Of a stretch of DNA of 64,000 bases, positions 1 through 64,000 are shown piece by piece; position 1 is the first letter of the stretch; the number at the start of each line of letters is the position of its first letter. The DNA lies in assembly GCF_900188455.1 (NCBI RefSeq), contig NZ_FZOL01000005.1:186001-250000 (forward strand), read 5' to 3'. Both the position numbers and the translations under genes were made by a program. The notes beneath the pieces were generated by a model, which worked only from the letters and a program-made list of their open reading frames with translations, searched no databases and had not been told where the DNA came from. This DNA is from Pseudomonas japonica (GTDB taxonomy: Bacteria > Pseudomonadota > Gammaproteobacteria > Pseudomonadales > Pseudomonadaceae).

Positions 1-76
1 GCCCGACTTGTAATTGCCAAGCATTTTCATTCGCAGGCAGTTGATCCCGATCCGCCCCTCAGGACTTCTCGAAGAC

Positions 77-2524
77 GTGAACAACAACAAGCTTTCCCCG
101 CGCTCCGCCGGCCGCTCGCGCTGGTTGCCCCTGGCACTGGCCCTGGCGGTCAGCGCCAGCATCGGCACCAGCTACGCCGATTCGACCCCGACCAGCATCC
201 AGATCCAGGCCCAGTCGCTGGCCACGGCGCTGAACCAGCTGGGCCAGCAGACCTCGCTGCAGCTGTTCTTCAGCCCCGCGCTGGTGGCCGGCAAGCAGGC
301 GCCGGCGGTGTCCGGCACCTTGTCGCCGGAGCAGGCGCTGCAGGCGTTGCTGCAAGGCAGCGGGCTGACCTACGAGATTTCCCAGGGCACCGTGGTCCTG
401 CATTCGGCACAGGCCGACAGCCAAGCCGCCAGCGGCACCCTGGAGCTGGCGCCCACCGATGTCAGCATGGTCGGTGACTGGCTCGGCGACGCCGAGGAGC
501 GCGTGGTGCAGAACCACCCCGGCGCGCGTACCGTGGTCCGCCGCGAGGCGATGATCGAGCAGGGTGCGATGAACGTGCGCGACGTGCTCAAGGGTATTCC
601 CGGGGTGCAGGTACAGGACTCCAACGGCACCGGCGGCAGCGACCTGTCGCTCAACGTCGGCGTGCGCGGCCTGACCTCGCGCCTGTCGCCGCGCTCCACC
701 GTGCTGATCGACGGCATTCCCGCGGCGTTCGCGCCGTACGGTCAACCGCAGCTGTCGATGGCGCCGATTTCGTCCGGCAACCTCGACAGCATCGACGTGG
801 TGCGTGGCGCGGGCTCGGTGCGTTACGGACCGCAGAACGTCGGTGGGGTGATCAACTTCGTCACCCGCGCCATTCCCAAGGAAGCCACCGGTGAAGTCGG
901 CACTACCCTGGAGACTTCCCGTCACGGCGGCTGGAAACATATCGAATCGGCCTTCATCGGCGGCACCGCCGACAACGGCCTGGGCGCGGCGCTGCTGTAC
1001 TCCGGGGTCAATGGCAACGGCTACCGCAGCAGCAACAACGACAACGATATCGACGACGTGCTGCTCAAGACCCACTGGGACCTGACCGAGCAGGACCAGC
1101 TGTCGCTGAACTTCCACTATTACGACGGCAAGGCCGACATGCCCGGCGGCCTGACCCAGGCGCAGTTCGACGCCGACCCGTACCAGTCCGACCGCGACTA
1201 CGACAGCTTCAGCGGCCGGCGCAAGGACGTGTCGCTGAAGTACCTGCGACAGATCGACGACGTCACCCAGTTCGAAGTGCTGACCTACTACACCGACAGC
1301 TTCCGCGGCAGCACCATCGCCGCCCGCGACCAGAAGACCCTCAGTTCCTATCCGCGCAGCTACCACACCTTCGCCGTGGAGCCGCGGGTGTCGCGGATCT
1401 TCTTCACCGGTCCCGCGACCCAGGAAGTCAGCGTCGGCTATCGCTACCTGAAGGAAGCGATGCACGAGCAGTCCAGCCGCCTGGCGCTGGTCAACAACGT
1501 GCCGACCATCACCCCGACGTCCGACGGCCATGTGTTCCAGGATCGCACCGGCGGCACCGAGGCCAGCGCCTACTACATCGACGACAAGATCGATATCGGC
1601 AACTGGACCATCACCCCGGGCGTGCGCTTCGAGCACATCAACACCGACTGGCATGAGCGCGCGGTGCGCGGCACCAACGGCGTGCGGGTGCAGGAGAAGA
1701 ACCGCAGCGTGACCAGCAACGAACCGCTGCCGGCGCTGAGCGTGATGTACCACCTGTCCGATGCCTGGAAGGTGTTCGCCAACTACGAGACGTCGTTCGG
1801 CAGCCTGCAGTACTTCCAGCTGGGCCAGGGCGGCACCGGCGATGCGACCGCCAACGGCCTGGAAGCGGAAAAGGCCAAGACCTACGAGATCGGCACCCGT
1901 TACAACGATGGCACCTGGGGCGGCGAACTGACCGCGTTCTACATCGACTTCGACGACGAACTGCAATACATCAGCAACGACATCGGCTGGACCAACCTCG
2001 GCGCGACCAAGCACCAGGGCATCGAGGCGTCGGTGCATTACGACCTGTCGGGGCTGGACCCGCGCCTGGATGGCCTGAGCGCCAATGCCGGGTTCACCTA
2101 CACCCGTGCGACCTACGAAGGCGAGATCCCCGGCTTCAAGGGCCGCGACCTGCCGTTCTACTCGCGTCAGGTGGTCAATGCCGGGCTGCGTTACCAGGTG
2201 GACCGCTGGACCTGGAACCTGGATGCCTTCGCCCAATCGAAACAGCGCGCGCCGGGTACCGGGATGAATGCCGATGGCAGCTTCAACGGCAACTACATCA
2301 CCACGCCGAGCGCCGATGGGCAGTATGGCGACATTCCCGGCTACGTGACCTGGAGTGCCCGTGGCGGGTATGACTTCGGCAAGGAACTGTCGAACCTGAA
2401 GCTGGGTGTGGGGGTGAAGAACATCTTCGACAAGCAGTACTACACCCGTTCCAGCGACAACAACGCGGGGATCTACCTGGGTGAGCCGCGGACCTTCTAT
2501 GTGCAGGCCAGTGTAGGGTTCTGA
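77..2524 (+). CDS. fecA: TonB-dependent ferric-citrate/siderophore receptor, FecA type
   Basis: Outer-membrane gated channel importing a ferric chelate with TonB-ExbBD energy. After a signal peptide (basic MNNNKL start, hydrophobic LPLALALAVSASIG stretch, likely cleavage after SYA) comes an STN domain of about 70 residues, the signalling module used to talk to a FecR/FecI pair. A plug domain follows (DVLKGIPGVQVQ, VRGLTSRLSPRSTVLIDGIP, VVRGAGSVRYGPQNVGGVINF), then a beta-barrel ending in the usual aromatic VQASVGF. The reading frame is open back to a TTG at 14, but GTG at 77 starts directly at a good signal peptide, so I prefer it (815 aa). fecI/fecR would be expected upstream, outside the window. 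The FecA assignment rests on overall resemblance plus the STN domain; another siderophore substrate is possible. Confidence 0.85.
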   Translation: MNNNKLSPRSAGRSRWLPLALALAVSASIGTSYADSTPTSIQIQAQSLATALNQLGQQTSLQLFFSPALVAGKQAPAVSGTLSPEQALQALLQGSGLTYEISQGTVVLHSAQADSQAASGTLELAPTDVSMVGDWLGDAEERVVQNHPGARTVVRREAMIEQGAMNVRDVLKGIPGVQVQDSNGTGGSDLSLNVGVRGLTSRLSPRSTVLIDGIPAAFAPYGQPQLSMAPISSGNLDSIDVVRGAGSVRYGPQNVGGVINFVTRAIPKEATGEVGTTLETSRHGGWKHIESAFIGGTADNGLGAALLYSGVNGNGYRSSNNDNDIDDVLLKTHWDLTEQDQLSLNFHYYDGKADMPGGLTQAQFDADPYQSDRDYDSFSGRRKDVSLKYLRQIDDVTQFEVLTYYTDSFRGSTIAARDQKTLSSYPRSYHTFAVEPRVSRIFFTGPATQEVSVGYRYLKEAMHEQSSRLALVNNVPTITPTSDGHVFQDRTGGTEASAYYIDDKIDIGNWTITPGVRFEHINTDWHERAVRGTNGVRVQEKNRSVTSNEPLPALSVMYHLSDAWKVFANYETSFGSLQYFQLGQGGTGDATANGLEAEKAKTYEIGTRYNDGTWGGELTAFYIDFDDELQYISNDIGWTNLGATKHQGIEASVHYDLSGLDPRLDGLSANAGFTYTRATYEGEIPGFKGRDLPFYSRQVVNAGLRYQVDRWTWNLDAFAQSKQRAPGTGMNADGSFNGNYITTPSADGQYGDIPGYVTWSARGGYDFGKELSNLKLGVGVKNIFDKQYYTRSSDNNAGIYLGEPRTFYVQASVGF

Positions 2525-2545
2525 TCCCAGGCTGGCGCGCTCTCC

Positions 2546-2740
2546 CCGTAGGAGCGTGGCTTGCCTGCGGAGGCCTTGTAGGAGCTGGCTTGCCTGCGAA
2601 GAACTTGTAGGAGCGTGGCTTGCCCGCGAAGGACCGCGTAGCGGTCCCGGATTTCATCGCTAATGGGACCGCTGCGCGGTCCTTCGCAGGCAAGCCAGCT
2701 CCTACAAGGCCTTCGCGGGCAAGCCACGCTCCTACGGGGT
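2546..2740. repeat. Cluster of Pseudomonas REP-type palindromes
   Basis: Three direct copies of a GTAGGAGC(G)TGGCTTGCC-type unit (near 2548, 2578 and 2608) are followed by two inverted copies (near 2682 and 2711). The unit is the extragenic palindrome typical of Pseudomonas. A separate short inverted repeat, GGACCGC...GCGGTCC, lies in the middle. The cluster fills the gap between two convergent genes and could help terminate transcription or fold mRNA 3' ends. Confidence 0.9.
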
Positions 2741-2753
2741 AGAGGAGCGCCGT

Positions 2754-3911
2754 TTACGGCTCCGCTGTCTCGGCCGGCGACACGATGCTGGTCTTGCCCC
2801 CTCGCGAGCGCCCCGAACTCAGGTACGCCGCAATCGACTCCTGGGTCACCTCGCCGAGGAACACCTTGTCCCCATCCAGCACCGGCAACCACGCCCGGTT
2901 GAACTCGTACATCCGCGACAAGAGGATGCGCAGGTGCTCGTCATGCGCTGCCGTGGCGTTGAACTCGCGCAGGAAGTCGGTGCAGGTGCCTTGCTGGCGG
3001 TGCAGGTCGCGCCGCCGTACATAACCCAGCGCCCGGTTGTCGCCATCGGTCACCACCACGTACTTGCGGTCATGCTCGTCCATCAGTTCCAGCGCCTCCG
3101 CCACCGGCATCTCCGGGCTGGCCGACGGCGCGTTGTCCGCCGCATCCTCCGCACGCACCAGCAGCAGGCGCTTGAGGGTGCTGTCCTGGCCGACGAAGCT
3201 GCTGACGAACTCATCCGCCGGATGCGCCAGCAGGGTGTCCGGATGGTCCAGCTGGACCAGCTTGCCGGCGCGGAAGATGGCGATCTTGTCGCCCAGCTTG
3301 AGCGCCTCGTCGATGTCGTGGCTGACCATGATCACGGTCTTGTTCAGCGCGCGCTGCATCTCGAAGAACTCGTTCTGGATCATCTCGCGGTTGATCGGAT
3401 CGACCGCGCCGAACGGCTCGTCCATCAGCAGCAGCGGGGCTTCGGCGGCGAGGGCGCGGATCACCCCGATGCGCTGCTGCTGGCCGCCGGACAGCTCGCG
3501 TGGATAGCGCTGCAGGTACTGCTTGGGCTCCAGGCGGATCATGCTCATCAGCTCGCGGGCACGCTCGTGGCATTTGCGCTTGTCCCAGCCGAGCAGGCGC
3601 GGGACCACGGTGATGTTTTCCTCGATGGTCATGTTGGGGAACAGGCCGATCTGCTGGATCACGTAGCCGATGCGCCGGCGCAGGGTGGTTTCGTCGAGGC
3701 CGGTGGTGTCCTCGCCGTTGATCAGCACCTTGCCCGAGGTCGGTTCGATCAGGCGGTTGATCATCTTCAGCGTGGTGCTCTTGCCGCAGCCGGACGGACC
3801 GAGGAACACGCAGATCTCGCCCTCGTTGACGGTCAGGCTGACCGCGTCGACCGCCCTGACCTCCTTGCCGTTGCTATGAAAGGTCTTGGACAGGTTCTGG
3901 AGTTCGATCAT
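2754..3911 (-). CDS. opuCA: Osmoprotectant ABC transporter ATP-binding protein with CBS domains
   Basis: ATPase powering uptake of quaternary-amine osmoprotectants such as glycine betaine, choline or carnitine. Walker A GPSGCGKS is at residues 38-45, signature LSGGQ at 140-144 and Walker B LLLMDEP at 160-166. The last third (about residues 250-375) resembles the paired CBS domains that sense ionic strength in OpuA/OpuC-type ATPases. Length 385 aa is normal. Its start overlaps the stop of the permease gene by 4 bases (ATGA), so the two are translationally coupled. It is the last gene of a four-gene minus-strand operon. Confidence 0.92.
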   Translation of the reverse strand: MIELQNLSKTFHSNGKEVRAVDAVSLTVNEGEICVFLGPSGCGKSTTLKMINRLIEPTSGKVLINGEDTTGLDETTLRRRIGYVIQQIGLFPNMTIEENITVVPRLLGWDKRKCHERARELMSMIRLEPKQYLQRYPRELSGGQQQRIGVIRALAAEAPLLLMDEPFGAVDPINREMIQNEFFEMQRALNKTVIMVSHDIDEALKLGDKIAIFRAGKLVQLDHPDTLLAHPADEFVSSFVGQDSTLKRLLLVRAEDAADNAPSASPEMPVAEALELMDEHDRKYVVVTDGDNRALGYVRRRDLHRQQGTCTDFLREFNATAAHDEHLRILLSRMYEFNRAWLPVLDGDKVFLGEVTQESIAAYLSSGRSRGGKTSIVSPAETAEP

Positions 3912-4561
3912 TTGAGCAGTCCTTCTGGAGTCAGCGAACGTTGCAGGGCTTGCAGCAGCAGGTCGGCGAGGATGGCCAGGAGGCTCACCAGCACGGCGCC
4001 GACCAGCAGCATCGACATGTCGCTGCGGCTGATGGAGGTCAGGATGAGTACGCCCAGGCCACCGGCGCCGATGGTGGCGGCGATGGTCATCACGCCGATG
4101 TTCATCACCACGGCGGTACGCACCCCGGCGAGGATCACCGGCACGGCGATCGGCAGTTCGACCATGCGCAGGCGCTGGCCGAAGGTCATGCCGATACCGC
4201 GGGCGGCTTCACGGATGCCCGGCTCGACGTTGGTCAGGGCCAGGTAGGTGTTGCGCATGATCGGCAACAGGGAATAGAGGAACACCGCGGTGATCGCCGG
4301 CAGCGGGCCGAGACCCTGGCCGAACTTTGAGTAGAACGGCAGAAGCAGGCCGAACAGGGCGATCGACGGCACCGTCAGCAGCACCGTGGCGCTGGCTTGC
4401 AAGGGGCCGGCGAGGCTGGGGAAGCGGGTCATGAGGATGCCCAGTGGCACGCCGACGAGAATCGCCAGGCCGACCGCGATGCCCACCAGGGTGACGTGCT
4501 GTCCGGTGAGGTGCAGCACTTGCGCCCAGTCGAGGTGGGCGAAGGTCTCCAGCAGATTCAT
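3908..4561 (-). CDS. opuCB: Osmoprotectant ABC transporter permease (first permease)
   Basis: Inner-membrane permease of the OpuC/YehW type, 217 aa with about five or six hydrophobic segments. The binding-protein-dependent transport motif lies around EAARGIGMTFGQRLRMVELP, the loop that contacts the ATPase. It overlaps both neighbours by 4 bases. Together with the second permease it forms the heterodimeric channel typical of OpuC systems. Confidence 0.92.
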   Translation of the reverse strand: MNLLETFAHLDWAQVLHLTGQHVTLVGIAVGLAILVGVPLGILMTRFPSLAGPLQASATVLLTVPSIALFGLLLPFYSKFGQGLGPLPAITAVFLYSLLPIMRNTYLALTNVEPGIREAARGIGMTFGQRLRMVELPIAVPVILAGVRTAVVMNIGVMTIAATIGAGGLGVLILTSISRSDMSMLLVGAVLVSLLAILADLLLQALQRSLTPEGLLK

Positions 4562-5466
4562 TGGGCACCTCCTGGCAGCGGATGCTCGCGCAGGAAGTCG
4601 TCCGCGACCTTGCCCGGGCTCTGGTGCTCGACGTCGACCTTGGCGTTGAGCTGGCGCATGGTCTCGTCGTCCAGTTGCTCGGCCAGCGGCTTGAGCAGGG
4701 TCGCCAGTTCGGGATGGGCGTCGAGCACGGCCTTGCGCACCACCGGCGCTGCGGTGTAGTCGGGGAAGTAGTGACGGTCGTCTTCCAGCAGCTTGAGGTC
4801 GAAGGCGCTGAGGCGGCCATCGGTGGTGTACACCAGACCGGTGAATACCTGGCCGTTGCGCAGAGCGGTGTAGACCAGGCCGGCGTCCATCTGGCGGATG
4901 TCCTCGCGGGTGAACTGCAGGTCGTAGGTCTCGGTCAGGCCGGCGAGGCCGTCCGGGCGGTTGGCGAACTCGGTGTCGAGGGCGAGGACGTGGGTCTTGC
5001 CCGCTTCGTCGCGCAGTACCTGGTTGAGCTGGCTGATGCTGGTCACCTGCGGGTACTGCTCGGCGACCTTGCGCGGCAGGGCCAGGGCGTAGGTGTTGCT
5101 GAAGCGCGACGGCGCGAGCCAGACCAGGCCCTTCCGCGCGTCCAGTGCCTTGACCCGCGCGTAGGTGGCCTCGGCGCTGGGCAGGCGTTCGTCGATATGG
5201 TTGTAGGAGACCAGCGAGACGCCGGTGTATTCCCAGACCATGTCCAGCTGGCCGCTCTCCTGGGCGCTGCGCGCCAGGCTGCTGCCGAGGCCGCCGGTGA
5301 CGCTGACCTCGAAGCCATGCTGGCGCAGGTAGCGCGCGGTGATTTCGGCGAGCACGGTCTGCTCGGTGAAGACCCGCGCGCCAATGCGGATCAGCGGTTT
5401 TTCGGCGGCCTGGGCAAATCCGGCGAACAGCAGGGCCGCGCCCAGGAACAAGGCGATTCTTTTCAT
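4558..5466 (-). CDS. opuCC: Osmoprotectant ABC transporter substrate-binding protein
   Basis: Periplasmic binding protein of the OpuAC/ProX-like type II fold, 302 aa. The N-terminus MKRIALFLGAALLFAGFAQA is a signal peptide with probable cleavage after AQA. No lipobox cysteine is visible, so it should be soluble in the periplasm. Phrases such as IRIGARVFTEQTVLAEI and WEYTGVSL are typical of the glycine betaine/choline-binding branch. It sits between the two permeases and shares the operon. Confidence 0.9.
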   Translation of the reverse strand: MKRIALFLGAALLFAGFAQAAEKPLIRIGARVFTEQTVLAEITARYLRQHGFEVSVTGGLGSSLARSAQESGQLDMVWEYTGVSLVSYNHIDERLPSAEATYARVKALDARKGLVWLAPSRFSNTYALALPRKVAEQYPQVTSISQLNQVLRDEAGKTHVLALDTEFANRPDGLAGLTETYDLQFTREDIRQMDAGLVYTALRNGQVFTGLVYTTDGRLSAFDLKLLEDDRHYFPDYTAAPVVRKAVLDAHPELATLLKPLAEQLDDETMRQLNAKVDVEHQSPGKVADDFLREHPLPGGAQ

Positions 5467-5479
5467 GGTGGTCCCTCGG

Positions 5480-6193
5480 TCAGTGGGTCAGGCCGCGTTC
5501 CAGCCAGCGGCGGCTGCACTGGCTGACCAGCGCATCGAGCAGCAACGCCAGGGCGGCGGTGCAGGCCGCGCCCAACAGCAGTTGCGGCTGGTTGTTCAGG
5601 GCGATGCCGGGGAAGATCAGGCTGCCCAGGCTGTTGGCGCCGATCAGGAACGACAGCGGTGCGGTGCCGACGTTGATCGCCAGGGCCACGCGCACGCCAC
5701 CGACGATGATCGGCACGGCGTTCGGCAACTCGACCTGGTACAGCGTCTGGCGCGGCGTCATGCCGATGCCGGTGGCGGCTTCCTTGAGTGAGGCGGGGAC
5801 GTTTTTCAGGCCTTCGTAGGTGTTGCGCACGATGGGCAGCAACGAGGCGAGGAACAGCGCGAAGATCGCGGGGCCGGCGCCGATGCCGAGGATGCTCAGG
5901 GCGATGGCGAGGACGGCGAGGGGCGGAACGGTGTTGCCGATGTTGAAGACCTGCATGAAGCGTTCGGCGCGGTCGACCCGCTGCGGTCGACTCAGGGCAA
6001 TGCCGGCGGGGATGCCCACGGCGAGCGCCGCCACCATCGACAGCAGCACCAGCATCAGGTGCGCCTGCAGGTAGAACCAGAGATCGGCGCGGTAGTGCGC
6101 GATCGTATCGATGCCGATCCAGTGGACCAGCAGGGCCAGGATGACGAGCGCGGCGGCCCATCCCATCAGCCCCTTGCCATAGCGTGCAGCCAT
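5480..6193 (-). CDS. opuCD: Osmoprotectant ABC transporter permease (second permease)
   Basis: Second channel subunit, 237 aa. The frame is open for 55 further codons upstream, but ATG at 6193 has AAGGAG about 8 bases ahead and begins a plausible N-terminus (MAARYGKGLMGW) just before the first membrane helix. The EAATGIGMTPRQTLYQVELP loop is the ATPase-coupling motif. First gene of the opuC operon, so its promoter should lie in 6194-6595. Confidence 0.9.
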   Translation of the reverse strand: MAARYGKGLMGWAAALVILALLVHWIGIDTIAHYRADLWFYLQAHLMLVLLSMVAALAVGIPAGIALSRPQRVDRAERFMQVFNIGNTVPPLAVLAIALSILGIGAGPAIFALFLASLLPIVRNTYEGLKNVPASLKEAATGIGMTPRQTLYQVELPNAVPIIVGGVRVALAINVGTAPLSFLIGANSLGSLIFPGIALNNQPQLLLGAACTAALALLLDALVSQCSRRWLERGLTH

Positions 6194-6595
6194 AGGCGCG
6201 GACTCCTTTTTCATCGTCGGCGCAGCGATGCCCGCGAGTGTCGCCATTCCAGGCGACGGGCAGTCGTTGCGCGAGTAGCAGCGCACTCTTTTGTGCGCCA
6301 TGAGCGAAACCTCGTCAGGCTCGTGTTGCCGGTGAAACATCCCCCGACCAGCGGTCATCAGGTTGGCATGGACGGGGGAGTGGACGTCTCCGTTGCGCTA
6401 AAGGTTCCCATCTGAGGCGGCATTTGGCCAGTGTTAATCCCTGGGCCTTAGGAAATTTCGCACGAGAAAGCAGCGTGATTCTGGCCGTCAGGCGTTGAAA
6501 TACCTGCTGTTGGGCCGTTAGTCGCGAGGGGCAGCATTTACCTCCGTACTTCTTGCGAATAGTCGCTTGAGGGAATATTCCTTCGGAGGTATTTT
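6194..6595. promoter_or_regulatory. Divergent intergenic region between opuCD and the toxin-antitoxin pair
   Basis: About 400 bases without a convincing gene; it must hold the start signals of the opuC operon (minus) and the toxin gene (plus). A 10-bp perfect palindrome, GGAATATTCC (6572-6581), sits just before the toxin ribosome-binding site and is a candidate operator for the antitoxin. I could not pick clear -35/-10 boxes. Confidence 0.4.
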
Positions 6596-6952
6596 ATGCC
6601 GTGGCCGATTATTTTCTGTGTGGAGTTTGAGGCAGAGGTGTTGCAGGCCGATCAGCTATTCAAGGAGCAACTGGCGGTGCATCTGGGGCTTTTGAGGGAC
6701 ATAGGCCCGCTATTGGGCCGTCCACGGGTAGATACCTTGAAAGGCTCTCGCCATTGCAATCTGAAAGAGCTCAGATTTTCTTCCGATGGTCGTGTCTGGC
6801 GTGTGGCATTCGCGTTCGATCCGGATCGTTGCGCCGTTCTGCTGATTGCCGGTGACAAGGCGGGTGTTCACCAGGAGCGGTTTTATCAGCGCTTGATCGC
6901 TCTCGCGGACGAGCGATATGACAGGTATCTGGCAGGAGGTGTCGAGAAATGA
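6596..6952 (+). CDS. HigB/RelE-superfamily toxin (phage Gp49-like)
   Basis: 118-aa protein of the type II toxin class that cleaves mRNA on the ribosome. The pattern LKGSRHCNLKELRF ... VWRVAFAFDPDRCAVLLIAGDK matches the Gp49/HigB branch of the RelE superfamily (core LKELR plus WRVAFAFDP). CGGAGG lies ahead of the ATG. The stop overlaps the next start by 4 bases, with the toxin first, the HigBA order. It lies outside the prfC element, on the backbone side of the left junction. Confidence 0.82.
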   Translation: MPWPIIFCVEFEAEVLQADQLFKEQLAVHLGLLRDIGPLLGRPRVDTLKGSRHCNLKELRFSSDGRVWRVAFAFDPDRCAVLLIAGDKAGVHQERFYQRLIALADERYDRYLAGGVEK

Positions 6953-7278
6953 CAATGACCCTTGATGATTTGCTGAACAGCTTTTCTCCGGAGCGCAGAG
7001 CGTGGGTGGAGGAGAGAACCCGTGAGCTGGTTTGCGAAGAGCTGACCTTGCAGGCATTGCGTCGGGAGTTGGAGGTTACTCAGGAAAGCCTTGCCGAGCG
7101 TATGGCAGTAGGGCAGGCGAATATCTCCAAGGTCGAGAAACGTAGCGACATGCTGATTTCGACCTTGCGCGACTACATCGAGGCTTTGGGAGGAACGCTG
7201 GAGCTGGTTGCCCACATGCCAAATCGTGCTCCGGTGAAGTTGCAAGGTTTCAACGAGCGCCCGCTGGGTATTGAGTGA
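6949..7278 (+). CDS. XRE-family antitoxin (HigA-like)
   Basis: 109-aa protein with a Cro/C1-type helix-turn-helix in its middle (LRRELEVTQESLAERMAVGQANISKVEKR). It should bind and neutralise the preceding toxin and repress the pair. Translation is coupled through the ATGA overlap. The C-terminus (LRDYIEALGGTLELVAHM) is typical of antitoxins paired with Gp49-like toxins. Confidence 0.85.
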   Translation: MTMTLDDLLNSFSPERRAWVEERTRELVCEELTLQALRRELEVTQESLAERMAVGQANISKVEKRSDMLISTLRDYIEALGGTLELVAHMPNRAPVKLQGFNERPLGIE

Positions 7279-7365
7279 AGTCCATCAGGGGACCCGATTT
7301 TGGTCCCCGCCCAACTTCAGGTATGATACCGCCCCTTTTTTCAATCCCCAGTCAGGCGATTTCCC

Positions 7366-7440
7366 ATGACCCACCAGGCCGCCGAAGTCGCGAAGCGCCG
7401 CACTTTCGCAATCATTTCCCACCCCAACCATACCCTCTAA
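7366..7440 (+). pseudogene. prfC: Detached native 5' end of prfC (24 codons, then stop)
   Basis: ATG at 7366 opens a frame beginning MTHQAAEVAKRRTFAII and continuing SHP, the expected N-terminus of release factor 3. After the shared core the frame runs into element DNA and ends at TAA 7438-7440 as NHTL. The upstream bases, including a TATGAT-like box near 7322, probably contain the original prfC promoter. This promoter now produces only a 24-residue peptide, because the rest of prfC lies at 35306 and beyond. Confidence 0.85.
7411..7425 (+). other. attL core of the prfC-integrated element
   Basis: ATCATTTCCCACCCC, identical to 35306-35320 and in the same orientation. In both places it encodes IISHP of RF3. 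The surrounding bases remain similar but not identical (CGCACTTTCGCA before the left copy, CGCACGTTTGCC before the right), as expected if the element carries its own version of the prfC 5' end. Strand exchange therefore took place within or next to these 15 bases. Confidence 0.85.
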
Positions 7441-7554
7441 GTCAGGCTGCGACAGGCCTCGCCATATTCTCAAACAATCTACTGATTTTATTGAAGAATC
7501 CCAGGTCACCCGCGACAATCAAAGACAACCGAAGACAAGCTGAGCCACACGGTT

Positions 7555-7577
7555 TGTGTACATGTCAGCGTACATAA
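7555..7577 (+). repeat. Terminal direct repeat, left copy (candidate integrase arm site)
   Basis: TGTGTACAT, two variable bases, CAGCGTACA, one variable base, AA. It matches 35217-35239 at 20 of 23 positions, same orientation, about 130 bp inside the left core. Position near both ends suggests integrase arm binding; the internal TGTAC/GTACA symmetry would also fit a dimeric regulator. Confidence 0.65.
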
Positions 7578-7629
7578 ATCAGCCCTTCGAAGACCTTTGA
7601 AAAATTATGTACGCACATCCGGAGGCCCC

Positions 7630-8835
7630 ATGGCGATCTCGGATACCTGGCTCAAAGCCAACAGCGGCAAGCCTCGCGCGGCTTTGGAAGAAAAAACCGA
7701 CCGCGAAGCTCTGAGTGTGCGCATTACGCCTAAGGGCAAAATCACCTTCCAGCTACGCTACCGCTACAATGCACGACCCTGCCGTGTTGATCTTGGCACC
7801 TATCCCCTGGTGTCACTCAAAGAGGCCCGTACAGAAGCGCAACGCCTGCGCGCCCAGCTGGAGCAGGGGCATGACCCCAGGGTCGTCAGGCTGCTGGAAA
7901 AGCAGGCGATCCTTCAGGCCGATTCAATCGAGTCCCTGTTCCGACAGTGGTATGTGTCTTACTGCCAAGGGAACAAGAAGGGCCATCACGAAATCCTGCG
8001 CTCCTTCGAAATTCATGTGTTTCCGAAGATCGGTCATTTGCCAGCCGGGAAGGTCACCATGCACGAATGGCTGGCACTGCTAGAGGAGCAGGCGAGGGTC
8101 AGGCCCGGCATCGCCGACCGCATCCTGGTCAATGCCAAGCAGATGCTCAAATGGGGTGTGAAGCGCCAGCTCATCCCCAGCCATCCACTCTCCGATATCA
8201 ACGCCAAGGAAGACCTGCAGATCAAGAAGGTTGCAGGCTCTCGCTCCCTGTCCGCCGATGAAATCAGGCTCGTGTGGAAGGCTATTGAGCAATCGCGCAT
8301 GGCGACCAAGAACAAAATATTCCTGAAACTCTGCCTGATCTATGGCTGCCGCAACGGCGAGCTACGCGTGAGCGAGAAGGGGCATTTTGATTTCAAGGCC
8401 ATGGTCTGGACGGTGCCTCCTGCCAACCACAAGCTGGGCAAGAATTCCGGTAAGCCGTTGCTTCGCCCCATCACTCCAGAGACCGAGGAGCTGATCCGGC
8501 AGGCCATTGATCTAAGCGGGGAAGGTTCTTACCTATTCACCAACAGCGGCACAGATGAGCCGATGGGGACGGGTGCGCCCCTGCAGTTGCCCTACAACAT
8601 CATGCAATGGCTGCGCAGACACGAGAAATACGAGATGGCGCACTGGTCAGTTCACGACCTGCGCAAGACAGCGCGGACGAATTTCTCGACGCTGACTGAA
8701 CCTCACATCGCCGAAATCATGCTGGGCCACAAGTTGCCGGGCAGCTGGCAGGTTTACGACCAGTACGACTATCTGGCTGAGCAAAAGGAGGCCTATAGCG
8801 CTTGGCTGAGGCGTCTTCAAGGCTTGACTGTATAA
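7630..8835 (+). CDS. int: Tyrosine-type integrase, DUF4102/P4-like (prfC-specific)
   Basis: 401-aa site-specific recombinase expected to integrate and excise the element at prfC. The N-terminal DUF4102-like arm-binding region (LSVRITPKGKITFQLRYRY ... LGTYPLVSLKEAR) is followed by a core-binding part and a catalytic domain with CRNGEL arginine, HDLRKTARTNF (H..R), GH and the C-terminal VYDQYDY tyrosine region. The frame opens at 7597, but GGAGG six bases before ATG 7630 favours that start. Lying 200 bp inside attL in prfC, it corresponds in place and type to the SXT/R391 integrase. Confidence 0.9.
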   Translation: MAISDTWLKANSGKPRAALEEKTDREALSVRITPKGKITFQLRYRYNARPCRVDLGTYPLVSLKEARTEAQRLRAQLEQGHDPRVVRLLEKQAILQADSIESLFRQWYVSYCQGNKKGHHEILRSFEIHVFPKIGHLPAGKVTMHEWLALLEEQARVRPGIADRILVNAKQMLKWGVKRQLIPSHPLSDINAKEDLQIKKVAGSRSLSADEIRLVWKAIEQSRMATKNKIFLKLCLIYGCRNGELRVSEKGHFDFKAMVWTVPPANHKLGKNSGKPLLRPITPETEELIRQAIDLSGEGSYLFTNSGTDEPMGTGAPLQLPYNIMQWLRRHEKYEMAHWSVHDLRKTARTNFSTLTEPHIAEIMLGHKLPGSWQVYDQYDYLAEQKEAYSAWLRRLQGLTV

Positions 8836-8888
8836 TCGGTTACGGTTGTATGTCGCATTATGCATATGGAGAGTAGGTTGCACTTATT

Positions 8889-9089
8889 TCAACCTACGAA
8901 AGCGCAACGTTCCCGCTCTCGCTGTTCCCATCGCAAAACCACTTCAGAATCCCAGAGATTGAAGCTACCCACGTGCTTCATACATGGGGCAGGGAACGGG
9001 TTAACGGCGCGTTTCATGCGCCGAAACAGCGTACGGCTGGAACATCGAAAGCGATCACAGAGATCCTGTGTGGAGTAGTAGGCAACCAT
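8889..9089 (-). CDS. AlpA/excisionase-like helix-turn-helix protein
   Basis: 66-aa basic protein. YSTQDLCDRFRCSSRTLFRRMK is the winged helix-turn-helix of AlpA/MerR-like excisionases, and FNLWDSEVVLRWEQRERER is the usual tail. GGAGG lies seven bases before the ATG. It converges with the integrase gene; such small proteins next to an integrase commonly act as recombination directionality factors. Its role as Xis is inferred. Confidence 0.75.
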   Translation of the reverse strand: MVAYYSTQDLCDRFRCSSRTLFRRMKRAVNPFPAPCMKHVGSFNLWDSEVVLRWEQRERERCAFVG

Positions 9090-9356
9090 GGCACACCTCC
9101 TGTATGGAGCATGCTTTCAACTTACCTGAGCCTGCTGGATTGAACGCCTCTCGATTTCCTCGTGGGGACCGGGACGGGCTGGCGCGGACAGCTACAGGCC
9201 GCAGCGTGGCCCACTGGCAAATACACAACCATAGAATGTAAAAAATTAAGTAAAAATAAACCTATCAAGTCTCATTATGAAAGTATTGAGGCAAATTGTA
9301 TTCGTGGCGCATAAGAGATTTATAAAATGCAGATCATAATCAGGGGAGAGATGACG

Positions 9357-9566
9357 ATGGCGCAGCTGCGTCAGGCGTTTTATGAGAAGCTCAGGGAGCT
9401 TGAAGAAGATTACAACGTCAAACACTTCAAGAGCGCCACCCTTTATGTGAATCCCGTTAATGAGTTTGGAGAAGATGTCGTGCCGCGCAACAGGTGTGGC
9501 CAGCCCGTGAATAAACTGCACAGCAACGGACCATACAAAAGTGCTGCTGACGATTACAAGATCTGA
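9357..9566 (+). CDS. Small hypothetical protein upstream of second integrase
   Basis: 69-aa protein (MAQLRQAFYEKLRELEEDYNV...), or 79 aa if read from ATG 9327. I choose 9357 because GGAG lies 8 bases before it; the ATG at 9351 is too close to that site. It has an amphipathic helical start and then a polar stretch rich in N, P and G. I do not recognise a family. It overlaps the open frame of the next gene and may belong to one operon with the second integrase. Confidence 0.5.
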   Translation: MAQLRQAFYEKLRELEEDYNVKHFKSATLYVNPVNEFGEDVVPRNRCGQPVNKLHSNGPYKSAADDYKI

Positions 9567-9615
9567 CCCCGCGCTTTACTTGCCGCCATCAGTAGATAAG
9601 GAGATCGACGCGATC

Positions 9616-9888
9616 ATGGTATTTCCTCGTTACGTTAATTTAGAGCAGGCCAGGAATGTACTCGCTGAAAACGGCATTGAGCTCAGCCACCGGCAGCTCA
9701 AGCGCGCCGCTGACCTTGATGCGCACGGCAAGCGCAAATTACCGTTCTTTGTCGATCCTATCGACGGACGCCTGAAAATAGACCAACACCTGCTGGTCGA
9801 TCTCTACAAAAGCTGTCAGATCGACGCCCAAAACAATGCACACATAAATGCGCAAAGTCTTAAAGGGACGTTTGACCGTAAGGCCTGA
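9616..9888 (+). CDS. Small basic protein preceding integrase (possible DNA-binding partner)
   Basis: 90-aa protein starting MVFPRYVNLEQARNVLAENG. The first half (VNLEQARNVLAENGIELSHRQLKRAADLDAHGKRKLPF) resembles a helix-turn-helix followed by a wing, a layout seen in small excisionase-type proteins encoded beside integrases. AAGGAG lies 12 bases ahead, rather far; the frame is open to 9541. Seventeen bases separate it from the integrase. The function is a guess from layout. Confidence 0.5.
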   Translation: MVFPRYVNLEQARNVLAENGIELSHRQLKRAADLDAHGKRKLPFFVDPIDGRLKIDQHLLVDLYKSCQIDAQNNAHINAQSLKGTFDRKA

Positions 9889-9905
9889 TTGGGTTAAGCA
9901 GAATC

Positions 9906-11105
9906 ATGCCCGACATCAGGAAAAGAACCGGTAAAAATGGAACGACCTATCAGGTTCGGTACGCAGATATCACGTCCAGTACCGGCTATTCCTATGCCAG
10001 CTTCAGAACACTCAAAGAAGCCAAAACATACTCCCACGACAGCCAAAGCTGGGTAACAAAATCAGCCGCCAAAGATATGGACGTGCCTCAGGCCGTTGAT
10101 ATGTGGCTGGAGGTTTGCCAAACCGAAGGCCGTGAGGGCCGGGACCCGGTATCCCCCGCCACGTATAAGTATTACAGCTACATCGCCGACATCATGAAGT
10201 CCTATCCCTGGAAAAAGGACATACGAGAACTCCGCAAGCCCGATATCGTCGGTTTCAGGTCATGGCTGATTGCCGAGCATGGTCGCTATCTTGCCGCCAA
10301 GAACCTCACATACTTTCATGCGGTTCTCGCTGAAATGTCCACGCGCGGCCTGATCGACAGCAACCCTGTCTCAGGTATCAGCGTACGCAAGGATACCCGC
10401 TACAAAGAGCCCATCGTCATTCCTACGCCGAAAGAGATCGAAGCTCTGCTGAAGGCGGCTGACGATCTTGCAAACTCCAAAAACCTCCAGATTGCCAAAG
10501 CCTGGGAGCGGTATCGCCCCATGCTGTACCTAGCCGTTGACTCCGGCATGCGGCCACAGGAATACGTGGTGATTGCCGGACGCAATATCCAGAAGCATGG
10601 CGTGCAGGTGGAGAGGGCTCTCGACCGGGGCGGAGAGCTGTCTGTTCCCAAGACACCCGCATCACGCCGCTTTATCGAGATCAGTCCGGAAACGCTCAAG
10701 ATGGTCACTCATTACCGAGACCACAAGGCCGTGAGTAATCCCTACGATCTTGTCTTCCCGACCTCTACGGGCGAGTGGCAGTCCCTAGACAATTGGAGGA
10801 AGCGTGGTTTCTTTGCTGCCCTGGAGAAGGCGGGGCTCGTTATCACCAAGATGGTCGATGGGGAGGAAGTCGTCACCCCCAAATACACGCCGTATTCGCT
10901 GCGCCACTTCTTTGCATCCATGTTGATAGCCGAGAAGACAGATATCGCGAAAATTACGACACTAATGGGGCACACCGATATCAGCACCACGTACGATGTT
11001 TATGCACATCTGATCGAGCGCAGCGCAGACGAGAAGGGGCATCCCAGTGGGATGATTGCCCGCATGAAAAATAAACCTGCGAAGAGCAAAAGAAGCACGC
11101 GCTGA
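9906..11105 (+). CDS. Second tyrosine-type integrase (tRNA-Gly type by context)
   Basis: 399-aa phage-type integrase, different from the first. The N-terminus (MPDIRKRTGKNGTTYQVRY) is an arm-binding AP2-like/DUF3596-type start, residues about 70-160 form a SAM-like core-binding domain, and the catalytic part shows SGMRPQE (Arg), YSLRHFFASML (H..R), LMGHTDISTT and TYDVYAH (nucleophile tyrosine). A 3' fragment of tRNA-Gly lies 85 bases after its stop, suggesting it once served an element inserted in that tRNA gene. All catalytic residues appear intact. Confidence 0.88.
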   Translation: MPDIRKRTGKNGTTYQVRYADITSSTGYSYASFRTLKEAKTYSHDSQSWVTKSAAKDMDVPQAVDMWLEVCQTEGREGRDPVSPATYKYYSYIADIMKSYPWKKDIRELRKPDIVGFRSWLIAEHGRYLAAKNLTYFHAVLAEMSTRGLIDSNPVSGISVRKDTRYKEPIVIPTPKEIEALLKAADDLANSKNLQIAKAWERYRPMLYLAVDSGMRPQEYVVIAGRNIQKHGVQVERALDRGGELSVPKTPASRRFIEISPETLKMVTHYRDHKAVSNPYDLVFPTSTGEWQSLDNWRKRGFFAALEKAGLVITKMVDGEEVVTPKYTPYSLRHFFASMLIAEKTDIAKITTLMGHTDISTTYDVYAHLIERSADEKGHPSGMIARMKNKPAKSKRSTR

Positions 11106-11134
11106 ATACAAAAAATAAATGGCTCAAAAAATCA

Positions 11135-11156
11135 TGTGGCAAGTCTGTGGCAAATC
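11135..11156 (+). repeat. Direct repeat flanking tRNA fragment, copy 1
   Basis: TGTGGCAAGT then CTGTGGCAAATC; agrees with 11366-11387 at 20 of 22 positions. Each copy itself contains two TGTGGCAA-like halves. The pair brackets the tRNA-Gly fragment, the expected layout of integrase arm sites around an attachment core. Confidence 0.65.
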
Positions 11157-11189
11157 AATTTAACCAATTGTAATTAAAGAGCATTTTAT

Positions 11190-11237
11190 AGCTTCCCAAG
11201 CTGTAGGTCGCGGGTTCGAGACCCGTCGCCCGCTCCA
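11190..11237 (+). other. 3' fragment of tRNA-Gly(CCC), att-like
   Basis: About 48 bases matching the 3' half of a glycine tRNA with anticodon CCC: AGCTTCCCAAGCT anticodon arm, GGTTCGA T-loop inside a GCGGG/CCCGT arm, then the acceptor strand GCCCGCTCCA. No D-arm or 5' acceptor strand precedes it, so it is not a functional tRNA. Such fragments arise when an integrase uses a tRNA 3' end as attachment site, which fits the integrase just upstream. Confidence 0.75.
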
Positions 11238-11656
11238 TAATTAAATCAATGACTTAGTGGCCGTTATTGAACTTATATGGGGCGTTTTTGGTGTTTTTTG
11301 CCACAAAATGCCACACGCTGAAACCCGCAGAAATCCGCCATTGTCCGCCACGGGCGTTTTGGGCTTGTGGCAAGTTTGTGGCGAATCCTTATGCGGGATT
11401 GAGTAGACGACGGAGCACGCATTCATGGGTCTTGCCTGCCAGTCTTGGTTGCCTCACTAATCTGGGGACGGGTGGGAGCGAATAGTGCCATCTTTACATA
11501 ACGCTCCGCTTGTGATTAGCGTTGCCGACTACCAATGCATACGATAAAAACCTAAAATCAGTCGTTGGTAGAGGCCTGGAGCCAGGGGGGGTAGCCGACC
11601 CGACCTGAGCGCCATGAGCAGCCCTCTTAACCCCGAAAAATCAAAAGGATAGAGAC
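11238..11656. other. Non-coding stretch between tRNA fragment and hsdM
   Basis: No convincing gene. It contains an inverted TTGCCACAAAATGCCACA motif (about 11299-11315), related to the repeats on either side of the tRNA fragment, and the second direct repeat (11366-11387). The final 150 bases should hold the promoter of the restriction operon; an AACGCT/AGCGTT inverted pair lies near 11500-11523. Confidence 0.45.
11366..11387 (+). repeat. Direct repeat flanking tRNA fragment, copy 2
   Basis: TGTGGCAAGT then TTGTGGCGAATC, 20 of 22 identical to copy 1 and 231 bp from it in the same orientation. Candidate integrase arm site. Confidence 0.65.
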
Positions 11657-13810
11657 TTGGCTCAGCTAGAGAACATCGAGGCGATTGAAAGACGGCTTTG
11701 GAAGGCAGCAGACACCCTCCGTGGCAACTCTGAACTGGCCAGTAACGAATACTTTCTGCCCGTGATGGGCCTGATTTTCCTGCGCCACGCCTACAGCCGC
11801 TTCCTGGCTGTGAAGGATGAGATTGTCGCAACCCTGCCCAGCCGGGGTGGCAAGACCCGCGACCTTACCAAAGAAGATTTCTCACAGAAAGGTGCGATCT
11901 ACCTGAACCCCAAGGCTGAATTTGACGCCTTGGTAGCGCTCACCGATGCCGATGATCGTGCTGAGGCCATCATCAAGGCGATGGAATCCATCGAGAAAGA
12001 TTACGCCAATCTAGCGGGCCAGTTGCCCAAGAACGAATATCGCAGCATCCCCAACGACGTCTTGGGTCAGCTGCTGCGAACTCTGAACCCAGATGAGCTG
12101 AAGAAAGCCACTGGGGACATTTTTGGTCGGATTTACGAGTACTTCCTGACGGAGTTTGCCGACCAAGGGGCTCACGACGGTGGTGAGTTCTTCACCCCCG
12201 TTTCCTTGGTGCAGCTCATCACCAACGTGCTGGAGCCAGATCACGGCATTGTCTTCGACCCAGCCTGCGGCTCTGGCGGTATGTTCGTGCAGAGCGCTCA
12301 CTTCCTGGAAGTCCACAAGGATGACCCGAACAAACTCACCTTCTACGGACACGAGAAGAACCGTGTAACGACCCGCCTATGCAAAATGAACCTCGCGGTT
12401 CATGGTCTTGAAGGCAATGTGGTGGGCGGCGAGCAGGCCATCACCTACTACAACGATCCCCATGAAAAGCTCTGGGGTAACGTCGATTACGTTATGGCGA
12501 ATCCGCCCTTTAACGTGGACGAGGTGGATGCTGAGAAAATCAAGAACGATCCACGCCTGCCGTTTGGCATCCCAGGCATCAACAAAACCAAGAAGGTTCC
12601 CAACGCAAACTACCTCTGGATTCAGTACTTCTACAGCTACCTGAATAACAAAGGCCGCGCTGGCTTTGTCATGTCCTCACAAGCTTCGGGTGCGGGCCGG
12701 GAAGATGCCAAGGTCCGTGAACAACTAGTGAAATCTGGCCATGTCGATGCCATGATCGACATTCGTGGCAACTTCTTCTACACACGCCCTGTGCCTTGTC
12801 AGCTTTGGTTCCTTAACAAGGACAAACCCAAAGCGCATCAGGACAAAGTGTTGATGGTTGATGCGCGTAATGTCTATCGCAAGGTCACGCGAAAGATTTA
12901 TGACTTTAGCCCTGAGCAGCTTAAAAATCTGACCTCTATAGTTTGGCTATACCGGGGGCAAACCGATCGCTTTATTGAGCTCTTGCACAGCTATATTGAT
13001 AGCGCTCTGCTGGAGGCGTGTGCCTGTGAAAAATCAGAGAGCCTGCTGGCAGAGCCGGTGCCTGATTTTATTGCTGCACTTAAAAGTCTTTACGCGGCTA
13101 TGCGTCCGTTTTTGGAGCAGTTAGAGAAGGGCGCTGATCCTGAAGAGTTGCACGTCGCGCTCCATGCTGAGCTGCTGAAAGCTATTGAGCAAATTGATGC
13201 TGATTGGTCTGACTTCCGAGTCTTGAAAAATGACCTCCACGAGTGGTGGGGACGTCATCCGTATGACACAGCAGAAGATTTGACCGATTTCACTGAGAGC
13301 GACATCTGTCTCAAAGATCTTGCGGAGAATGGTCGTGATTTGGTCAAGCTGATTGATCATGCTTACAAGTTAAGCACGCGGCTAATTGAGCTTTGTGAGA
13401 ACGAGCACGCGGCAAGAAACAGTGAACATTGGGATTACGCTAGTATACACGGCACTCGTCGTACTAGCCTCAAGAAGGCTACAGACGAGTCGAGAAAAAC
13501 TGCAGTGGACCAACTTAAGCTGGTTCGCTATTTCTACAAGCAAGCACATTGGCTGTTGTCACGCTTTCCAAATGGCGAACTATGTGATGTCAAGGGCTTG
13601 GTTAAACTAGTTTCGATAGAAGAAATTGAGTCGGCAAACTGGGCTTTGAATCCTGCTGTTTATGTTGAAGTGGCTCCGGAGGAAGTTGATGAGGAATTCG
13701 ATTTCGAGGAGACATTAAGGGATATTCATACAGAGTTAAAAGGCCTCAATGAAGAAGCCGCAATTTTAGCTGCCCAAATCTCTAGAAATATTGAGGAGTT
13801 GGGTATATGA
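11657..13810 (+). CDS. hsdM: Type I restriction-modification DNA methyltransferase subunit HsdM (long form)
   Basis: N6-adenine methyltransferase of a type I system, 717 aa from a TTG start preceded by AAAGGA. The helical N-terminal HsdM domain is followed by the SAM motif DPACGSGGMFV (near residue 200) and catalytic NPPF (near 282). Most HsdM proteins are about 500 aa. Here a helical stretch of roughly 200 residues (about 430-640) lies between the methylase core and the normal C-terminal end (SANWALNPAVYVEV ... ISRNIEELGI). The stop overlaps hsdS by 4 bases. The 3' part is poorer in GC than the 5' part. Confidence 0.9.
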   Translation: MAQLENIEAIERRLWKAADTLRGNSELASNEYFLPVMGLIFLRHAYSRFLAVKDEIVATLPSRGGKTRDLTKEDFSQKGAIYLNPKAEFDALVALTDADDRAEAIIKAMESIEKDYANLAGQLPKNEYRSIPNDVLGQLLRTLNPDELKKATGDIFGRIYEYFLTEFADQGAHDGGEFFTPVSLVQLITNVLEPDHGIVFDPACGSGGMFVQSAHFLEVHKDDPNKLTFYGHEKNRVTTRLCKMNLAVHGLEGNVVGGEQAITYYNDPHEKLWGNVDYVMANPPFNVDEVDAEKIKNDPRLPFGIPGINKTKKVPNANYLWIQYFYSYLNNKGRAGFVMSSQASGAGREDAKVREQLVKSGHVDAMIDIRGNFFYTRPVPCQLWFLNKDKPKAHQDKVLMVDARNVYRKVTRKIYDFSPEQLKNLTSIVWLYRGQTDRFIELLHSYIDSALLEACACEKSESLLAEPVPDFIAALKSLYAAMRPFLEQLEKGADPEELHVALHAELLKAIEQIDADWSDFRVLKNDLHEWWGRHPYDTAEDLTDFTESDICLKDLAENGRDLVKLIDHAYKLSTRLIELCENEHAARNSEHWDYASIHGTRRTSLKKATDESRKTAVDQLKLVRYFYKQAHWLLSRFPNGELCDVKGLVKLVSIEEIESANWALNPAVYVEVAPEEVDEEFDFEETLRDIHTELKGLNEEAAILAAQISRNIEELGI

Positions 13811-14970
13811 GTCTGCAGCCCGGCCTTATAGAGATTGGCGAGTTGTTAAAGGCTGAAGCAATCTTGGCGATTCAAGATGGAAATCACGGGGAGAAACATC
13901 CCAAGGCATCCGATTATGTGGATGAGGGGATTTCTTTTGTGATGGCTAATGACTTGAATAGAGGGATCTTAAATCCGCTTGAGACGGCAAAAATACCAGA
14001 AGGGCTTGCTGAAAAGCTGAGGATTGGGTTCTCAAAATCAGGTGATGTTTTATTGACGCATAAGGGTACTATTGGAAATACAGCAATAGTGCCAGAAGTC
14101 TCGCCCTATGTCATGCTTACCCCGCAGGTAACCTATTATCGAGTAAATCCAGATTTGCTAGATAATCAATACTTAATGTATTGCTTTCGAGAGAGCGGAT
14201 TTCGAAAAGTCATGGCCTCTTTAGCTCAGCAATCAACAAGGCCATACATCGGGATTACTGCTCAACGAAAACTCAAAATATTCTACAGGGGTATCGATGA
14301 GCAAAAAGAGCTGGTTAGATTCATAAAAACTTACGATGACCTTATAGCTAACAATTATCGCCGTTTAAAGTTACTCGATGATGCTGCCAGGGTTTTGTAT
14401 AAAGAATGGTTTGTGCATCTTAGGTTTCCTGGGCATGAGCATGTAAAGATAACCGATGGTGCTCCTGCTGGTTGGAGCATAAAAAAAATTGGCGAGATTT
14501 TGACTCTGAACTACGGGAAGGCTTTAAAGTCTGACGATAGAGTTGAGGGAGAATTTCCCGTATATGGCTCAAGTGGCGTAGTTGGAACTCACAGTAAGTC
14601 TCTTGTCGCTGGTCCAGGGATCATAGTCGGTCGGAAAGGCAATGTAGGGTCTATACATTGGAGTACAAAGGATTACTGGCCTATTGATACTGTCTACTTT
14701 ATCTCTAAAGAGGAGTGTGATTTGTATTTGTATTATGCGCTGCAGTATGTCCAGTTCATAAATACAGACGTTGCTGTTCCTGGCTTAAATAGGGATGTGG
14801 CTTACGGTAGGACTGTTTTAATCCCATCTTCATCCATCCTGGAAAGCTTTTTGAATGAAGTTCAACCAATCCGCGCCCAGATTGAAAAGTTAGAAGAGCT
14901 AAATGCTAAGCTTGTAGCCGCACGTGATTTGCTTTTACCTCGACTGATGAATGGAGACATCGCTGTATGA
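13807..14970 (+). CDS. hsdS: Type I restriction-modification specificity subunit HsdS
   Basis: 387-aa DNA recognition subunit with two target-recognition halves. The first is joined to a conserved helical spacer ending in LLDDAARVLYKEWFVHLRFPG; the second starts at GWSIKKIGEILTLNYGKAL and ends in the conserved IEKLEELNAKLVAARDLLLPRLMNG coiled coil. It is clearly richer in A+T than hsdR, common for exchangeable specificity genes. Overlaps both neighbours by 4 bases (ATGA). Confidence 0.9.
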   Translation: MSLQPGLIEIGELLKAEAILAIQDGNHGEKHPKASDYVDEGISFVMANDLNRGILNPLETAKIPEGLAEKLRIGFSKSGDVLLTHKGTIGNTAIVPEVSPYVMLTPQVTYYRVNPDLLDNQYLMYCFRESGFRKVMASLAQQSTRPYIGITAQRKLKIFYRGIDEQKELVRFIKTYDDLIANNYRRLKLLDDAARVLYKEWFVHLRFPGHEHVKITDGAPAGWSIKKIGEILTLNYGKALKSDDRVEGEFPVYGSSGVVGTHSKSLVAGPGIIVGRKGNVGSIHWSTKDYWPIDTVYFISKEECDLYLYYALQYVQFINTDVAVPGLNRDVAYGRTVLIPSSSILESFLNEVQPIRAQIEKLEELNAKLVAARDLLLPRLMNGDIAV

Positions 14971-17900
14971 ATGCAATGACCGAGGATCATCTGGCGCAGG
15001 AGACGACTGCCAATTACCTGCTGCATGACCTGCAGTGGGATGAGTCGATCTATGCCATGAAGGAGATTTTGGGCAAGGAAGGCACCCTCGGTCGCACCAA
15101 TGAGTCCGAGGTGGTGTTAAACCGCTACCTCGGTAAGAAGCTCATCGACCTCAATCCTGGTCTCCCCATGGAGGCCTATGAAGACGCCTTGCGGATTGTG
15201 AATGAGTACAGCAGCAGCTCCGTGCTGCTGGCGACCAATCGCGAGAAGGATAATCTTCACAAGAACGGCGTTGAGGTGAGCTTCCGCAATGAAAAGGGCG
15301 AGCGCGTCAAAAAGCGCCTTCGCCTATTCGACTTTGATGACTCATCCAAGAACCACTTCCTTGTCGTGAGGGAGCTTTGGGTCAAAGGCGACCTGTATCG
15401 CCGACGTGCCGATATTGTTTGCTTCGTGAACGGTATCCCGCTCGTCTTCATGGAGCTCAAGAATGTCCACAAGGACATCAAGGCGGCCTACGAGAAGAAC
15501 TTTGCGGACTACAAAGACACCATCCCGCATCTCTTTCACCACAATGCCTTCATCGTCCTGGGCAATGGCGTGGACGCCAAGATCGGCTCGGTCTCCAGCA
15601 AGTTTGAGCATTTCAACGACTGGAAGCGCCTGCACGAAGACAGTTCCGGCGTCGTGGACATGGAGACGCTGCTGAAAGGCACATGCTCAAAATCCAACCT
15701 GATGGACATCTTCGAGAACTACATCCTCTTCGATGAAAGCTCTGGGAAGCTCGTCAAGATTGTCGCCCGTAACCACCAGTTCCTGGGCGTCAACCGGGCC
15801 ATTGAGGCTGTGAAAGATCGCAAAGCCCGTGCAGGAAAGCTTGGGGTCTTTTGGCATACCCAAGGCTCCGGCAAATCTTATTCAATCGTTTTCTTCGCCC
15901 GGAAGGTCCACCGCAAGCTGGGCGGAAACTACACCTTTGTCGTCCTGACCGACCGCGAGGATCTGGACACTCAGATCTACAAAACCTTCGGCGGGTGCGG
16001 GGTTGTGGATAACGACCGCGATCCTTGCCGCGCCACCAGTGGTGAGCATTTGCAGGAGTTGCTGGGACAGCACAAAGCTTTCGTGTTTTCGCTGATCCAG
16101 AAATTCAACAAGAAAGTCGATCCCGAAAAACCTTACTCGGAGCGGGACGACATCATCGTCATCACTGACGAAGCGCACCGTACCCAGTACGGCACGCTCT
16201 CCCTGAATATGCGCAACGCTATGCCCGGTGCAAGCTTCATCGGCTTCACCGGCACGCCGCTGTTCAAGGATGACGAAATCACCAAAAAGGTTTTCGGTGA
16301 ATACATCTCCACCTATGACTTCCAGCGGGCGGTGGAGGACAACGCCACCGTACCGCTCTATTACGATGCGCGCGGCGAGCAGCTGCGTTTCGTGGATGAG
16401 GATGGCGACGAGCATAGCGTGGCCGACCCGAAGGGGTTGAACGAGAAGATCGCCGCCAAGCTTGAAGAGCTGGAGATCGATGATATCGACGTTCAGCAGC
16501 GCCTGGAACGCGAGCTAAAGCGTGACTACCACATCATTACTAGTACCAGCCGTCTCGAACAGGTTGCACAGGATTTTGTCCGGCATTACGCCAATGGCTG
16601 GGAAACCGGCAAGGCCATGCTGGTTTGCATCGACAAGATCACCTGCGTGCGGATGCACAAGCTGATAGATGACTATTGGCAAGAGCACATCGCCCGCCTG
16701 GAAAAAGACTTGCCGAGCGCTCTGGACGAGCAGGATGACATCTGGCGTCGTCGCCAGATTGACTGGATGCGCGAAACGCAAATCGCCGTCGTGGTGAGCG
16801 AAGAACAGGGCGAGGTGGATAAGTTCCGTAAATGGGAACTGGATATCACCCCTCACCGTCGTTTGATGAAAGAGGGCTTTCTGCTTGGCGACGGAAAACG
16901 ACTCGACCTTGAGAGCGCTTTCAAGAAGTCAGAGCACCCGTTCCGCGTGGCTATCGTTTGTGCCATGTGGTTGACTGGTTTTGACGTACCAACCCTCTCC
17001 ACGCTTTATCTCGACAAGCCTTTGCAGGCCCATACGCTTATGCAGGCTATTGCGCGCGCAAACCGCGTTGCGGAAGGCAAGAACAACGGCCTCATCGTCG
17101 ATTACTGCGGCATCCTCAAAAACCTGCGGCAAGCCCTGTCTACTTTTGCCGGTCGCGGGGATGAGGGGCATGGAGATGATGAGGGGGAACTCGACCCTAC
17201 ATTGCCTAAGGAAGACCTTCTCGCAGAGCTCATTGAGGCCATCGGGTTCGTGCGGGACTTCCTGCAGGTTCAGGGTTTCCGCCTGGAAGACATCAACGAG
17301 AAGACTGGCTTTGCACGAAACGCAGCCATCATCGAAGCCAAGGAAGCTGTCAACGAAAACGACCAGACTCGCAAGCGCTTCGAGATTATGGCGCGCGAGG
17401 TCTTCAAGAAATTCAAAGCCTGCATCAACGTACCCGGCGTGAATGGGCAGCGCGACGCCAGGGATGCCATCAATATCATCTACAAGAGCTTGCAGGCCGA
17501 CCGCGAGGCCGCAGACATCAGCGACATCATTCGCCAGCTCCACGGGATCGTTGATGAAACGATACATACCCGTGCTTCTGCAGGCGAGGGTGCTGGGGTT
17601 TATGACATCAGCAAGATTGATTTCGAGCGGCTGCGTCTGGAGTTTGCCAAATCTCCGGCCAAGCACACCGCCGTACAGGGGTTAAAAGACGTCATCGAAA
17701 AACGTCTGAACATCCTGCTGATGAAGAATCCGCTGCGCACCGACTTCCAGGCCCACTATGACAAGCTGGTCGATGAATACAATCTCGAAAAAGATCGGCT
17801 CACCATCGAAAAGACTTTTGAGGCGCTGCTGAAGCTCGTCGATGATCTGAGCGCGGAAGAGCGCCGCGCCATGGAGGAAGGCCTGGATGAGGAAACGCTG

Positions 17901-18203
17901 GCCTTGTTCGATCTGCTCTCAAAGCCACAGCTCTCCAAGGGCGATACGGCCAAAATCAAGAAGGTTGCTTCCGAACTGCTTGAAATCCTGAAATCCGAGC
18001 GGCTCAGGGTCGAAAACTGGCGCGAGAAGGAAAGCACGCGCGATGCCGTGAAGCAGAAGATCTATGACTTCCTGTGGGATGACAGTACCGGGCTTCCGGT
18101 CAATGACTACAATGAGGACGAGATTAAGGTCCTTGCTGAAAATGTCTTCCGCCACGTGTACCGGGCTTATCCGACAGTGCCATCGCCGATTTACGGGCAC
18201 TGA
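14967..18203 (+). CDS. hsdR: Type I restriction endonuclease/translocase subunit HsdR
   Basis: 1078-aa motor and nuclease. The N-terminal PD-(D/E)XK nuclease shows RADIVCFVNGIPLVFMELKN (ELK near residues 162-164). Helicase motifs follow: Walker A TQGSGKS (near 300), DEAH (near 401) and TGTP. The C-terminal third is the helical domain that docks on the methylase. No broken frame or missing motif is visible, so the system appears complete. Confidence 0.93.
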   Translation: MNAMTEDHLAQETTANYLLHDLQWDESIYAMKEILGKEGTLGRTNESEVVLNRYLGKKLIDLNPGLPMEAYEDALRIVNEYSSSSVLLATNREKDNLHKNGVEVSFRNEKGERVKKRLRLFDFDDSSKNHFLVVRELWVKGDLYRRRADIVCFVNGIPLVFMELKNVHKDIKAAYEKNFADYKDTIPHLFHHNAFIVLGNGVDAKIGSVSSKFEHFNDWKRLHEDSSGVVDMETLLKGTCSKSNLMDIFENYILFDESSGKLVKIVARNHQFLGVNRAIEAVKDRKARAGKLGVFWHTQGSGKSYSIVFFARKVHRKLGGNYTFVVLTDREDLDTQIYKTFGGCGVVDNDRDPCRATSGEHLQELLGQHKAFVFSLIQKFNKKVDPEKPYSERDDIIVITDEAHRTQYGTLSLNMRNAMPGASFIGFTGTPLFKDDEITKKVFGEYISTYDFQRAVEDNATVPLYYDARGEQLRFVDEDGDEHSVADPKGLNEKIAAKLEELEIDDIDVQQRLERELKRDYHIITSTSRLEQVAQDFVRHYANGWETGKAMLVCIDKITCVRMHKLIDDYWQEHIARLEKDLPSALDEQDDIWRRRQIDWMRETQIAVVVSEEQGEVDKFRKWELDITPHRRLMKEGFLLGDGKRLDLESAFKKSEHPFRVAIVCAMWLTGFDVPTLSTLYLDKPLQAHTLMQAIARANRVAEGKNNGLIVDYCGILKNLRQALSTFAGRGDEGHGDDEGELDPTLPKEDLLAELIEAIGFVRDFLQVQGFRLEDINEKTGFARNAAIIEAKEAVNENDQTRKRFEIMAREVFKKFKACINVPGVNGQRDARDAINIIYKSLQADREAADISDIIRQLHGIVDETIHTRASAGEGAGVYDISKIDFERLRLEFAKSPAKHTAVQGLKDVIEKRLNILLMKNPLRTDFQAHYDKLVDEYNLEKDRLTIEKTFEALLKLVDDLSAEERRAMEEGLDEETLALFDLLSKPQLSKGDTAKIKKVASELLEILKSERLRVENWREKESTRDAVKQKIYDFLWDDSTGLPVNDYNEDEIKVLAENVFRHVYRAYPTVPSPIYGH

Positions 18204-18231
18204 TAATTTCCGGAGCAGGGAAGCCTAAAAT

Positions 18232-19194
18232 ATGAACAGAATTGATTATCAGAAAAAAGTTATTAAGGCCCTCTCGTGGTTAAGGACTGAGGTTGATTTT
18301 CACAACAGCCTCAGTCTCACGGATATCAATCATGGTGCAGAAGATTTTTATTGTGGCCTTTTGAACCTGGTCTACGGCTACAATCTGAAGAACATAAATA
18401 TCATCGATCAGAATGCTGCCGCTATCGACCTTGGCGATGAAAAAAGCAAGATCGCTATTCAGGTTACATCCACCTCGGCTTTGGCCAAAACAAAGTACAC
18501 TGTCGAAAAATTCATTGAAAAGGAGCTGTATAAGAAATTCGACAGGCTGATCATCTTGAATATCGTCAAGAAAACGAATCACGAGGCTGAGACGATTGGC
18601 GGAACAGAGTATTCTCTTGATACGAAGGCCGACATAATTGATGTCGAAGACTTTATCAAGAAAATCACCAGCGATCCGGATCTGCAAAAATTAAAAGCCA
18701 TTGCGGATTTTCTGGATGCTGAGCTGTCACTGCCCACTCAGAAAAGTCTTCCGAATGAAGTTCTCACCATCCTTGGTATCATCGAGCATATCAGCGATGA
18801 AAACCATGAGGACGCTGGCAGCGGCTACTTGGAAGAGCCTATCCCAGAGGAAAAAATATATAAACGCTTTGCGGATCACGCCAATTTTCTCGTCGACACG
18901 TTCAACGATGGCTATATAGAGTACGGTGCTGTACTGGAAGCCGTTAAGAAAGAGTCTGACTTTGGGCAGGTCAAGCTACGTCGTGCAGCCAGCTATCTGA
19001 AAAAATATAGCGATGCCGTTCTGACAAAATGTGGGGGCGATCCGAAAGAGGCTCTACGTCAGATCATTGCAGATTTTAGCGCGCTTCTCGGGAATAACGG
19101 GTACACCTTTGATGAGGGGGCTGCAGAATTTTACGTCATAGAGCAGCTGGTGAAGTGCAATATCTTCCCCTATAAGGAGGTGTCCGTTGCCTAA
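18232..19194 (+). CDS. SMEK-domain protein, putative effector of an ABC-3C-type system
   Basis: 320 aa, 28 bases after hsdR with GGAGCAGGGAAG ahead of the ATG. The N-terminal 150 residues match the SMEK type: E37 in HGAEDFYCGLLN, D66 in AAIDLGDE and Q77-V-T-S in IAIQVTS, a spacing that recalls PD-(D/E)XK-like nucleases with Q in place of the central acid. The rest is helical and of unknown function. SMEK proteins occur as one part of predicted ABC three-component conflict systems, which fits the next two genes. Nuclease activity is inference. Confidence 0.7.
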   Translation: MNRIDYQKKVIKALSWLRTEVDFHNSLSLTDINHGAEDFYCGLLNLVYGYNLKNINIIDQNAAAIDLGDEKSKIAIQVTSTSALAKTKYTVEKFIEKELYKKFDRLIILNIVKKTNHEAETIGGTEYSLDTKADIIDVEDFIKKITSDPDLQKLKAIADFLDAELSLPTQKSLPNEVLTILGIIEHISDENHEDAGSGYLEEPIPEEKIYKRFADHANFLVDTFNDGYIEYGAVLEAVKKESDFGQVKLRRAASYLKKYSDAVLTKCGGDPKEALRQIIADFSALLGNNGYTFDEGAAEFYVIEQLVKCNIFPYKEVSVA

Positions 19195-19423
19195 TTTATT
19201 CTCAAAAGACGACGACCTGCGCAAATCAGCTCCCGTACTTGGGTTCGAAATACTGAAACTTCTTCAAGAGTCAGAAGAATCTCAGGTGAGTATCTTTGAT
19301 ATTGCGAAAACTATGGCTAAAACAGGCGGTATTAACGCCAGAAGCATCTATTACGCAATGCTGTTTTTATATTCGCTGGACATCATCGATTTCCAGGAGC
19401 CATATCTGGTGGCGAAATGCTAA
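19187..19423 (+). CDS. Small winged-helix middle component of ABC-3C-type system
   Basis: 78 aa starting at TTG 19187 with AAGGAGG ahead, inside the end of the preceding gene (8-base overlap). The sequence folds plausibly as a compact winged helix (FEILKLLQES, VSIFDIAKTMA, SIYYAMLFLYSLDIIDFQEPYLV). In ABC-3C systems a short middle component bridges the ATPase and the effector. The call relies on size, pattern and position. Confidence 0.7.
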   Translation: MPNLFSKDDDLRKSAPVLGFEILKLLQESEESQVSIFDIAKTMAKTGGINARSIYYAMLFLYSLDIIDFQEPYLVAKC

Positions 19424-21141
19424 GAATTAGAAAGCTATACAGTGAACCCCAGGTTTTCGATCCCATCACCTTCAAGGACGGGATAAATCTTATTCTTGGC
19501 GAGACGACAGAAAACAACGTCAAGACCAACGGGGTCGGTAAGTCAATGGCTGTCGAGTTTATTAACTACGGACTACTTAAGCGCCACGAGGATAGCAGGG
19601 TTTCCCTTATCCCAAGCGAATCCTTCCCTCATAGTACTTTGATCTGCCTGGACTTCGAGATCAGTGGTAAGTCCATAACGATCAAAAGGAGTATCGAGAA
19701 TCACAAGTGCCCAATCCTGAATGTAGACGGGAAAACCATACCGTTCACTGACATCGAAGATGCCACCAGCTACCTGACCACATTGCTATTTGGCTCAGCC
19801 AACGATGAGAGTATCCCATCTTTCCGCGCCATGCTCGGCCCGCTTATACGGGATGAGCGGTCAGAGTTCAAATCTATCATAAAGTGCTTTGATACAAATA
19901 AAACTATTCCGCCTGATTATACGCCCCATCTTTACTTGCTCAATATTGATCCTAAGCCATACAAGCAGGCGAAAGCTCTTTTGGGCGAGATAGATAAGAT
20001 CGGCAAGGCCATCACAAAATCCAAAGAAAACATTGTCGCCATCACGGGAAAAAATGTTTCTGAAGCCAAGGCTGACTTAAACGAGCTCACCAGCCAGGTT
20101 GCCAGAATTCACGTCGAGATTGAGCGACTGGAAAATATTGAAGGCTACGACATTGTAAAGGACGAGATAATCGAGATCGAGACGCAGCTCGAAGAGTTCC
20201 GGTCCCGGCAAGCCGTCATAAAGACTGAGCTTTCAAAAATTAAGCTTTTCCGTGGCGATAATTATATCGACGAAGGTGAGGTGGCTGAGCTCTACAATCA
20301 GTTCAAGGCTGGTCTCGGTGATCTCATCAAAAAGCAGATCGAAGAAGTCACTGCATTCAAGAAGAAAATTGATAACTTCCAGAAGACACTCATCGATGGG
20401 CGACGTAAAGAGCTTGAGGATAGCCTTAAAGAAATAGATTCCAATATAATCCGTCTTGATCGGCTTTATAGGGAAAAGCTTTCGTTAATTGATCAAAAAG
20501 GCGCTCTCAAAAATCTTCGGCAGACCATCGCGACGTATCAGAAAAAGGTGGAGGATCACGCATCTCTTTCTGCCTTCATTAAGAAGCATGCGGAATTTGA
20601 GCGAGAGAAAAAGGAAAAAGCCAATGAGAGGGATCAGCTTATTTTCTTGCTCGATAGCTTTGTTAGCAACTCCTCCAACGTGATCGACTCTCTGGAGCAA
20701 ACCATTCTCGATATACACGAGGTTGTTGCCGGGAATCGGCAGAGCTCCTTTGAAGTGGAAATTACAAAGAAGAAGGAAATCGTTAAATTCGAACTCCGTA
20801 TCTATGATGACGGTAGCCATAGTAACGAGCGTGAGAAGGTATTCCTTTACGATATCGGCCTGCTTACAAATGCGGAAACAGGCAAGCGTCATCCCGGACT
20901 TCTGATCCATGATAATATTTTTGACGTTGATTACGACACGCTTCTCAAAAGCCTGAACTATCTCAGCGACAGTGAAAGCGCTCTTGCACATAAGCAATAT
21001 ATCCTGACTTTGAATAGCGACAAGATATATGATGCTGACATTAATTCGCGTCTGCGGCTTGATCTTGAAGGTCTAAAACGCGCGGCTTTCACAAAGACTG
21101 CAAGATTCCTGAAGACCAGCTATCAAGAACTCTCTTCTTAG
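19417..21141 (+). CDS. DUF2326-type ABC ATPase of ABC-3C-type system
   Basis: 574-aa SMC/RecN-like ATPase. The P-loop is split and unusual: GETTE at 28-32, then NGVGKS ending at residue 43. Residues about 185-460 are largely charged coiled coil (EIERLENIEGYDIVKDEIIEI, KKIDNFQKTLIDGRRKEL). The distal nucleotide-binding half holds HPGLLIHDNIFDVDYD (residues 492 onward), the Walker B equivalent of DUF2326 proteins. It overlaps the small component by 7 bases. It likely senses or clamps DNA or nucleoprotein and licenses the SMEK partner; target unknown. Confidence 0.78.
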   Translation: MLRIRKLYSEPQVFDPITFKDGINLILGETTENNVKTNGVGKSMAVEFINYGLLKRHEDSRVSLIPSESFPHSTLICLDFEISGKSITIKRSIENHKCPILNVDGKTIPFTDIEDATSYLTTLLFGSANDESIPSFRAMLGPLIRDERSEFKSIIKCFDTNKTIPPDYTPHLYLLNIDPKPYKQAKALLGEIDKIGKAITKSKENIVAITGKNVSEAKADLNELTSQVARIHVEIERLENIEGYDIVKDEIIEIETQLEEFRSRQAVIKTELSKIKLFRGDNYIDEGEVAELYNQFKAGLGDLIKKQIEEVTAFKKKIDNFQKTLIDGRRKELEDSLKEIDSNIIRLDRLYREKLSLIDQKGALKNLRQTIATYQKKVEDHASLSAFIKKHAEFEREKKEKANERDQLIFLLDSFVSNSSNVIDSLEQTILDIHEVVAGNRQSSFEVEITKKKEIVKFELRIYDDGSHSNEREKVFLYDIGLLTNAETGKRHPGLLIHDNIFDVDYDTLLKSLNYLSDSESALAHKQYILTLNSDKIYDADINSRLRLDLEGLKRAAFTKTARFLKTSYQELSS

Positions 21142-21170
21142 CGAGCATAGACTCCTTCAGAATTGACTCC

Positions 21171-21194
21171 GGAAGCGGCCTGATGGCCGCTTCC
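21171..21194. terminator. Terminator hairpin after the hsd/ABC-3C operon
   Basis: Perfect 10-bp stem GGAAGCGGCC / GGCCGCTTCC with loop TGAT, followed by TTCGTTT. It lies between the plus-strand defence operon and a convergent small gene and may serve both directions. Confidence 0.75.
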
Positions 21195-21206
21195 TTCGTT
21201 TGGGGC

Positions 21207-21386
21207 TCAGGGGCGCATCCCCCTTGCGCTCATCACGCGCCGGATATTCGCCAGTGAGGCGAGAGCATTCCGGCAGTCTCTGCCGGTCCGGTCGCCACGC
21301 GCCGCTGCATTGAACGCCTCACGGTACAGCGCGCGCAGTTCGCTTTCAGGTTTGGCAGCCAGTTCAAAGATCGTCAGCAGTTTCAT
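21207..21386 (-). CDS. Small hypothetical protein, 59 aa
   Basis: Frame from ATG (21386-21384) to TGA (21209-21207), starting MKLLTIFELAAKPESELRAL and ending RRVMSARGMRP. GGAG lies 8 bases before the start. The predicted product is basic and helical (ALYREAFNAAARGDRTGRDCRNALASLANIRRVM, read in two parts: a helical arm, then a basic arm). I do not recognise a family; proteins of this kind are frequent near ardA in plasmids. Convergent with the defence operon. Confidence 0.6.
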   Translation of the reverse strand: MKLLTIFELAAKPESELRALYREAFNAAARGDRTGRDCRNALASLANIRRVMSARGMRP

Positions 21387-21994
21387 TTCAAATCTCCTTT
21401 TCCGTCTTTTCGGCCACCCATCGCGGCCTCATGGCGCTCGTCCACGCACAGGTGACGGCCACGGCTGCACCCGTAATCACGGGCCGCAACGGCAGAGAAG
21501 GAGTCATTCATGACTTGCAGCACCGACGTGACGACACCTGCGCGAAAGCCCATAGATCAGGACGCATGCGAGGTGTGATGAAAGAAGACGAGGGAGACAG
21601 ATGTGGAGCGCTGATGACCGTTTTGAAAATGGTAACGAGATCTGAGGGCGAACCTGCTGCGCTTCGTGTTGCAGGCCGGGCTCTACGCGCTGTCGCGCGC
21701 CGGGCCAATGAACAACTCTTGTCCCGGCCATACGGTGACGATCCCTTTCGCGAAAAAAAGGCCCTCAAGGGGCATCCGCCCCTGGCGCAACGCAAGGGTA
21801 AAGCTTCGCCCCGGTTAAAGGGTGTCCCCAACCTTCCGCACCCATCAACAGCCATGGGTTTGTGCAGGCCGGGTGATTCCCCTCCCTTTACCGAGCCCGT
21901 TGCGTTTTGCCTCCCCGGTCTCGCCGACGGGCAGGGGTGCATGTGCGGACCACACAGCACATGCACCCATAGCCCTGATAGGAGAGCCCAAGCC
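21387..21994. other. ardA leader region without a confident gene
   Basis: Codon frames are open across much of this stretch, including the frame of ardA back to 21431, but none looks clearly like a protein. A short frame at 21510-21578 (22 codons, MTCSTDVTTPARKP...) has a strong AAGGAG site. A stretch near 21644-21810, read in another frame, encodes RANLLRFVLQAGLYALSRAG and ends KLRPG; it looks protein-like but has no good start. These may be remnants or leader peptides of ardA. Confidence 0.35.
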
Positions 21995-22507
21995 ATGACC
22001 AGCACGCCCCGCATCTATGTTGCCGATCTTGCTGCCTACAACAGCGGTTACCTCCACGGCGTCTGGATTGACGCGAGCGCAGAGGTCGAGGATATCCAGG
22101 AACAAATCAATGCCATGCTGGCAGCTTCCCCTGTGCCGGATGCCGAGGAATACGCCATTCACGATTACGAAGGCTTTGACGGCTACCAGCTTGGAGAGTA
22201 CGAGGGCATCACTACAGCCCACGAAATCGCATGTTTCATCGAGGAGTGCCCGGAGTTCGGGGGGGCGCTGCTCGGGCATTTTTCCAGTGTCGAGGAAGCA
22301 CGCAAGGCAGCCGAGGAAGATTATTGCGGCAGCTTTGAATGCCTGGCCGACTACGCGCAGCAGCTCACCGAGGAAACCACGCAGATCCCGGCATCACTGG
22401 CCTATTACATCAACTACGAGGCCATGGCCCGCGACATGGAGCTGGGCGGCGACGTGTTCACCCTGGAAACCAGCTACCGCGAAGTCCATGTGTTCTGGAA
22501 TCGTTGA
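21995..22507 (+). CDS. ardA: Antirestriction protein ArdA
   Basis: 170-aa acidic DNA mimic that blocks type I restriction enzymes. The start MTSTPRIYVADLAAYNSGYLHGVWID and the IHDYEGF ... EYEGI motif are diagnostic of ArdA. AGGAG lies 11 bases ahead of ATG 21995. The frame is open upstream to 21431, but the family N-terminus begins exactly here. It would protect the element from the restriction systems of a new host; whether it also restrains the element's own HsdMSR is unknown. Confidence 0.93.
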   Translation: MTSTPRIYVADLAAYNSGYLHGVWIDASAEVEDIQEQINAMLAASPVPDAEEYAIHDYEGFDGYQLGEYEGITTAHEIACFIEECPEFGGALLGHFSSVEEARKAAEEDYCGSFECLADYAQQLTEETTQIPASLAYYINYEAMARDMELGGDVFTLETSYREVHVFWNR

Positions 22508-22521
22508 TCCGGAATGCAGCG

Positions 22522-22540
22522 CGCGGCCCTTCGGGCCGCG
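22522..22540 (+). terminator. Hairpin after ardA
   Basis: Perfect 8-bp stem CGCGGCCC / GGGCCGCG with loop TTC, then TCGTCTTG. Position 15 bases after the ardA stop suits a terminator, though the T-run is weak. Confidence 0.55.
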
Positions 22541-22633
22541 TCGTCTTGACTATCTGATACAGCACCTTCATAAATGCAGCCTTTCGTTGCCCCCGCTTGG
22601 GGGTACATGGCCAGTTAATTTTAAGAGCTAGAA

Positions 22634-23518
22634 ATGAAGGTTGATATCGACTTAAAAGATCCAAAAGTTCAATTTGCTTTTGCGCTAATGGGGCGGCAAG
22701 TGGAAATGGCTTTGGATCTGCCTCAACAGGTTGAGTCAGCGGTACTGCCGATATATCACACTCTGAAAGGAAATAAACCTGAGCAGACTGGATCTGGGGT
22801 TGCTTTTCAGATTGGTGGTGAATACTTCGTGATGAGTGCTTCGCATGTGTTCGATGATATTGGTACTCATGCGTTATGCATGGCTGTCACGAAAGGGGAG
22901 TTGCTATGTCAATTCTCGGGCGATAGATTTAGCACTCCTCGTGGAAAGTCAGGAACGCATTCTGATGACCCTGTAGATGCGTCGGTATTTCATATACAGT
23001 CAGAAGTTCCCGATGAGTTCAAGAGAATTGCGCTGACGCTTGATGACGTAGATTTAGAAGAGTCTGACAATCTTGGCTGTATTTATATGGCCGCAGGCTT
23101 CCGTTCGAAAAAATCCAATACATCGGGAAATCAAGCAAACGCTAAGAGAGAATGCATTCCTTCGCGCGAGCTTAAAGAAGACGATTATTTGAAGCTTGGC
23201 CTTGATCGTAACATTCACCTGGCTCTCGCGTATGAAAATCAGACCGTCATCGACGGCAGATGGCAAACCACTCCAACACCGCAGGGCATGAGTGGGGGAG
23301 CCTTGATAAAGGCAAAGGGCATACCGATGGTACCGAAACCCGGTCTCCCTTTCTACGAAGAAAATCGGCGGCAATTACTTAGTGGAATCACTATTGCTCA
23401 GCGCCGTGAGCGTCGAGGGAAGCCCGGAGTCCTCATAGCAACAAGAATAAAAATGCACCTTCAGTTAATACAGAACTATCTGCCCGAGGTTTTCACAGCC
23501 TCTGGCGTGGACGCCTAG
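22634..23518 (+). CDS. Trypsin-like serine protease-fold protein
   Basis: 294 aa. A chymotrypsin-fold triad is visible: His71 in VMSASHVFDD, Asp115 in DDPVDASVF and Ser220 in TPQGMSGGAL (G-x-S-G-G). GSGVAFQIGGEYFV before the histidine is the usual first strand. There is no signal peptide or membrane segment, so it should be cytoplasmic. Residues 1-45 are an extra helical segment. Stand-alone or fused trypsin-like domains occur in defence systems, but here no partner is obvious; it sits alone between ardA and the mobilization genes. Confidence 0.72.
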   Translation: MKVDIDLKDPKVQFAFALMGRQVEMALDLPQQVESAVLPIYHTLKGNKPEQTGSGVAFQIGGEYFVMSASHVFDDIGTHALCMAVTKGELLCQFSGDRFSTPRGKSGTHSDDPVDASVFHIQSEVPDEFKRIALTLDDVDLEESDNLGCIYMAAGFRSKKSNTSGNQANAKRECIPSRELKEDDYLKLGLDRNIHLALAYENQTVIDGRWQTTPTPQGMSGGALIKAKGIPMVPKPGLPFYEENRRQLLSGITIAQRRERRGKPGVLIATRIKMHLQLIQNYLPEVFTASGVDA

Positions 23519-23561
23519 TATTTTGGTCGGCGTTGCTTCGCGAAAGTATTAAAAACACGGA

Positions 23562-24020
23562 TCAACGCTCACGCTCGGGCTCGCGCCCTTCGCGCGTCTT
23601 GGGAAGGCCATTGAAGATGGATTTGATTTCATGCGGACTACGTGTCCGCTCAAGACCAGACGCGCTGTGCTCCGCCTGCCGAAGGGACGCCTCAAACGCT
23701 ATCACCCTTTCTCTGTGCGCATTCCTGATCGCATTCAGCTCTCTCAGGTTCTGCGCCTCCACCATACTCCTGGCGCGCTCCTCCAACTGCTCCGAAGTCA
23801 GCGCTTTACGCCTTGCATAATCTGGCCTCAAATCCAGACGGTTGTGTTCCTGTAAAACCTGTCGACGGGCTTTTTCCATATCTTCTTCATATCTGCGCCG
23901 CTGTTCTTCCTTGCATGCTTGCAACTGGAGATCACGCTCTCTTTCCCATTCCGCGATCTGCTGTTTTCGGGCTTCATCCTTGCCCTGTGCTGCATCGTTG
24001 AATGGTTCTTTTCTGCTCAC
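23562..24020 (-). CDS. Charged coiled-coil protein of mobilization region, hypothetical
   Basis: 152 aa from GTG 24020, chosen because AGGTGG lies 5 bases ahead; the frame also has a GTG at 24029. Almost the entire protein is a charged helix rich in R, E, K and Q (WERERDLQLQACKEEQRRRYEEDMEKARRQ and following), ending in a basic tail PKTREGREPERER. No family recognised. Might be a structural partner of the membrane proteins on the same strand. Confidence 0.6.
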   Translation of the reverse strand: MSRKEPFNDAAQGKDEARKQQIAEWERERDLQLQACKEEQRRRYEEDMEKARRQVLQEHNRLDLRPDYARRKALTSEQLEERARSMVEAQNLRELNAIRNAHRERVIAFEASLRQAEHSASGLERTRSPHEIKSIFNGLPKTREGREPERER

Positions 24021-24105
24021 GAAAACCACCTGCTGAATTTTCTGGACGGGGACAGAAGCAATGTGGAAAGGTCAATTTAAGGGTGTTATTTCCAAGGAGG
24101 GTGTC

Positions 24106-24435
24106 ATGGATGAAAGCCTGCCCGTGTCGCTGCGCGACCTCGTATCCGAACCGGATACCGCATGGATAGAACAGCAATTGATGGCGCATTTGCGCGGGCT
24201 GGAGCGCCAGGGCCTGCCGCCCCGTACCATCGCCCGCGCGATGGCACGGGTACTGTTTGGGTTCTGCAATGACCTGTATGACCGATCCATCGGCAGCCGT
24301 CTGTGGATCAAGAAATTCCTGCAGCAGACGGGACGTGATTTCATCCAGGAGGAAGAATTCACCAGTGACTGCGAAAAACTCTACGACCTGCAGGACAATT
24401 TCCTGAAGGACTCTGAACCGCACGGCAGCGCCTGA
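24106..24435 (+). CDS. Hypothetical small helical protein
   Basis: 109 aa starting MDESLPVSLRDLVSEPDT. AAGGAGG lies 6 bases before ATG 24106, which makes this start better than the ATG at 24061. The sequence is acidic at the N-terminus and helical (WIEQQLMAHLRGLERQ, TIARAMARVLFGFCNDLYDRSIG). No membrane segment or known motif. It reads against its neighbours on both sides. Confidence 0.55.
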   Translation: MDESLPVSLRDLVSEPDTAWIEQQLMAHLRGLERQGLPPRTIARAMARVLFGFCNDLYDRSIGSRLWIKKFLQQTGRDFIQEEEFTSDCEKLYDLQDNFLKDSEPHGSA

Positions 24436-24443
24436 CGAACTGA

Positions 24444-24995
24444 TTACCGCCACTTCTTCGTTTGCTTGATGCAGTCAACAGCATCATTAATCTGCTGCAT
24501 GAACACATGGTTGGGAAAGCCCTTATCCGGGTGCAGGATCGCTGCCAGCTCACGGTAGCGAGCTTTCAGCTGCGCTTTGTCGAATACCTGATCCTCTGCA
24601 AAACCCAGTGCTGCCAGCGCTTGCTCATAGACGCTTTTTTCAGGGGCCGCAGGCCTGTCATTCCTTTCTTTCGAGGGCTCCATTTTCATGTACTGGCGCA
24701 CAGCGATGGAGAGCTTGTGAACGGCCATGAGACAGGGGCGATACAGACGAAGCCATGTGCCCCAGATCACGCCACCTGCCATTAATACGGCTCCGCAGAT
24801 CAGGGACTTCACGAACAGCCCTAGTCGCGTCGTGCCCCGCATCATCTGCTGCAGAGACCATCCGATGAAAATCACCACCTGGCGGATCAGGGCTTCCGCC
24901 AGCCAGAAGATGTAGCTGAAGACTATCCAGGCGAGAATCATCACGACAATGTCAGTCGTCACAATTTTTGCGTAATGCAGAAATGTGTCAATCAT
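24444..24995 (-). CDS. Membrane-anchored J-domain protein
   Basis: 183 aa. The first 80 residues hold two or three membrane segments (TTDIVVMILAWIVFSYIFWLA; VVIFIGWSL; LICGAVLMAGGVIWGTWL). The C-terminus is a J domain: YEQALAALGF, then YRELAAILHPDKGFPNHVFMQQINDA with HPD at residues 155-157. J domains stimulate Hsp70 (DnaK) ATPase, so this protein may recruit DnaK to the membrane. It follows the two-helix membrane protein directly on the same strand. Confidence 0.8.
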   Translation of the reverse strand: MIDTFLHYAKIVTTDIVVMILAWIVFSYIFWLAEALIRQVVIFIGWSLQQMMRGTTRLGLFVKSLICGAVLMAGGVIWGTWLRLYRPCLMAVHKLSIAVRQYMKMEPSKERNDRPAAPEKSVYEQALAALGFAEDQVFDKAQLKARYRELAAILHPDKGFPNHVFMQQINDAVDCIKQTKKWR

Positions 24996-24997
24996 GA

Positions 24998-25681
24998 CTA
25001 AAGCCCTCCAGGGGAGTGATGCCAGTCGGCATCGACATGCGGGTTATTGCCCGCACCAAGACGTTTTGCTTCCTGTTCCAGTTGGCGGTCGCAGTACTGC
25101 AACCGCGCCACGACAGCTGCTGCCCGCTGCCTTCCATAGATACTCAGCAGATCCACACGGTGCCCGGCATAGACCATCACCACATGGAAGGAGTCGCCGT
25201 AATAGACAGGCATCTGCACGACCTGGCCCTGCGTGGCAGCAAAGCGCGTATCCAGCTCATTGCGCCGTCGTTCGCGCTCTGCCTGATCGTGCGGCAGCAA
25301 TGCGAAACAATGCTCCAGGCAGCGGTCAAAGCGCGCCCAGCCCAGCACACGCTTTACCCGGATCGAATCCAGGCTCAACTCAATCTGCGTGGTGGTCTTA
25401 AGCGCTTCGCGGGCCGCAAAGCGCAGGGCCCAACTGGCAAGGGCTGCACTTCCAAAAGCCGCCACGAGCACAGATAAATCCGGATGCCGCCAGTCGGATA
25501 TCGCCGTCATGCTGGCGACCATCAGTCCCAGCCCCAGAGCGCTGCTGATGCCATCGGCGAGCTTTGCCCGGAAAGGGGTGATCTCCCGCGGCATCACCCG
25601 GAATGCCAGCCGACCGGCTTCGTCGGTCAGTGCGCGGGTGGGCGGGTTTCCGCTCAGAGGGCTTTTCATCGGGGAGCGCAT
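24998..25681 (-). CDS. Two-helix membrane protein, hypothetical (mobilization region)
   Basis: 227 aa. Two adjacent hydrophobic helices (about residues 45-90: ISSALGLGLMVASMTAI and LSVLVAAFGSAALASWALRFA) are followed by a cytoplasmic domain with VVQMPVYYGDSFHVVMVYAGHRVDLLSIYGR and a helical tail. No known motif. Its stop is 2 bases before the start of the J-domain gene, so they form one transcript. Confidence 0.6.
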   Translation of the reverse strand: MRSPMKSPLSGNPPTRALTDEAGRLAFRVMPREITPFRAKLADGISSALGLGLMVASMTAISDWRHPDLSVLVAAFGSAALASWALRFAAREALKTTTQIELSLDSIRVKRVLGWARFDRCLEHCFALLPHDQAERERRRNELDTRFAATQGQVVQMPVYYGDSFHVVMVYAGHRVDLLSIYGRQRAAAVVARLQYCDRQLEQEAKRLGAGNNPHVDADWHHSPGGL

Positions 25682-25782
25682 GGCAATCGCCTCAACTGAT
25701 GTCTTTAGGCGCTACGCTGACATATCAGCAGTGACGGCTTTCCTCGCGGATTCCTCGCGTCCGCCAGATAGAGGGGAGGGAT

Positions 25783-26622
25783 ATGGGCGTTGATGAGATC
25801 GAATTCAGCGACTGGCAGATAGAGAAGTTGCGTTCGGCCCTGCGCCGCTATCGCAGCCTCAACAAACATGGCGGGCGATTTCCGTCCTGGCGTCAGGTGC
25901 GCGATGACATCACGAGCTCGGTATCCAACGAGGATAAGTATAAGGAAGACGATGCCGAGCTTGCCTTTAAAGTAGAGGCCCTGCGTCGCTTCGCCGAAAA
26001 TATCAGTAATGCCCTGAGCGTTGAGCGCCTGCGCGATGTTGCACGGTTTGTGCTTGATGAGGAGTTGCTCACCGCTGAAGATATTCGGGAAGACCGACAG
26101 GATCTGGCGGCTTTCCTCGCCATGCACGAATACTTCGCCAATGACTACGAGGGCGTACCTAATCTCGTATCGGCGTTCTCAGGAGTATTCACCTTCAAAG
26201 CGCCTCCAAACGCTACCATAACCCTGTACCTGACTCCCGATACCTCCGGCAAGTACGTGCGGGTCGAGGAGGTTGTACGGACCGAGCAGGTAGCCGAGCG
26301 TGAAAATGCACAGAGGCGATATCCCCATCGCCGCCCCAGGGACAGCGAGTTCGTCAGGACAACCAGCCGAAAGGGTTTTGGATTCCCGATTACGCGCCTC
26401 AACATTCTTCACGTCTTTTTGGACGGTGCCACTCCTGGCGACCGCATGACATACATCCAGGCTGGTGAGCTGCATGATGGCTCCACAGCAGAAGGTTTCT
26501 TCCTTATGCGTAACGGAGAGGCAACAGGCCGGGATCAATGGGCACGGGACATCTATTACGAGGAACCCGTCATCCTGCCCAATATCTGCCGCTTCGCTCC
26601 CGAACAGATGGAGGAGCGTTAG
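25783..26622 (+). CDS. Hypothetical protein, first gene of ankyrin pair
   Basis: 279 aa, good GGGGAGGG site ahead of the ATG. No signal peptide or membrane segment. The first 60 residues are helical and basic (WQIEKLRSALRRYRSL), then a helical middle and a beta-rich half (VFTFKAPPNATITLYLTPDT, RLNILHVFLDGATP). I do not recognise the family. Two bases separate it from the ankyrin gene, suggesting the products act together. Confidence 0.6.
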   Translation: MGVDEIEFSDWQIEKLRSALRRYRSLNKHGGRFPSWRQVRDDITSSVSNEDKYKEDDAELAFKVEALRRFAENISNALSVERLRDVARFVLDEELLTAEDIREDRQDLAAFLAMHEYFANDYEGVPNLVSAFSGVFTFKAPPNATITLYLTPDTSGKYVRVEEVVRTEQVAERENAQRRYPHRRPRDSEFVRTTSRKGFGFPITRLNILHVFLDGATPGDRMTYIQAGELHDGSTAEGFFLMRNGEATGRDQWARDIYYEEPVILPNICRFAPEQMEER

Positions 26623-26624
26623 CC

Positions 26625-27122
26625 ATGGCCGAAGACGAAAAGAAACAGGCCGCGCCGCTACAACTGCCCACCCGCGAAGCGCTCCGGGATCTTTATGGGT
26701 TCAAGCCAGAGGAGTTTTCTAAACGACTGTTCCCTGATGACGAGCAGGATTCATGGCTCGTTGATCGAGAGTCCAACGCCGCCCTTATGGCGGCATCGGA
26801 GAAGGTCAGAGAGCAGGAATTCATCACCAACGTGAAGGCCGGAAAGGCCAGCAACGTGGAGCGCAGCATCCAACTTGGTATCAATGTAAACGTCCAGGAC
26901 AAATTTGGGATGACAGCACTCCACTACGCGGCGGCGACAGGTTTTCGGCCCTGTGTCCGACTGCTGGTGAACAGCGGCAAATGCGACTACCTGCTCCAGG
27001 ACAATAAAGGCCGTCTTGCATCCGAACTGGCTTACGAGTGGGGAAGGGATTATGCCGTGGGGCTCCTTCTGCAGAAAAAGGAAGCTAGACTGATTCATGA
27101 GCGCGAGGCGGGATCTCTGTAG
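26625..27122 (+). CDS. Ankyrin-repeat protein
   Basis: 165 aa from ATG 26625 with GGAGG ahead (overlapping the end of the previous gene). Residues about 60-150 form ankyrin-type repeats: ASNVERSIQLGINVNVQD, FGMTALHYAAATGFRPCVRLLVNSG, then GRLASELAYEWGRDYAVGLLLQKK. Ankyrin repeats mediate protein binding, so it may bind the preceding unknown protein. The N-terminus (APLQLPTREALRDLYGFKPEEF) is distinct from the repeats. Confidence 0.75.
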   Translation: MAEDEKKQAAPLQLPTREALRDLYGFKPEEFSKRLFPDDEQDSWLVDRESNAALMAASEKVREQEFITNVKAGKASNVERSIQLGINVNVQDKFGMTALHYAAATGFRPCVRLLVNSGKCDYLLQDNKGRLASELAYEWGRDYAVGLLLQKKEARLIHEREAGSL

Positions 27123-27248
27123 AGAAGCCCTGACCGCTTGTGAGTATTCTGTTTAGATTCGGCTTTCAATGCTCGTAGAGGTAGCATGCAGTGACGTACC
27201 AAAAGCCTTGCTTTTACATGCTCAAGTGATTGGGAGGACGAAAAAGGT

Positions 27249-27779
27249 ATGGATAACGAAAGCCTATCCGAACAGCGCAGCATGTTGGCGGGGTTAGGGT
27301 GGCTGTTTGTAATATTGTCTATATTCTTTTATGTCATAAGTCTGGATAGCGTCCTCTTTTGCGGTATCAAAGGCGATATATACAAGTGGCTTAATATCGC
27401 TTTAGGTATCTCTTGGGATAATGTACAGGATGGTAATAAGTTATGGTTATCTATATCTCTATCGTTTAGGGTTCTATTGACTGTCGGGCCAGCGATTGGT
27501 ATTTTTTGGGTGGCGATACACATTCTTGGAGAAAGAGGAGATGCGATGAAACTTGCAGATGCTTTTGCAGAAAGAGATGCTGAGATAAAATTGTTAATTA
27601 AAAACAATTTTCTCAGATTTATTTCTCCTGAGAAAAGGGAGGAGTATTTGAAGGATATTGATAAAGAGTTGCGGCAAATATTCAACGCTTCTGATGAGGA
27701 CTTCAAAGAGAGTCTGGAGATAATTTACGGAGTAGAGAAGTCACGTAAAATACTTGATCACTTGAAGGCTGATATATAA
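27249..27779 (+). CDS. Two-helix membrane protein, hypothetical, A+T-rich
   Basis: 176 aa. Membrane segments at about residues 13-33 (LAGLGWLFVILSIFFYVISL) and 75-93 (LLTVGPAIGIFWVAIHIL); the last 80 residues are a charged cytoplasmic helix (FAERDAEIKLLIKNN ... EKREEYLKDIDKELRQIF). Visibly poorer in GC than the surrounding mobilization genes, a sign of separate origin. No family recognised. Confidence 0.6.
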   Translation: MDNESLSEQRSMLAGLGWLFVILSIFFYVISLDSVLFCGIKGDIYKWLNIALGISWDNVQDGNKLWLSISLSFRVLLTVGPAIGIFWVAIHILGERGDAMKLADAFAERDAEIKLLIKNNFLRFISPEKREEYLKDIDKELRQIFNASDEDFKESLEIIYGVEKSRKILDHLKADI

Positions 27780-27792
27780 AGAGGGCTCTATT

Positions 27793-27996
27793 ATGAATCG
27801 GCTGTCAGCTGATCAGTTGCCTCAAGAAACCCAGGGCTTTATTGATGAGTATGTGTGCGAGCTAAAAAGTAGACAAAAAAGTTTAGCTAATGAAAAAATA
27901 ATAGAACTTATACAGAGGTATGTTAGGTGGTTTAAGCCAAAGCCAACAGAAGGCCAGCTAAGTAATTATTTTATTTCAAGAGGCCTGTTTGTATGA
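27793..27996 (+). CDS. Small hypothetical protein paired with the membrane protein
   Basis: 67 aa, 13 bases after the previous stop with AAAGAGGG ahead. Helical and charged (ETQGFIDEYVCELKSRQKSL, IIELIQRYVRWFKPKP). No recognised motif. Same low GC as the gene before it, so the pair probably entered together. Two-gene layout of membrane protein plus small partner could be a toxin-immunity or regulatory pair; not shown. Confidence 0.55.
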   Translation: MNRLSADQLPQETQGFIDEYVCELKSRQKSLANEKIIELIQRYVRWFKPKPTEGQLSNYFISRGLFV

Positions 27997-28072
27997 TTTT
28001 ATATTTAATCTTACGCAGTCCCCTACCTTGTGGGCAAGGGAATACCGTCCACTTTGGTCTGATGCGGCACGT

Positions 28073-29602
28073 TTAAAGGTATGGAGCTAGCGCGCCATCT
28101 TTCTGGTGCCAGATCACCCGCTGCAACATCATCGGGTGACGGCCCGCCCACAGAATCAACTGGCGTTGCAGAGGATCATGGCGTGCGAAATGACGCCTGA
28201 TCTCATCAGGGGTCAGCAGGTCATGAAGCTCAATCGCCTCCGAGCGCCCGGATAATCCCTTACTCTGCTGGTCCTGCGCCACTTCACCCATGCGCGCGAC
28301 TTCCACCTGGGTTTTTCCGAGCAATTTGGAGATGTATTCGGTCGTCGCCAGATCGTTGTTGCCGAAGAACTGCATGATGCCTGCGTTACCGGCGAAGGTT
28401 TCCCAGCGTTCGCCATAGAGTGCCTTGCCCTGGCTCCAATCCTGCAGGATCACCCAGAGTTTCACGCCGAAGGATGCAATCAGGCCTGAAGCCGTTTCCA
28501 GTTGCTTCATGTAGCCCAGCACCGGGAACTCATCGAGGCACGCCAGCACAGGGGCGGGCGGTACAGCCTTTTCACTCTCCATGGCATCGAGCAGCTGGTT
28601 CACGAATATCCGCATCCAGCGCCTTGCAATCTCGATGCGGGTAGCCGGGAAGCATAGATAAATGCTGACACCGCCCGGTTTGTTCTTCAGCTCCGCGAGA
28701 TCGAAATCATGGTCTTTTAAGACCTGCCGAAAGGCTGAGTAGTCGAGAAACTTGGTATGCCGGTTTACAGTGGAGTGGACGCTGCTGAGCTCATTGCCGC
28801 GCTTGCCGTAGAAATCGAGCGCTGCCGCCATCAGCGCGCTGCCGATGTCCTCCGTCTCCGGGACGTCCATCAGTTCATATGCATTGCCCATCATCTCGTC
28901 ATGGAGCAAAGGCATGCTGGGCGCTGATTCCTCCTCCTCATCAGCCTGCTCTTTCCACAGGGCCCGCTTAATCAGCTCCCGCACCTTGATAAGGTGACGG
29001 TCGCCATCATGCTGCGCTGCCGTCGCGACATGAACAATCACACCCTCTATGAAGTTCTTTGCGGACTCGTCCCAGTGAGGATCTTTCTGATCCGCTGACT
29101 GCACAACAATCGACTCGGCAATCAGCGCGGCATCTTCCAGAAAGGTCAGGCTGCCAAGGGTGAGAACACTCATCGGATTAAAAGATGCCCGGAACGAAGA
29201 GGTCTCTTTGCTGGAGACCCCGAAGGGGTCGACGACATAGATTTTTTGCCCCAGGGCTGCCCGCTTGCTGGCGGTGATACTGGCAAGCTCGCCCTTGGGA
29301 TCGGTCGCGATAATGCTGCCGGGATAAAAGAACAGGTTGCTGATAAGGCCGACCGATTTGCCGGAGCGTGATCCCGCCACAGTCAGGATGTGGCGGTCGT
29401 CCTCAATCCCGATCAGTTGCTCGCCCAGGGCTCCGATCAGTACTTTCTTTCCCGGTTTGCGCGGGTCATACGCCAGTATGCTGCTCGCTGCTATTTCTTC
29501 GAGCTTCATCCAGCGCGCCTGCGGTACTTTCTGCTCACGCAAGGGGCGGGTGGAGTCGCCGCGTGGAACGTCTCGCATGAATTCCTTGAAGAAATCGCTC
29601 AT
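28073..29602 (-). CDS. VirD4/TraG-type conjugative coupling ATPase lacking membrane helices
   Basis: 509 aa from ATG 29602 (GAGG 9 bases ahead; preferable to the longer frame). Walker A AGSRSGKS at residues 76-83 with downstream IATDPKGELASIT, and Walker B LACLDEFP near residue 357, identify a type IV coupling protein that feeds the relaxase-DNA complex to a secretion channel. Usual VirD4/TraG proteins begin with two membrane helices; this one begins with a soluble MSDFFKEFMRDVPRG stretch. Membrane anchoring may come from the two small membrane proteins at 24444-25681. No secretion-channel genes are in the element. Confidence 0.88.
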   Translation of the reverse strand: MSDFFKEFMRDVPRGDSTRPLREQKVPQARWMKLEEIAASSILAYDPRKPGKKVLIGALGEQLIGIEDDRHILTVAGSRSGKSVGLISNLFFYPGSIIATDPKGELASITASKRAALGQKIYVVDPFGVSSKETSSFRASFNPMSVLTLGSLTFLEDAALIAESIVVQSADQKDPHWDESAKNFIEGVIVHVATAAQHDGDRHLIKVRELIKRALWKEQADEEEESAPSMPLLHDEMMGNAYELMDVPETEDIGSALMAAALDFYGKRGNELSSVHSTVNRHTKFLDYSAFRQVLKDHDFDLAELKNKPGGVSIYLCFPATRIEIARRWMRIFVNQLLDAMESEKAVPPAPVLACLDEFPVLGYMKQLETASGLIASFGVKLWVILQDWSQGKALYGERWETFAGNAGIMQFFGNNDLATTEYISKLLGKTQVEVARMGEVAQDQQSKGLSGRSEAIELHDLLTPDEIRRHFARHDPLQRQLILWAGRHPMMLQRVIWHQKDGALAPYL

Positions 29603-29935
29603 GGCTTGGGCCTCGCCACAGATGTCCATAGAGCATGGCATACAGGCGTATGCAGACACTTTTTGCGGCGCTGATTTTCCGCTCTACGGTTGGGGTGTGT
29701 TCTCGACGCTCCTGGTCCTGAAGCTGCGTTTATTCCTGCTCATAAGCCTTAATCCCTTAGTCAGCCTTCGCCGATGCCTTGCCAGCGTATCAATGGGCGG
29801 CCCGCACCAGCCTGCACTTAATCGGGCGTTGCCCTGGTGCAGGCCCGTGTTGCCCATGACACGTCGGCGTCTGCTGACTACTGGGGGCTTGTCGCTGGAA
29901 TAAACCAGCCTCAAAGCAAAATCAGGAGCTAAACC
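29603..29935. promoter_or_regulatory. Divergent intergenic region upstream of the coupling-protein gene
   Basis: No convincing gene. It must start transcription both ways. An inverted repeat CCTGCAC / GTGCAGG (about 29812-29844) brackets a GC-rich loop and could be an operator or attenuator ahead of the 68-aa gene. Confidence 0.4.
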
Positions 29936-30142
29936 ATGAGCACCAAATCCACCAATGAATCCCGTAAACCCGGCTTTGTGGCAAAGACCCGGAAAGGCAC
30001 AGGCGAGCACGCCGTCTATGAACGCATCGGCGTCGCCTGGAAAAATGCCGATGGCTCGTTTTACATCAAGCTCGCGGGCACGCAGGTCGTCTCCGACTTC
30101 ATGCTCTATGAAATCGAAAGCACAGAAGCACCTGCTGATTAG
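29936..30142 (+). CDS. Small conserved-looking hypothetical protein, 68 aa
   Basis: AGGAG lies 8 bases before ATG. The sequence (SRKPGFVAKTRKGTGEHAVYERIGVAW ... DGSFYIKLAGTQVVSDFMLYEIE) looks like a compact beta-rich fold with a flexible N-terminal tail. Similar small proteins are common in plasmid and ICE mobilization regions, but I cannot name the family. It ends in a strong terminator. Confidence 0.65.
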   Translation: MSTKSTNESRKPGFVAKTRKGTGEHAVYERIGVAWKNADGSFYIKLAGTQVVSDFMLYEIESTEAPAD

Positions 30143-30166
30143 CAGAAGCGAATTCATCACCACACA

Positions 30167-30194
30167 GACGGGCTCACAAGGCCCGTCTTTTTTT
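30167..30194 (+). terminator. Rho-independent terminator after the 68-aa gene
   Basis: Stem GACGGGC / GCCCGTC with loop TCACAAG, followed by seven T residues. It isolates the downstream hairpin array from upstream transcription. Confidence 0.88.
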
Positions 30195-30436
30195 GCAATC
30201 CGTATCAGTCCGCCACAGTCTGTTTCGATCCCGGCACTACGCATCCGTACAGGTGCAGCGCTGTACGTTATGCGCCGGGACTTATTGGTACCCATACGCA
30301 CGTTGCCGTGCTATGGAAGACACATCTGAACAGCATCAGGAAAGGTGAGACCGCATCAGCGGCTCGCTCTTTTAGAAAATATTCATACTCCCAGCCATAC
30401 ACTGGTCTCATGGGCCAGCAGCGAACGAAGTGAGCA

Positions 30437-30469
30437 CAAGGTGTGCGTGGTAGTACCACGCCCACCTTG
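30437..30469. repeat. 33-nt near-perfect inverted repeat at head of hairpin array (oriT candidate)
   Basis: CAAGGTG-T-GCGTGGT / AGT / ACCACGC-C-CACCTTG: a 15-step stem with a single mismatched pair (T444/C462) and a 3-base loop. It lies about 350 bases upstream of the relaxosome gene. Long inverted repeats like this lie beside the nick site in many origins of transfer. I do not see a matching known nick consensus, so the oriT call is inferred from place and shape. Confidence 0.55.
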
Positions 30470-30771
30470 CGTGGGGACTTCCAGTCCCCCGCGAACCCCC
30501 CTGGGAATCCCTAGGCTCCAAAGTTCTTGTGGAACTTTGTCACCAAGGGATTAGGGCGCAACGTGTCGTCGTTGCATCGCGATCAGAGGAGACTTCGGCT
30601 CTCCTCTGAACTCCATCGAGCAAAGGGCACTTCGTAGCCCCTTGCGACCCTCGATTAAGGACTTTCGCGTCCTTAAAACCACGACCGGGAATTCGGCCCG
30701 GTGCCGACCAAAAGGAGATGTCAGCTCTCCCTTTGGAATCCCATCGACCAGTAGCGCGAAGCTGACCGCGC
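30469..30771. repeat. Array of about ten adjacent hairpins upstream of mobilization genes
   Basis: Consecutive stem-loops with few bases between them: 30469-30492 (GGGGACT/AGTCCCC), 30500-30515, 30519-30539 (CAAAGTTC/GAACTTTG), 30558-30575 (GCAACG/CGTTGC), 30583-30609 (TCAGAGGAG/CTCCTCTGA), 30615-30655 (compound: ATCGA outer, GCAAAGGGC/GCCCCTTGC inner), 30655-30676 (TTAAGGAC/GTCCTTAA), 30684-30702 (ACCGGG/CCCGGT), 30708-30736 (11 steps, one mismatch) and 30754-30771 (GCGCG/CGCGC). Left arms are mostly purine-rich, right arms pyrimidine-rich, and several loops contain TTCG, as if one hairpin type had multiplied while stems changed on both sides. No protein-like frame crosses it. Confidence 0.75.
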
Positions 30772-30820
30772 GAGGAAATCGAGAGGAAAGAGGAACTGCC
30801 TGCGAGCATATGTTGATGGC

Positions 30821-31165
30821 ATGACCAGACGAACGAAAAAACGCCCTGCGCCGATCTCCTACCGCCCGCCTGAGCGGCTGCGTGAGGAGTTTCATTTGCG
30901 CGTGACGCACTCTGGTCAGTCGATCAACGCGTTCATCACCGAAGCCGTGTTCGGGCAGGCCATACCACGCGCCAGACCCATCTCATCCCTGGAGCGCAAG
31001 CTTGCGGCCATGCTGCTCTCGCAGGCTGCCCGGATTAACGACCGGCTGGCGCAGGCATGCGGTGAGCCCGACGCGGGCCATCTGGAGCAGTTGCTTCAGG
31101 AGTGTCGTGACGAACTCACTGAAATCCGCAGCTATCTCATGCTCGTGCTGGGGAGGGACCCATGA
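30821..31165 (+). CDS. Relaxosome accessory protein, MobC/TraJ-like
   Basis: 114 aa. Basic N-terminus (MTRRTKKRPAPISYRPPERLREEFHLRV) followed by SGQSINAFITEAVFG, which fits the ribbon-helix-helix fold of relaxosome DNA-binding proteins, then a helical tail (LLSQAARINDRLAQ ... LLQECRDELTEIRSYLM). It overlaps the relaxase start by 4 bases, the usual MobC-relaxase arrangement. It should bind the upstream oriT region. The ribosome-binding site ahead of this ATG is weak. Confidence 0.75.
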   Translation: MTRRTKKRPAPISYRPPERLREEFHLRVTHSGQSINAFITEAVFGQAIPRARPISSLERKLAAMLLSQAARINDRLAQACGEPDAGHLEQLLQECRDELTEIRSYLMLVLGRDP

Positions 31166-32757
31166 TCCCTTTTGCCTCGCAGCGCGGCAGTGGACAGGAC
31201 CTGGCAACGCATCTCCTGAATGCTTACGACAATGAGCTGGCTGAGGTCGCCGATCTGCGTGGCGCAATTGCAGGCGACCTGCACGGTGCCTTCAAGGAAT
31301 GGCAGGTGCAGGCCGAGACACTGACCCGCTGTGAGAATTATCTCTACAGCCTCTCGATCAACCCCGATCCCGCGCAGGGGCCGCTCACCCGCGACCAGTA
31401 CATGGATTACATCTGTCGCGCCGAAGACACACTGGGTCTGGGTGACCAGCCGCGCGCTATCGTCTTCCACATCAAGGATGGCCGTGAGCATTGCCACGTC
31501 GTCTGGTCGCGGATCGACGCCGATCATGAGAAGGCCGTTCACCTGGCCTTCGACCGCGACAAGCTGATGCGGGTGACCAGGGTCTTTGCTCGCGATCACG
31601 GCCTGACGCTCCCGTCCGGTTATGAGAAATCCCGGAACGCGGGCCAGCTCTCGCTCTATGAGCGGGCACAACTGCAGCGCACAGGCCTCTCCCTGGACGA
31701 CCACAGGCGGCAGGTTACCGAGGCCTGGCATCAGAGTGATAATGCTCGCACGTTCGTTCATGCCTTAAGCGAACGGGGCTACATGCTGGCCACGGGTAAT
31801 CGGCCCTATGTGCTGGTTGATCTCTACGGCAACGTGAATGCGCTGCCCCGGCTGATCGACGACAAGTCCATCCGCACCAAGGACATCCGGACTTTCCTGG
31901 AGAAGGAATTCCCTCCTGAAGCGTTACCTGCCGTGGAGGAGGCGCAGAAACTCGTGGCCGACCACCGCAAGCAGGTCGAGCGGTCGGTACGGGAGGATGA
32001 GTACGCCGACAAGCTTGCCGAACTCAAACAGGCCCAAGAGGAGCGGCGGCATGTGCTGGAGCAGCAGCGCGAAGCTCTCAGATACCGCCAACATGCCCTG
32101 CGCCTGGCGCAGCAGGCCAAGCACCGGGCCGAGCGGAACAAACTGCGTGCTGGTCATGTTGCCCTGATGAAACAGGTGCGCCAGGATCGCTATGAGCACC
32201 GGCCCACCGGCCTGGCTGAATTCCTGGGGCGGGTCAGTGGCGTAAATTTCCTGCGGCACAAGTTCCACCACTATCAGGATACGAAGCGCCTGCGGGCTTA
32301 TCTCGATCAGCACACTCAACTGAAATCCCGCCAGTCCCAGGAGGCCAGAGCGCTGGCGTTACGGCTCAAGCTTCAAGGGGCGAACATCGAGCGCCAGTAC
32401 AAGTCACTCGAAAAGGTGGATAAACGGGAGTTCGCCGCGTTCATGCGCGACCTGCAATGCGCACAGCGCATCCGGGCACGCGGGAAAGACGGTGCCATGC
32501 CGTCGCTGGTTCAGATTCATCCAGGGCGCAGGCGCTCAACCGGCAGGGGCACAGTGCCCGATGTCATGGCCGCTTTCGAGCAGGCGCGTCACGCGCCGCG
32601 CAGCCCGTTCCCGGATGTGATGGCAGCGTTTGAGCGGGCCACCGCCGTGTTCCGCAAGGAGAGACAGGAACAGCGTGAAGGCGAGGGGCCAGAGAAATCC
32701 CGACCGCTGATGCCATCGCGTCACCGCAAGGGCCATGAGCCTGACCGGGAACGGTAA
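31162..32757 (+). CDS. HUH relaxase (MOBP-like), mobilization endonuclease
   Basis: 531 aa. Starts a DNA strand transfer by nicking oriT. Residues 7-22 (QRGSGQDLATHLLNAY) resemble MOBP motif I with Tyr22 the likely nucleophile; motif III FHIKDGREHCHVVWSRID supplies metal ligands His103, His110 and His112. Residues about 265-345 form a charged coiled coil. Near the C-terminus the phrase PDVMAAFE(Q/R)A occurs twice about 18 residues apart (near residues 465-495), possibly a translocation or binding signal. No helicase or primase domain is present. Confidence 0.86.
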   Translation: MIPFASQRGSGQDLATHLLNAYDNELAEVADLRGAIAGDLHGAFKEWQVQAETLTRCENYLYSLSINPDPAQGPLTRDQYMDYICRAEDTLGLGDQPRAIVFHIKDGREHCHVVWSRIDADHEKAVHLAFDRDKLMRVTRVFARDHGLTLPSGYEKSRNAGQLSLYERAQLQRTGLSLDDHRRQVTEAWHQSDNARTFVHALSERGYMLATGNRPYVLVDLYGNVNALPRLIDDKSIRTKDIRTFLEKEFPPEALPAVEEAQKLVADHRKQVERSVREDEYADKLAELKQAQEERRHVLEQQREALRYRQHALRLAQQAKHRAERNKLRAGHVALMKQVRQDRYEHRPTGLAEFLGRVSGVNFLRHKFHHYQDTKRLRAYLDQHTQLKSRQSQEARALALRLKLQGANIERQYKSLEKVDKREFAAFMRDLQCAQRIRARGKDGAMPSLVQIHPGRRRSTGRGTVPDVMAAFEQARHAPRSPFPDVMAAFERATAVFRKERQEQREGEGPEKSRPLMPSRHRKGHEPDRER

Positions 32758-32772
32758 TCGCGGCGTAATTTG

Positions 32773-33357
32773 TTAAAGCGTTGCGCGGATCTCTGCAATA
32801 TAGTCATCAACTGATTTTGGCAGTATTGCATCATTAATTCTTAATATCGCTCTCAGTAGATATTCCCGTATTCCCGAGCGAACTTTTTTATCTCCAGACT
32901 TCTCAACAGCCATTTTTACGTCTTGAAGAATAAGGGCAATATTTTCACAGTCCTTTGCATTAAATTTTCTGTCGTAACCTATGTCGTCGATTACCCAGTT
33001 GTCGTGAGGTTTATTTTTGGGTGAGCAAGGGCATGTGGAAAATCTTTCACCTTGATAAAGCTGCTCCCCGGCCCATGCAAAACGCTCATCCTGATAAGGA
33101 ATTGAAATCCCATACCGGTTTGTGGTGGGATACCATTCATGCTTTGGGTTTTCGCAGCTTGCGTATCTGGTGACAATGTAGACCCCTAGGTCTTTGGCGA
33201 GTAAGACGTATTTATCTAGCAGTGAGTCCAGACGGCTTTTGGTTAACCAGTTTGGGTTGGTGTCGTCCCAGCTATAGTATCCGTTGGAGTTTTCAACGCC
33301 GGAAATACTCTTCAGTATTTCATCTCTAAGGGCTATATAGAATTCAATTTTCGTCAT
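32773..33357 (-). CDS. Hypothetical protein, element right arm
   Basis: 194 aa, GGGAG 7 bases before ATG. Soluble and mixed helix/strand, with an unusual aromatic/cysteine stretch in the middle (ERFSTCPCSPKNKPHDNWVIDDIGYD) and a helical C-terminus (IREYLLRAILRINDAIL). I do not recognise the family. It is A+T-richer than the mobilization genes, like its neighbours on the right arm, so it is probably cargo. Confidence 0.6.
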   Translation of the reverse strand: MTKIEFYIALRDEILKSISGVENSNGYYSWDDTNPNWLTKSRLDSLLDKYVLLAKDLGVYIVTRYASCENPKHEWYPTTNRYGISIPYQDERFAWAGEQLYQGERFSTCPCSPKNKPHDNWVIDDIGYDRKFNAKDCENIALILQDVKMAVEKSGDKKVRSGIREYLLRAILRINDAILPKSVDDYIAEIRATL

Positions 33358-33429
33358 TGTGCGCTCCCTTTCTTGACATTGCCCGAAAACAACTGGTCGA
33401 TTTAATTCGTAGCTAAAGTTCAGTAGAAG

Positions 33430-34272
33430 TCACTTGTGCGGTGCTTTCCGGCTTCTCTCATCCCAAGTTTCTAGGACAAATGCGGCAATCGTGTGTGCCG
33501 AATGAATTGCCAATTTTGCATGGCGCGGCTTGATGTTGTACGGTTTTTTTCCTGCTCCATGTGCAGAGCTGGCATGTGTCCGCAATGCACCGATACCGTT
33601 GACCGTTGCCATTATCCCGCTGACAATTTCTTGCAGGTCGCGCTCTTCCAAAATAGATGCATCTAACCCCAAGTCGGCTCTGACGATCTTCCAGACAGAT
33701 TGTAGATCCTGCTTGGAAGGCAGAGTCAGGTGAGAGTGCTCTTCAATATAGACTTTAAAAACTGACTCCAGAATATTACAGGCGGCTGAAATCGCCTCGC
33801 GAGGACTGGACTCGACATTTTTAATAGCTCTTTCGAATTCGAAGTCCAACGCTTGGATGTTTCGGTTTTTTATGAGTTCAGAGAGTGTTTTTGTTGCAAG
33901 GCCTTCACCTTTAGAAAGCACGCCGCCTGGAGAGTATGCGAGTCCAGCACGCTCCAGAGCCTTCTTTATATTAGATACTCGTTTCTTCTTGGCGTCGATT
34001 TGTTCCTGATTTACCCAAAAGGAGGTTTCCTCGGTTATTTCGTCCATGTATTTTTCAATGATGCGTCCCAAAACAAGCAGACGATCTATGCCATTTTCTT
34101 TGTTTATCCGTCGCAACCACTCTAGTGCCTTAGCCGCTTTGCTTCCATCAGGCGGCTCTCCAGGCGCATCTGCGTACATGAATAAGCTGTCAAGGCTTGC
34201 ATGAGTCTCAGACTCTGCAACCGTGTCCGCAATTGCTGAGATCAAATAAGATGGTATGTTGTAATTTTCCAT
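33430..34272 (-). CDS. Abortive-infection family protein (Abi_C-like domain)
   Basis: 280 aa from ATG 34272 (AGGA 6 bases ahead; the frame also allows TTG 34278). The C-terminal 100 residues carry the pattern of Abi_C domains: VSGIMATVNGIGALRTHASSAHGAG followed by RHAKLAIHSAHTIAAFVLETW. These domains occur in phage-exclusion proteins and other cargo of mobile elements. The N-terminal half is helical with no known motif. Phage defence is likely but not certain. Confidence 0.75.
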   Translation of the reverse strand: MENYNIPSYLISAIADTVAESETHASLDSLFMYADAPGEPPDGSKAAKALEWLRRINKENGIDRLLVLGRIIEKYMDEITEETSFWVNQEQIDAKKKRVSNIKKALERAGLAYSPGGVLSKGEGLATKTLSELIKNRNIQALDFEFERAIKNVESSPREAISAACNILESVFKVYIEEHSHLTLPSKQDLQSVWKIVRADLGLDASILEERDLQEIVSGIMATVNGIGALRTHASSAHGAGKKPYNIKPRHAKLAIHSAHTIAAFVLETWDERSRKAPHK

Positions 34273-34392
34273 GGACAATCCTATATGGGGTTCCTGAGTC
34301 TCTTAATAGCAGGCGGTGTGTCGGGAGCATAACGTTCCGAACCACACTCGGTCGGCGAGTAGCATGAATTTTCTTATGGGTTATGCGACTCG

Positions 34393-34950
34393 TCAGTTTC
34401 TTTTGTATGCACCTGTCCGAATTCGCCTGTCAATCTCGCGCTCTACTGCTCCCAGTGCATAAGCTTTATTGCCGCCAGGAATCGAGGCTACGACGGAGTG
34501 GCCACAGTTTTCACATATGAAATTTGTTTTCTTTTCTTCGTATGAAAACCTTTGGCAAGAGCTGTCGTCATAAACAAGCGTGGCTTCGCATCGCGGGCAA
34601 TAGCACCAGGGATCAAATATCCGATTAGAAATCCATTGCCAACGCCATTTTGCCCCGTACATGGAGTCTTCGATATATGAGTGATACTCGGGTTTGGCTG
34701 GTTCGCCCTTAAGCCTGAAAAAAATGCTGGCCGCGCCTATGAGAGCGAATAAGAAAACGATAATCCATACCCAGCCTGGCAACGCATATGAGGCCATCAG
34801 GCTGGTCCAGCACCAGGTCAAGCCAGACCATACCCAGGAAAGAAACTTTACTGAATATGCCCTTGCATCCGGTATTGCCAGCAAAACAATGCCAGCAATT
34901 ACAGAAGCAATTGTGGCATTACGAATTGATGTGAATGAACTCTCGCTCAT
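34393..34950 (-). CDS. Membrane protein with C-terminal zinc-ribbon-like motif
   Basis: 185 aa from ATG 34950, chosen for GGGGAG 4 bases ahead. Two or three membrane segments (ATIASVIAGIVLLAIP; SLMASYALPGWVWIIVFLFALIGAASIFF) precede a cytoplasmic domain with CYCPRC and CENCG, two CxxC pairs that probably bind one zinc. No family recognised. Last gene before the right end of the element. Confidence 0.62.
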   Translation of the reverse strand: MSESSFTSIRNATIASVIAGIVLLAIPDARAYSVKFLSWVWSGLTWCWTSLMASYALPGWVWIIVFLFALIGAASIFFRLKGEPAKPEYHSYIEDSMYGAKWRWQWISNRIFDPWCYCPRCEATLVYDDSSCQRFSYEEKKTNFICENCGHSVVASIPGGNKAYALGAVEREIDRRIRTGAYKRN

Positions 34951-35254
34951 GCTTCTCCCCGAGCTGTGCGTTAATGTTGTCGTACAACTGTCCTTGTCAC
35001 CCTGCAAGCGCTTATCAAGCCAGACGACAACGTAGCAACCTCTGCTAGCCAAAAATGCGACATGGGTGGCTGTGCAAATCCGACGCTACCAATTCGCCAC
35101 TAGCCCGTCCAGTAAGGGCTCAGGGCTCATGCCGTGGGCGTTTGGAGGTGCTTTTTGTTACAATGCGCGATTTCCTGCGCTGGCCTCTAGCAATTGGCCA
35201 AGGGCACCTTTTCAGCTGTGTACATAACAGCGTACACAATCGAGATCCAGAACG
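34951..35254. promoter_or_regulatory. Element right end: prfC-driving region
   Basis: No gene. It must now start transcription and translation of prfC. A TACAAT box lies at 35159-35164 after a T-rich stretch, without a convincing -35 box. The terminal repeat 35217-35239 is followed by 15 bases and the new ATG at 35255; the ribosome site (GAGATC) is weak. Confidence 0.45.
35217..35239 (+). repeat. Terminal direct repeat, right copy (candidate integrase arm site)
   Basis: TGTGTACAT, AA, CAGCGTACA, C, AA; 20 of 23 identical with 7555-7577. It lies 67 bp inside the right core and only 15 bases before the new prfC start, so a protein bound here could also affect prfC expression. Confidence 0.65.
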
Positions 35255-36844
<1,590 letters not shown>

Positions 36845-36857
36845 GCTCGATTTCTCG

Positions 36858-36880
36858 CTGTAGGAGCTGGCTTGCCTGGG
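36858..36880 (+). repeat. Single REP-type unit after prfC
   Basis: CTGTAGGAGCTGGCTTGCC, one copy of the Pseudomonas extragenic unit between prfC and the convergent oxidoreductase gene. Confidence 0.75.
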
Positions 36881-36919
36881 AATCGAATAGCCAGCAGGCG
36901 GGTTCCTCCTGGTCCGGAT

Positions 36920-38326
36920 TCACTTCATGAAGCCCTGCATGAAGTCCGCCAGCCCGCTGGCCATGCGCCGGCGCCAGGGCGGGCTGGCGGGGCTGGCGAG
37001 GGTGCGGTCCTCGAAGACGAAGCTCTGGATGATGGCGTTGTAGCCCAGCCAGCGGCACGGCTCCGGCGGCCAACTGGCGAGACTGGACAGCGCCCGGTTG
37101 TCGTGGACCCAGGGCTGCGCCGTGAGGGCGTTGTGCTGGCCGAGGATCAGCGCGGCAAGGGTGCGTCCGCCCAGGTTGGTGGCGCCGACCCCTTCACCAC
37201 CGTAGCCGCCGGACAGGGCGATGCCGCGCTGGCGATCGCAGAGCATGTGCGGGCGGAAACGCCGTGCCATGCCCAGGTTGCCGCCCCAGGAATGGGTGAT
37301 GCGCACGTTCTTCAGTTGCGGGAACAGTTCGCCGAACAGGTAGCGGCGCAGGTCGACTTCGGCGGACGTGAGGCTGAAGTCCTCGCGCAGGCGCCCACCG
37401 AAGCGATAGCCGCCACGGGCGCCGAACATCAGGCGGTTGTCGCGGGTGCGCTGGCCATAGGTGACCTGGCGGCTGTTCTCGCTGAACGCCTGGCCTTCGC
37501 GCAGGCCGATTTCATTCCAGACCGACTCCGCCAGTGGCTCGGTCGCCACCAGCAGGCTCTGCACCGGTAACTGATGCTTGCCCAGTGGCGGCAGGCTGGC
37601 GGCGTAGCCTTCCACGGCGGGCACCACCCAGTGGCTGCGGATCGTCGCTTGCGGGGTGCGGACCTGGCCGGGATGCCAGTCGATGGCCGGGGTGTCTTCG
37701 TAAATCTTCACGCCCAGGCGCTCCACCGCCCGGGCCAGGCCACGGACCAGTTTCGCCGGCTGGAGGGTCGCGGTGTGCGGGCTGAAGATCGCGCCGTAGG
37801 CAGTGCTGACCCGCAACTGGCCCTCCAGTTCCTCGGGACGCAGCCAGCGATAGTCATCGGCGCTCATGCCCTGGCGGTACAGGTCGTCGAGCCAGGCGCG
37901 CAGGCTTCGTTCCTGCTCCGGGTAGCGCGCCGCGCAATACAGCACGCCGCCCTTGCGGTAGTCGCAGTCGATACCTTCGCGGTCCAGCACGCGACGGACT
38001 TCATCGGGGATGTCGTGGAGCAGGTCGATGCTGGCACGGCGTTGCTGCGGGGAGAGGCTGGCGAGCAGGCGATCGTCGCCGAGCAGGTTGCCCATCAGCC
38101 AGCCGCCGTTGCGCCCGGAGGCGCCGAAGCCGGCGAATTTCGCCTCGATGATGGCGATATTCAGGTGGGGCGCCTGCTGTTTGAGGTAATACGCGGTCCA
38201 CAGGCCGGTGTAGCCAGCGCCGATGATGCAGACATCGACATCGAGGTCCTGGCTCAATGCTGGGCGTGGCTCGATCGATTCGTCGAGCTGGTCCATCCAG
38301 AGGCTGATCGTGCGCCAGGCTTGCAT
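36920..38326 (-). CDS. FAD-dependent oxidoreductase, DAO family
   Basis: 468 aa from ATG 38326 (GGAGCAG ahead). The N-terminal dinucleotide-binding motif DVCIIGAGYTGLWTAYYL (residues 31-48) and SGRNGGW identify a D-amino-acid-oxidase/glycine-oxidase-type amine dehydrogenase; GGYGGEGVGATNLGGRTLA near the C-terminus closes the FAD site. Substrate cannot be told; relatives oxidise polyamine derivatives or secondary amines. The frame is open for 62 further codons upstream, but these look non-coding. Confidence 0.85.
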   Translation of the reverse strand: MQAWRTISLWMDQLDESIEPRPALSQDLDVDVCIIGAGYTGLWTAYYLKQQAPHLNIAIIEAKFAGFGASGRNGGWLMGNLLGDDRLLASLSPQQRRASIDLLHDIPDEVRRVLDREGIDCDYRKGGVLYCAARYPEQERSLRAWLDDLYRQGMSADDYRWLRPEELEGQLRVSTAYGAIFSPHTATLQPAKLVRGLARAVERLGVKIYEDTPAIDWHPGQVRTPQATIRSHWVVPAVEGYAASLPPLGKHQLPVQSLLVATEPLAESVWNEIGLREGQAFSENSRQVTYGQRTRDNRLMFGARGGYRFGGRLREDFSLTSAEVDLRRYLFGELFPQLKNVRITHSWGGNLGMARRFRPHMLCDRQRGIALSGGYGGEGVGATNLGGRTLAALILGQHNALTAQPWVHDNRALSSLASWPPEPCRWLGYNAIIQSFVFEDRTLASPASPPWRRRMASGLADFMQGFMK

Positions 38327-38400
38327 CGGGTACTGCTCCACATCCGCGAAAAGGTCTGGCGTCGATCCTAATCGAGGTAGGGCCGCTGGCGCTGGAAATA

Positions 38401-38571
38401 GTGTTCCAGGTCCTGGGCCATGGGGATCAACTGGCCAGGGCGGCGGCATGGGCTTCGCTGTGGACCTTCGTCGCGCCGCTGTGCGGGGCATTCTTCGCCA
38501 GTCTTGCGGCACTCTGGGGTGGTCGTCAGCGGGATCGGGTGATTATCCTGATCGCGCTGTTCGTGCACTGA
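38401..38571 (+). CDS. Possible small membrane protein or remnant (56 aa)
   Basis: Starting at GTG 38401, the frame encodes FQVLGHGDQLARAAAWASLWTF and continues into a hydrophobic helix, VAPLCGAFFASLAALWG, then RQRDRVIILIALFVH. The composition is membrane-protein-like, but there is no good ribosome site and the frame stays open upstream (LASILIEVGPLALEI), so it may be the end of a decayed gene. Confidence 0.3.
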   Translation: MFQVLGHGDQLARAAAWASLWTFVAPLCGAFFASLAALWGGRQRDRVIILIALFVH

Positions 38572-38577
38572 TCCAAT

Positions 38578-38690
38578 TGGGGCCGCTTTGCGGCCCTTTC
38601 GCGGGCAAGCCACGCTCCTACGCAGGAACGTGGCGCCCACCCCGTAGGAGCGTGGCTTGCCCGCGAAGGCCTGCAAAGCAGGCCCGAATC
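38578..38690. repeat. Inverted pair of REP-type palindromes
   Basis: CGCGGGCAAGCCACGCTCC near 38599 and its inverse GGAGCGTGGCTTGCCCGCG near 38645 form a REPIN-like pair; flanking GGCCGCTTTGCGGCC and GGCCTGCAAAGCAGGCC are smaller hairpins. It lies after the dppF stop. Confidence 0.85.
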
Positions 38691-38704
38691 AGGCGACACC
38701 AACC

Positions 38705-39673
38705 TTACAGAAACTGCTCGGCGTAATGACACGCCACCTGCCGTGTCTCCACCTTGCGAAACGCCGGTACTTCCTTCGCACAACGCTCCGTCGCATGCGG
38801 GCAGCGCTTGTGGAATGCGCAGCCGCTCGGCGGATTCAGTGGGTTGGGCAGTTCCCCGGCGATCTTGATCTTCGGCTTCAGCGGATCGGGATGGATGGCC
38901 GGGGTCGCCGACAGCAGCGCCTGCGTGTACGGATGCAGCGGCTTGTTGTAGAGGTCCTCGCTCGGCCCCATTTCCGCCGGCCGCCCCAGGTACATCACCA
39001 GCACCTCGTCGGCCACGTGGCGCACCACCGCCAGGTTGTGCGAGATGAACACATAGGCGGTGTTGAACTCCTTCTGCAGGTCCATGAACAGATTGAGCAC
39101 CTGGGCCTGGATCGACACGTCCAGCGCCGAGGTCGGTTCGTCCGCCACCAGCACCTTGGGCTGCAGCATCATCGCCCGGGCCAGGGCGATGCGCTGGCGC
39201 TGGCCGCCGGAGAACATGTGCGGATAGCGCTGGTAGTGCTCGGGACGCAGGCCCACCTGCTGCATCATCGCCTGCACCTTTTCCCGCCGCTGCGCCTTGG
39301 ACAGCGAGGCGTTGATCAGCAGCGGCTCGGCCAGCTGGTCGCCGATCTTCTGCCGCGGGTTGAGCGAGGCGTAGGGGCTCTGGAAGACCATCTGCACGTC
39401 GCGCCGCAGTTGCTTGCGCTCCTGCTTGCTGGCGCCGTTGACCTCGTGCCCGGCGATCTGCAGCGACCCGGACGACGGCTCTTCGATCAGGGTCAGGGCG
39501 CGGGCCAGGGTCGACTTGCCGCAGCCGGACTCGCCGACCACGGCCAGGGTCTTGCCGGCCTCCAGTTCGAACGACACGCCATTGAGCGCGCGTACCGTGG
39601 CGTAGCCCTTGAACAGGCCGCGGGAAACTTCGTAGTGACGGGTGAGGTCACGGGCGGTCAGTACGACGCTCAT
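38705..39673 (-). CDS. dppF: Dipeptide ABC transporter ATP-binding protein DppF
   Basis: 322 aa. Walker A GESGCGKS, signature FSGGQRQR and Walker B VLVADEPTSALD are present; the C-terminus has the oligopeptide-transporter extension with cysteines (CAFHKRCPHATERC). Start at ATG 39673 overlaps the dppD stop (ATGA-type). Last gene of the dpp operon; energises dipeptide import with DppD. Confidence 0.93.
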   Translation of the reverse strand: MSVVLTARDLTRHYEVSRGLFKGYATVRALNGVSFELEAGKTLAVVGESGCGKSTLARALTLIEEPSSGSLQIAGHEVNGASKQERKQLRRDVQMVFQSPYASLNPRQKIGDQLAEPLLINASLSKAQRREKVQAMMQQVGLRPEHYQRYPHMFSGGQRQRIALARAMMLQPKVLVADEPTSALDVSIQAQVLNLFMDLQKEFNTAYVFISHNLAVVRHVADEVLVMYLGRPAEMGPSEDLYNKPLHPYTQALLSATPAIHPDPLKPKIKIAGELPNPLNPPSGCAFHKRCPHATERCAKEVPAFRKVETRQVACHYAEQFL

Positions 39674-40641
39674 CACGCCACCTCCTGGTTCAGCGGGTAG
39701 AAGCAGCGCGCCAGGCTGTGGGCCTGGGGATCGAGGCCAGGGCGCTGCTGGCGGCAGTTGTCGCGGACATACGGGCAGCGCGGCGACAGCAGGCAACCAC
39801 TGGGCCGGTCATAGCGCCCGGGCACGATGCCGGGCAGGGTGGCCAGGCGCTCGGCACCCAGGCTGTGCTCGGGAATCGCCTTGAGCAGCGCTTCGCTGTA
39901 AGGGTGAGCGGGAACCTCGAACAGCTCCGGCACCTGGCCGACCTCCACGGCCTGGCCGGCATACATCACGCAGACCCGCTTCGCGGTCTCGGCGACCACG
40001 GCCAGGTCGTGGGTGATCAGGATCAGCGCCATGTCCTGCTCTCTCTGCAGGTTCAGCAGCAGCTCCATGATCTGCGCCTGGATGGTCACGTCGAGGGCGG
40101 TGGTCGGTTCGTCGGCGATCAGCAGCTTGGGTTCGCCGGCAATCGCCATGGCGATCGCCACGCGCTGGCTCATGCCGCCGGAGAGTTGGTGCGGGTAGGC
40201 GTCGAGGCGGCTTTCCGGGGCCGGGATCTCGACCTTCTTCAGCAGCTCCAGGGCGCGCTGACGGGCGGCCTTGCCACGCAGGCCGAGGTGCTGGCGCAGC
40301 ACTTCCTCGATCTGGAAGCCCACGGTATAGCTGGGGTTGAGCGCGGTCATCGGGTCCTGGAAGACCATCGCCATGTCCTTGCCGACCACCTTGCGCCGTT
40401 GCCGGCCGCTGATCTTCAGCATGTCGTTGCCGTCGAAGCTGAGGGTGTCGGCGCTGATGCGCCCGGGCGGGTCGATCAGGCCCATCAGCGCCATCATGGT
40501 CACCGACTTGCCGGAGCCGGATTCGCCGACGATGGCCAGGACCTCACCCTTTTCCACGGACAGGTCGAGACCGTCCACCACCGGCACGGCATCGGCGTCG
40601 CCGAAGCGCACGTTGAGATTGCGGATTTGCAGAAGTGACAT
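39673..40641 (-). CDS. dppD: Dipeptide ABC transporter ATP-binding protein DppD
   Basis: 322 aa from ATG 40641 (GAGGAGA 6 bases ahead). Walker [17 protein letters not shown] and [12 protein letters not shown] are intact; the C-terminal [14 protein letters not shown] is the oligo/dipeptide-transporter cysteine cluster. Partner of DppF. Confidence 0.93.
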
Positions 40642-40651
40642 GGGCTTCTCC

Positions 40652-41569
40652 TCAGGCGGCATTCTTGAGTTTCGGGTCCAGCGCATCGCGCAGCCCGTCG
40701 CCCATCAGGTTGATTGCCAGCACGCTGAGCAAGATGGTCAGGCCGGGCAGGCTCACCACCCACCAGGCGCGTTCGATGTAGTCGCGGGCCGAGGCCAGCA
40801 TGGTGCCCCACTCGGGGGTGGGCGGCTGCACGCCGAGGCCGAGGAAGCCGAGGGCGGCGGCGTCGAGGATCGCCGAGGAGAAGCTCAGGGTTGCCTGCAC
40901 GATCAGCGGTGCCATGCAGTTGGGCAGCACGGTGACGAACATCAGCCGCGGCAGGCCGGCGCCGGCCAGACGCGCGGCGGTGACGTAGTCGCGGTTCAGT
41001 TCGCCCATCACCGCGGCACGGGTCAGGCGCACGTAGGACGGCAGCGAAACGATGGCGATGGCGATCACCGTGTTGATCAGGCCAGGGCCGAGGATGGCGA
41101 CGATCGCCACTGCCAGCAGCAGCGAGGGCAGGGCCAGCATCACGTCCATCAGGCGCATGATCGACGAGCCGAGCATGCGCGGGAAGAAGCCCGCCAGCAG
41201 ACCGAGGATGATCCCCGGGATCAGCGAGATGACCACCGACGACAGGCCGATCAGCAGCGACAGGCGCGAGCCCTGGATCAGCCGCGACAGCAGGTCGCGA
41301 CCCAGTTCGTCGGTGCCGAGGATGAATTGCCAGTTGCCGCCTTCCAGCCACACCGGCGGGGTCAGCAGGAAGTCGCGGTACTGCTCGCTGGGGTTGTGCG
41401 GCGCGACCCACGGCGCGAACAGCGCGCAGAAGACGATCAGGCACATGAACAGCAGGCCGGCCACCGCGCCCTTGTTGCGCGAGAAGGCGTGCCAGAACTC
41501 CTTGTACGGAGACGGGTAGAGCAGGCTCTGGTCGATCACCGGAGCCGGGGTCGGAGCGGGAGTATTCAT
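40652..41569 (-). CDS. dppC: Dipeptide ABC transporter permease DppC
   Basis: 305 aa, six predicted membrane helices, with the N-terminal OppC-type segment ([18 protein letters not shown]) and the loop [23 protein letters not shown] that contacts the ATPases. Gap of 10 bases to dppB. Confidence 0.93.
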
Positions 41570-41579
41570 GACGGTGGCC

Positions 41580-42590
41580 TCAGCGCTGGTGACGGATGCG
41601 TGGGTTGGCCAGGCCGTAGAGGATGTCCACGACGAAGTTGACCAGGATGACCAGGCAGGCGATCAGCAGGATGCCGTTCTGGACCACGGGGTAGTCACGG
41701 GCGCCGATGGCTTCGATCAGCCATTTGCCGACGCCCGGCCAGGAAAAGATGGTTTCGGTGAGGACCGCGCCGGCCAACAGGGTGCCGACCTGCAGGCCGA
41801 ATACCGTCAGCACCGGGATCAGCGCGTTGCGCAGGCCGTGGACGAACACCACACGCGCCGGTGACAGGCCCTTGGCCCGGGCGGTGCGGATGTAGTCCTC
41901 GCGCAGCACTTCGAGCATCGACGAACGGGTCATCCGCGCGATCACCGCCAGCGGGATGGTGCCGAGGACGATGGCCGGCAGGATCAGGTGCATCAGGGCA
42001 TCCTTGAACGCGCCCTGCTCGTCGCTGAGCAGGGTGTCGATGAGCATGAAGCCGGTCTTCGGCTCGATGTCGTAGAGCAGGTCGATGCGCCCGGAAACCG
42101 GGGTCCAGCCCAGGTTCACCGAGAAGAACATGATGAGGATCAGGCCCCACCAGAAGATCGGCATCGAGTAGCCGGTGAGGGACAGTCCCATCACCCCGTG
42201 GTCGAACAGCGAACCGCGCTTGAGCGCGGCGATGACCCCGGCCAGGACCCCGGTGATGCCGGCGAACAGCAAGGCCATGAAGGCCAGTTCGAGGGTGGCG
42301 GGAAACAGCGCGAGAAACTCGTTCCACACGCTCTCGCGGGTGCGCAGCGATTCGCCCAGGTCGCCCTGGGCCAGCTTGCCGACATAATCCAGGTACTGCT
42401 CGGGCAAGGGCTTGTTCAGGCCCAGCCGTTCCATGGCCTGTGCGTGCATTTCAGGGTCGACCCTGCGTTCGCCCATCATCACCTCCACCGGGTCCCCCGG
42501 TATCAGCCGTATGAGTGCGAAGGTCAGCAAGGTAATGCCGAAAAAGGTCGGGATCAGCAATCCCAGACGCCGGGCAATGAAACTCAACAT
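41580..42590 (-). CDS. dppB: Dipeptide ABC transporter permease DppB
   Basis: 336 aa, six membrane helices, starts MLSFIARRLGLLIPTFFGITLLTFALIRLIPGDP in the DppB/OppB style (read as N-terminal helix plus the conserved IPGDP). EDYIRTARAKGLSPARVVFVHGLRNALIP is the coupling loop. Follows the binding-protein gene at 42662. Confidence 0.93.
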   Translation of the reverse strand: MLSFIARRLGLLIPTFFGITLLTFALIRLIPGDPVEVMMGERRVDPEMHAQAMERLGLNKPLPEQYLDYVGKLAQGDLGESLRTRESVWNEFLALFPATLELAFMALLFAGITGVLAGVIAALKRGSLFDHGVMGLSLTGYSMPIFWWGLILIMFFSVNLGWTPVSGRIDLLYDIEPKTGFMLIDTLLSDEQGAFKDALMHLILPAIVLGTIPLAVIARMTRSSMLEVLREDYIRTARAKGLSPARVVFVHGLRNALIPVLTVFGLQVGTLLAGAVLTETIFSWPGVGKWLIEAIGARDYPVVQNGILLIACLVILVNFVVDILYGLANPRIRHQR

Positions 42591-42661
42591 CTTCTGGTGT
42601 TCCTCGTCAGCCGTCAGGCGTGCCCGCTTGTTCCCTGGTGGGGTGAGCGGGCGTTCTTGTT

Positions 42662-44263
42662 CTACTTCACCGAGGTGGTGGCGAAGTTGTTATTGGTCAG
42701 GGGGCTGATGATGTAGCCCTCGACGTTCCGACGCATGGCCGTGAACATCTTCGGATGGGCCATGGTTATCCACGGTCGATCCGCATCGTACACGGCCAGA
42801 GCCTCGTTATAGAGCGCTTCCCGTTGTTTCGGGTCGATCACCTGGCGGGCCTGGGTGATCAGCGCGTCAAATTTCTCGTTGCACCACCGAGCATAGTTCT
42901 CGCCATTCTTCACTGCCTCGCAGCTGAGCAGCGGGGTCAGGAAGTTGTCAGGGTCGCCGTTGTCGCCGGCCCATCCGGTGGACACCATGTCGTGCTCGCC
43001 GTTCTTGGCGCGGCGCAGCATCTCCGCCCATTCCATGACGCGGATATCGACCTTCAGGCCGATCTTCGCCAGGTCGGCCTGGAGCATTTCCGCGCTCAGG
43101 CGCGGGTTGGGGTTGGTCATGCCGCCGCCGTTGCGGGTGAACAGGGTCAGCTTCGTGCCTTCCGCCACCCCGGCGCCCTTGAGCAGGGCACGGGCCTTGT
43201 CGAGGTCGCGGGGCGGGTTTTTGTTGTCGTGGTTGTAGCCGATCATCGTCGGCGGGTAGGGGTTCACCGCGAGCAGCGCATTGTCCTTGCCGAACAGCTG
43301 GTCGACGTGGGTCTTGCGGTCGAAGGCGATATCGATGGCCTTGCGCACGCGCACGTCGTTGAGCACCGGGTGTTCGGTGTTGAAGGCGATGTAGCCGATG
43401 ATCAGCGCTTCCAGCTCGACCACCTTGAGCATCGGGTCGCGCTTGATCGCCGGCACGTCGTCGGGCTTGGGGTAGAGGGCGATCTGGCACTCGTTGGCGC
43501 GCAGCTTCTGCAGGCGCACGTTGTTGTCGCTGGCGATGGCGAAGACCAGGCTTTCGCTCGGCGGTGCGCCGCGGAAATAGTCCGGGTTGGCCTTGTAGCG
43601 CACCTGCGCGTCCTTGACGTAGCGCTGGAAGATGAACGGCCCGGTGCCCACCGGCTTGCTGTTGAGATCGCCGGTGCGCCCGGCCGCGAGCAACTGGTCG
43701 CCGTACTCGGCGGAATAGATCGAGGCGAAGGCCATGGCCAGGTCACGCAGGAAGGGCGCCTGCGGCTGGCTGAGGGTGAAGACCACGGTGTGTTCGTCGG
43801 TCTTTTCGACGTTTTTCAGCAGTTGGCGAAAGCCCATGCTCTCGAAATAGGGGAAACCGATGCTGGTCTTGTCGTGCCACGGGTGCCGCGGATCAAGCTG
43901 GCGCCGGAAGCTCCACAGGACGTCGTCGGCATTGAATTCGCGGCTCGGGGTGAACCACTCGGTGGTGTGGAATTTCACGTCTCGGCGCAGGTGGAAGGTA
44001 TAGGTGAGGCCGTCGTCGCTGATCTCCCAGCGCTCGGCCAGGCCCGGCTGCACCTCGGTGGTGCCGGGCTTGAAGTCCACCAGGCGATTGAACAGGGTTT
44101 CCGCGGCGGCATCGGCGGTCACCGCGGTGGTGTACTGAACCATATCGAAGCCTTCCGGGCTGGCCTCGGTGCAGACCACCAGCGGGCGCGCCCGGAGGCT
44201 CGTCGAGGTGGCGAGCACCAGGGCCGCCAGCGCGGCATGCAGGGGTAGCGATTTCATCGGCAT
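42662..44263 (-). CDS. dppA: Periplasmic peptide-binding protein, DppA type (permease-proximal copy)
   Basis: 533 aa. Signal peptide MPMKSLPLHAALAALVLAT..., then LVVCTEASPEGFDMVQYTT, the start of family-5 solute-binding proteins. One of three such genes in this cluster. It lies directly before dppB, so it shares the permease transcript. It is less like the other two copies than they are like one another (for example LNKPVGTGPF and DNNVRLQKLRANECQ patterns are shared, other stretches differ), suggesting different peptide preference. Confidence 0.9.
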   Translation of the reverse strand: MPMKSLPLHAALAALVLATSTSLRARPLVVCTEASPEGFDMVQYTTAVTADAAAETLFNRLVDFKPGTTEVQPGLAERWEISDDGLTYTFHLRRDVKFHTTEWFTPSREFNADDVLWSFRRQLDPRHPWHDKTSIGFPYFESMGFRQLLKNVEKTDEHTVVFTLSQPQAPFLRDLAMAFASIYSAEYGDQLLAAGRTGDLNSKPVGTGPFIFQRYVKDAQVRYKANPDYFRGAPPSESLVFAIASDNNVRLQKLRANECQIALYPKPDDVPAIKRDPMLKVVELEALIIGYIAFNTEHPVLNDVRVRKAIDIAFDRKTHVDQLFGKDNALLAVNPYPPTMIGYNHDNKNPPRDLDKARALLKGAGVAEGTKLTLFTRNGGGMTNPNPRLSAEMLQADLAKIGLKVDIRVMEWAEMLRRAKNGEHDMVSTGWAGDNGDPDNFLTPLLSCEAVKNGENYARWCNEKFDALITQARQVIDPKQREALYNEALAVYDADRPWITMAHPKMFTAMRRNVEGYIISPLTNNNFATTSVK

Positions 44264-44317
44264 GTCCTGTGTCGGTTGCTGGCCGGACGGCGACCGCGAT
44301 CGCCGTCCGGAACCTGC

Positions 44318-45694
44318 TCAGAGAATGTTGAACGGAATGGTGGTCACCACCCGCAGTTCATCGACGTTGCCGTCGATCTGCGCGCGCGTGGCGCGGTGCG
44401 CGGTGTAGGTCGCGCGGATACTGGTGGCCTGCAGCGGACCGCTCTGGACCACGTAGCTGGCACCGACCGACCATTCCCGGTGGTGTTCGCCATCGAGGTT
44501 GCGCACGTCGTAGCCGTTGCCCTTGTAGTGGGTGCCATCGATTCCCCAGCCGCGCGCGGTGTAGGCATTCAGACGCAGCCCCGGCACGCCGTAGCCGGCG
44601 AGGTCGAGGACGTAGCCGAACTGCAGCGATTTCTCGTTGGGCCCGTTGTAGTCGGAGAACAGCGAGTTGGCGAGGAAGATCGCGTTGGTGTCGTGCACGT
44701 AGTCGAAGTACTCGTCGCCGCTGACTTCCTGGTAGGCGAGGGTCAGGCTGTGGGCCTGGTGCGCCAGGGTGAACGAGAGGCTGAAGGTGTCGTTGTCGAT
44801 CGGTCCCTGTTTCGCCGAGCCGCTGTCGCGGGTGCCGTACCAGTTGAAGCCGGTGGTCAGGCCCAGCACGCCCCGATCCCCCAGTTCGTGGGAGGCGCCG
44901 ACGTAGTACTGGTTCCAGATGTCCTCGACATGGCCGACGTACAGGCTGGTGCTCAGGCTGCGCAGCGGCTGGTAGTTGAGGCCGGCCAGGCTGACCCGGT
45001 CGGCTTCGGCGCCGGTCGCCGAGTACTCCGTGGTGAACCGGCTGCGGCCCTGCTCCGTGCGGGTAGAGACCCGGGTGAAGCTGCCGAGGTCGAAGGACAG
45101 GTTGTCGAATTCGGCACTGTGCACGGCGACCCCGTCGAAGCTCGACGGCAGCGCGCGGTTGCCGATGTAGGCGAATACCGGGGTGTTGATCGACTGCCGG
45201 CCGGCGGTCAGGGTGGTGTTGGACACGCGCGCCTGCAGGTTGGCCAGGCCAAGCTTGCTCCACTGGCCGATGACATCGCCGTCGCTGTGGGTCAGGGTGC
45301 GGTTGTTCGGCCCGGCGACCGCGGCGCGTCCCTGTTCCAGGGCGATGGCGTTGTAGGCGGCGACTTGGGTGGCGAAACCGACCGTGCCCTGGGTGAAGCC
45401 CGAGCTGTAGTCGAGGATGGTGCCCTGCACCCAGTTGTCGCGGCTGTGGGTATCGCGGCGCGTGCCGTCGCTCTTGTAGTAGCGGTACAGCGGAGCCTTG
45501 GTCGCGCGTTCGCGGGCGTACCAGTTGCGGGTCGAGCCGGACAGGCTCTGGCCCTCGATGAAACCTTTGGCTTCGTGCTGGGCGCTGGTGTTCTTGACGG
45601 TCAGCGGCAGGTAGTCCTGGCTGACGGCTTCGGCGTGAGCGACACCGGCGAGGCTGCCCAGGGACAGGGCGATTACGGAAGTGAGTCGTTTCAA
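44318..45694 (-). CDS. OprD-family outer-membrane porin (OpdP-like by context)
   Basis: 458 aa starting at TTG 45694 with AAAGGAA ahead; a signal peptide (LKRLTSVIALSLGSLAGVAHA) follows immediately. The mature part is a beta-barrel with OprD features: FIEGQSLSGSTRNWYARE near the start and a C-terminus DELRVVTTIPFNIL. OprD porins take up basic amino acids and peptides; lying between dipeptide-binding genes points to the peptide porin OpdP. No ATG in the region gives a complete signal peptide. Confidence 0.85.
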   Translation of the reverse strand: MKRLTSVIALSLGSLAGVAHAEAVSQDYLPLTVKNTSAQHEAKGFIEGQSLSGSTRNWYARERATKAPLYRYYKSDGTRRDTHSRDNWVQGTILDYSSGFTQGTVGFATQVAAYNAIALEQGRAAVAGPNNRTLTHSDGDVIGQWSKLGLANLQARVSNTTLTAGRQSINTPVFAYIGNRALPSSFDGVAVHSAEFDNLSFDLGSFTRVSTRTEQGRSRFTTEYSATGAEADRVSLAGLNYQPLRSLSTSLYVGHVEDIWNQYYVGASHELGDRGVLGLTTGFNWYGTRDSGSAKQGPIDNDTFSLSFTLAHQAHSLTLAYQEVSGDEYFDYVHDTNAIFLANSLFSDYNGPNEKSLQFGYVLDLAGYGVPGLRLNAYTARGWGIDGTHYKGNGYDVRNLDGEHHREWSVGASYVVQSGPLQATSIRATYTAHRATRAQIDGNVDELRVVTTIPFNIL

Positions 45695-45801
45695 GGCAAT
45701 TATTCCTTTCTTGTTCTTGTCAGTGAGGCGGCGGGTTTCGTGAACCCGCCGCTCAGTGCAACGGAGCGGATCGGATGGACCGCGCTCCGTCCCGGACCGG
45801 C

Positions 45802-47397
45802 TCAATCGATGCCGACATCCAGGAACGAAGTCCGACCGAACGGACTCACCAGGTAATCCTTCACCCGCGTGCTCACCGGCTGGCTGACCGTGGAGTGGGC
45901 GACGGGGGTGATCGGCACGTGCTGCTTGAGGTACTGCTGGGCCTGGCGGTACAGCTCGGAGCGCTGCTCGCGATCGCTGGTGCCCTTGGCCTTGCGGACC
46001 AGTGCGTCGTATTCCGGGTCGCACCACATGGAGTGGTTGTGGCTGCCGATGGCGTCGCAGCTGTACAGGGTGCCGAGCCAGTTGTCCGGGTCGCCGTTGT
46101 CGCCGGTCCAGCCGATCAGGATGGTGTCGTGCTCACCGTCCTTGGCCCGCTTGAGGTATTCGCCCCACTCGTAGCTGACGATGTTGACCTTGAGGCCGAG
46201 CTTGCCCCAGTCGTTCTGCAGCATCTGCGCCATCAGCCGCGCGTCGGGGTTGTAGGGGCGCTGCACGGGCATGGCCCAGAGGGTGATTTCGGTGCCTTCC
46301 TTGACCCCGGCGTCGCGCAGCATCGCCTTGGCCTTTTCCAGGTCGTGGGGGGTATCGACGATGCTCTCGTCATAGGACCACTGGGTCGGCGGCATGGCAT
46401 TGACCGCCACTTCGCCGGCGCCCTGGAACACGGTCTTGACGATCGCCTGCTTGTCCACCGCCATGTCCAGTGCCTGGCGCACCTGGAGCTGGTCGAACGG
46501 CTTGTGCCGGGTGTTGTAGGCGATGTAGCCAAGGTTGTAGGCGGGTTTCTCGATCAGGTCGATGTTCGGGTCCTGGCGCAGCGCTTCGAGGTCGGCGGGG
46601 CGGGGGTGGATGCCGACCTGGCATTCGCCCTTGCGCAGCTTCTGGATGCGCACCGAAGGGTCCGGGTTGATCGAGAACACCAGCTGGTCGAGCTTCACCT
46701 GCTCCGGCGCCCAGTAGTCGGGATTGCCGCGATAGCGGATCTGCGCGTCCTTCTGGTAGCGGCTGAACACGAATGGCCCGGTGCCGATCGGCTTGTGGCT
46801 GATGTCCGATGGGGTGCCGCGGCTGAGCAGGTGCTCGGCGTATTCGGCGGAGAGGATCGAGGCGAAGCTCATCGCCAGGTTCTGGATGAACGCGGCATCG
46901 ACGTGGTTGAGGGTGAAGGCTACGGTGAGCGGCCCGGTCTTTTCGACCCGGGCGATGGTCTTGTCCATGCCCATGGCGGTGAAATAGGGGAACTCGGTGC
47001 CATAGGCCATGCGGAACGGATGGGTCGCGTCGAGCATGCGGTTGAAGGTGAACAGCACGTCGTCGGCATCGAACTCGCGGCTCGGGGTGAAGCCGGCGTT
47101 GCTGTGGAACCTGACTCCGGGACGCAGGTTGAAGGTGTAGGTCAGGCCGTCATCGGAGATGGCCCAGTCGGTGGCCAGCGCCGGCAGTACGCCGGTGGCT
47201 CCGCGCTCGAACTCCACCAGGCGGTTGTACAGCGGTTCGGCCACGTCGTTGTCGGTACCGCTCTGGTACTGCGCGGTATCGAAGCCGGAAGGGCTGCCTT
47301 CGGAACAGAACACCAGGCTGCCCTTGGCCAGGCCGAGCGGCGAATGGGCCAGCAGACCGGCCCCGAGCAAGGCGGCGAAGAGAGACGTCATACGCAT
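45802..47397 (-). CDS. Periplasmic peptide-binding protein, DppA type (middle copy)
   Basis: 531 aa from ATG 47397 (AGGGAA 7 bases ahead). Signal peptide MRMTSLFAALLGAGLLAHS, then LVFCSEGSPSGFDTAQYQSG. GDNGDPDNWLGTLYSCDAIG and FHSNAGFTPSREF are family-5 binding-protein landmarks. Very similar to the next copy (47660); likely a duplication with diverged peptide range. Confidence 0.9.
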   Translation of the reverse strand: MRMTSLFAALLGAGLLAHSPLGLAKGSLVFCSEGSPSGFDTAQYQSGTDNDVAEPLYNRLVEFERGATGVLPALATDWAISDDGLTYTFNLRPGVRFHSNAGFTPSREFDADDVLFTFNRMLDATHPFRMAYGTEFPYFTAMGMDKTIARVEKTGPLTVAFTLNHVDAAFIQNLAMSFASILSAEYAEHLLSRGTPSDISHKPIGTGPFVFSRYQKDAQIRYRGNPDYWAPEQVKLDQLVFSINPDPSVRIQKLRKGECQVGIHPRPADLEALRQDPNIDLIEKPAYNLGYIAYNTRHKPFDQLQVRQALDMAVDKQAIVKTVFQGAGEVAVNAMPPTQWSYDESIVDTPHDLEKAKAMLRDAGVKEGTEITLWAMPVQRPYNPDARLMAQMLQNDWGKLGLKVNIVSYEWGEYLKRAKDGEHDTILIGWTGDNGDPDNWLGTLYSCDAIGSHNHSMWCDPEYDALVRKAKGTSDREQRSELYRQAQQYLKQHVPITPVAHSTVSQPVSTRVKDYLVSPFGRTSFLDVGID

Positions 47398-47659
47398 GGG
47401 AATTCCCTGTCTTGTCGTCGTTATTGGAAGTTTCCGCGGCACATGGCGAATCCTCGCTCACGCGTCGCGGCACCGGTCCCAAGGTAAGTGGGGGAACGGC
47501 GTCCGACGAGGTACACAAGGTGCAAATTCGGGTAGGAGGTTTCTGAGTGAATCGTGGAATTTTCAGCGGGTAGCTGACGACTCATCCACGCGGCAACTCC
47601 TTCCGCTCCCTTGCGTCCCCAGCCGCATCCCGTGGATGCGACCGGGGCCGACCCAGCGG

Positions 47660-49285
47660 TCAAGGCTTCAGGCTGACGCCATTGAAGTCGTTGAGGGCGA
47701 ACGGACTGATCTTGAAGTCGTCGACGTTCTTGCGCATGGGCTGGTAGACCGTGGAGTGGGCGATCGGCGTGATCGGCACCTGGTCCTTGAGGATGTGCTG
47801 GGCCTGCTTGTACAGCTCGGTACGCTTGGCCTGGTCGGGGATGCGTTTGGCGTCCTTGACCAGCTTGTCGTAGTCGGTGTTGCACCAGTGGGAGAAGTTG
47901 TTGCCATTGACCGCGTCGCAACCGTACAGGGTGCCGAGCCAGTTGTCCGGGTCACCGTTGTCGCCGCTCCAGCCGATCAGCATGGCGCCGTTCTCGCCGT
48001 CCTTGGCGCGCTTGATGTATTCGCCCCATTCATAGCTGACGATGCGCGCCTTGATGCCGATCCTGGCCCAGTCGGACTGGATCATTTCGGCCATCAGCTT
48101 GGCGTTGGGGTTGTACGGTCGCTGTACCGGCATGGCCCACAGGGTGATCTCGGTGCCTTCCTTGATCCCGGCTTCCTTGAGCAGCGCCTTGGCTTTCTCC
48201 GGGTCGTAGGCGGTGCCCTTGATGGTCTCGTCGTAGGACCACTGGGTCGGCGGCATGGCGTTGACCGCCAGTTGCCCGGCGCCCTGGTACACCGAATCGA
48301 TGATCTGCTGCTTGTTCACCGCCATGTCCAGGGCCTGGCGGACCTTGAGCTGGGCCATGGGGTTGGGCTCGTTGCTGCCCTTGATCTTGTCCATCACGTT
48401 GTAGGCGATGTAGCCGAGGTTGAAGCCGGCCTGGGAGGGCATCTGCAGGTTCGGGTCGGCCTTCAGCGCTTCAAGGTCGGCCGGGCGCGGGAACAGGGTG
48501 ATCTGGCACTCGTTCTTCTTCAGCTTCTGCATGCGCACCGAGGCGTCGGTGGTGATGGCGAAGATCAGGTTGTCGATCTTCACTTCCTCGGGCATCCAGT
48601 AATCCTTGTTGCCCTTGAAGCGAATCTGCGCGTCCTTCTGGTATTTGCTGAACACGAACGGACCGGTGCCGATCGGCTTCTGGTTGATGTCCGCGGCCTT
48701 GCCCTGCTTGAGCAACTGCTCGGCGTACTCGGCGGACTGGATCGAGGCGAAGCTCATGGCGATGTTCTGGATGAACGCGGCGTCGACTTCGGCGAGGGTG
48801 AACTTGACGGTGTGGTCGTCGAGTTTTTCCACCTTCTTGATGTTCGCGTCCATGCCCATGTCGGTGAAGTACGGGAACTCGGTGGGGTACGCCTTGCGGA
48901 ATGGCATGTCCTTGTCGAGCATGCGGTTGAAGCTGAACAGCACGTCGTCGGCGTTGAACGGCCGGGTCGGCTTGAAGTAGTCGGTGCTGTGGAACTTCAC
49001 CCCTTCGCGCAGGTGGAAGGTGTAGGTCAGGCCGTCATCGGAGACGTCCCAACTGGTGGCCAGGCCGGGGATGACCTTGGTGCCGCCGCGCTCGAACTGG
49101 GCGAGGCGGTTGAAGACGGTTTCGGACGAGGCGTCGAAGTCGGTTCCGGTGGTGTACTGGGCGGGGTCGAAGCCGGCGGGGCTGCCTTCGGAGCAGTACA
49201 CCAGGTTGGATGCGGCGTGTGCGGCGGGGGTGGCGGCGAGCAGACCGGCGCCAACGATGAACGGAATGACTGCGTTTTTCAGCAT
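47660..49285 (-). CDS. Periplasmic peptide-binding protein, DppA type (distal copy)
   Basis: 541 aa from ATG 49285. Signal peptide MLKNAVIPFIVGAGLLAATP with AHA cleavage, then LVYCSEGSPAGFDPAQYTTG. Closely parallels the middle copy (GDNGDPDNWLGTLYGCDAVN, PITPIAHSTVYQPM). First gene of the cluster. The frame stays open for 120 codons upstream but that part reads through a palindrome and is not coding. Confidence 0.92.
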   Translation of the reverse strand: MLKNAVIPFIVGAGLLAATPAAHAASNLVYCSEGSPAGFDPAQYTTGTDFDASSETVFNRLAQFERGGTKVIPGLATSWDVSDDGLTYTFHLREGVKFHSTDYFKPTRPFNADDVLFSFNRMLDKDMPFRKAYPTEFPYFTDMGMDANIKKVEKLDDHTVKFTLAEVDAAFIQNIAMSFASIQSAEYAEQLLKQGKAADINQKPIGTGPFVFSKYQKDAQIRFKGNKDYWMPEEVKIDNLIFAITTDASVRMQKLKKNECQITLFPRPADLEALKADPNLQMPSQAGFNLGYIAYNVMDKIKGSNEPNPMAQLKVRQALDMAVNKQQIIDSVYQGAGQLAVNAMPPTQWSYDETIKGTAYDPEKAKALLKEAGIKEGTEITLWAMPVQRPYNPNAKLMAEMIQSDWARIGIKARIVSYEWGEYIKRAKDGENGAMLIGWSGDNGDPDNWLGTLYGCDAVNGNNFSHWCNTDYDKLVKDAKRIPDQAKRTELYKQAQHILKDQVPITPIAHSTVYQPMRKNVDDFKISPFALNDFNGVSLKP

Positions 49286-49616
49286 GGTGGCCTCATTGTT
49301 GTCATTGTTTATTTGAGGGCGGCCTCGTGAGCCGACCCGAGGATACTTATGCAGGTGCTGTACCCGATGCAATGCCTGAGGATAGCTGGTGGCGGGAAAA
49401 GTGAAGGTGACGTAAAAGGATGTCGCTTTCCTGTAATTTTGCGCAGGTTGAACGTTTGCGCGGAGGTTTTTTGAAACATTTGAGGGCTTCATCGCGGGCA
49501 ACGCCCGCTCCCGCAAGGATCGCGGACGTCGCGAAACCCTGTGGGAGCGGGCGTTGCCCGCGATGAAGCCCTCAAGGGCAGCAGAAAAGGGCCGGCACGC
49601 ACCGGCCCGGGGTTCA
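49286..49616. promoter_or_regulatory. Intergenic region upstream of the peptide-binding cluster, with long palindrome
   Basis: Besides the palindrome (49480-49575) this region should contain the promoter of the minus-strand dpp cluster in 49286-49470. No gene seen. Confidence 0.5.
49480..49575. repeat. Long REPIN-like palindrome with 33-bp perfect arms
   Basis: Left arm 49480-49512 and right arm 49543-49575 are exact inverse complements over 33 bases (outer part TTGAGGGCTTCATCGCGGGC, then AACGCCCGCTCCC), separated by 30 bases. The core GCGGGCAACGCCCGCTCCC is a REP-type unit different from the GGCTTGCC type elsewhere. Confidence 0.9.
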
Positions 49617-50327
49617 TCAGGGCATCTGCACTTCGATGGTGCCATCGGCGTTGACGCTCACCTCGCTGGTGCCCGCCTCGACCTGCGGCGCGGCCGCGCC
49701 CTCGGCGTCCATGCTCGCCTTCATCATCATCGGTGCCCGTGCATAAGGCTGCGGATAGCCACTGCTGTTCAGATTCAGGCTGACCACCTTGTAGCCCTTG
49801 CCACCCAGCGCCTCGGTGGCGATCTGCGCGCGAGCCTTGAAGGCGTCGACGGCGTCCTTGAGCAGGGCGTCCTCGCTGGCCTTGCGCGTGGCCGGGGCGA
49901 TGGCGAAGTCCATGCCACCCATCTTCAGCTGCTGCAGCAGTTCGCCGGTCAGCTTGGACAGGGCCGGGAAATCGGCGCTTTCCAGACGCACTTCGGCGCG
50001 CTCGCGCCAGCCGGTGATCTTCTGACCCTTGTCGTCATAGATCGGGTAGGCGTTGCGGCTGCCCTGGCTGATCTTCACGCCCTTGACCTGGCGCGCCTGC
50101 TCCAGGGCCTTGTTCAGCGTGGTGGTGATTTCGTTGGCCAGCTTGGCCGGGTCGCTGTTCTGCGCTTCGCTGTACAGGGTCACGACCATCAGGTCGCGAG
50201 CGACTTCCTTGCTGGCTTCGGCGCGCAGGGAGATCTGGTTGTAGCGCGGCTCGTCCGCCAGCACGGGAAGGCTGACCAGGATACTGGCGGCCAGCAGGGC
50301 TTTGGCGCTACGGCGTGGGGTATGCAT
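49617..50327 (-). CDS. SIMPL/DUF541-domain periplasmic protein
   Basis: 236 aa. Signal peptide MHTPRRSAKALLAASILVSLPVLA. The mature part (ISLRAEASKEVARDLMVVTLYSEAQNSDPAKLANEI ... YPIYDDKGQKITGWRERAEVRLES, quoted in fragments) matches the SIMPL family, including E. coli YggE, linked to oxidative-stress resistance; biochemical role unclear. Opposite in direction to roxS. Confidence 0.85.
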   Translation of the reverse strand: MHTPRRSAKALLAASILVSLPVLADEPRYNQISLRAEASKEVARDLMVVTLYSEAQNSDPAKLANEITTTLNKALEQARQVKGVKISQGSRNAYPIYDDKGQKITGWRERAEVRLESADFPALSKLTGELLQQLKMGGMDFAIAPATRKASEDALLKDAVDAFKARAQIATEALGGKGYKVVSLNLNSSGYPQPYARAPMMMKASMDAEGAAAPQVEAGTSEVSVNADGTIEVQMP

Positions 50328-50528
50328 GTGCGACTCCTTGAAAAATGGGCGTGGCCGATACGATCCTGTGCCACGCAGACCCTATCCGACCTTGAAAGTA
50401 GCACCAAGGTTCCACATAGCCATCATTTCACCCTCGGTGGTGTGGCGAGTTGCCGCATCGCTGCAGCCCGGGAGGCCGCTTGGCGTATACTCGCCGGGGT
50501 TTACCTGGAGCACTCATCAGGAGAGCTC

Positions 50529-51791
50529 ATGCTCGCCCCGGTCAAAATGCAAATGTTGTCTGCCACTCGCCAGAACCTCTGGCGCCTGACGTTTATCCGC
50601 ACCCTGGTGCTGGCCGCCCAGGCCGGTTCGGTCGGTGTCGCCTACTGGACCGAACTGCTGCCGCTACCCTGGCTGGCACTGAGCATCACCCTCGGTTTCT
50701 CCATGGTCCTGTGCCTGGTCACCGCCCTGCGGCTGCGCGCCTCGCTGCCGGTCACCGAGCTGGAATACGCGGTGCAACTGGCTTGCGATCTGTTGATCCA
50801 CAGTGCCCTGCTGTACTTCTCCGGCGGTTCGACCAACCCCTTCGTGTCCTATTACCTGGTGCCGCTGGCGATCGCCGCGGTGACCTTGCCCTGGGTCTAT
50901 TCACTGATCCTGTCCGGCATCGCGCTGGTGGCCTACACCCTGTTGCTGGTGCAGTTCTATCCGCTCGACACCTTCCCCATGGCCCGGGAAAAGATGCAGA
51001 TCTACGGCATGTGGCTGAGCTTCGCCCTGGCCGCGGCGGTGATCACCTTCTTCGCCGCGAAGATGGCCGAGGAACTGCGTCGTCAGGAGCAATTCCAGGC
51101 CCAGCGCCGCGAGGAAGGCCTGCGCGACCAGCAGTTGCTGGCCGTGGCCACCCAGGCCGCCGGTGCCGCGCACGAACTGGGCACGCCGCTGGCGACCATG
51201 AGCGTGCTGATCAACGAGATGCGCCAGGACCATACCGACCCGCTGTTGCAGGACGACCTGGCGGTGCTCCAGGAGCAGGTCAAGCAGTGCAAGCACACCC
51301 TGCAGCAACTGGTGCGCGCCGCCGAAGCCAACCGGCGCATGGTGGTGGAAGAGCAGCCGGTGACCTTCTGGCTGGACGAATCGCTGAACCGCTGGCACCT
51401 GATGCGTCCCGAAGCCAGCTACCGTTTCCAGCGCCTCGGCCAGGGTCTGATCCCGCACCTGGCACCGCCGCCGGACCTGACCCAGGCCTTGCTGAACCTG
51501 CTGAACAATGCCGCCGATGCCTGCCCCGAGGGCCTGGAAGTGCGCCTCGACTGGGATGCGTCGGATATCGTCATCAGCATTCGCGACCACGGCCCGGGCG
51601 TGCCGGTGGCCATCGCCGAACAGATCGGCAAACCTTTCTTTACCACCAAGGGCAAGGGCTTCGGCCTCGGCCTGTTCCTGAGCAAGGCCAGCGTCACGCG
51701 CGCTGGTGGCTCGGTAAAACTCTATAGTCACGAAGAAGGCGGCACGCTCACCGAGCTGCGCTTGCCCCGTGATGCGCGAGGAGACGTGTGA
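50529..51791 (+). CDS. roxS: RegB/PrrB-type redox sensor histidine kinase RoxS
   Basis: 420 aa from ATG 50529 with AGGAGA ahead. About six membrane helices in the first 170 residues, then the H-box GAAHELGTPLATM with His215 as phosphoacceptor, N-box LLNLLNNAADAC and G-boxes DHGPGVP and GKGFGLGLFL. This matches RoxS, which signals respiratory redox state to RoxR and controls the cyanide-insensitive oxidase among others in Pseudomonas. The stop overlaps roxR by 1 base. Confidence 0.92.
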   Translation: MLAPVKMQMLSATRQNLWRLTFIRTLVLAAQAGSVGVAYWTELLPLPWLALSITLGFSMVLCLVTALRLRASLPVTELEYAVQLACDLLIHSALLYFSGGSTNPFVSYYLVPLAIAAVTLPWVYSLILSGIALVAYTLLLVQFYPLDTFPMAREKMQIYGMWLSFALAAAVITFFAAKMAEELRRQEQFQAQRREEGLRDQQLLAVATQAAGAAHELGTPLATMSVLINEMRQDHTDPLLQDDLAVLQEQVKQCKHTLQQLVRAAEANRRMVVEEQPVTFWLDESLNRWHLMRPEASYRFQRLGQGLIPHLAPPPDLTQALLNLLNNAADACPEGLEVRLDWDASDIVISIRDHGPGVPVAIAEQIGKPFFTTKGKGFGLGLFLSKASVTRAGGSVKLYSHEEGGTLTELRLPRDARGDV

Positions 51792-52351
51792 TGACTGATG
51801 AAATCCAGGTTGAAGGTGAAGAACTGCCGCACCTGCTGCTGGTCGACGACGATTCGACCTTTACCCGGGTGATGGCCCGCGCCATGAGCCGCCGCGGTTT
51901 TCGCGTGAGCACCGCGAGTTCCGCGGAAGAGGGCCTGGCCCTGGCCCAGCAGGACGTGCCGGACTACGCCACGCTGGACCTGAAGATGGAGGGCGACTCG
52001 GGCCTGGTGCTGCTGCCCAAGCTGCTGGAGCTGGACCCGGAGATGAAGGTGGTGATCCTCACCGGTTACTCCAGCATCGCCACCGCGGTCGAGGCGATCA
52101 AGCGCGGCGCCTGCAACTACCTGTGCAAGCCGGCGGATGCCGATGACGTGCTGGCGGCGCTGGCCTCCGAGCACGCCGATCTGGATACCCTGGTGCCGGA
52201 GAACCCGATGTCGGTGGACCGCCTGCAGTGGGAGCACATCCAGCGCGTGCTGACCGAGCACGAGGGCAATATCTCCGCCACGGCGCGGGCGCTGGGCATG
52301 CACCGGCGGACCCTGCAGCGCAAGCTGCAGAAGCGCCCCGTTCGGCGCTGA
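51791..52351 (+). CDS. roxR: Response regulator RoxR
   Basis: 186 aa. Receiver domain with DDD near residues 19-21, phosphoacceptor Asp63 (TLDLKMEGDSG) and Lys in CKPAD, followed by a Fis-type helix-turn-helix (HEGNISATARALGMHRRTLQRKLQK). Typical PrrA/RegA-class regulator. TGATG overlap with roxS. Confidence 0.93.
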   Translation: MTDEIQVEGEELPHLLLVDDDSTFTRVMARAMSRRGFRVSTASSAEEGLALAQQDVPDYATLDLKMEGDSGLVLLPKLLELDPEMKVVILTGYSSIATAVEAIKRGACNYLCKPADADDVLAALASEHADLDTLVPENPMSVDRLQWEHIQRVLTEHEGNISATARALGMHRRTLQRKLQKRPVRR

Positions 52352-52359
52352 TTCTCTGG

Positions 52360-52475
52360 GCCCCTTTCGGGGCCTTCGCGAGCAAGCTCGCTCCCACAAG
52401 GGCAAGGTATTCTGCTTTGGTGGGAGCGAGCTTGTCGGAGCGCCGAACCGCCGCGAAGGACTGCGCAGCAGTCCC
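52360..52475. repeat. REP-type palindrome pair (GAGCAAGCTCGCTCCCAC type)
   Basis: CGAGCAAGCTCGCTCCCAC near 52380 and GTGGGAGCGAGCTTG near 52420 are inverse copies after the roxR stop; may terminate the roxSR transcript. Confidence 0.8.
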
Positions 52476-52579
52476 AAAAGACCAACAAATCGCGCAATTC
52501 ATCCGGAATCCCCCGTCCCTGAAGCTTGCACTGGCGTATCATTAGCCGCCTAACGACAGGTCACGGACTCCTTCCCCGC

Positions 52580-53521
52580 ATGCTCGCCCTCTTCATCCAG
52601 ACACTGAACATCACTGCACCGGTCTTCGCGATGCTGTTCATGGGCGTGCTGCTGCGCCGCATCGATGCGATCAACGACAACTTCATCCAGACCGCCTCGT
52701 CGCTGGTGTTCAACGTGTGCATGCCGGCGCTGCTGTTCCTCGGCATCTACCACGCCGATCTCGACGCCGCGGTCAAGCCGGCGCTGCTCTTGTACTTCAT
52801 CGCCGCCACCTTCGGCAGTTTTGGCTTGGCCTGGCTGATTGCCATATGGCGCTGTCCCCGCGAAGATCGCGGCATCTACACCCAGGGCGCGTTCCGTGGC
52901 AACAACGGGGTGGTGGGGCTGGCCCTGGCGGCCAGCATGTACGGTGACTACGGTATTTCCCTCGGGGCGATCCTCGCCGGGCTGGTGATCCTGCTGTACA
53001 ACTCGCTGTCGTCGGTGATCCTCGCGGTGTACAGCCCGACGCTGAAGTCCGACCCGTGGAGCATCTTCAAGAGTATCCTGCGCAACCCGCTGATCCTCAG
53101 CGTGCTGCTGGCGACACCGCTGGCCTACGCCAAGGTGGCACTGCCCAACTGGCTGCTGACGTCCGCCGACTATGTCGCGCAGATGACCTTGCCGCTGGCG
53201 CTGATGTGCATCGGCGGCACGCTGTCGCTGGCCTCGTTGCGGGCCAGCGGACGCCTGGCGCTGAGCTCGAGCCTGGTGAAGATGGTCTGGTTGCCCCTGG
53301 TCTTCACCTTCGGCGCCTGGCTATGCGGCTTTCGCGGGGCGGAGCTGGGCATCCTGTTCCTTTATATTGGCAGCCCCACGGCGGCGGCCAGTTATGTCAT
53401 GGCCCGCGCGGCCAATGGCAATCACGAATTGGCGGCGTCGATCATTGTCATCACGACTTTGGCGGCGGCTCTGACAACCAACATCGGAATCTTCCTCTTG
53501 CAGTGGGGAGGATGGATCTAG
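52580..53521 (+). CDS. AEC-family transporter (auxin efflux carrier type)
   Basis: 313 aa, about ten membrane helices. Features of the AEC/malonate-type carriers: N-terminal ITAPVFAMLFMGVLLRR, central FRGNNGVVGLALAASMYGD, and C-terminal SPTAAASYVMARAANGN. Substrate unknown. The frame extends to 52526, but ATG 52580 begins at the first helix; the ribosome site is poor. Confidence 0.82.
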   Translation: MLALFIQTLNITAPVFAMLFMGVLLRRIDAINDNFIQTASSLVFNVCMPALLFLGIYHADLDAAVKPALLLYFIAATFGSFGLAWLIAIWRCPREDRGIYTQGAFRGNNGVVGLALAASMYGDYGISLGAILAGLVILLYNSLSSVILAVYSPTLKSDPWSIFKSILRNPLILSVLLATPLAYAKVALPNWLLTSADYVAQMTLPLALMCIGGTLSLASLRASGRLALSSSLVKMVWLPLVFTFGAWLCGFRGAELGILFLYIGSPTAAASYVMARAANGNHELAASIIVITTLAAALTTNIGIFLLQWGGWI

Positions 53522-53572
53522 ATGCTGCGGACAAATAATACAAACACTGCGTCTCACGTCTGAGGACACTTC

Positions 53573-54934
53573 ATGCAAGACCAGATCACGCCCGAGCGTT
53601 TGCATCGCGGCCTGAAAAATCGCCATATCCAGCTGATCGCCCTGGGCGGGGCCATCGGTACCGGTCTGTTCCTGGGCATCGCCCAGACCATCCAGATGGC
53701 CGGCCCGTCGGTATTGCTGGGCTACGCCATCGCCGGCGTGATCGCCTTCTTCATCATGCGCCAGCTCGGCGAAATGGTGGTGGAAGAGCCGGTTTCCGGG
53801 ACATTCAGCCATTTCGCCCACAGTTACTGGGGGCCGTTCGCCGGCTTCATGTCGGGCTGGAACTACTGGGTGCTGTATGTCCTCGTGGGCATGGCCGAAC
53901 TGACCGCTGTGGGCATCTACGTGCAGTACTGGTGGCCGGAATTCCCGACCTGGGCCACGGCGGCGATCTTCTTCGTCATCATCAACCTGATGAACGTCAG
54001 CCAGGTGAAGGTCTACGGCGAGATGGAGTTCTGGTTCGCCCTGATCAAGGTCGTGGCGATCCTCGGCATGATCGGCTTTGGTGGTTACCTGCTGCTCAGC
54101 GGCAACGGTGGCCCGGACGCCAGCGTCGCCAACCTGTGGCAGCACGGCGGCTTCTTCCCCAACGGTGTCACCGGGCTGATGATGGCCATGGCGGTGATCA
54201 TGTTCTCCTTCGGCGGCCTGGAACTGGTCGGCATCACCGCCGCGGAAGCGGACAACCCGCGCCACAGCATCCCGCGTGCGACCAACCAGGTGATCTACCG
54301 CATCCTGCTGTTCTATGTCGGTGCCCTGGCCGTGCTGCTGGCGCTGTACCCGTGGCAGAAAGTGGTCGATGGCGGCAGCCCGTTCGTGATGATCTTCCAC
54401 GACCTGGACTCCAACGTCGTCGCCACAGTGCTCAACCTGGTGGTTTTGACCGCCGCGCTGTCGGTCTATAACAGCTGCGTGTACTGCAACAGCCGCATGC
54501 TGTTCGGTCTGGCGACCCAGGGTGATGCGCCGAAGAAGCTGCTCAAGGTCAATGCCAAGGGCGTGCCGCTGGTGGCACTGGGCATTTCCGCGCTGGCCAC
54601 CGGCCTGTGCGTGGTCATCAACTACTTCATGCCGCGCGAGGCCTTCGGCCTGCTGATGGCGTTGGTGGTGTCGTCGCTCGTGATCAACTGGGGGATCATC
54701 AGCATCACCCACCTGAAATTCCGCAAGGCCAAGGCGGCCGCGGGCCAGGAAACCTTCTACAAGAGCCTGGGCTATCCGCTGACCAACTACCTGTGCCTGG
54801 CGTTTCTCGCCTTCATTCTGGTCATCATGTGGCAGACCGAGGGCATCCGCATTTCCGTCGAACTGATCCCGGTCTGGCTGGCAGTGTTGTGGGTGGTCTT
54901 CAAACTCACCAAGGGTCGCAAGGCCAGCGCCTGA
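53573..54934 (+). CDS. aroP: Aromatic amino-acid permease, AroP-like
   Basis: 453 aa, twelve helices, amino acid-polyamine-organocation superfamily. Start LKNRHIQLIALGGAIGTGLFLG and internal MRQLGEMVVEEPVSGTFSHFA, SGWNYWVLYVLVGMAELTAVG and GGLELVGITAAEADNPRHSIP closely follow E. coli AroP. PheP-type specificity is possible. Confidence 0.88.
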   Translation: MQDQITPERLHRGLKNRHIQLIALGGAIGTGLFLGIAQTIQMAGPSVLLGYAIAGVIAFFIMRQLGEMVVEEPVSGTFSHFAHSYWGPFAGFMSGWNYWVLYVLVGMAELTAVGIYVQYWWPEFPTWATAAIFFVIINLMNVSQVKVYGEMEFWFALIKVVAILGMIGFGGYLLLSGNGGPDASVANLWQHGGFFPNGVTGLMMAMAVIMFSFGGLELVGITAAEADNPRHSIPRATNQVIYRILLFYVGALAVLLALYPWQKVVDGGSPFVMIFHDLDSNVVATVLNLVVLTAALSVYNSCVYCNSRMLFGLATQGDAPKKLLKVNAKGVPLVALGISALATGLCVVINYFMPREAFGLLMALVVSSLVINWGIISITHLKFRKAKAAAGQETFYKSLGYPLTNYLCLAFLAFILVIMWQTEGIRISVELIPVWLAVLWVVFKLTKGRKASA

Positions 54935-54958
54935 CGACCCCGGTCGGGAGGTGATCGA

Positions 54959-55336
54959 TCAGCCCTGTTGCCAGGCGTCGATCACTTCCTGGGCCGCGCG
55001 GAACGCATCGATCGCCGCCGGCGCGCCCGCATAGACTGCGCAATGCAGCAGGGCTTCACGAATCTCTTCCACCGTACAGCCATTGTTCAATGCGCCGCGC
55101 ACGTGGCCTTTGAGTTCCTGCGGGCACTTGAGCGCGGTCAGGGCGGCGAGGGTGATCAGGCTGCGGGTCTTCAGCGGCAGGCCTTCGCGGCTCCAGACGC
55201 TGCCCCAGGCATGTTCGTTGACGAATTCCTGCAGCGGTGCGCTGAACTCGGTGGCATTGCCCAGCGCGCGGTCGACGAACGCGTCGCCCATGACCTGACG
55301 GCGAACCTGCTCGCCGGTTTTCTTCGTATCGCCCAT
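54959..55336 (-). CDS. Carboxymuconolactone decarboxylase-family protein (PcaC-like)
   Basis: 125 aa from ATG 55336. VDRALGNATEFSAPLQEFVNEHAWGSVWSREGL (in fragments) and LTALKCPQELKGHVRGALNNGCTVEEIREALLHCAVYAGAPAAIDAF match the AhpD/CMD fold of gamma-carboxymuconolactone decarboxylase. Away from other protocatechuate genes, so it may have another decarboxylase or peroxidase-like role. Confidence 0.82.
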   Translation of the reverse strand: MGDTKKTGEQVRRQVMGDAFVDRALGNATEFSAPLQEFVNEHAWGSVWSREGLPLKTRSLITLAALTALKCPQELKGHVRGALNNGCTVEEIREALLHCAVYAGAPAAIDAFRAAQEVIDAWQQG

Positions 55337-55346
55337 CTTGTTTTCC

Positions 55347-56432
55347 TTAGTGTTGACGACGCCAGGCGCGGAGAGTCGTATAGCCGAGTAGTAATCCCAG
55401 CACTGGCAGGACATAGAACAACATCAGTTGCTCCAGGCGGTTGGCCAGCGGCATGCCGGTGGTGAAGGCCACCACGTGCAGGCCGTAGACCAGATACAGG
55501 CAGAGGAAGACCAGGCCCTCGGCGCGGGTCACCCGGTAACCGGAATAGAACACCGGCAGGGTCAGCACGGCGACGCCGAGCATCACCGGCAGGTCGAAAT
55601 CCAGGGCATTGGGCGAGATGGACAGCGGTTCCGGAGTCAGCACCGCGGTCAGGCCGAGCACGGCCAGCAGGTTGAACAGGTTGCTGCCGATCACGTTGCC
55701 CACGGCGATCTCCCGTTCGCCGCGGATGGCGGCGATCAGCGAGGTGGCCAGTTCCGGCAGCGAGGTGCACACGGCGACCACGGTCAGGCCGATCACCCGT
55801 TCGGACAGGCCCAGGTCCGTCGCCACTTCCACCGCGGCCTCCAGCAGCAGGTGCCCGGCGAGACTGAGCAGGCCCAGACCCAGGGCCATCAGCAGCAGGC
55901 TGGCGAACCAGAAGCCGACACCACGATCGACCCGCGGATTCGGCGCCGGGTAGGTGCGGGCGTAATGCCGCGACTGATGCCAGAGCATGGCCAGGTAGGC
56001 CAGCAGCCCGGCCAGGAGCAGGGCGCCTTCCCAGCGTCCGAGCACTTCGTTGAGGGCCAGCAGGTAGACCGCGAGGCTGGCGCCGATCATCAGCGGGATA
56101 TCCAGGCGCACCAACTGGCGTGACACCCGCAGCGGGATGATCAGTGCGGCCAGGCCGAGAGTGACGAGCACATTGAAGATATTGCTGCCGATCACGCTGC
56201 CTACCGCCACGTCCGGGGCCCCGGTATAGGCGGCCTGCAGGCTGACGGTCAGTTGCGGCGCGCTGCTGCCGAAGGCCACCAGGCTCAGGCCGATGATCAG
56301 CGGCCGCACATGCAGGCTGGCGGCGATGCGCAGTGCCGCGCGCACCAGCAGCTCGGCGCCGAGGATCAGCAGGATCAGGCCGCTGCACAGTTGCAGGAGG
56401 CTGAAGGTGGGTAATGCGGCCAGGTTGAAAAT
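55347..56432 (-). CDS. CaCA-family Na+/Ca2+ antiporter, probable ATT start
   Basis: About 361 aa with two repeated alpha domains: VAFGSSAPQLTVSL ... VGSVIGSNIFNVL and AVCTSLPELATSLIAAIRGEREIAVGNVIGSNLFNLL. The first GTG in frame (56345) would cut off most of helix 1, because LLQLCSGLILLILGAELLVRA continues in frame upstream. A stop 17 codons above leaves no ATG, GTG or TTG in that stretch; ATT at 56432 has GGAG 7 bases ahead and is the best start. Function: exchange of Ca2+ for Na+ or H+ across the inner membrane. Confidence 0.8.
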   Translation of the reverse strand: MFNLAALPTFSLLQLCSGLILLILGAELLVRAALRIAASLHVRPLIIGLSLVAFGSSAPQLTVSLQAAYTGAPDVAVGSVIGSNIFNVLVTLGLAALIIPLRVSRQLVRLDIPLMIGASLAVYLLALNEVLGRWEGALLLAGLLAYLAMLWHQSRHYARTYPAPNPRVDRGVGFWFASLLLMALGLGLLSLAGHLLLEAAVEVATDLGLSERVIGLTVVAVCTSLPELATSLIAAIRGEREIAVGNVIGSNLFNLLAVLGLTAVLTPEPLSISPNALDFDLPVMLGVAVLTLPVFYSGYRVTRAEGLVFLCLYLVYGLHVVAFTTGMPLANRLEQLMLFYVLPVLGLLLGYTTLRAWRRQH

Positions 56433-56453
56433 GGTCGTGCTCCGAAAACGAAA

Positions 56454-56825
56454 TCAGTCGCTCAGGCTTTGTACCCGGACTCGCGCGGTTCCGCTACGGA
56501 TCATGTCCAGGCGTTGCGCGGCGGCGCGTGACAGGTCGATCAGGCGACCGCGGGTATGCGGGCCACGATCGTTGATGCGTACCACTACGCTACGGTCGTT
56601 CTTCAGGTTTGTGACCAGTACCTTGGTGCCGAATGGCAGGCTGCGGTGGGCGGCGGTCAGGCCATGCTGGTTGAAGGCTTCGCCACTGGCGGTGCGTTTG
56701 CCGTGATGGCGCGCGCCGTAATAGGAGGCGGTGCCGGTTTCATCGTAGCCGCGCGGGTCGATGTCGTGGCTGGCACAGCCGGCGAGGAGGGTGAACAGCG
56801 CGAGGGCGCTTAAAGGACGCCACAT
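56454..56825 (-). CDS. RlpA-like septal lipoprotein (short form)
   Basis: 123 aa. Lipoprotein signal [17 protein letters not shown] with lipobox LAGC. Double-psi beta-barrel RlpA domain: [38 protein letters not shown] (in fragments) and [23 protein letters not shown]. No SPOR domain, unlike the larger RlpA. Related proteins cleave naked glycan strands in peptidoglycan; here the activity is unproven. Confidence 0.85.
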
Positions 56826-56853
56826 TTATGTCTGGTGCTCCGTGGTGAGGCTG

Positions 56854-56935
56854 ATCGCTGGCAAGCCAGCTCCCACAGGTTCACCGCTGTCCGGAAGAGC
56901 GGCGCGGTCCCTGTGGGAGCTGGCTTGCCAGCGAT
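56854..56935. repeat. REPIN-like palindrome with 25-bp perfect arms
   Basis: Arms at 56854-56878 and 56911-56935 are exact inverse complements (ATCGCTGGCAAGCCAGCTCC, then CACAG on the left), 32 bases apart. It lies between the upstream end of the RlpA gene and the gatB stop. Confidence 0.88.
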
Positions 56936-56948
56936 GGGGGCAACGTGG

Positions 56949-58382
56949 TTACCCTTCGAGCTTGCTCTTGAGCAGTTGGTTCACCTGTTGCGGGTTCGCC
57001 TTGCCCTTCGACGCTTTCATCGCCTGGCCGACGAAGAAGCCGAACATCTTGCCGCGCTTGGCTTCATCGGCGGCGCGGTACTGTTCGACCTGCTCGGCGT
57101 TGGCCGCGAGCATCTCGTCCAGCACCTTCTCGATCGCACCGGTATCGGTGACCTGTTTCAGGCCGCGGGCCTCGATGATCTGGTCGGCATCGCCTTCACC
57201 GGCAGCCATCGCTTCGAACACGGTCTTGGCGATCTTGCCGCTGATGGTGTTGTCGCGAATGCGCAGGAGCATGCCGCCCAGTTGTTCAGCGCTGACCGGC
57301 GCCTGGTCGATCTCGACACCCAGCTTGTTGAGCAGGCTGCCCAGCTCGACCATGACCCAGTTGGCCGCCAGCTTGGCATCGCCACCGATGGCCGCGACCT
57401 TCTCGAAGTACTCCGCCTGTTCACGGCTGGAAGCCAGCACGTTGGCGTCGTAGGCCGACAGGCCGTACTGGCTCTGGAAGCGCTCGACCTTCTGCGGCGG
57501 CAGTTCCGGCAGGGTGGTGTGCAGGTCTTCCAGGTACGCCGACTCGATCACCACCGGCAGCAGGTCCGGATCGGGGAAGTAACGGTAGTCGTTGGCTTCC
57601 TCCTTGCTGCGCATGGAGCGGGTCTCGTCCTTGTTCGGGTCGTACAGGCGGGTTTCCTGGATGACCTTGCCGCCGTCCTCGATCAGATCGATCTGGCGCT
57701 GCACTTCGCTGTTGATCGCGCGTTCGATGAAGCGGAACGAGTTGACGTTCTTGATCTCGCAGCGGGTGCCGAACTCGACCTGGCCTTTTGGTCGGATCGA
57801 GACGTTGCAGTCGCAACGCAGCGAGCCTTCGGCCATGTTGCCGTCGCAGATGCCCAGGTAGCGCACCAGCTTGACGTAGGCCACGGCGTCCTTGGCGCTG
57901 CGCATTTCCGGCTCGGAAACGATTTCCAGCAGCGGCGTGCCGGCACGGTTCAGGTCGATGCCGGTGGAGCCGCTGAAGTCTTCGTGCAGGCTCTTGCCGG
58001 CGTCTTCTTCCAGGTGCGCGCGGGTGATGCCGATGCGCTTGACGGTGCCGTCCTCAAGGGCGATGTCCAGATGGCCCTTGCCGACGATCGGCAGTTCCAT
58101 CTGGCTGATCTGGTAGCCCTTGGGCAGGTCCGGGTAGAAGTAGTTCTTGCGCGCGAACACGTTGTGCTGGCCGATCTCGGCGTCGATCGCCAGACCGAAC
58201 ATGCAGGCCATGCGCACCGCTTCCTGGTTCAGCACCGGCAGCACGCCGGGCATGCCCAGGTCGATCAGGCTGGCCTGGGTGTTCGGCTCGGAGCCGAAGG
58301 TGGTGGCGCTGCCGGAGAAAATCTTCGACTGGGTGGCGAGCTGGGTATGGATCTCCAGCCCGATGACAACTTCCCATTGCAT
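56949..58382 (-). CDS. gatB: Asp-tRNA(Asn)/Glu-tRNA(Gln) amidotransferase subunit B
   Basis: 477 aa. [13 protein letters not shown] at the N-terminus, [12 protein letters not shown]-like and [19 protein letters not shown] motifs and the C-terminal Yqey-like tail ([20 protein letters not shown]) are characteristic. It binds and phosphorylates misacylated tRNA for amidation. Confidence 0.95.
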
Positions 58383-58393
58383 GTGTCTGTCCC

Positions 58394-59845
<1,452 letters not shown>

Positions 59846-59861
59846 GGCGGGCGCTATTCCC

Positions 59862-60149
59862 TTACTCGATGACTTTTGGAACGAGGTACAGGCCGCTGTC
59901 CGTCGCCGGGGCGATGGCCTGGTAGCTGTCGCGATGGTTGCTTTCTGTTACAACGTCGGCGCGCAGGCGCTGACTGGCTTCCAGAGGGTGGGCCAGAGGC
60001 TCGATGCCAGTGGTGTCGACGGCCTGCATCTGGTCGACCAGTCCCAGAATACTGTTCAGGGCATCGGTAGTGCGTGGCAGATCGGCTTCGTTCAGGCCCA
60101 GACGGGCCAGGTGAGCGATCTTTTCCACGTCGCAGCGTTCAAGCGCCAT
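59862..60149 (-). CDS. gatC: Asp-tRNA(Asn)/Glu-tRNA(Gln) amidotransferase subunit C
   Basis: 95 aa from ATG 60149 (AGGAGATC ahead). [17 protein letters not shown] and [27 protein letters not shown] define GatC, which clamps A and B together. First gene of gatCAB and divergent from mreB. Confidence 0.95.
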
Positions 60150-60261
60150 GGGGATCTCCTGGGGAAAAAACGGAATTGTCCGAGGTAAGGAACATGCCGG
60201 TATACACGTGGTCATAAGGCCCGATCGTGTGCTGGCCTGCTCGGAAAAACCGCCAATTTAA

Positions 60262-61383
<1,122 letters not shown>

Positions 61384-61548
61384 TTCGCCGGATCGCCTCC
61401 CCGTCGCCCGGTTTTCGGCTAGCCTGCGCAGTGCTCTCCGAACCCGGGCTGACGTCCGTCTGGACGTCGATTCCACCCAATCCGCAAGCCAGGCCGGTGC
61501 GTTGCCGTATGAATGACCTGCTGAACCGTCGACCACGAGGAGCGGCCC

Positions 61549-62601
61549 ATTAAACCGCTTTTCGCCAAAGGCCCGTCGCTGGGCGTGCGCCTGCTCGTGC
61601 TGGTTGTGCTGTCGATCGCCCTGATGGTGGTCGATGCCCGTTTCACCGTGCTCAAGCCCGTGCGTGACCAGATGTCCCTGGTGCTGATGCAGTCCTACAC
61701 CGTCACCGATCTGCCGCTGCGTCTGTGGCAAGGCGTGGCCAGCCAGTTTGGCAGCCGCACCGAGCTGATCGCCGAGAACGAGAAACTCAAGACCGAAGCC
61801 CTGCTCCTGCAAGGCCGCCTGCAGAAGCTGGCGGCGCTGACCGAGCAGAACGTGCGCCTGCGCGAGTTGCTCAACTCCTCGGCGCTGGTCAACGAGAAGG
61901 TCGAGGTCGCCGAGCTGATCGGCATGGATCCGAACCCGTTCACCCATCGCATCCTGATCAACAAGGGCGAACGTGATGGCGTGGTCCTGGGCCAGCCGGT
62001 GCTCGACGCCCGCGGCCTGATGGGCCAGGTGGTCGAGTTGATGCCGTACACCTCGCGGGTACTGCTGCTGACCGACACCACCCACAGCATCCCGGTGCAG
62101 GTCAACCGCAACGGCCTGCGCGCCATCGCCAGCGGTACCGGCAACCCGGAACGTCTGGAACTGCGCCATGTCGCCGACACCGCCGATATCAAGGAAGGCG
62201 ACCTGCTGGTCAGTTCCGGCCTCGGTCAGCGCTTCCCGGCCGGTTATCCGGTGGCCACGGTCAAGGAAGTGATCCACGATTCCGGCCAGCCATTCGCCAT
62301 CGTTCGCGCGGTGCCGACGGCGGCGCTGAACCGCAGCCGCTACCTGCTGCTGGTGTTCTCCGACAGCCGTACCCCGGAAGAGCGCGCCAGCGATGCGGTC
62401 AAGGCGCAGGAAGCGGATCATCCGGTGCAGACCCTCCCGGCCAGTGACCCAGCGCATCCGCTCCCGGCAACCGCCCCGGCTCCCGCCGTACCTGGCGCAC
62501 CCGCCGCCACCGTCCCGGTCGCTCCACCGGCGTCAGCAGCGCCTGCCGCCGCGGCGACCAGCCACGGCGCGGCAACGACCCCATCCCGGGAGAGACATTG
62601 A
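61549..62601 (+). CDS. mreC: Rod shape-determining protein MreC, probable ATT start
   Basis: 350 aa if ATT 61549 is the start; GAGGAG lies just ahead at a good distance and the N-terminus KPLFAKGPSLGVRLLVLVV is a normal cytoplasmic tip plus membrane anchor. The first GTG (61585) would leave almost no residues before the helix. Coiled coil follows (LIAENEKLKTEALLLQGRLQ), then the periplasmic beta domain and an unusually long Pro/Ala-rich C-terminal tail (about residues 290-350). Stop overlaps mreD by 1 base. Confidence 0.9.
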   Translation: MKPLFAKGPSLGVRLLVLVVLSIALMVVDARFTVLKPVRDQMSLVLMQSYTVTDLPLRLWQGVASQFGSRTELIAENEKLKTEALLLQGRLQKLAALTEQNVRLRELLNSSALVNEKVEVAELIGMDPNPFTHRILINKGERDGVVLGQPVLDARGLMGQVVELMPYTSRVLLLTDTTHSIPVQVNRNGLRAIASGTGNPERLELRHVADTADIKEGDLLVSSGLGQRFPAGYPVATVKEVIHDSGQPFAIVRAVPTAALNRSRYLLLVFSDSRTPEERASDAVKAQEADHPVQTLPASDPAHPLPATAPAPAVPGAPAATVPVAPPASAAPAAAATSHGAATTPSRERH

Positions 62602-63089
62602 TGGTCAGTACCCAAGGCAAGAACGGCTGGGTGGTCTGGTTGACCTTCCTGATCGGCCTGCTCCTGAGCGTCTGGCCGATGCCGCCGTTCATGGATATCT
62701 TCCGTCCGTTGTGGCTGGCCCTGCTGCTGGCCTTCTGGACCCTCAACCTGCCGCACAAGATCGGCATGACCACCGCGTTCCTCCTCGGCCTTTGCGAGGA
62801 TGTGCTCTACGGCACGTTACTGGGGCAGAACGCTCTGGTGCTGACCCTGATCACCTTCCTCGTGCTCAGCCTGCAGCAACGTCTGCGCATGTTCCCGATG
62901 TGGCAGCAGAGCCTGACCATCCTCGTGGTGTTCGGGGTCGCGCAACTGGTGCAGCTCTGGCTCAGTGCGCTGACCGGCAACCGCCAGCCGACCCTGGCGC
63001 TGATCTGGCCCGCGGTGACCAGCGCCTTGCTCTGGCCATGGATCAGTTTCGGTCTGCGCGGTCTGCGCAGCCGCCTGAGCATCTACTGA
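62601..63089 (+). CDS. mreD: Rod shape-determining protein MreD
   Basis: 162 aa, about five membrane helices, starting MVSTQGKNGWVVWLTFLIG. TGATG overlap with mreC. LGLCEDVLYGTLLGQNAL is the conserved MreD motif. Links MreC to the elongasome in the inner membrane. Confidence 0.94.
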   Translation: MVSTQGKNGWVVWLTFLIGLLLSVWPMPPFMDIFRPLWLALLLAFWTLNLPHKIGMTTAFLLGLCEDVLYGTLLGQNALVLTLITFLVLSLQQRLRMFPMWQQSLTILVVFGVAQLVQLWLSALTGNRQPTLALIWPAVTSALLWPWISFGLRGLRSRLSIY

Positions 63090-63125
63090 AACACTGCGTT
63101 TCGACGCTGACAGGGAGACGTCAAG

Positions 63126-63734
63126 ATGACCCCGCTGTACCTGGCCTCCGGTTCGCCGCGCCGCCGTGAACTGCTGACCCAGATCGGCATTCCCTTCACG
63201 GTCGTCAGCGCTTCCATCGATGAAACTCCGCTGCCCGGCGAACAGGCCGGCGCCTATGTCGAGCGCCTGGCCCGGGGCAAGGCCGCCGCCGGCCTGGCCC
63301 TGCTCACGGCCAGCGGCACCCGCGAGCCTCTGGCCGTGCTGGGGGCCGATACCGCCGTCGTTCTCGATGGGCGAATTCTCGGCAAGCCGGTCGATCGCGA
63401 CGATGCCCTGGCCATGCTGGCCGCGCTGTCCGGTCGCGAGCACGAAGTGCTGACCGCTGTCGCCGTCACCGATGGCCAGCACACGGAAAGCCTGTGCATC
63501 ACCAGCCGCGTATCCTTCAACCCCATCAGCGAATCCCGGGCACAGACCTACTGGGCCAGCGGCGAGCCGTGCGACAAGGCCGGCGCCTATGCCATCCAGG
63601 GCCTCGGCGCGGTATTCGTGCAGGGCCTGCAGGGCAGCTATTCCGGCGTGGTCGGCCTGCCCGTCGCGGAGACCGCCGAACTGCTGGCCCGTTTCGGCAT
63701 TCCCTGCTGGCAGGGCGTGCCGGGCGTAGTGTGA
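63126..63734 (+). CDS. maf: Maf-like nucleoside triphosphate pyrophosphatase
   Basis: 202 aa. [12 protein letters not shown] (substrate loop), [24 protein letters not shown] and [22 protein letters not shown] are classical Maf motifs; the last matches the YhdE branch that hydrolyses dTTP/UTP and modified pyrimidine nucleotides. 36 bases after mreD, same operon. Confidence 0.93.
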
Positions 63735-63818
63735 GGATGTCCTGACCACCGTTTATTGCTCGCCAGCCAGCGCCGGGCAATCCATGATTACCTGAAGATC
63801 CTTTGACGAGAGCCTGCC

Positions 63819-64000
63819 ATGAGTGAAGAGATTCTGATCAACATCACCCCGATGGAATCCCGCGTGGCGGTGGTGGAAAACGGCGTCCTTCAGGAGGTCC
63901 ATGTCGAGCGCACCCAGCGCCGTGGCATCGTCGGCAATATCTACAAGGGCAAGGTGGTACGGGTGCTGCCGGGCATGCAGGCGGCGTTCGTCGATATCGG
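63819..64000 (+). CDS. rng: Ribonuclease G, 5' part (cut by window end)
   Basis: Frame from ATG 63819 runs to the window edge: SEEILINITPMESRVAVVENG, then EVHVERTQRRGIVGNIYKGKVVRVLPGMQAAFVDI, the start of the S1 domain of RNase G (CafA). It matures 16S rRNA 5' ends and turns over mRNA. Position after maf is the usual order. Confidence 0.95.
   Translation, partial: MSEEILINITPMESRVAVVENGVLQEVHVERTQRRGIVGNIYKGKVVRVLPGMQAAFVDI

Follow-up and report, generated by a model that had tools for sequence, protein, structure and literature searches.

The stretch of Pseudomonas japonica DNA analyzed here (64,000 nucleotides; the window) contains, at 30437-30771, a series of hairpins whose stems have changed in pairs, that keeps a constant side relative to a conserved core and that is also present at sites without an adjacent relaxase gene. 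The core includes a presumed origin of transfer (oriT), and we consider it likely that the array is a single-stranded DNA (ssDNA) element of the transferred strand (T-strand), tied to oriT. The array probably acts on the single strand that is passed between cells, perhaps as the origin of its second strand. Among four roles offered by a sequence-only reading of this DNA, that of an oriT region that folds when single-stranded is favored by the oriT-like inverted repeat, the paired substitutions, the wide conservation and the retention of the array without an adjacent relaxase gene, and that of a structured RNA leader is disfavored by five loci without an adjacent relaxase in which a convergent ORF is the first long one past the array.

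Anatomy of the array and its host element

The sequence-only reading had described about ten consecutive hairpins of similar design, and both points held: a symmetric stem finder returned ten hairpins at 30437-30771, nine solid and the tenth weak, with left arms that are 68% purine. H1 (30437..30469, minus strand) is the inverted repeat of the presumed oriT, with the predicted nick site (nic) at its left foot, and could be aligned across relatives; the remaining hairpins are assigned no strand. H2 (30473..30489) is the second hairpin of the conserved core, within the model R1 described below. H3 (30506..30552; inverted repeat I1) is longer and interrupted, with an inner stem at 30519-30539. 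H4 (30558..30575) has six pairs and the loop TGTCGT, which in the related locus L007 is TTTCGC, and H5 (30583..30609) has ten pairs and the loop CTTCGGC. H6 (30620..30645) has a stem of nine positions including one A.C mismatch, H7 (30655..30676) eight pairs and the loop TTTCGC, H8 (30684..30702) six pairs and the loop AATTCGG, and H9 (30708..30736) a stem of eleven positions, again including one A.C mismatch. The weak H10 (30754..30771) has five pairs and is poorly kept in relatives: in six Pseudomonas rows, 70% of its cells are paired compared with 91-100% in the other nine helices.

Folding of this region exceeds that of shuffled sequence on both strands. For 30411-30800, the plus strand gave z -6.8 as RNA and z -7.6 as ssDNA and the minus strand z -8.1 as RNA, each below all 100 shuffles, and the minus strand of 30435-30790 gave z -9.0 as ssDNA; the 300 nt downstream of H1-H2 hold eight hairpins compared with a mean of 1.2 in 20 shuffles. 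The proposal that the hairpins arose by internal duplication found partial support, in 18-nt stretches that are 83% identical between H5 and H9 and 78% identical between H5 and H6. Similarly, the statement that no frame crosses the array stands for the whole array, which is spanned by no listed ORF of at least 60 amino acids, and fails for its parts, which are overlapped by ORFs of up to 119 amino acids. We found no description of such a hairpin array in PMC titles and abstracts, a search with subscription literature mostly outside its scope, and its novelty is therefore provisional.

The array lies in an integrative element of ∼28 kb that encodes a relaxase and a coupling protein and is inserted in prfC. 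Copies of a 15-bp repeat, the presumed attachment sites, lie at 7411..7425 and 35306..35320, the right copy inside the 5' part of prfC (identified by NCBIfam). Upstream of the left copy the sequence reads as a second prfC start, and the insertion supplies prfC with a new 5' end. A tyrosine integrase gene (7597..8835, plus strand; PF00589) adjoins the left end of the element, which also carries a second tyrosine recombinase with weak similarity to Xer and integron integrases (9906-11105), a type I restriction-modification operon (11657-18203), an ArdA-domain gene (21431-22507) and an Abi_C gene. Closer to the array are the gene of the VirD4/TraG-type coupling protein (28073..29659, minus strand; PF02534, E 1.1e-65), a small relaxosome-type gene (30821..31165, plus strand) and the relaxase gene (31162..32757, plus strand; PF03432, E 4.2e-15). 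The small gene is NikA/MobC-like by position and matches PF21983 below the cut-off (E 0.059), which was passed by four of eight scanned genes at the same or a similar position (in L029, L089, L032 and L033).

The presumed oriT and paired changes in the stems

H1 resembles the inverted repeat of an oriT, and we infer that nic separates the minus-strand nucleotides complementary to 30437 and 30436. All 50 loci have, on the minus strand, CTTG and then a C or T at the left foot of H1; they were found by the model or by searches favoring this motif. The longer forms of the motif are CATCTTG(C/T) in 20 and CACCTTG(C/T) in 21 of these loci. According to a passage of PMC3772185, the nick consensus of MOBP systems is (C/T)ATCCTG(C/T) with an adjacent inverted repeat. 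The foot of H1 differs from this consensus by one or two letters, in loci chosen by a model that contains the motif. In the arm of H1 beside the foot, one internal position is T in all 20 aligned sequences and the base opposite is C, G or T, or a pairing A, as would be expected if a protein reads that arm. An inverted repeat beside the predicted nick and a relaxase of the PF03432/MOBP kind, two of the features by which a MOBP-type oriT is recognized, are both present. Because of the foot motif and the one-sided conservation of the T, the minus strand would be the one transferred, with the array just 5' of nic and entering last. The sequence CAAGnnnTGCG of H1 also resembles TAAGTGCG of RSF1010, and a plus-strand nick inside H1 of the RSF1010 kind was considered and set aside because the relaxase belongs to PF03432.

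As the sequence-only reading had proposed, stems have changed in pairs. In six Pseudomonas arrays, 93.9% of cells pair, and seven pairs are changed on both sides compared with 3.2 in shuffles, none of 500 shuffles reaching seven. Covariation was 0.070 compared with 0.035 in shuffles (again reached by none of 500), and when the partners were slid the number of pairs changed on both sides fell to 0-1. The number of pair types alone showed no excess over shuffles in these six arrays (140 of 500). The inner stem of H3 and the stem of H7 each contain three pairs changed on both sides. Across 16 overlapping locus comparisons, 981 pairs were unchanged, 36 had compensatory changes, six were changed on both sides and broken, and 104 fell in gaps; in the same tally, 82 stem pairs were changed on one side and unpaired (46 other, 20 A.C and 16 G.T). 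These counts exclude the MAFFT alignment A4 of mixed groups, in which the arrays were misaligned. Overall, most relatives keep the hairpins and their double changes mostly pair, as the sequence-only reading required of them; this does not extend to L025 and L026, which keep the first two hairpins, nor to the one-sided changes.

To ask which strand folds, A.C and G.T mismatches read on the plus strand were compared, and the evidence that they give for the acting strand is weak and mixed. A.C outnumbered G.T by 37 to 11 with all loci pooled, redundancy included, and by 33 to 16 when each hairpin was counted once; clusters gave 12 of each, and pairwise events 20 to 16. By loop class, the ratio was 24 to 6 for loops of 6-8 nt, a class picked after seeing the data; the two remaining classes gave 7 to 6 and 3 to 3. 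Of 38 loci, 24 fold better as the minus strand (p 0.057), and the left flanks lean the opposite way (13 of 38, p 0.051). The loop and linker counts and the wobble counts in unique hairpins and clusters cover 40 of the 50 loci, the other ten being core only, with few hairpins, or short (L025, L026, L029, L056, L063, L076, L078, L079, L082 and L087); L013 was additionally left out of the loop-class wobble count, and L013 and L066 out of the strand-folding comparison.

The strong RNA folding of both strands and the covariation would also suit a structured RNA, be it an independent non-coding RNA or the leader of the mobC-relaxase message, which we nevertheless consider unlikely. A plus-strand RNA would favor G.U, yet A.C on the plus strand is as common or commoner; the window and seven related loci gave no match above the gathering threshold in Rfam 15; and, as described below, there are arrays whose neighbor is convergent and next to which no relaxase gene lies. 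The case against an RNA from the minus strand is less strong.

Distribution, side and neighbors of the array

A covariance model of H1-H2, R1 (minus strand of 30435-30500, 15 training sequences), matched 26 of 32 sources, the window and the training sequences included; no match was obtained in L006, L016, L018, L028, L031 or L021, the last of which starts too near the relaxase to tell. R1 further matched 12 of 14 source genomes, five of 398 Pseudomonadota genomes (the genome of the window among them) and 18 of 385 alphaproteobacterial genomes, in 17 of 277 genera. A relaxase profile matched 28 of the same 385 genomes, and 16 of the 18 core-bearing genomes had both core and relaxase family (Fisher p 5e-19, nominal; exceptions G807 and G820). 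Relatives of the relaxase were found at 24 loci in GTDB contigs and in 14 plasmid records; MOB-suite typed five records as MOBP, L034 as MOBQ and L031 as non-mobilizable. In eleven further relaxase regions (L104-L114), the ∼2.5 kb upstream contained no match to the core.

Arrays of at least four hairpins are also present without an adjacent relaxase gene, in L081, L083, L086, L095, L097 and L098. For eight of the core sites with no relaxase gene next to them, the same contig carries a family relaxase at a distance of 4.7-18.9 kb (G993 C42, G830 C4, G809 C8, G804 C1, G708 C1, G779 C61, G779 C36 and G901 C80). Of 13 loci without an adjacent relaxase, five (L080, L081, L083, L085 and L098) have a convergent ORF as the closest long one past the array, and in others the closest is co-directional; an mRNA leader would always lie upstream of, and co-directional with, the mobC-relaxase operon, and in these five loci the array does not. 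The array accordingly accompanies the oriT core and not the mobC-relaxase operon.

These convergent neighbors also bear on the proposal that folded T-strand hairpins recruit RNA polymerase, which would transcribe the T-strand and yield sense RNA of the plus-side genes. Single-strand promoters are known from the transferred strands of F and ColIb-P9 (cited in the portion of PMC7314908 drawn on here), and the direction of such transcription would suit mobC and relaxase in the window. We regard this proposal as quite unlikely, given the convergent ORFs of L080, L081, L083, L085 and L098, the position of the array at the trailing and not the leading end if nic is placed correctly, and a scan of 29800-31300 for the double-stranded consensus, in which no sigma-70-like promoter was found.

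Among relatives of this one relaxase family, 0 to ∼12 hairpins follow the core, on the same side. Of 49 loci, 33 have at least four hairpins on the H2 side, and of 47 loci, four have as many on the other side; the loci counted are partly near-identical (L087 was too short, and L029 and L066 were without left flank). Loci with the core only or few further hairpins are L025, L026, L029, L056, L063, L076, L078 and L079. Near-identical loci (L007/L008, L009/L013, L003 = L013 and L004 = L007) were partly retained in the side, loop and foot-motif counts. The loop seen most often on the plus strand is TTTCGC (21 of 300 hairpins in 40 loci), which is also what results when the most frequent base is taken at each position of 87 unique six-base loops; GCCGA, ACCACGA and CTTCGA are among the frequent short linkers. 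Among 98 unique left arms (loops of 6-8 nt, 40 loci), 78 are more than half purine, nine less than half and 11 even. This design of purine-rich left and pyrimidine-rich right arms is identical on both strands, whereas loops and linkers differ between them, and the split may stop left arms from pairing among themselves.

Conserved loops and linkers combined with variable stems suggest repeated protein contacts, and a docking platform, on which multiple copies of the NikA/MobC-like protein, the relaxase or the coupling protein would bind (the hairpins being ssDNA or extrusions of supercoiled DNA) and which would raise transfer efficiency, fits nearly as well as the single-strand origin discussed below. 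The array is always beside the core, and accessory and coupling-protein genes are near in many loci. We nevertheless find this platform somewhat doubtful in view of a hairpin number that varies from 0 to ∼12 within one relaxase family and of arrays that persist where no mobC homologue was detected nearby, though MobC may act from a distance.

Several individual loci deserve mention. In P. veronii (L006), the first ∼400 bases at a contig end contain hairpins from H3 on, with other sequence replacing H1-H2, which reflects either an assembly edge or a coreless array. In the alphaproteobacterial loci L011:5343, L010:5496, L022:5327 and L034:5294, the hairpin after H3 has, on the minus strand, a loop like TTCGATA and resembles a tRNA T-arm. 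The core occurs at two or three separate places in the genomes G779 (L066, L078 and L079), G787, G901, G694 and G308, with an array at some of these sites and alone at others. In G968:C1:1056745-1057905 (L090), a relaxase match with one internal stop codon lies beside an intact-looking array. The pattern TTTCGCN{3,9}GGACCACGACC matched 18 IMG/VR contigs, which we took to be chance matches: in the 440 bases around each, no repetition of the loop-linker design was seen, although there were weak stems (up to 11, in L047). The relaxase protein search returned no viral relative, and a plasmid DNA search with the Sinorhizobium meliloti array returned only its own plasmid and one near-identical plasmid.

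PADLOC was applied to ten long ORFs from eight loci that lack an adjacent relaxase, all on the array side, and five of the eight loci gave strong matches: Gabija GajA and GajB (L095:6463-10697), pAgo with a TIR partner (L083:2688-5707), Upx (L086:1827-5621), type IIG/DrmMI (L097:7398-11504) and a type III methyltransferase (L099:6512-8308). Matches in L096 (HerA, 1e-14) and L082 (3e-5) were weaker, and the ORFs scanned in L080 had none. Defense genes just beyond some arrays, together with the second tyrosine recombinase of the element, would suit hairpins that are recombination sites, folding when single-stranded like integron attC sites, and capture cargo. This is highly improbable, as no genes lie between hairpins in the loci inspected, the hairpins are short and no common crossover sequence was noticed by eye.

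A possible single-strand origin and known systems

We propose that the relaxase would recognize the H1 inverted repeat and nick the minus strand at its left foot. The minus strand would then be transferred, and the other hairpins would occupy its 3' end, which trails and immediately precedes the nick. Once displaced or in the recipient, this strand could fold into a series of individual hairpins, a ladder whose loops (GCGAAA-like on the transferred strand) and linkers resemble one another. Complementary-strand synthesis would most likely start at this ladder, acting as a single-strand origin (sso), and with priming there one continuous synthesis could copy everything 5' of it. This full statement, an ssDNA-acting cis extension of oriT with a minus-strand nick at H1 and the ladder as sso, is advanced tentatively and we judge it a little short of an even chance; the strand of nic, ssDNA as the acting form and priming are its inferred parts.

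The orientation of the array relative to the predicted nick is constant and secondary structure is present near it, as looked for in an sso. Because sso elements work in one orientation (passages of PMC5703833 describe them as serving the leading strand only and as not reversible), the constant side of the array fits this reading. Elements with the core only, and the weak strand test, count against the sso mechanism. We also searched for a primase that might substitute for the array: five relaxases (L025, L026, L029, L093 and L094) and five neighboring proteins contained no Pfam primase family, a result that is neutral to negative for the priming model, and L094, scanned as array-poor, has four hairpins.

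In more general terms, we regard it as evenly balanced whether the arrays represent a class of oriT-linked ssDNA elements with many unlike hairpins, conserved loops and linkers and compensatory evolution, which would fold on the transferred strand and govern how it is converted, transferred or used early in the recipient. Mobilizable islands of a large alpha- and gammaproteobacterial family, some with the array beside anti-phage genes, would be the carriers of this class. How integrated elements make the transferred strand double-stranded is little known, and in 2015 the authors of the ICEBs1 work, in the sections of PMC4595007 used here, wrote that virtually nothing was known of strand conversion for ICEBs1 or any ICE; a conserved ladder beside a presumed nick makes the question testable. 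The R1 core model, moreover, can serve as a probe for mobilizable islands, some with defense genes by the array and a relaxase many kilobases away.

Compared with known systems, the presumed oriT shares with MOBP oriTs of the IncP/IncI/VirD2 type a PF03432 relaxase, an inverted repeat with a nick-like foot motif and, in relatives, a NikA/MobC-type accessory gene, and differs in that CTTG replaces CCTG. For the oriTs of RP4 and tfs4, the passages of PMC3772185 used here describe no hairpin series, whereas up to ∼12 hairpins follow the core here. IMEs that carry an oriT without a relaxase (iOriT) are a known concept, as outlined in part of PMC11389934, and several of our loci likewise have core and array without an adjacent relaxase gene; however, the eight sites with a family relaxase 4.7-18.9 kb off on the same contig may not be relaxase-free. 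The single-strand promoters of F and ColIb-P9, as far as described in the source cited above, are likewise hairpin DNA on the transferred strand but serve the leading region, whereas the array has many hairpins and would lie at the trailing end by the predicted nic. In ICEBs1, sso1 lies just downstream of the relaxase gene and works in one orientation, and its authors argue, in the same sections of PMC4595007, that structure counts beside or instead of sequence. Likened by structure and position, the array has in common with sso1 and with the sso of rolling-circle plasmids a structured stretch near the relaxase gene with one orientation relative to the nick; those elements contain few structures, whereas here many separate hairpins stand beside oriT.
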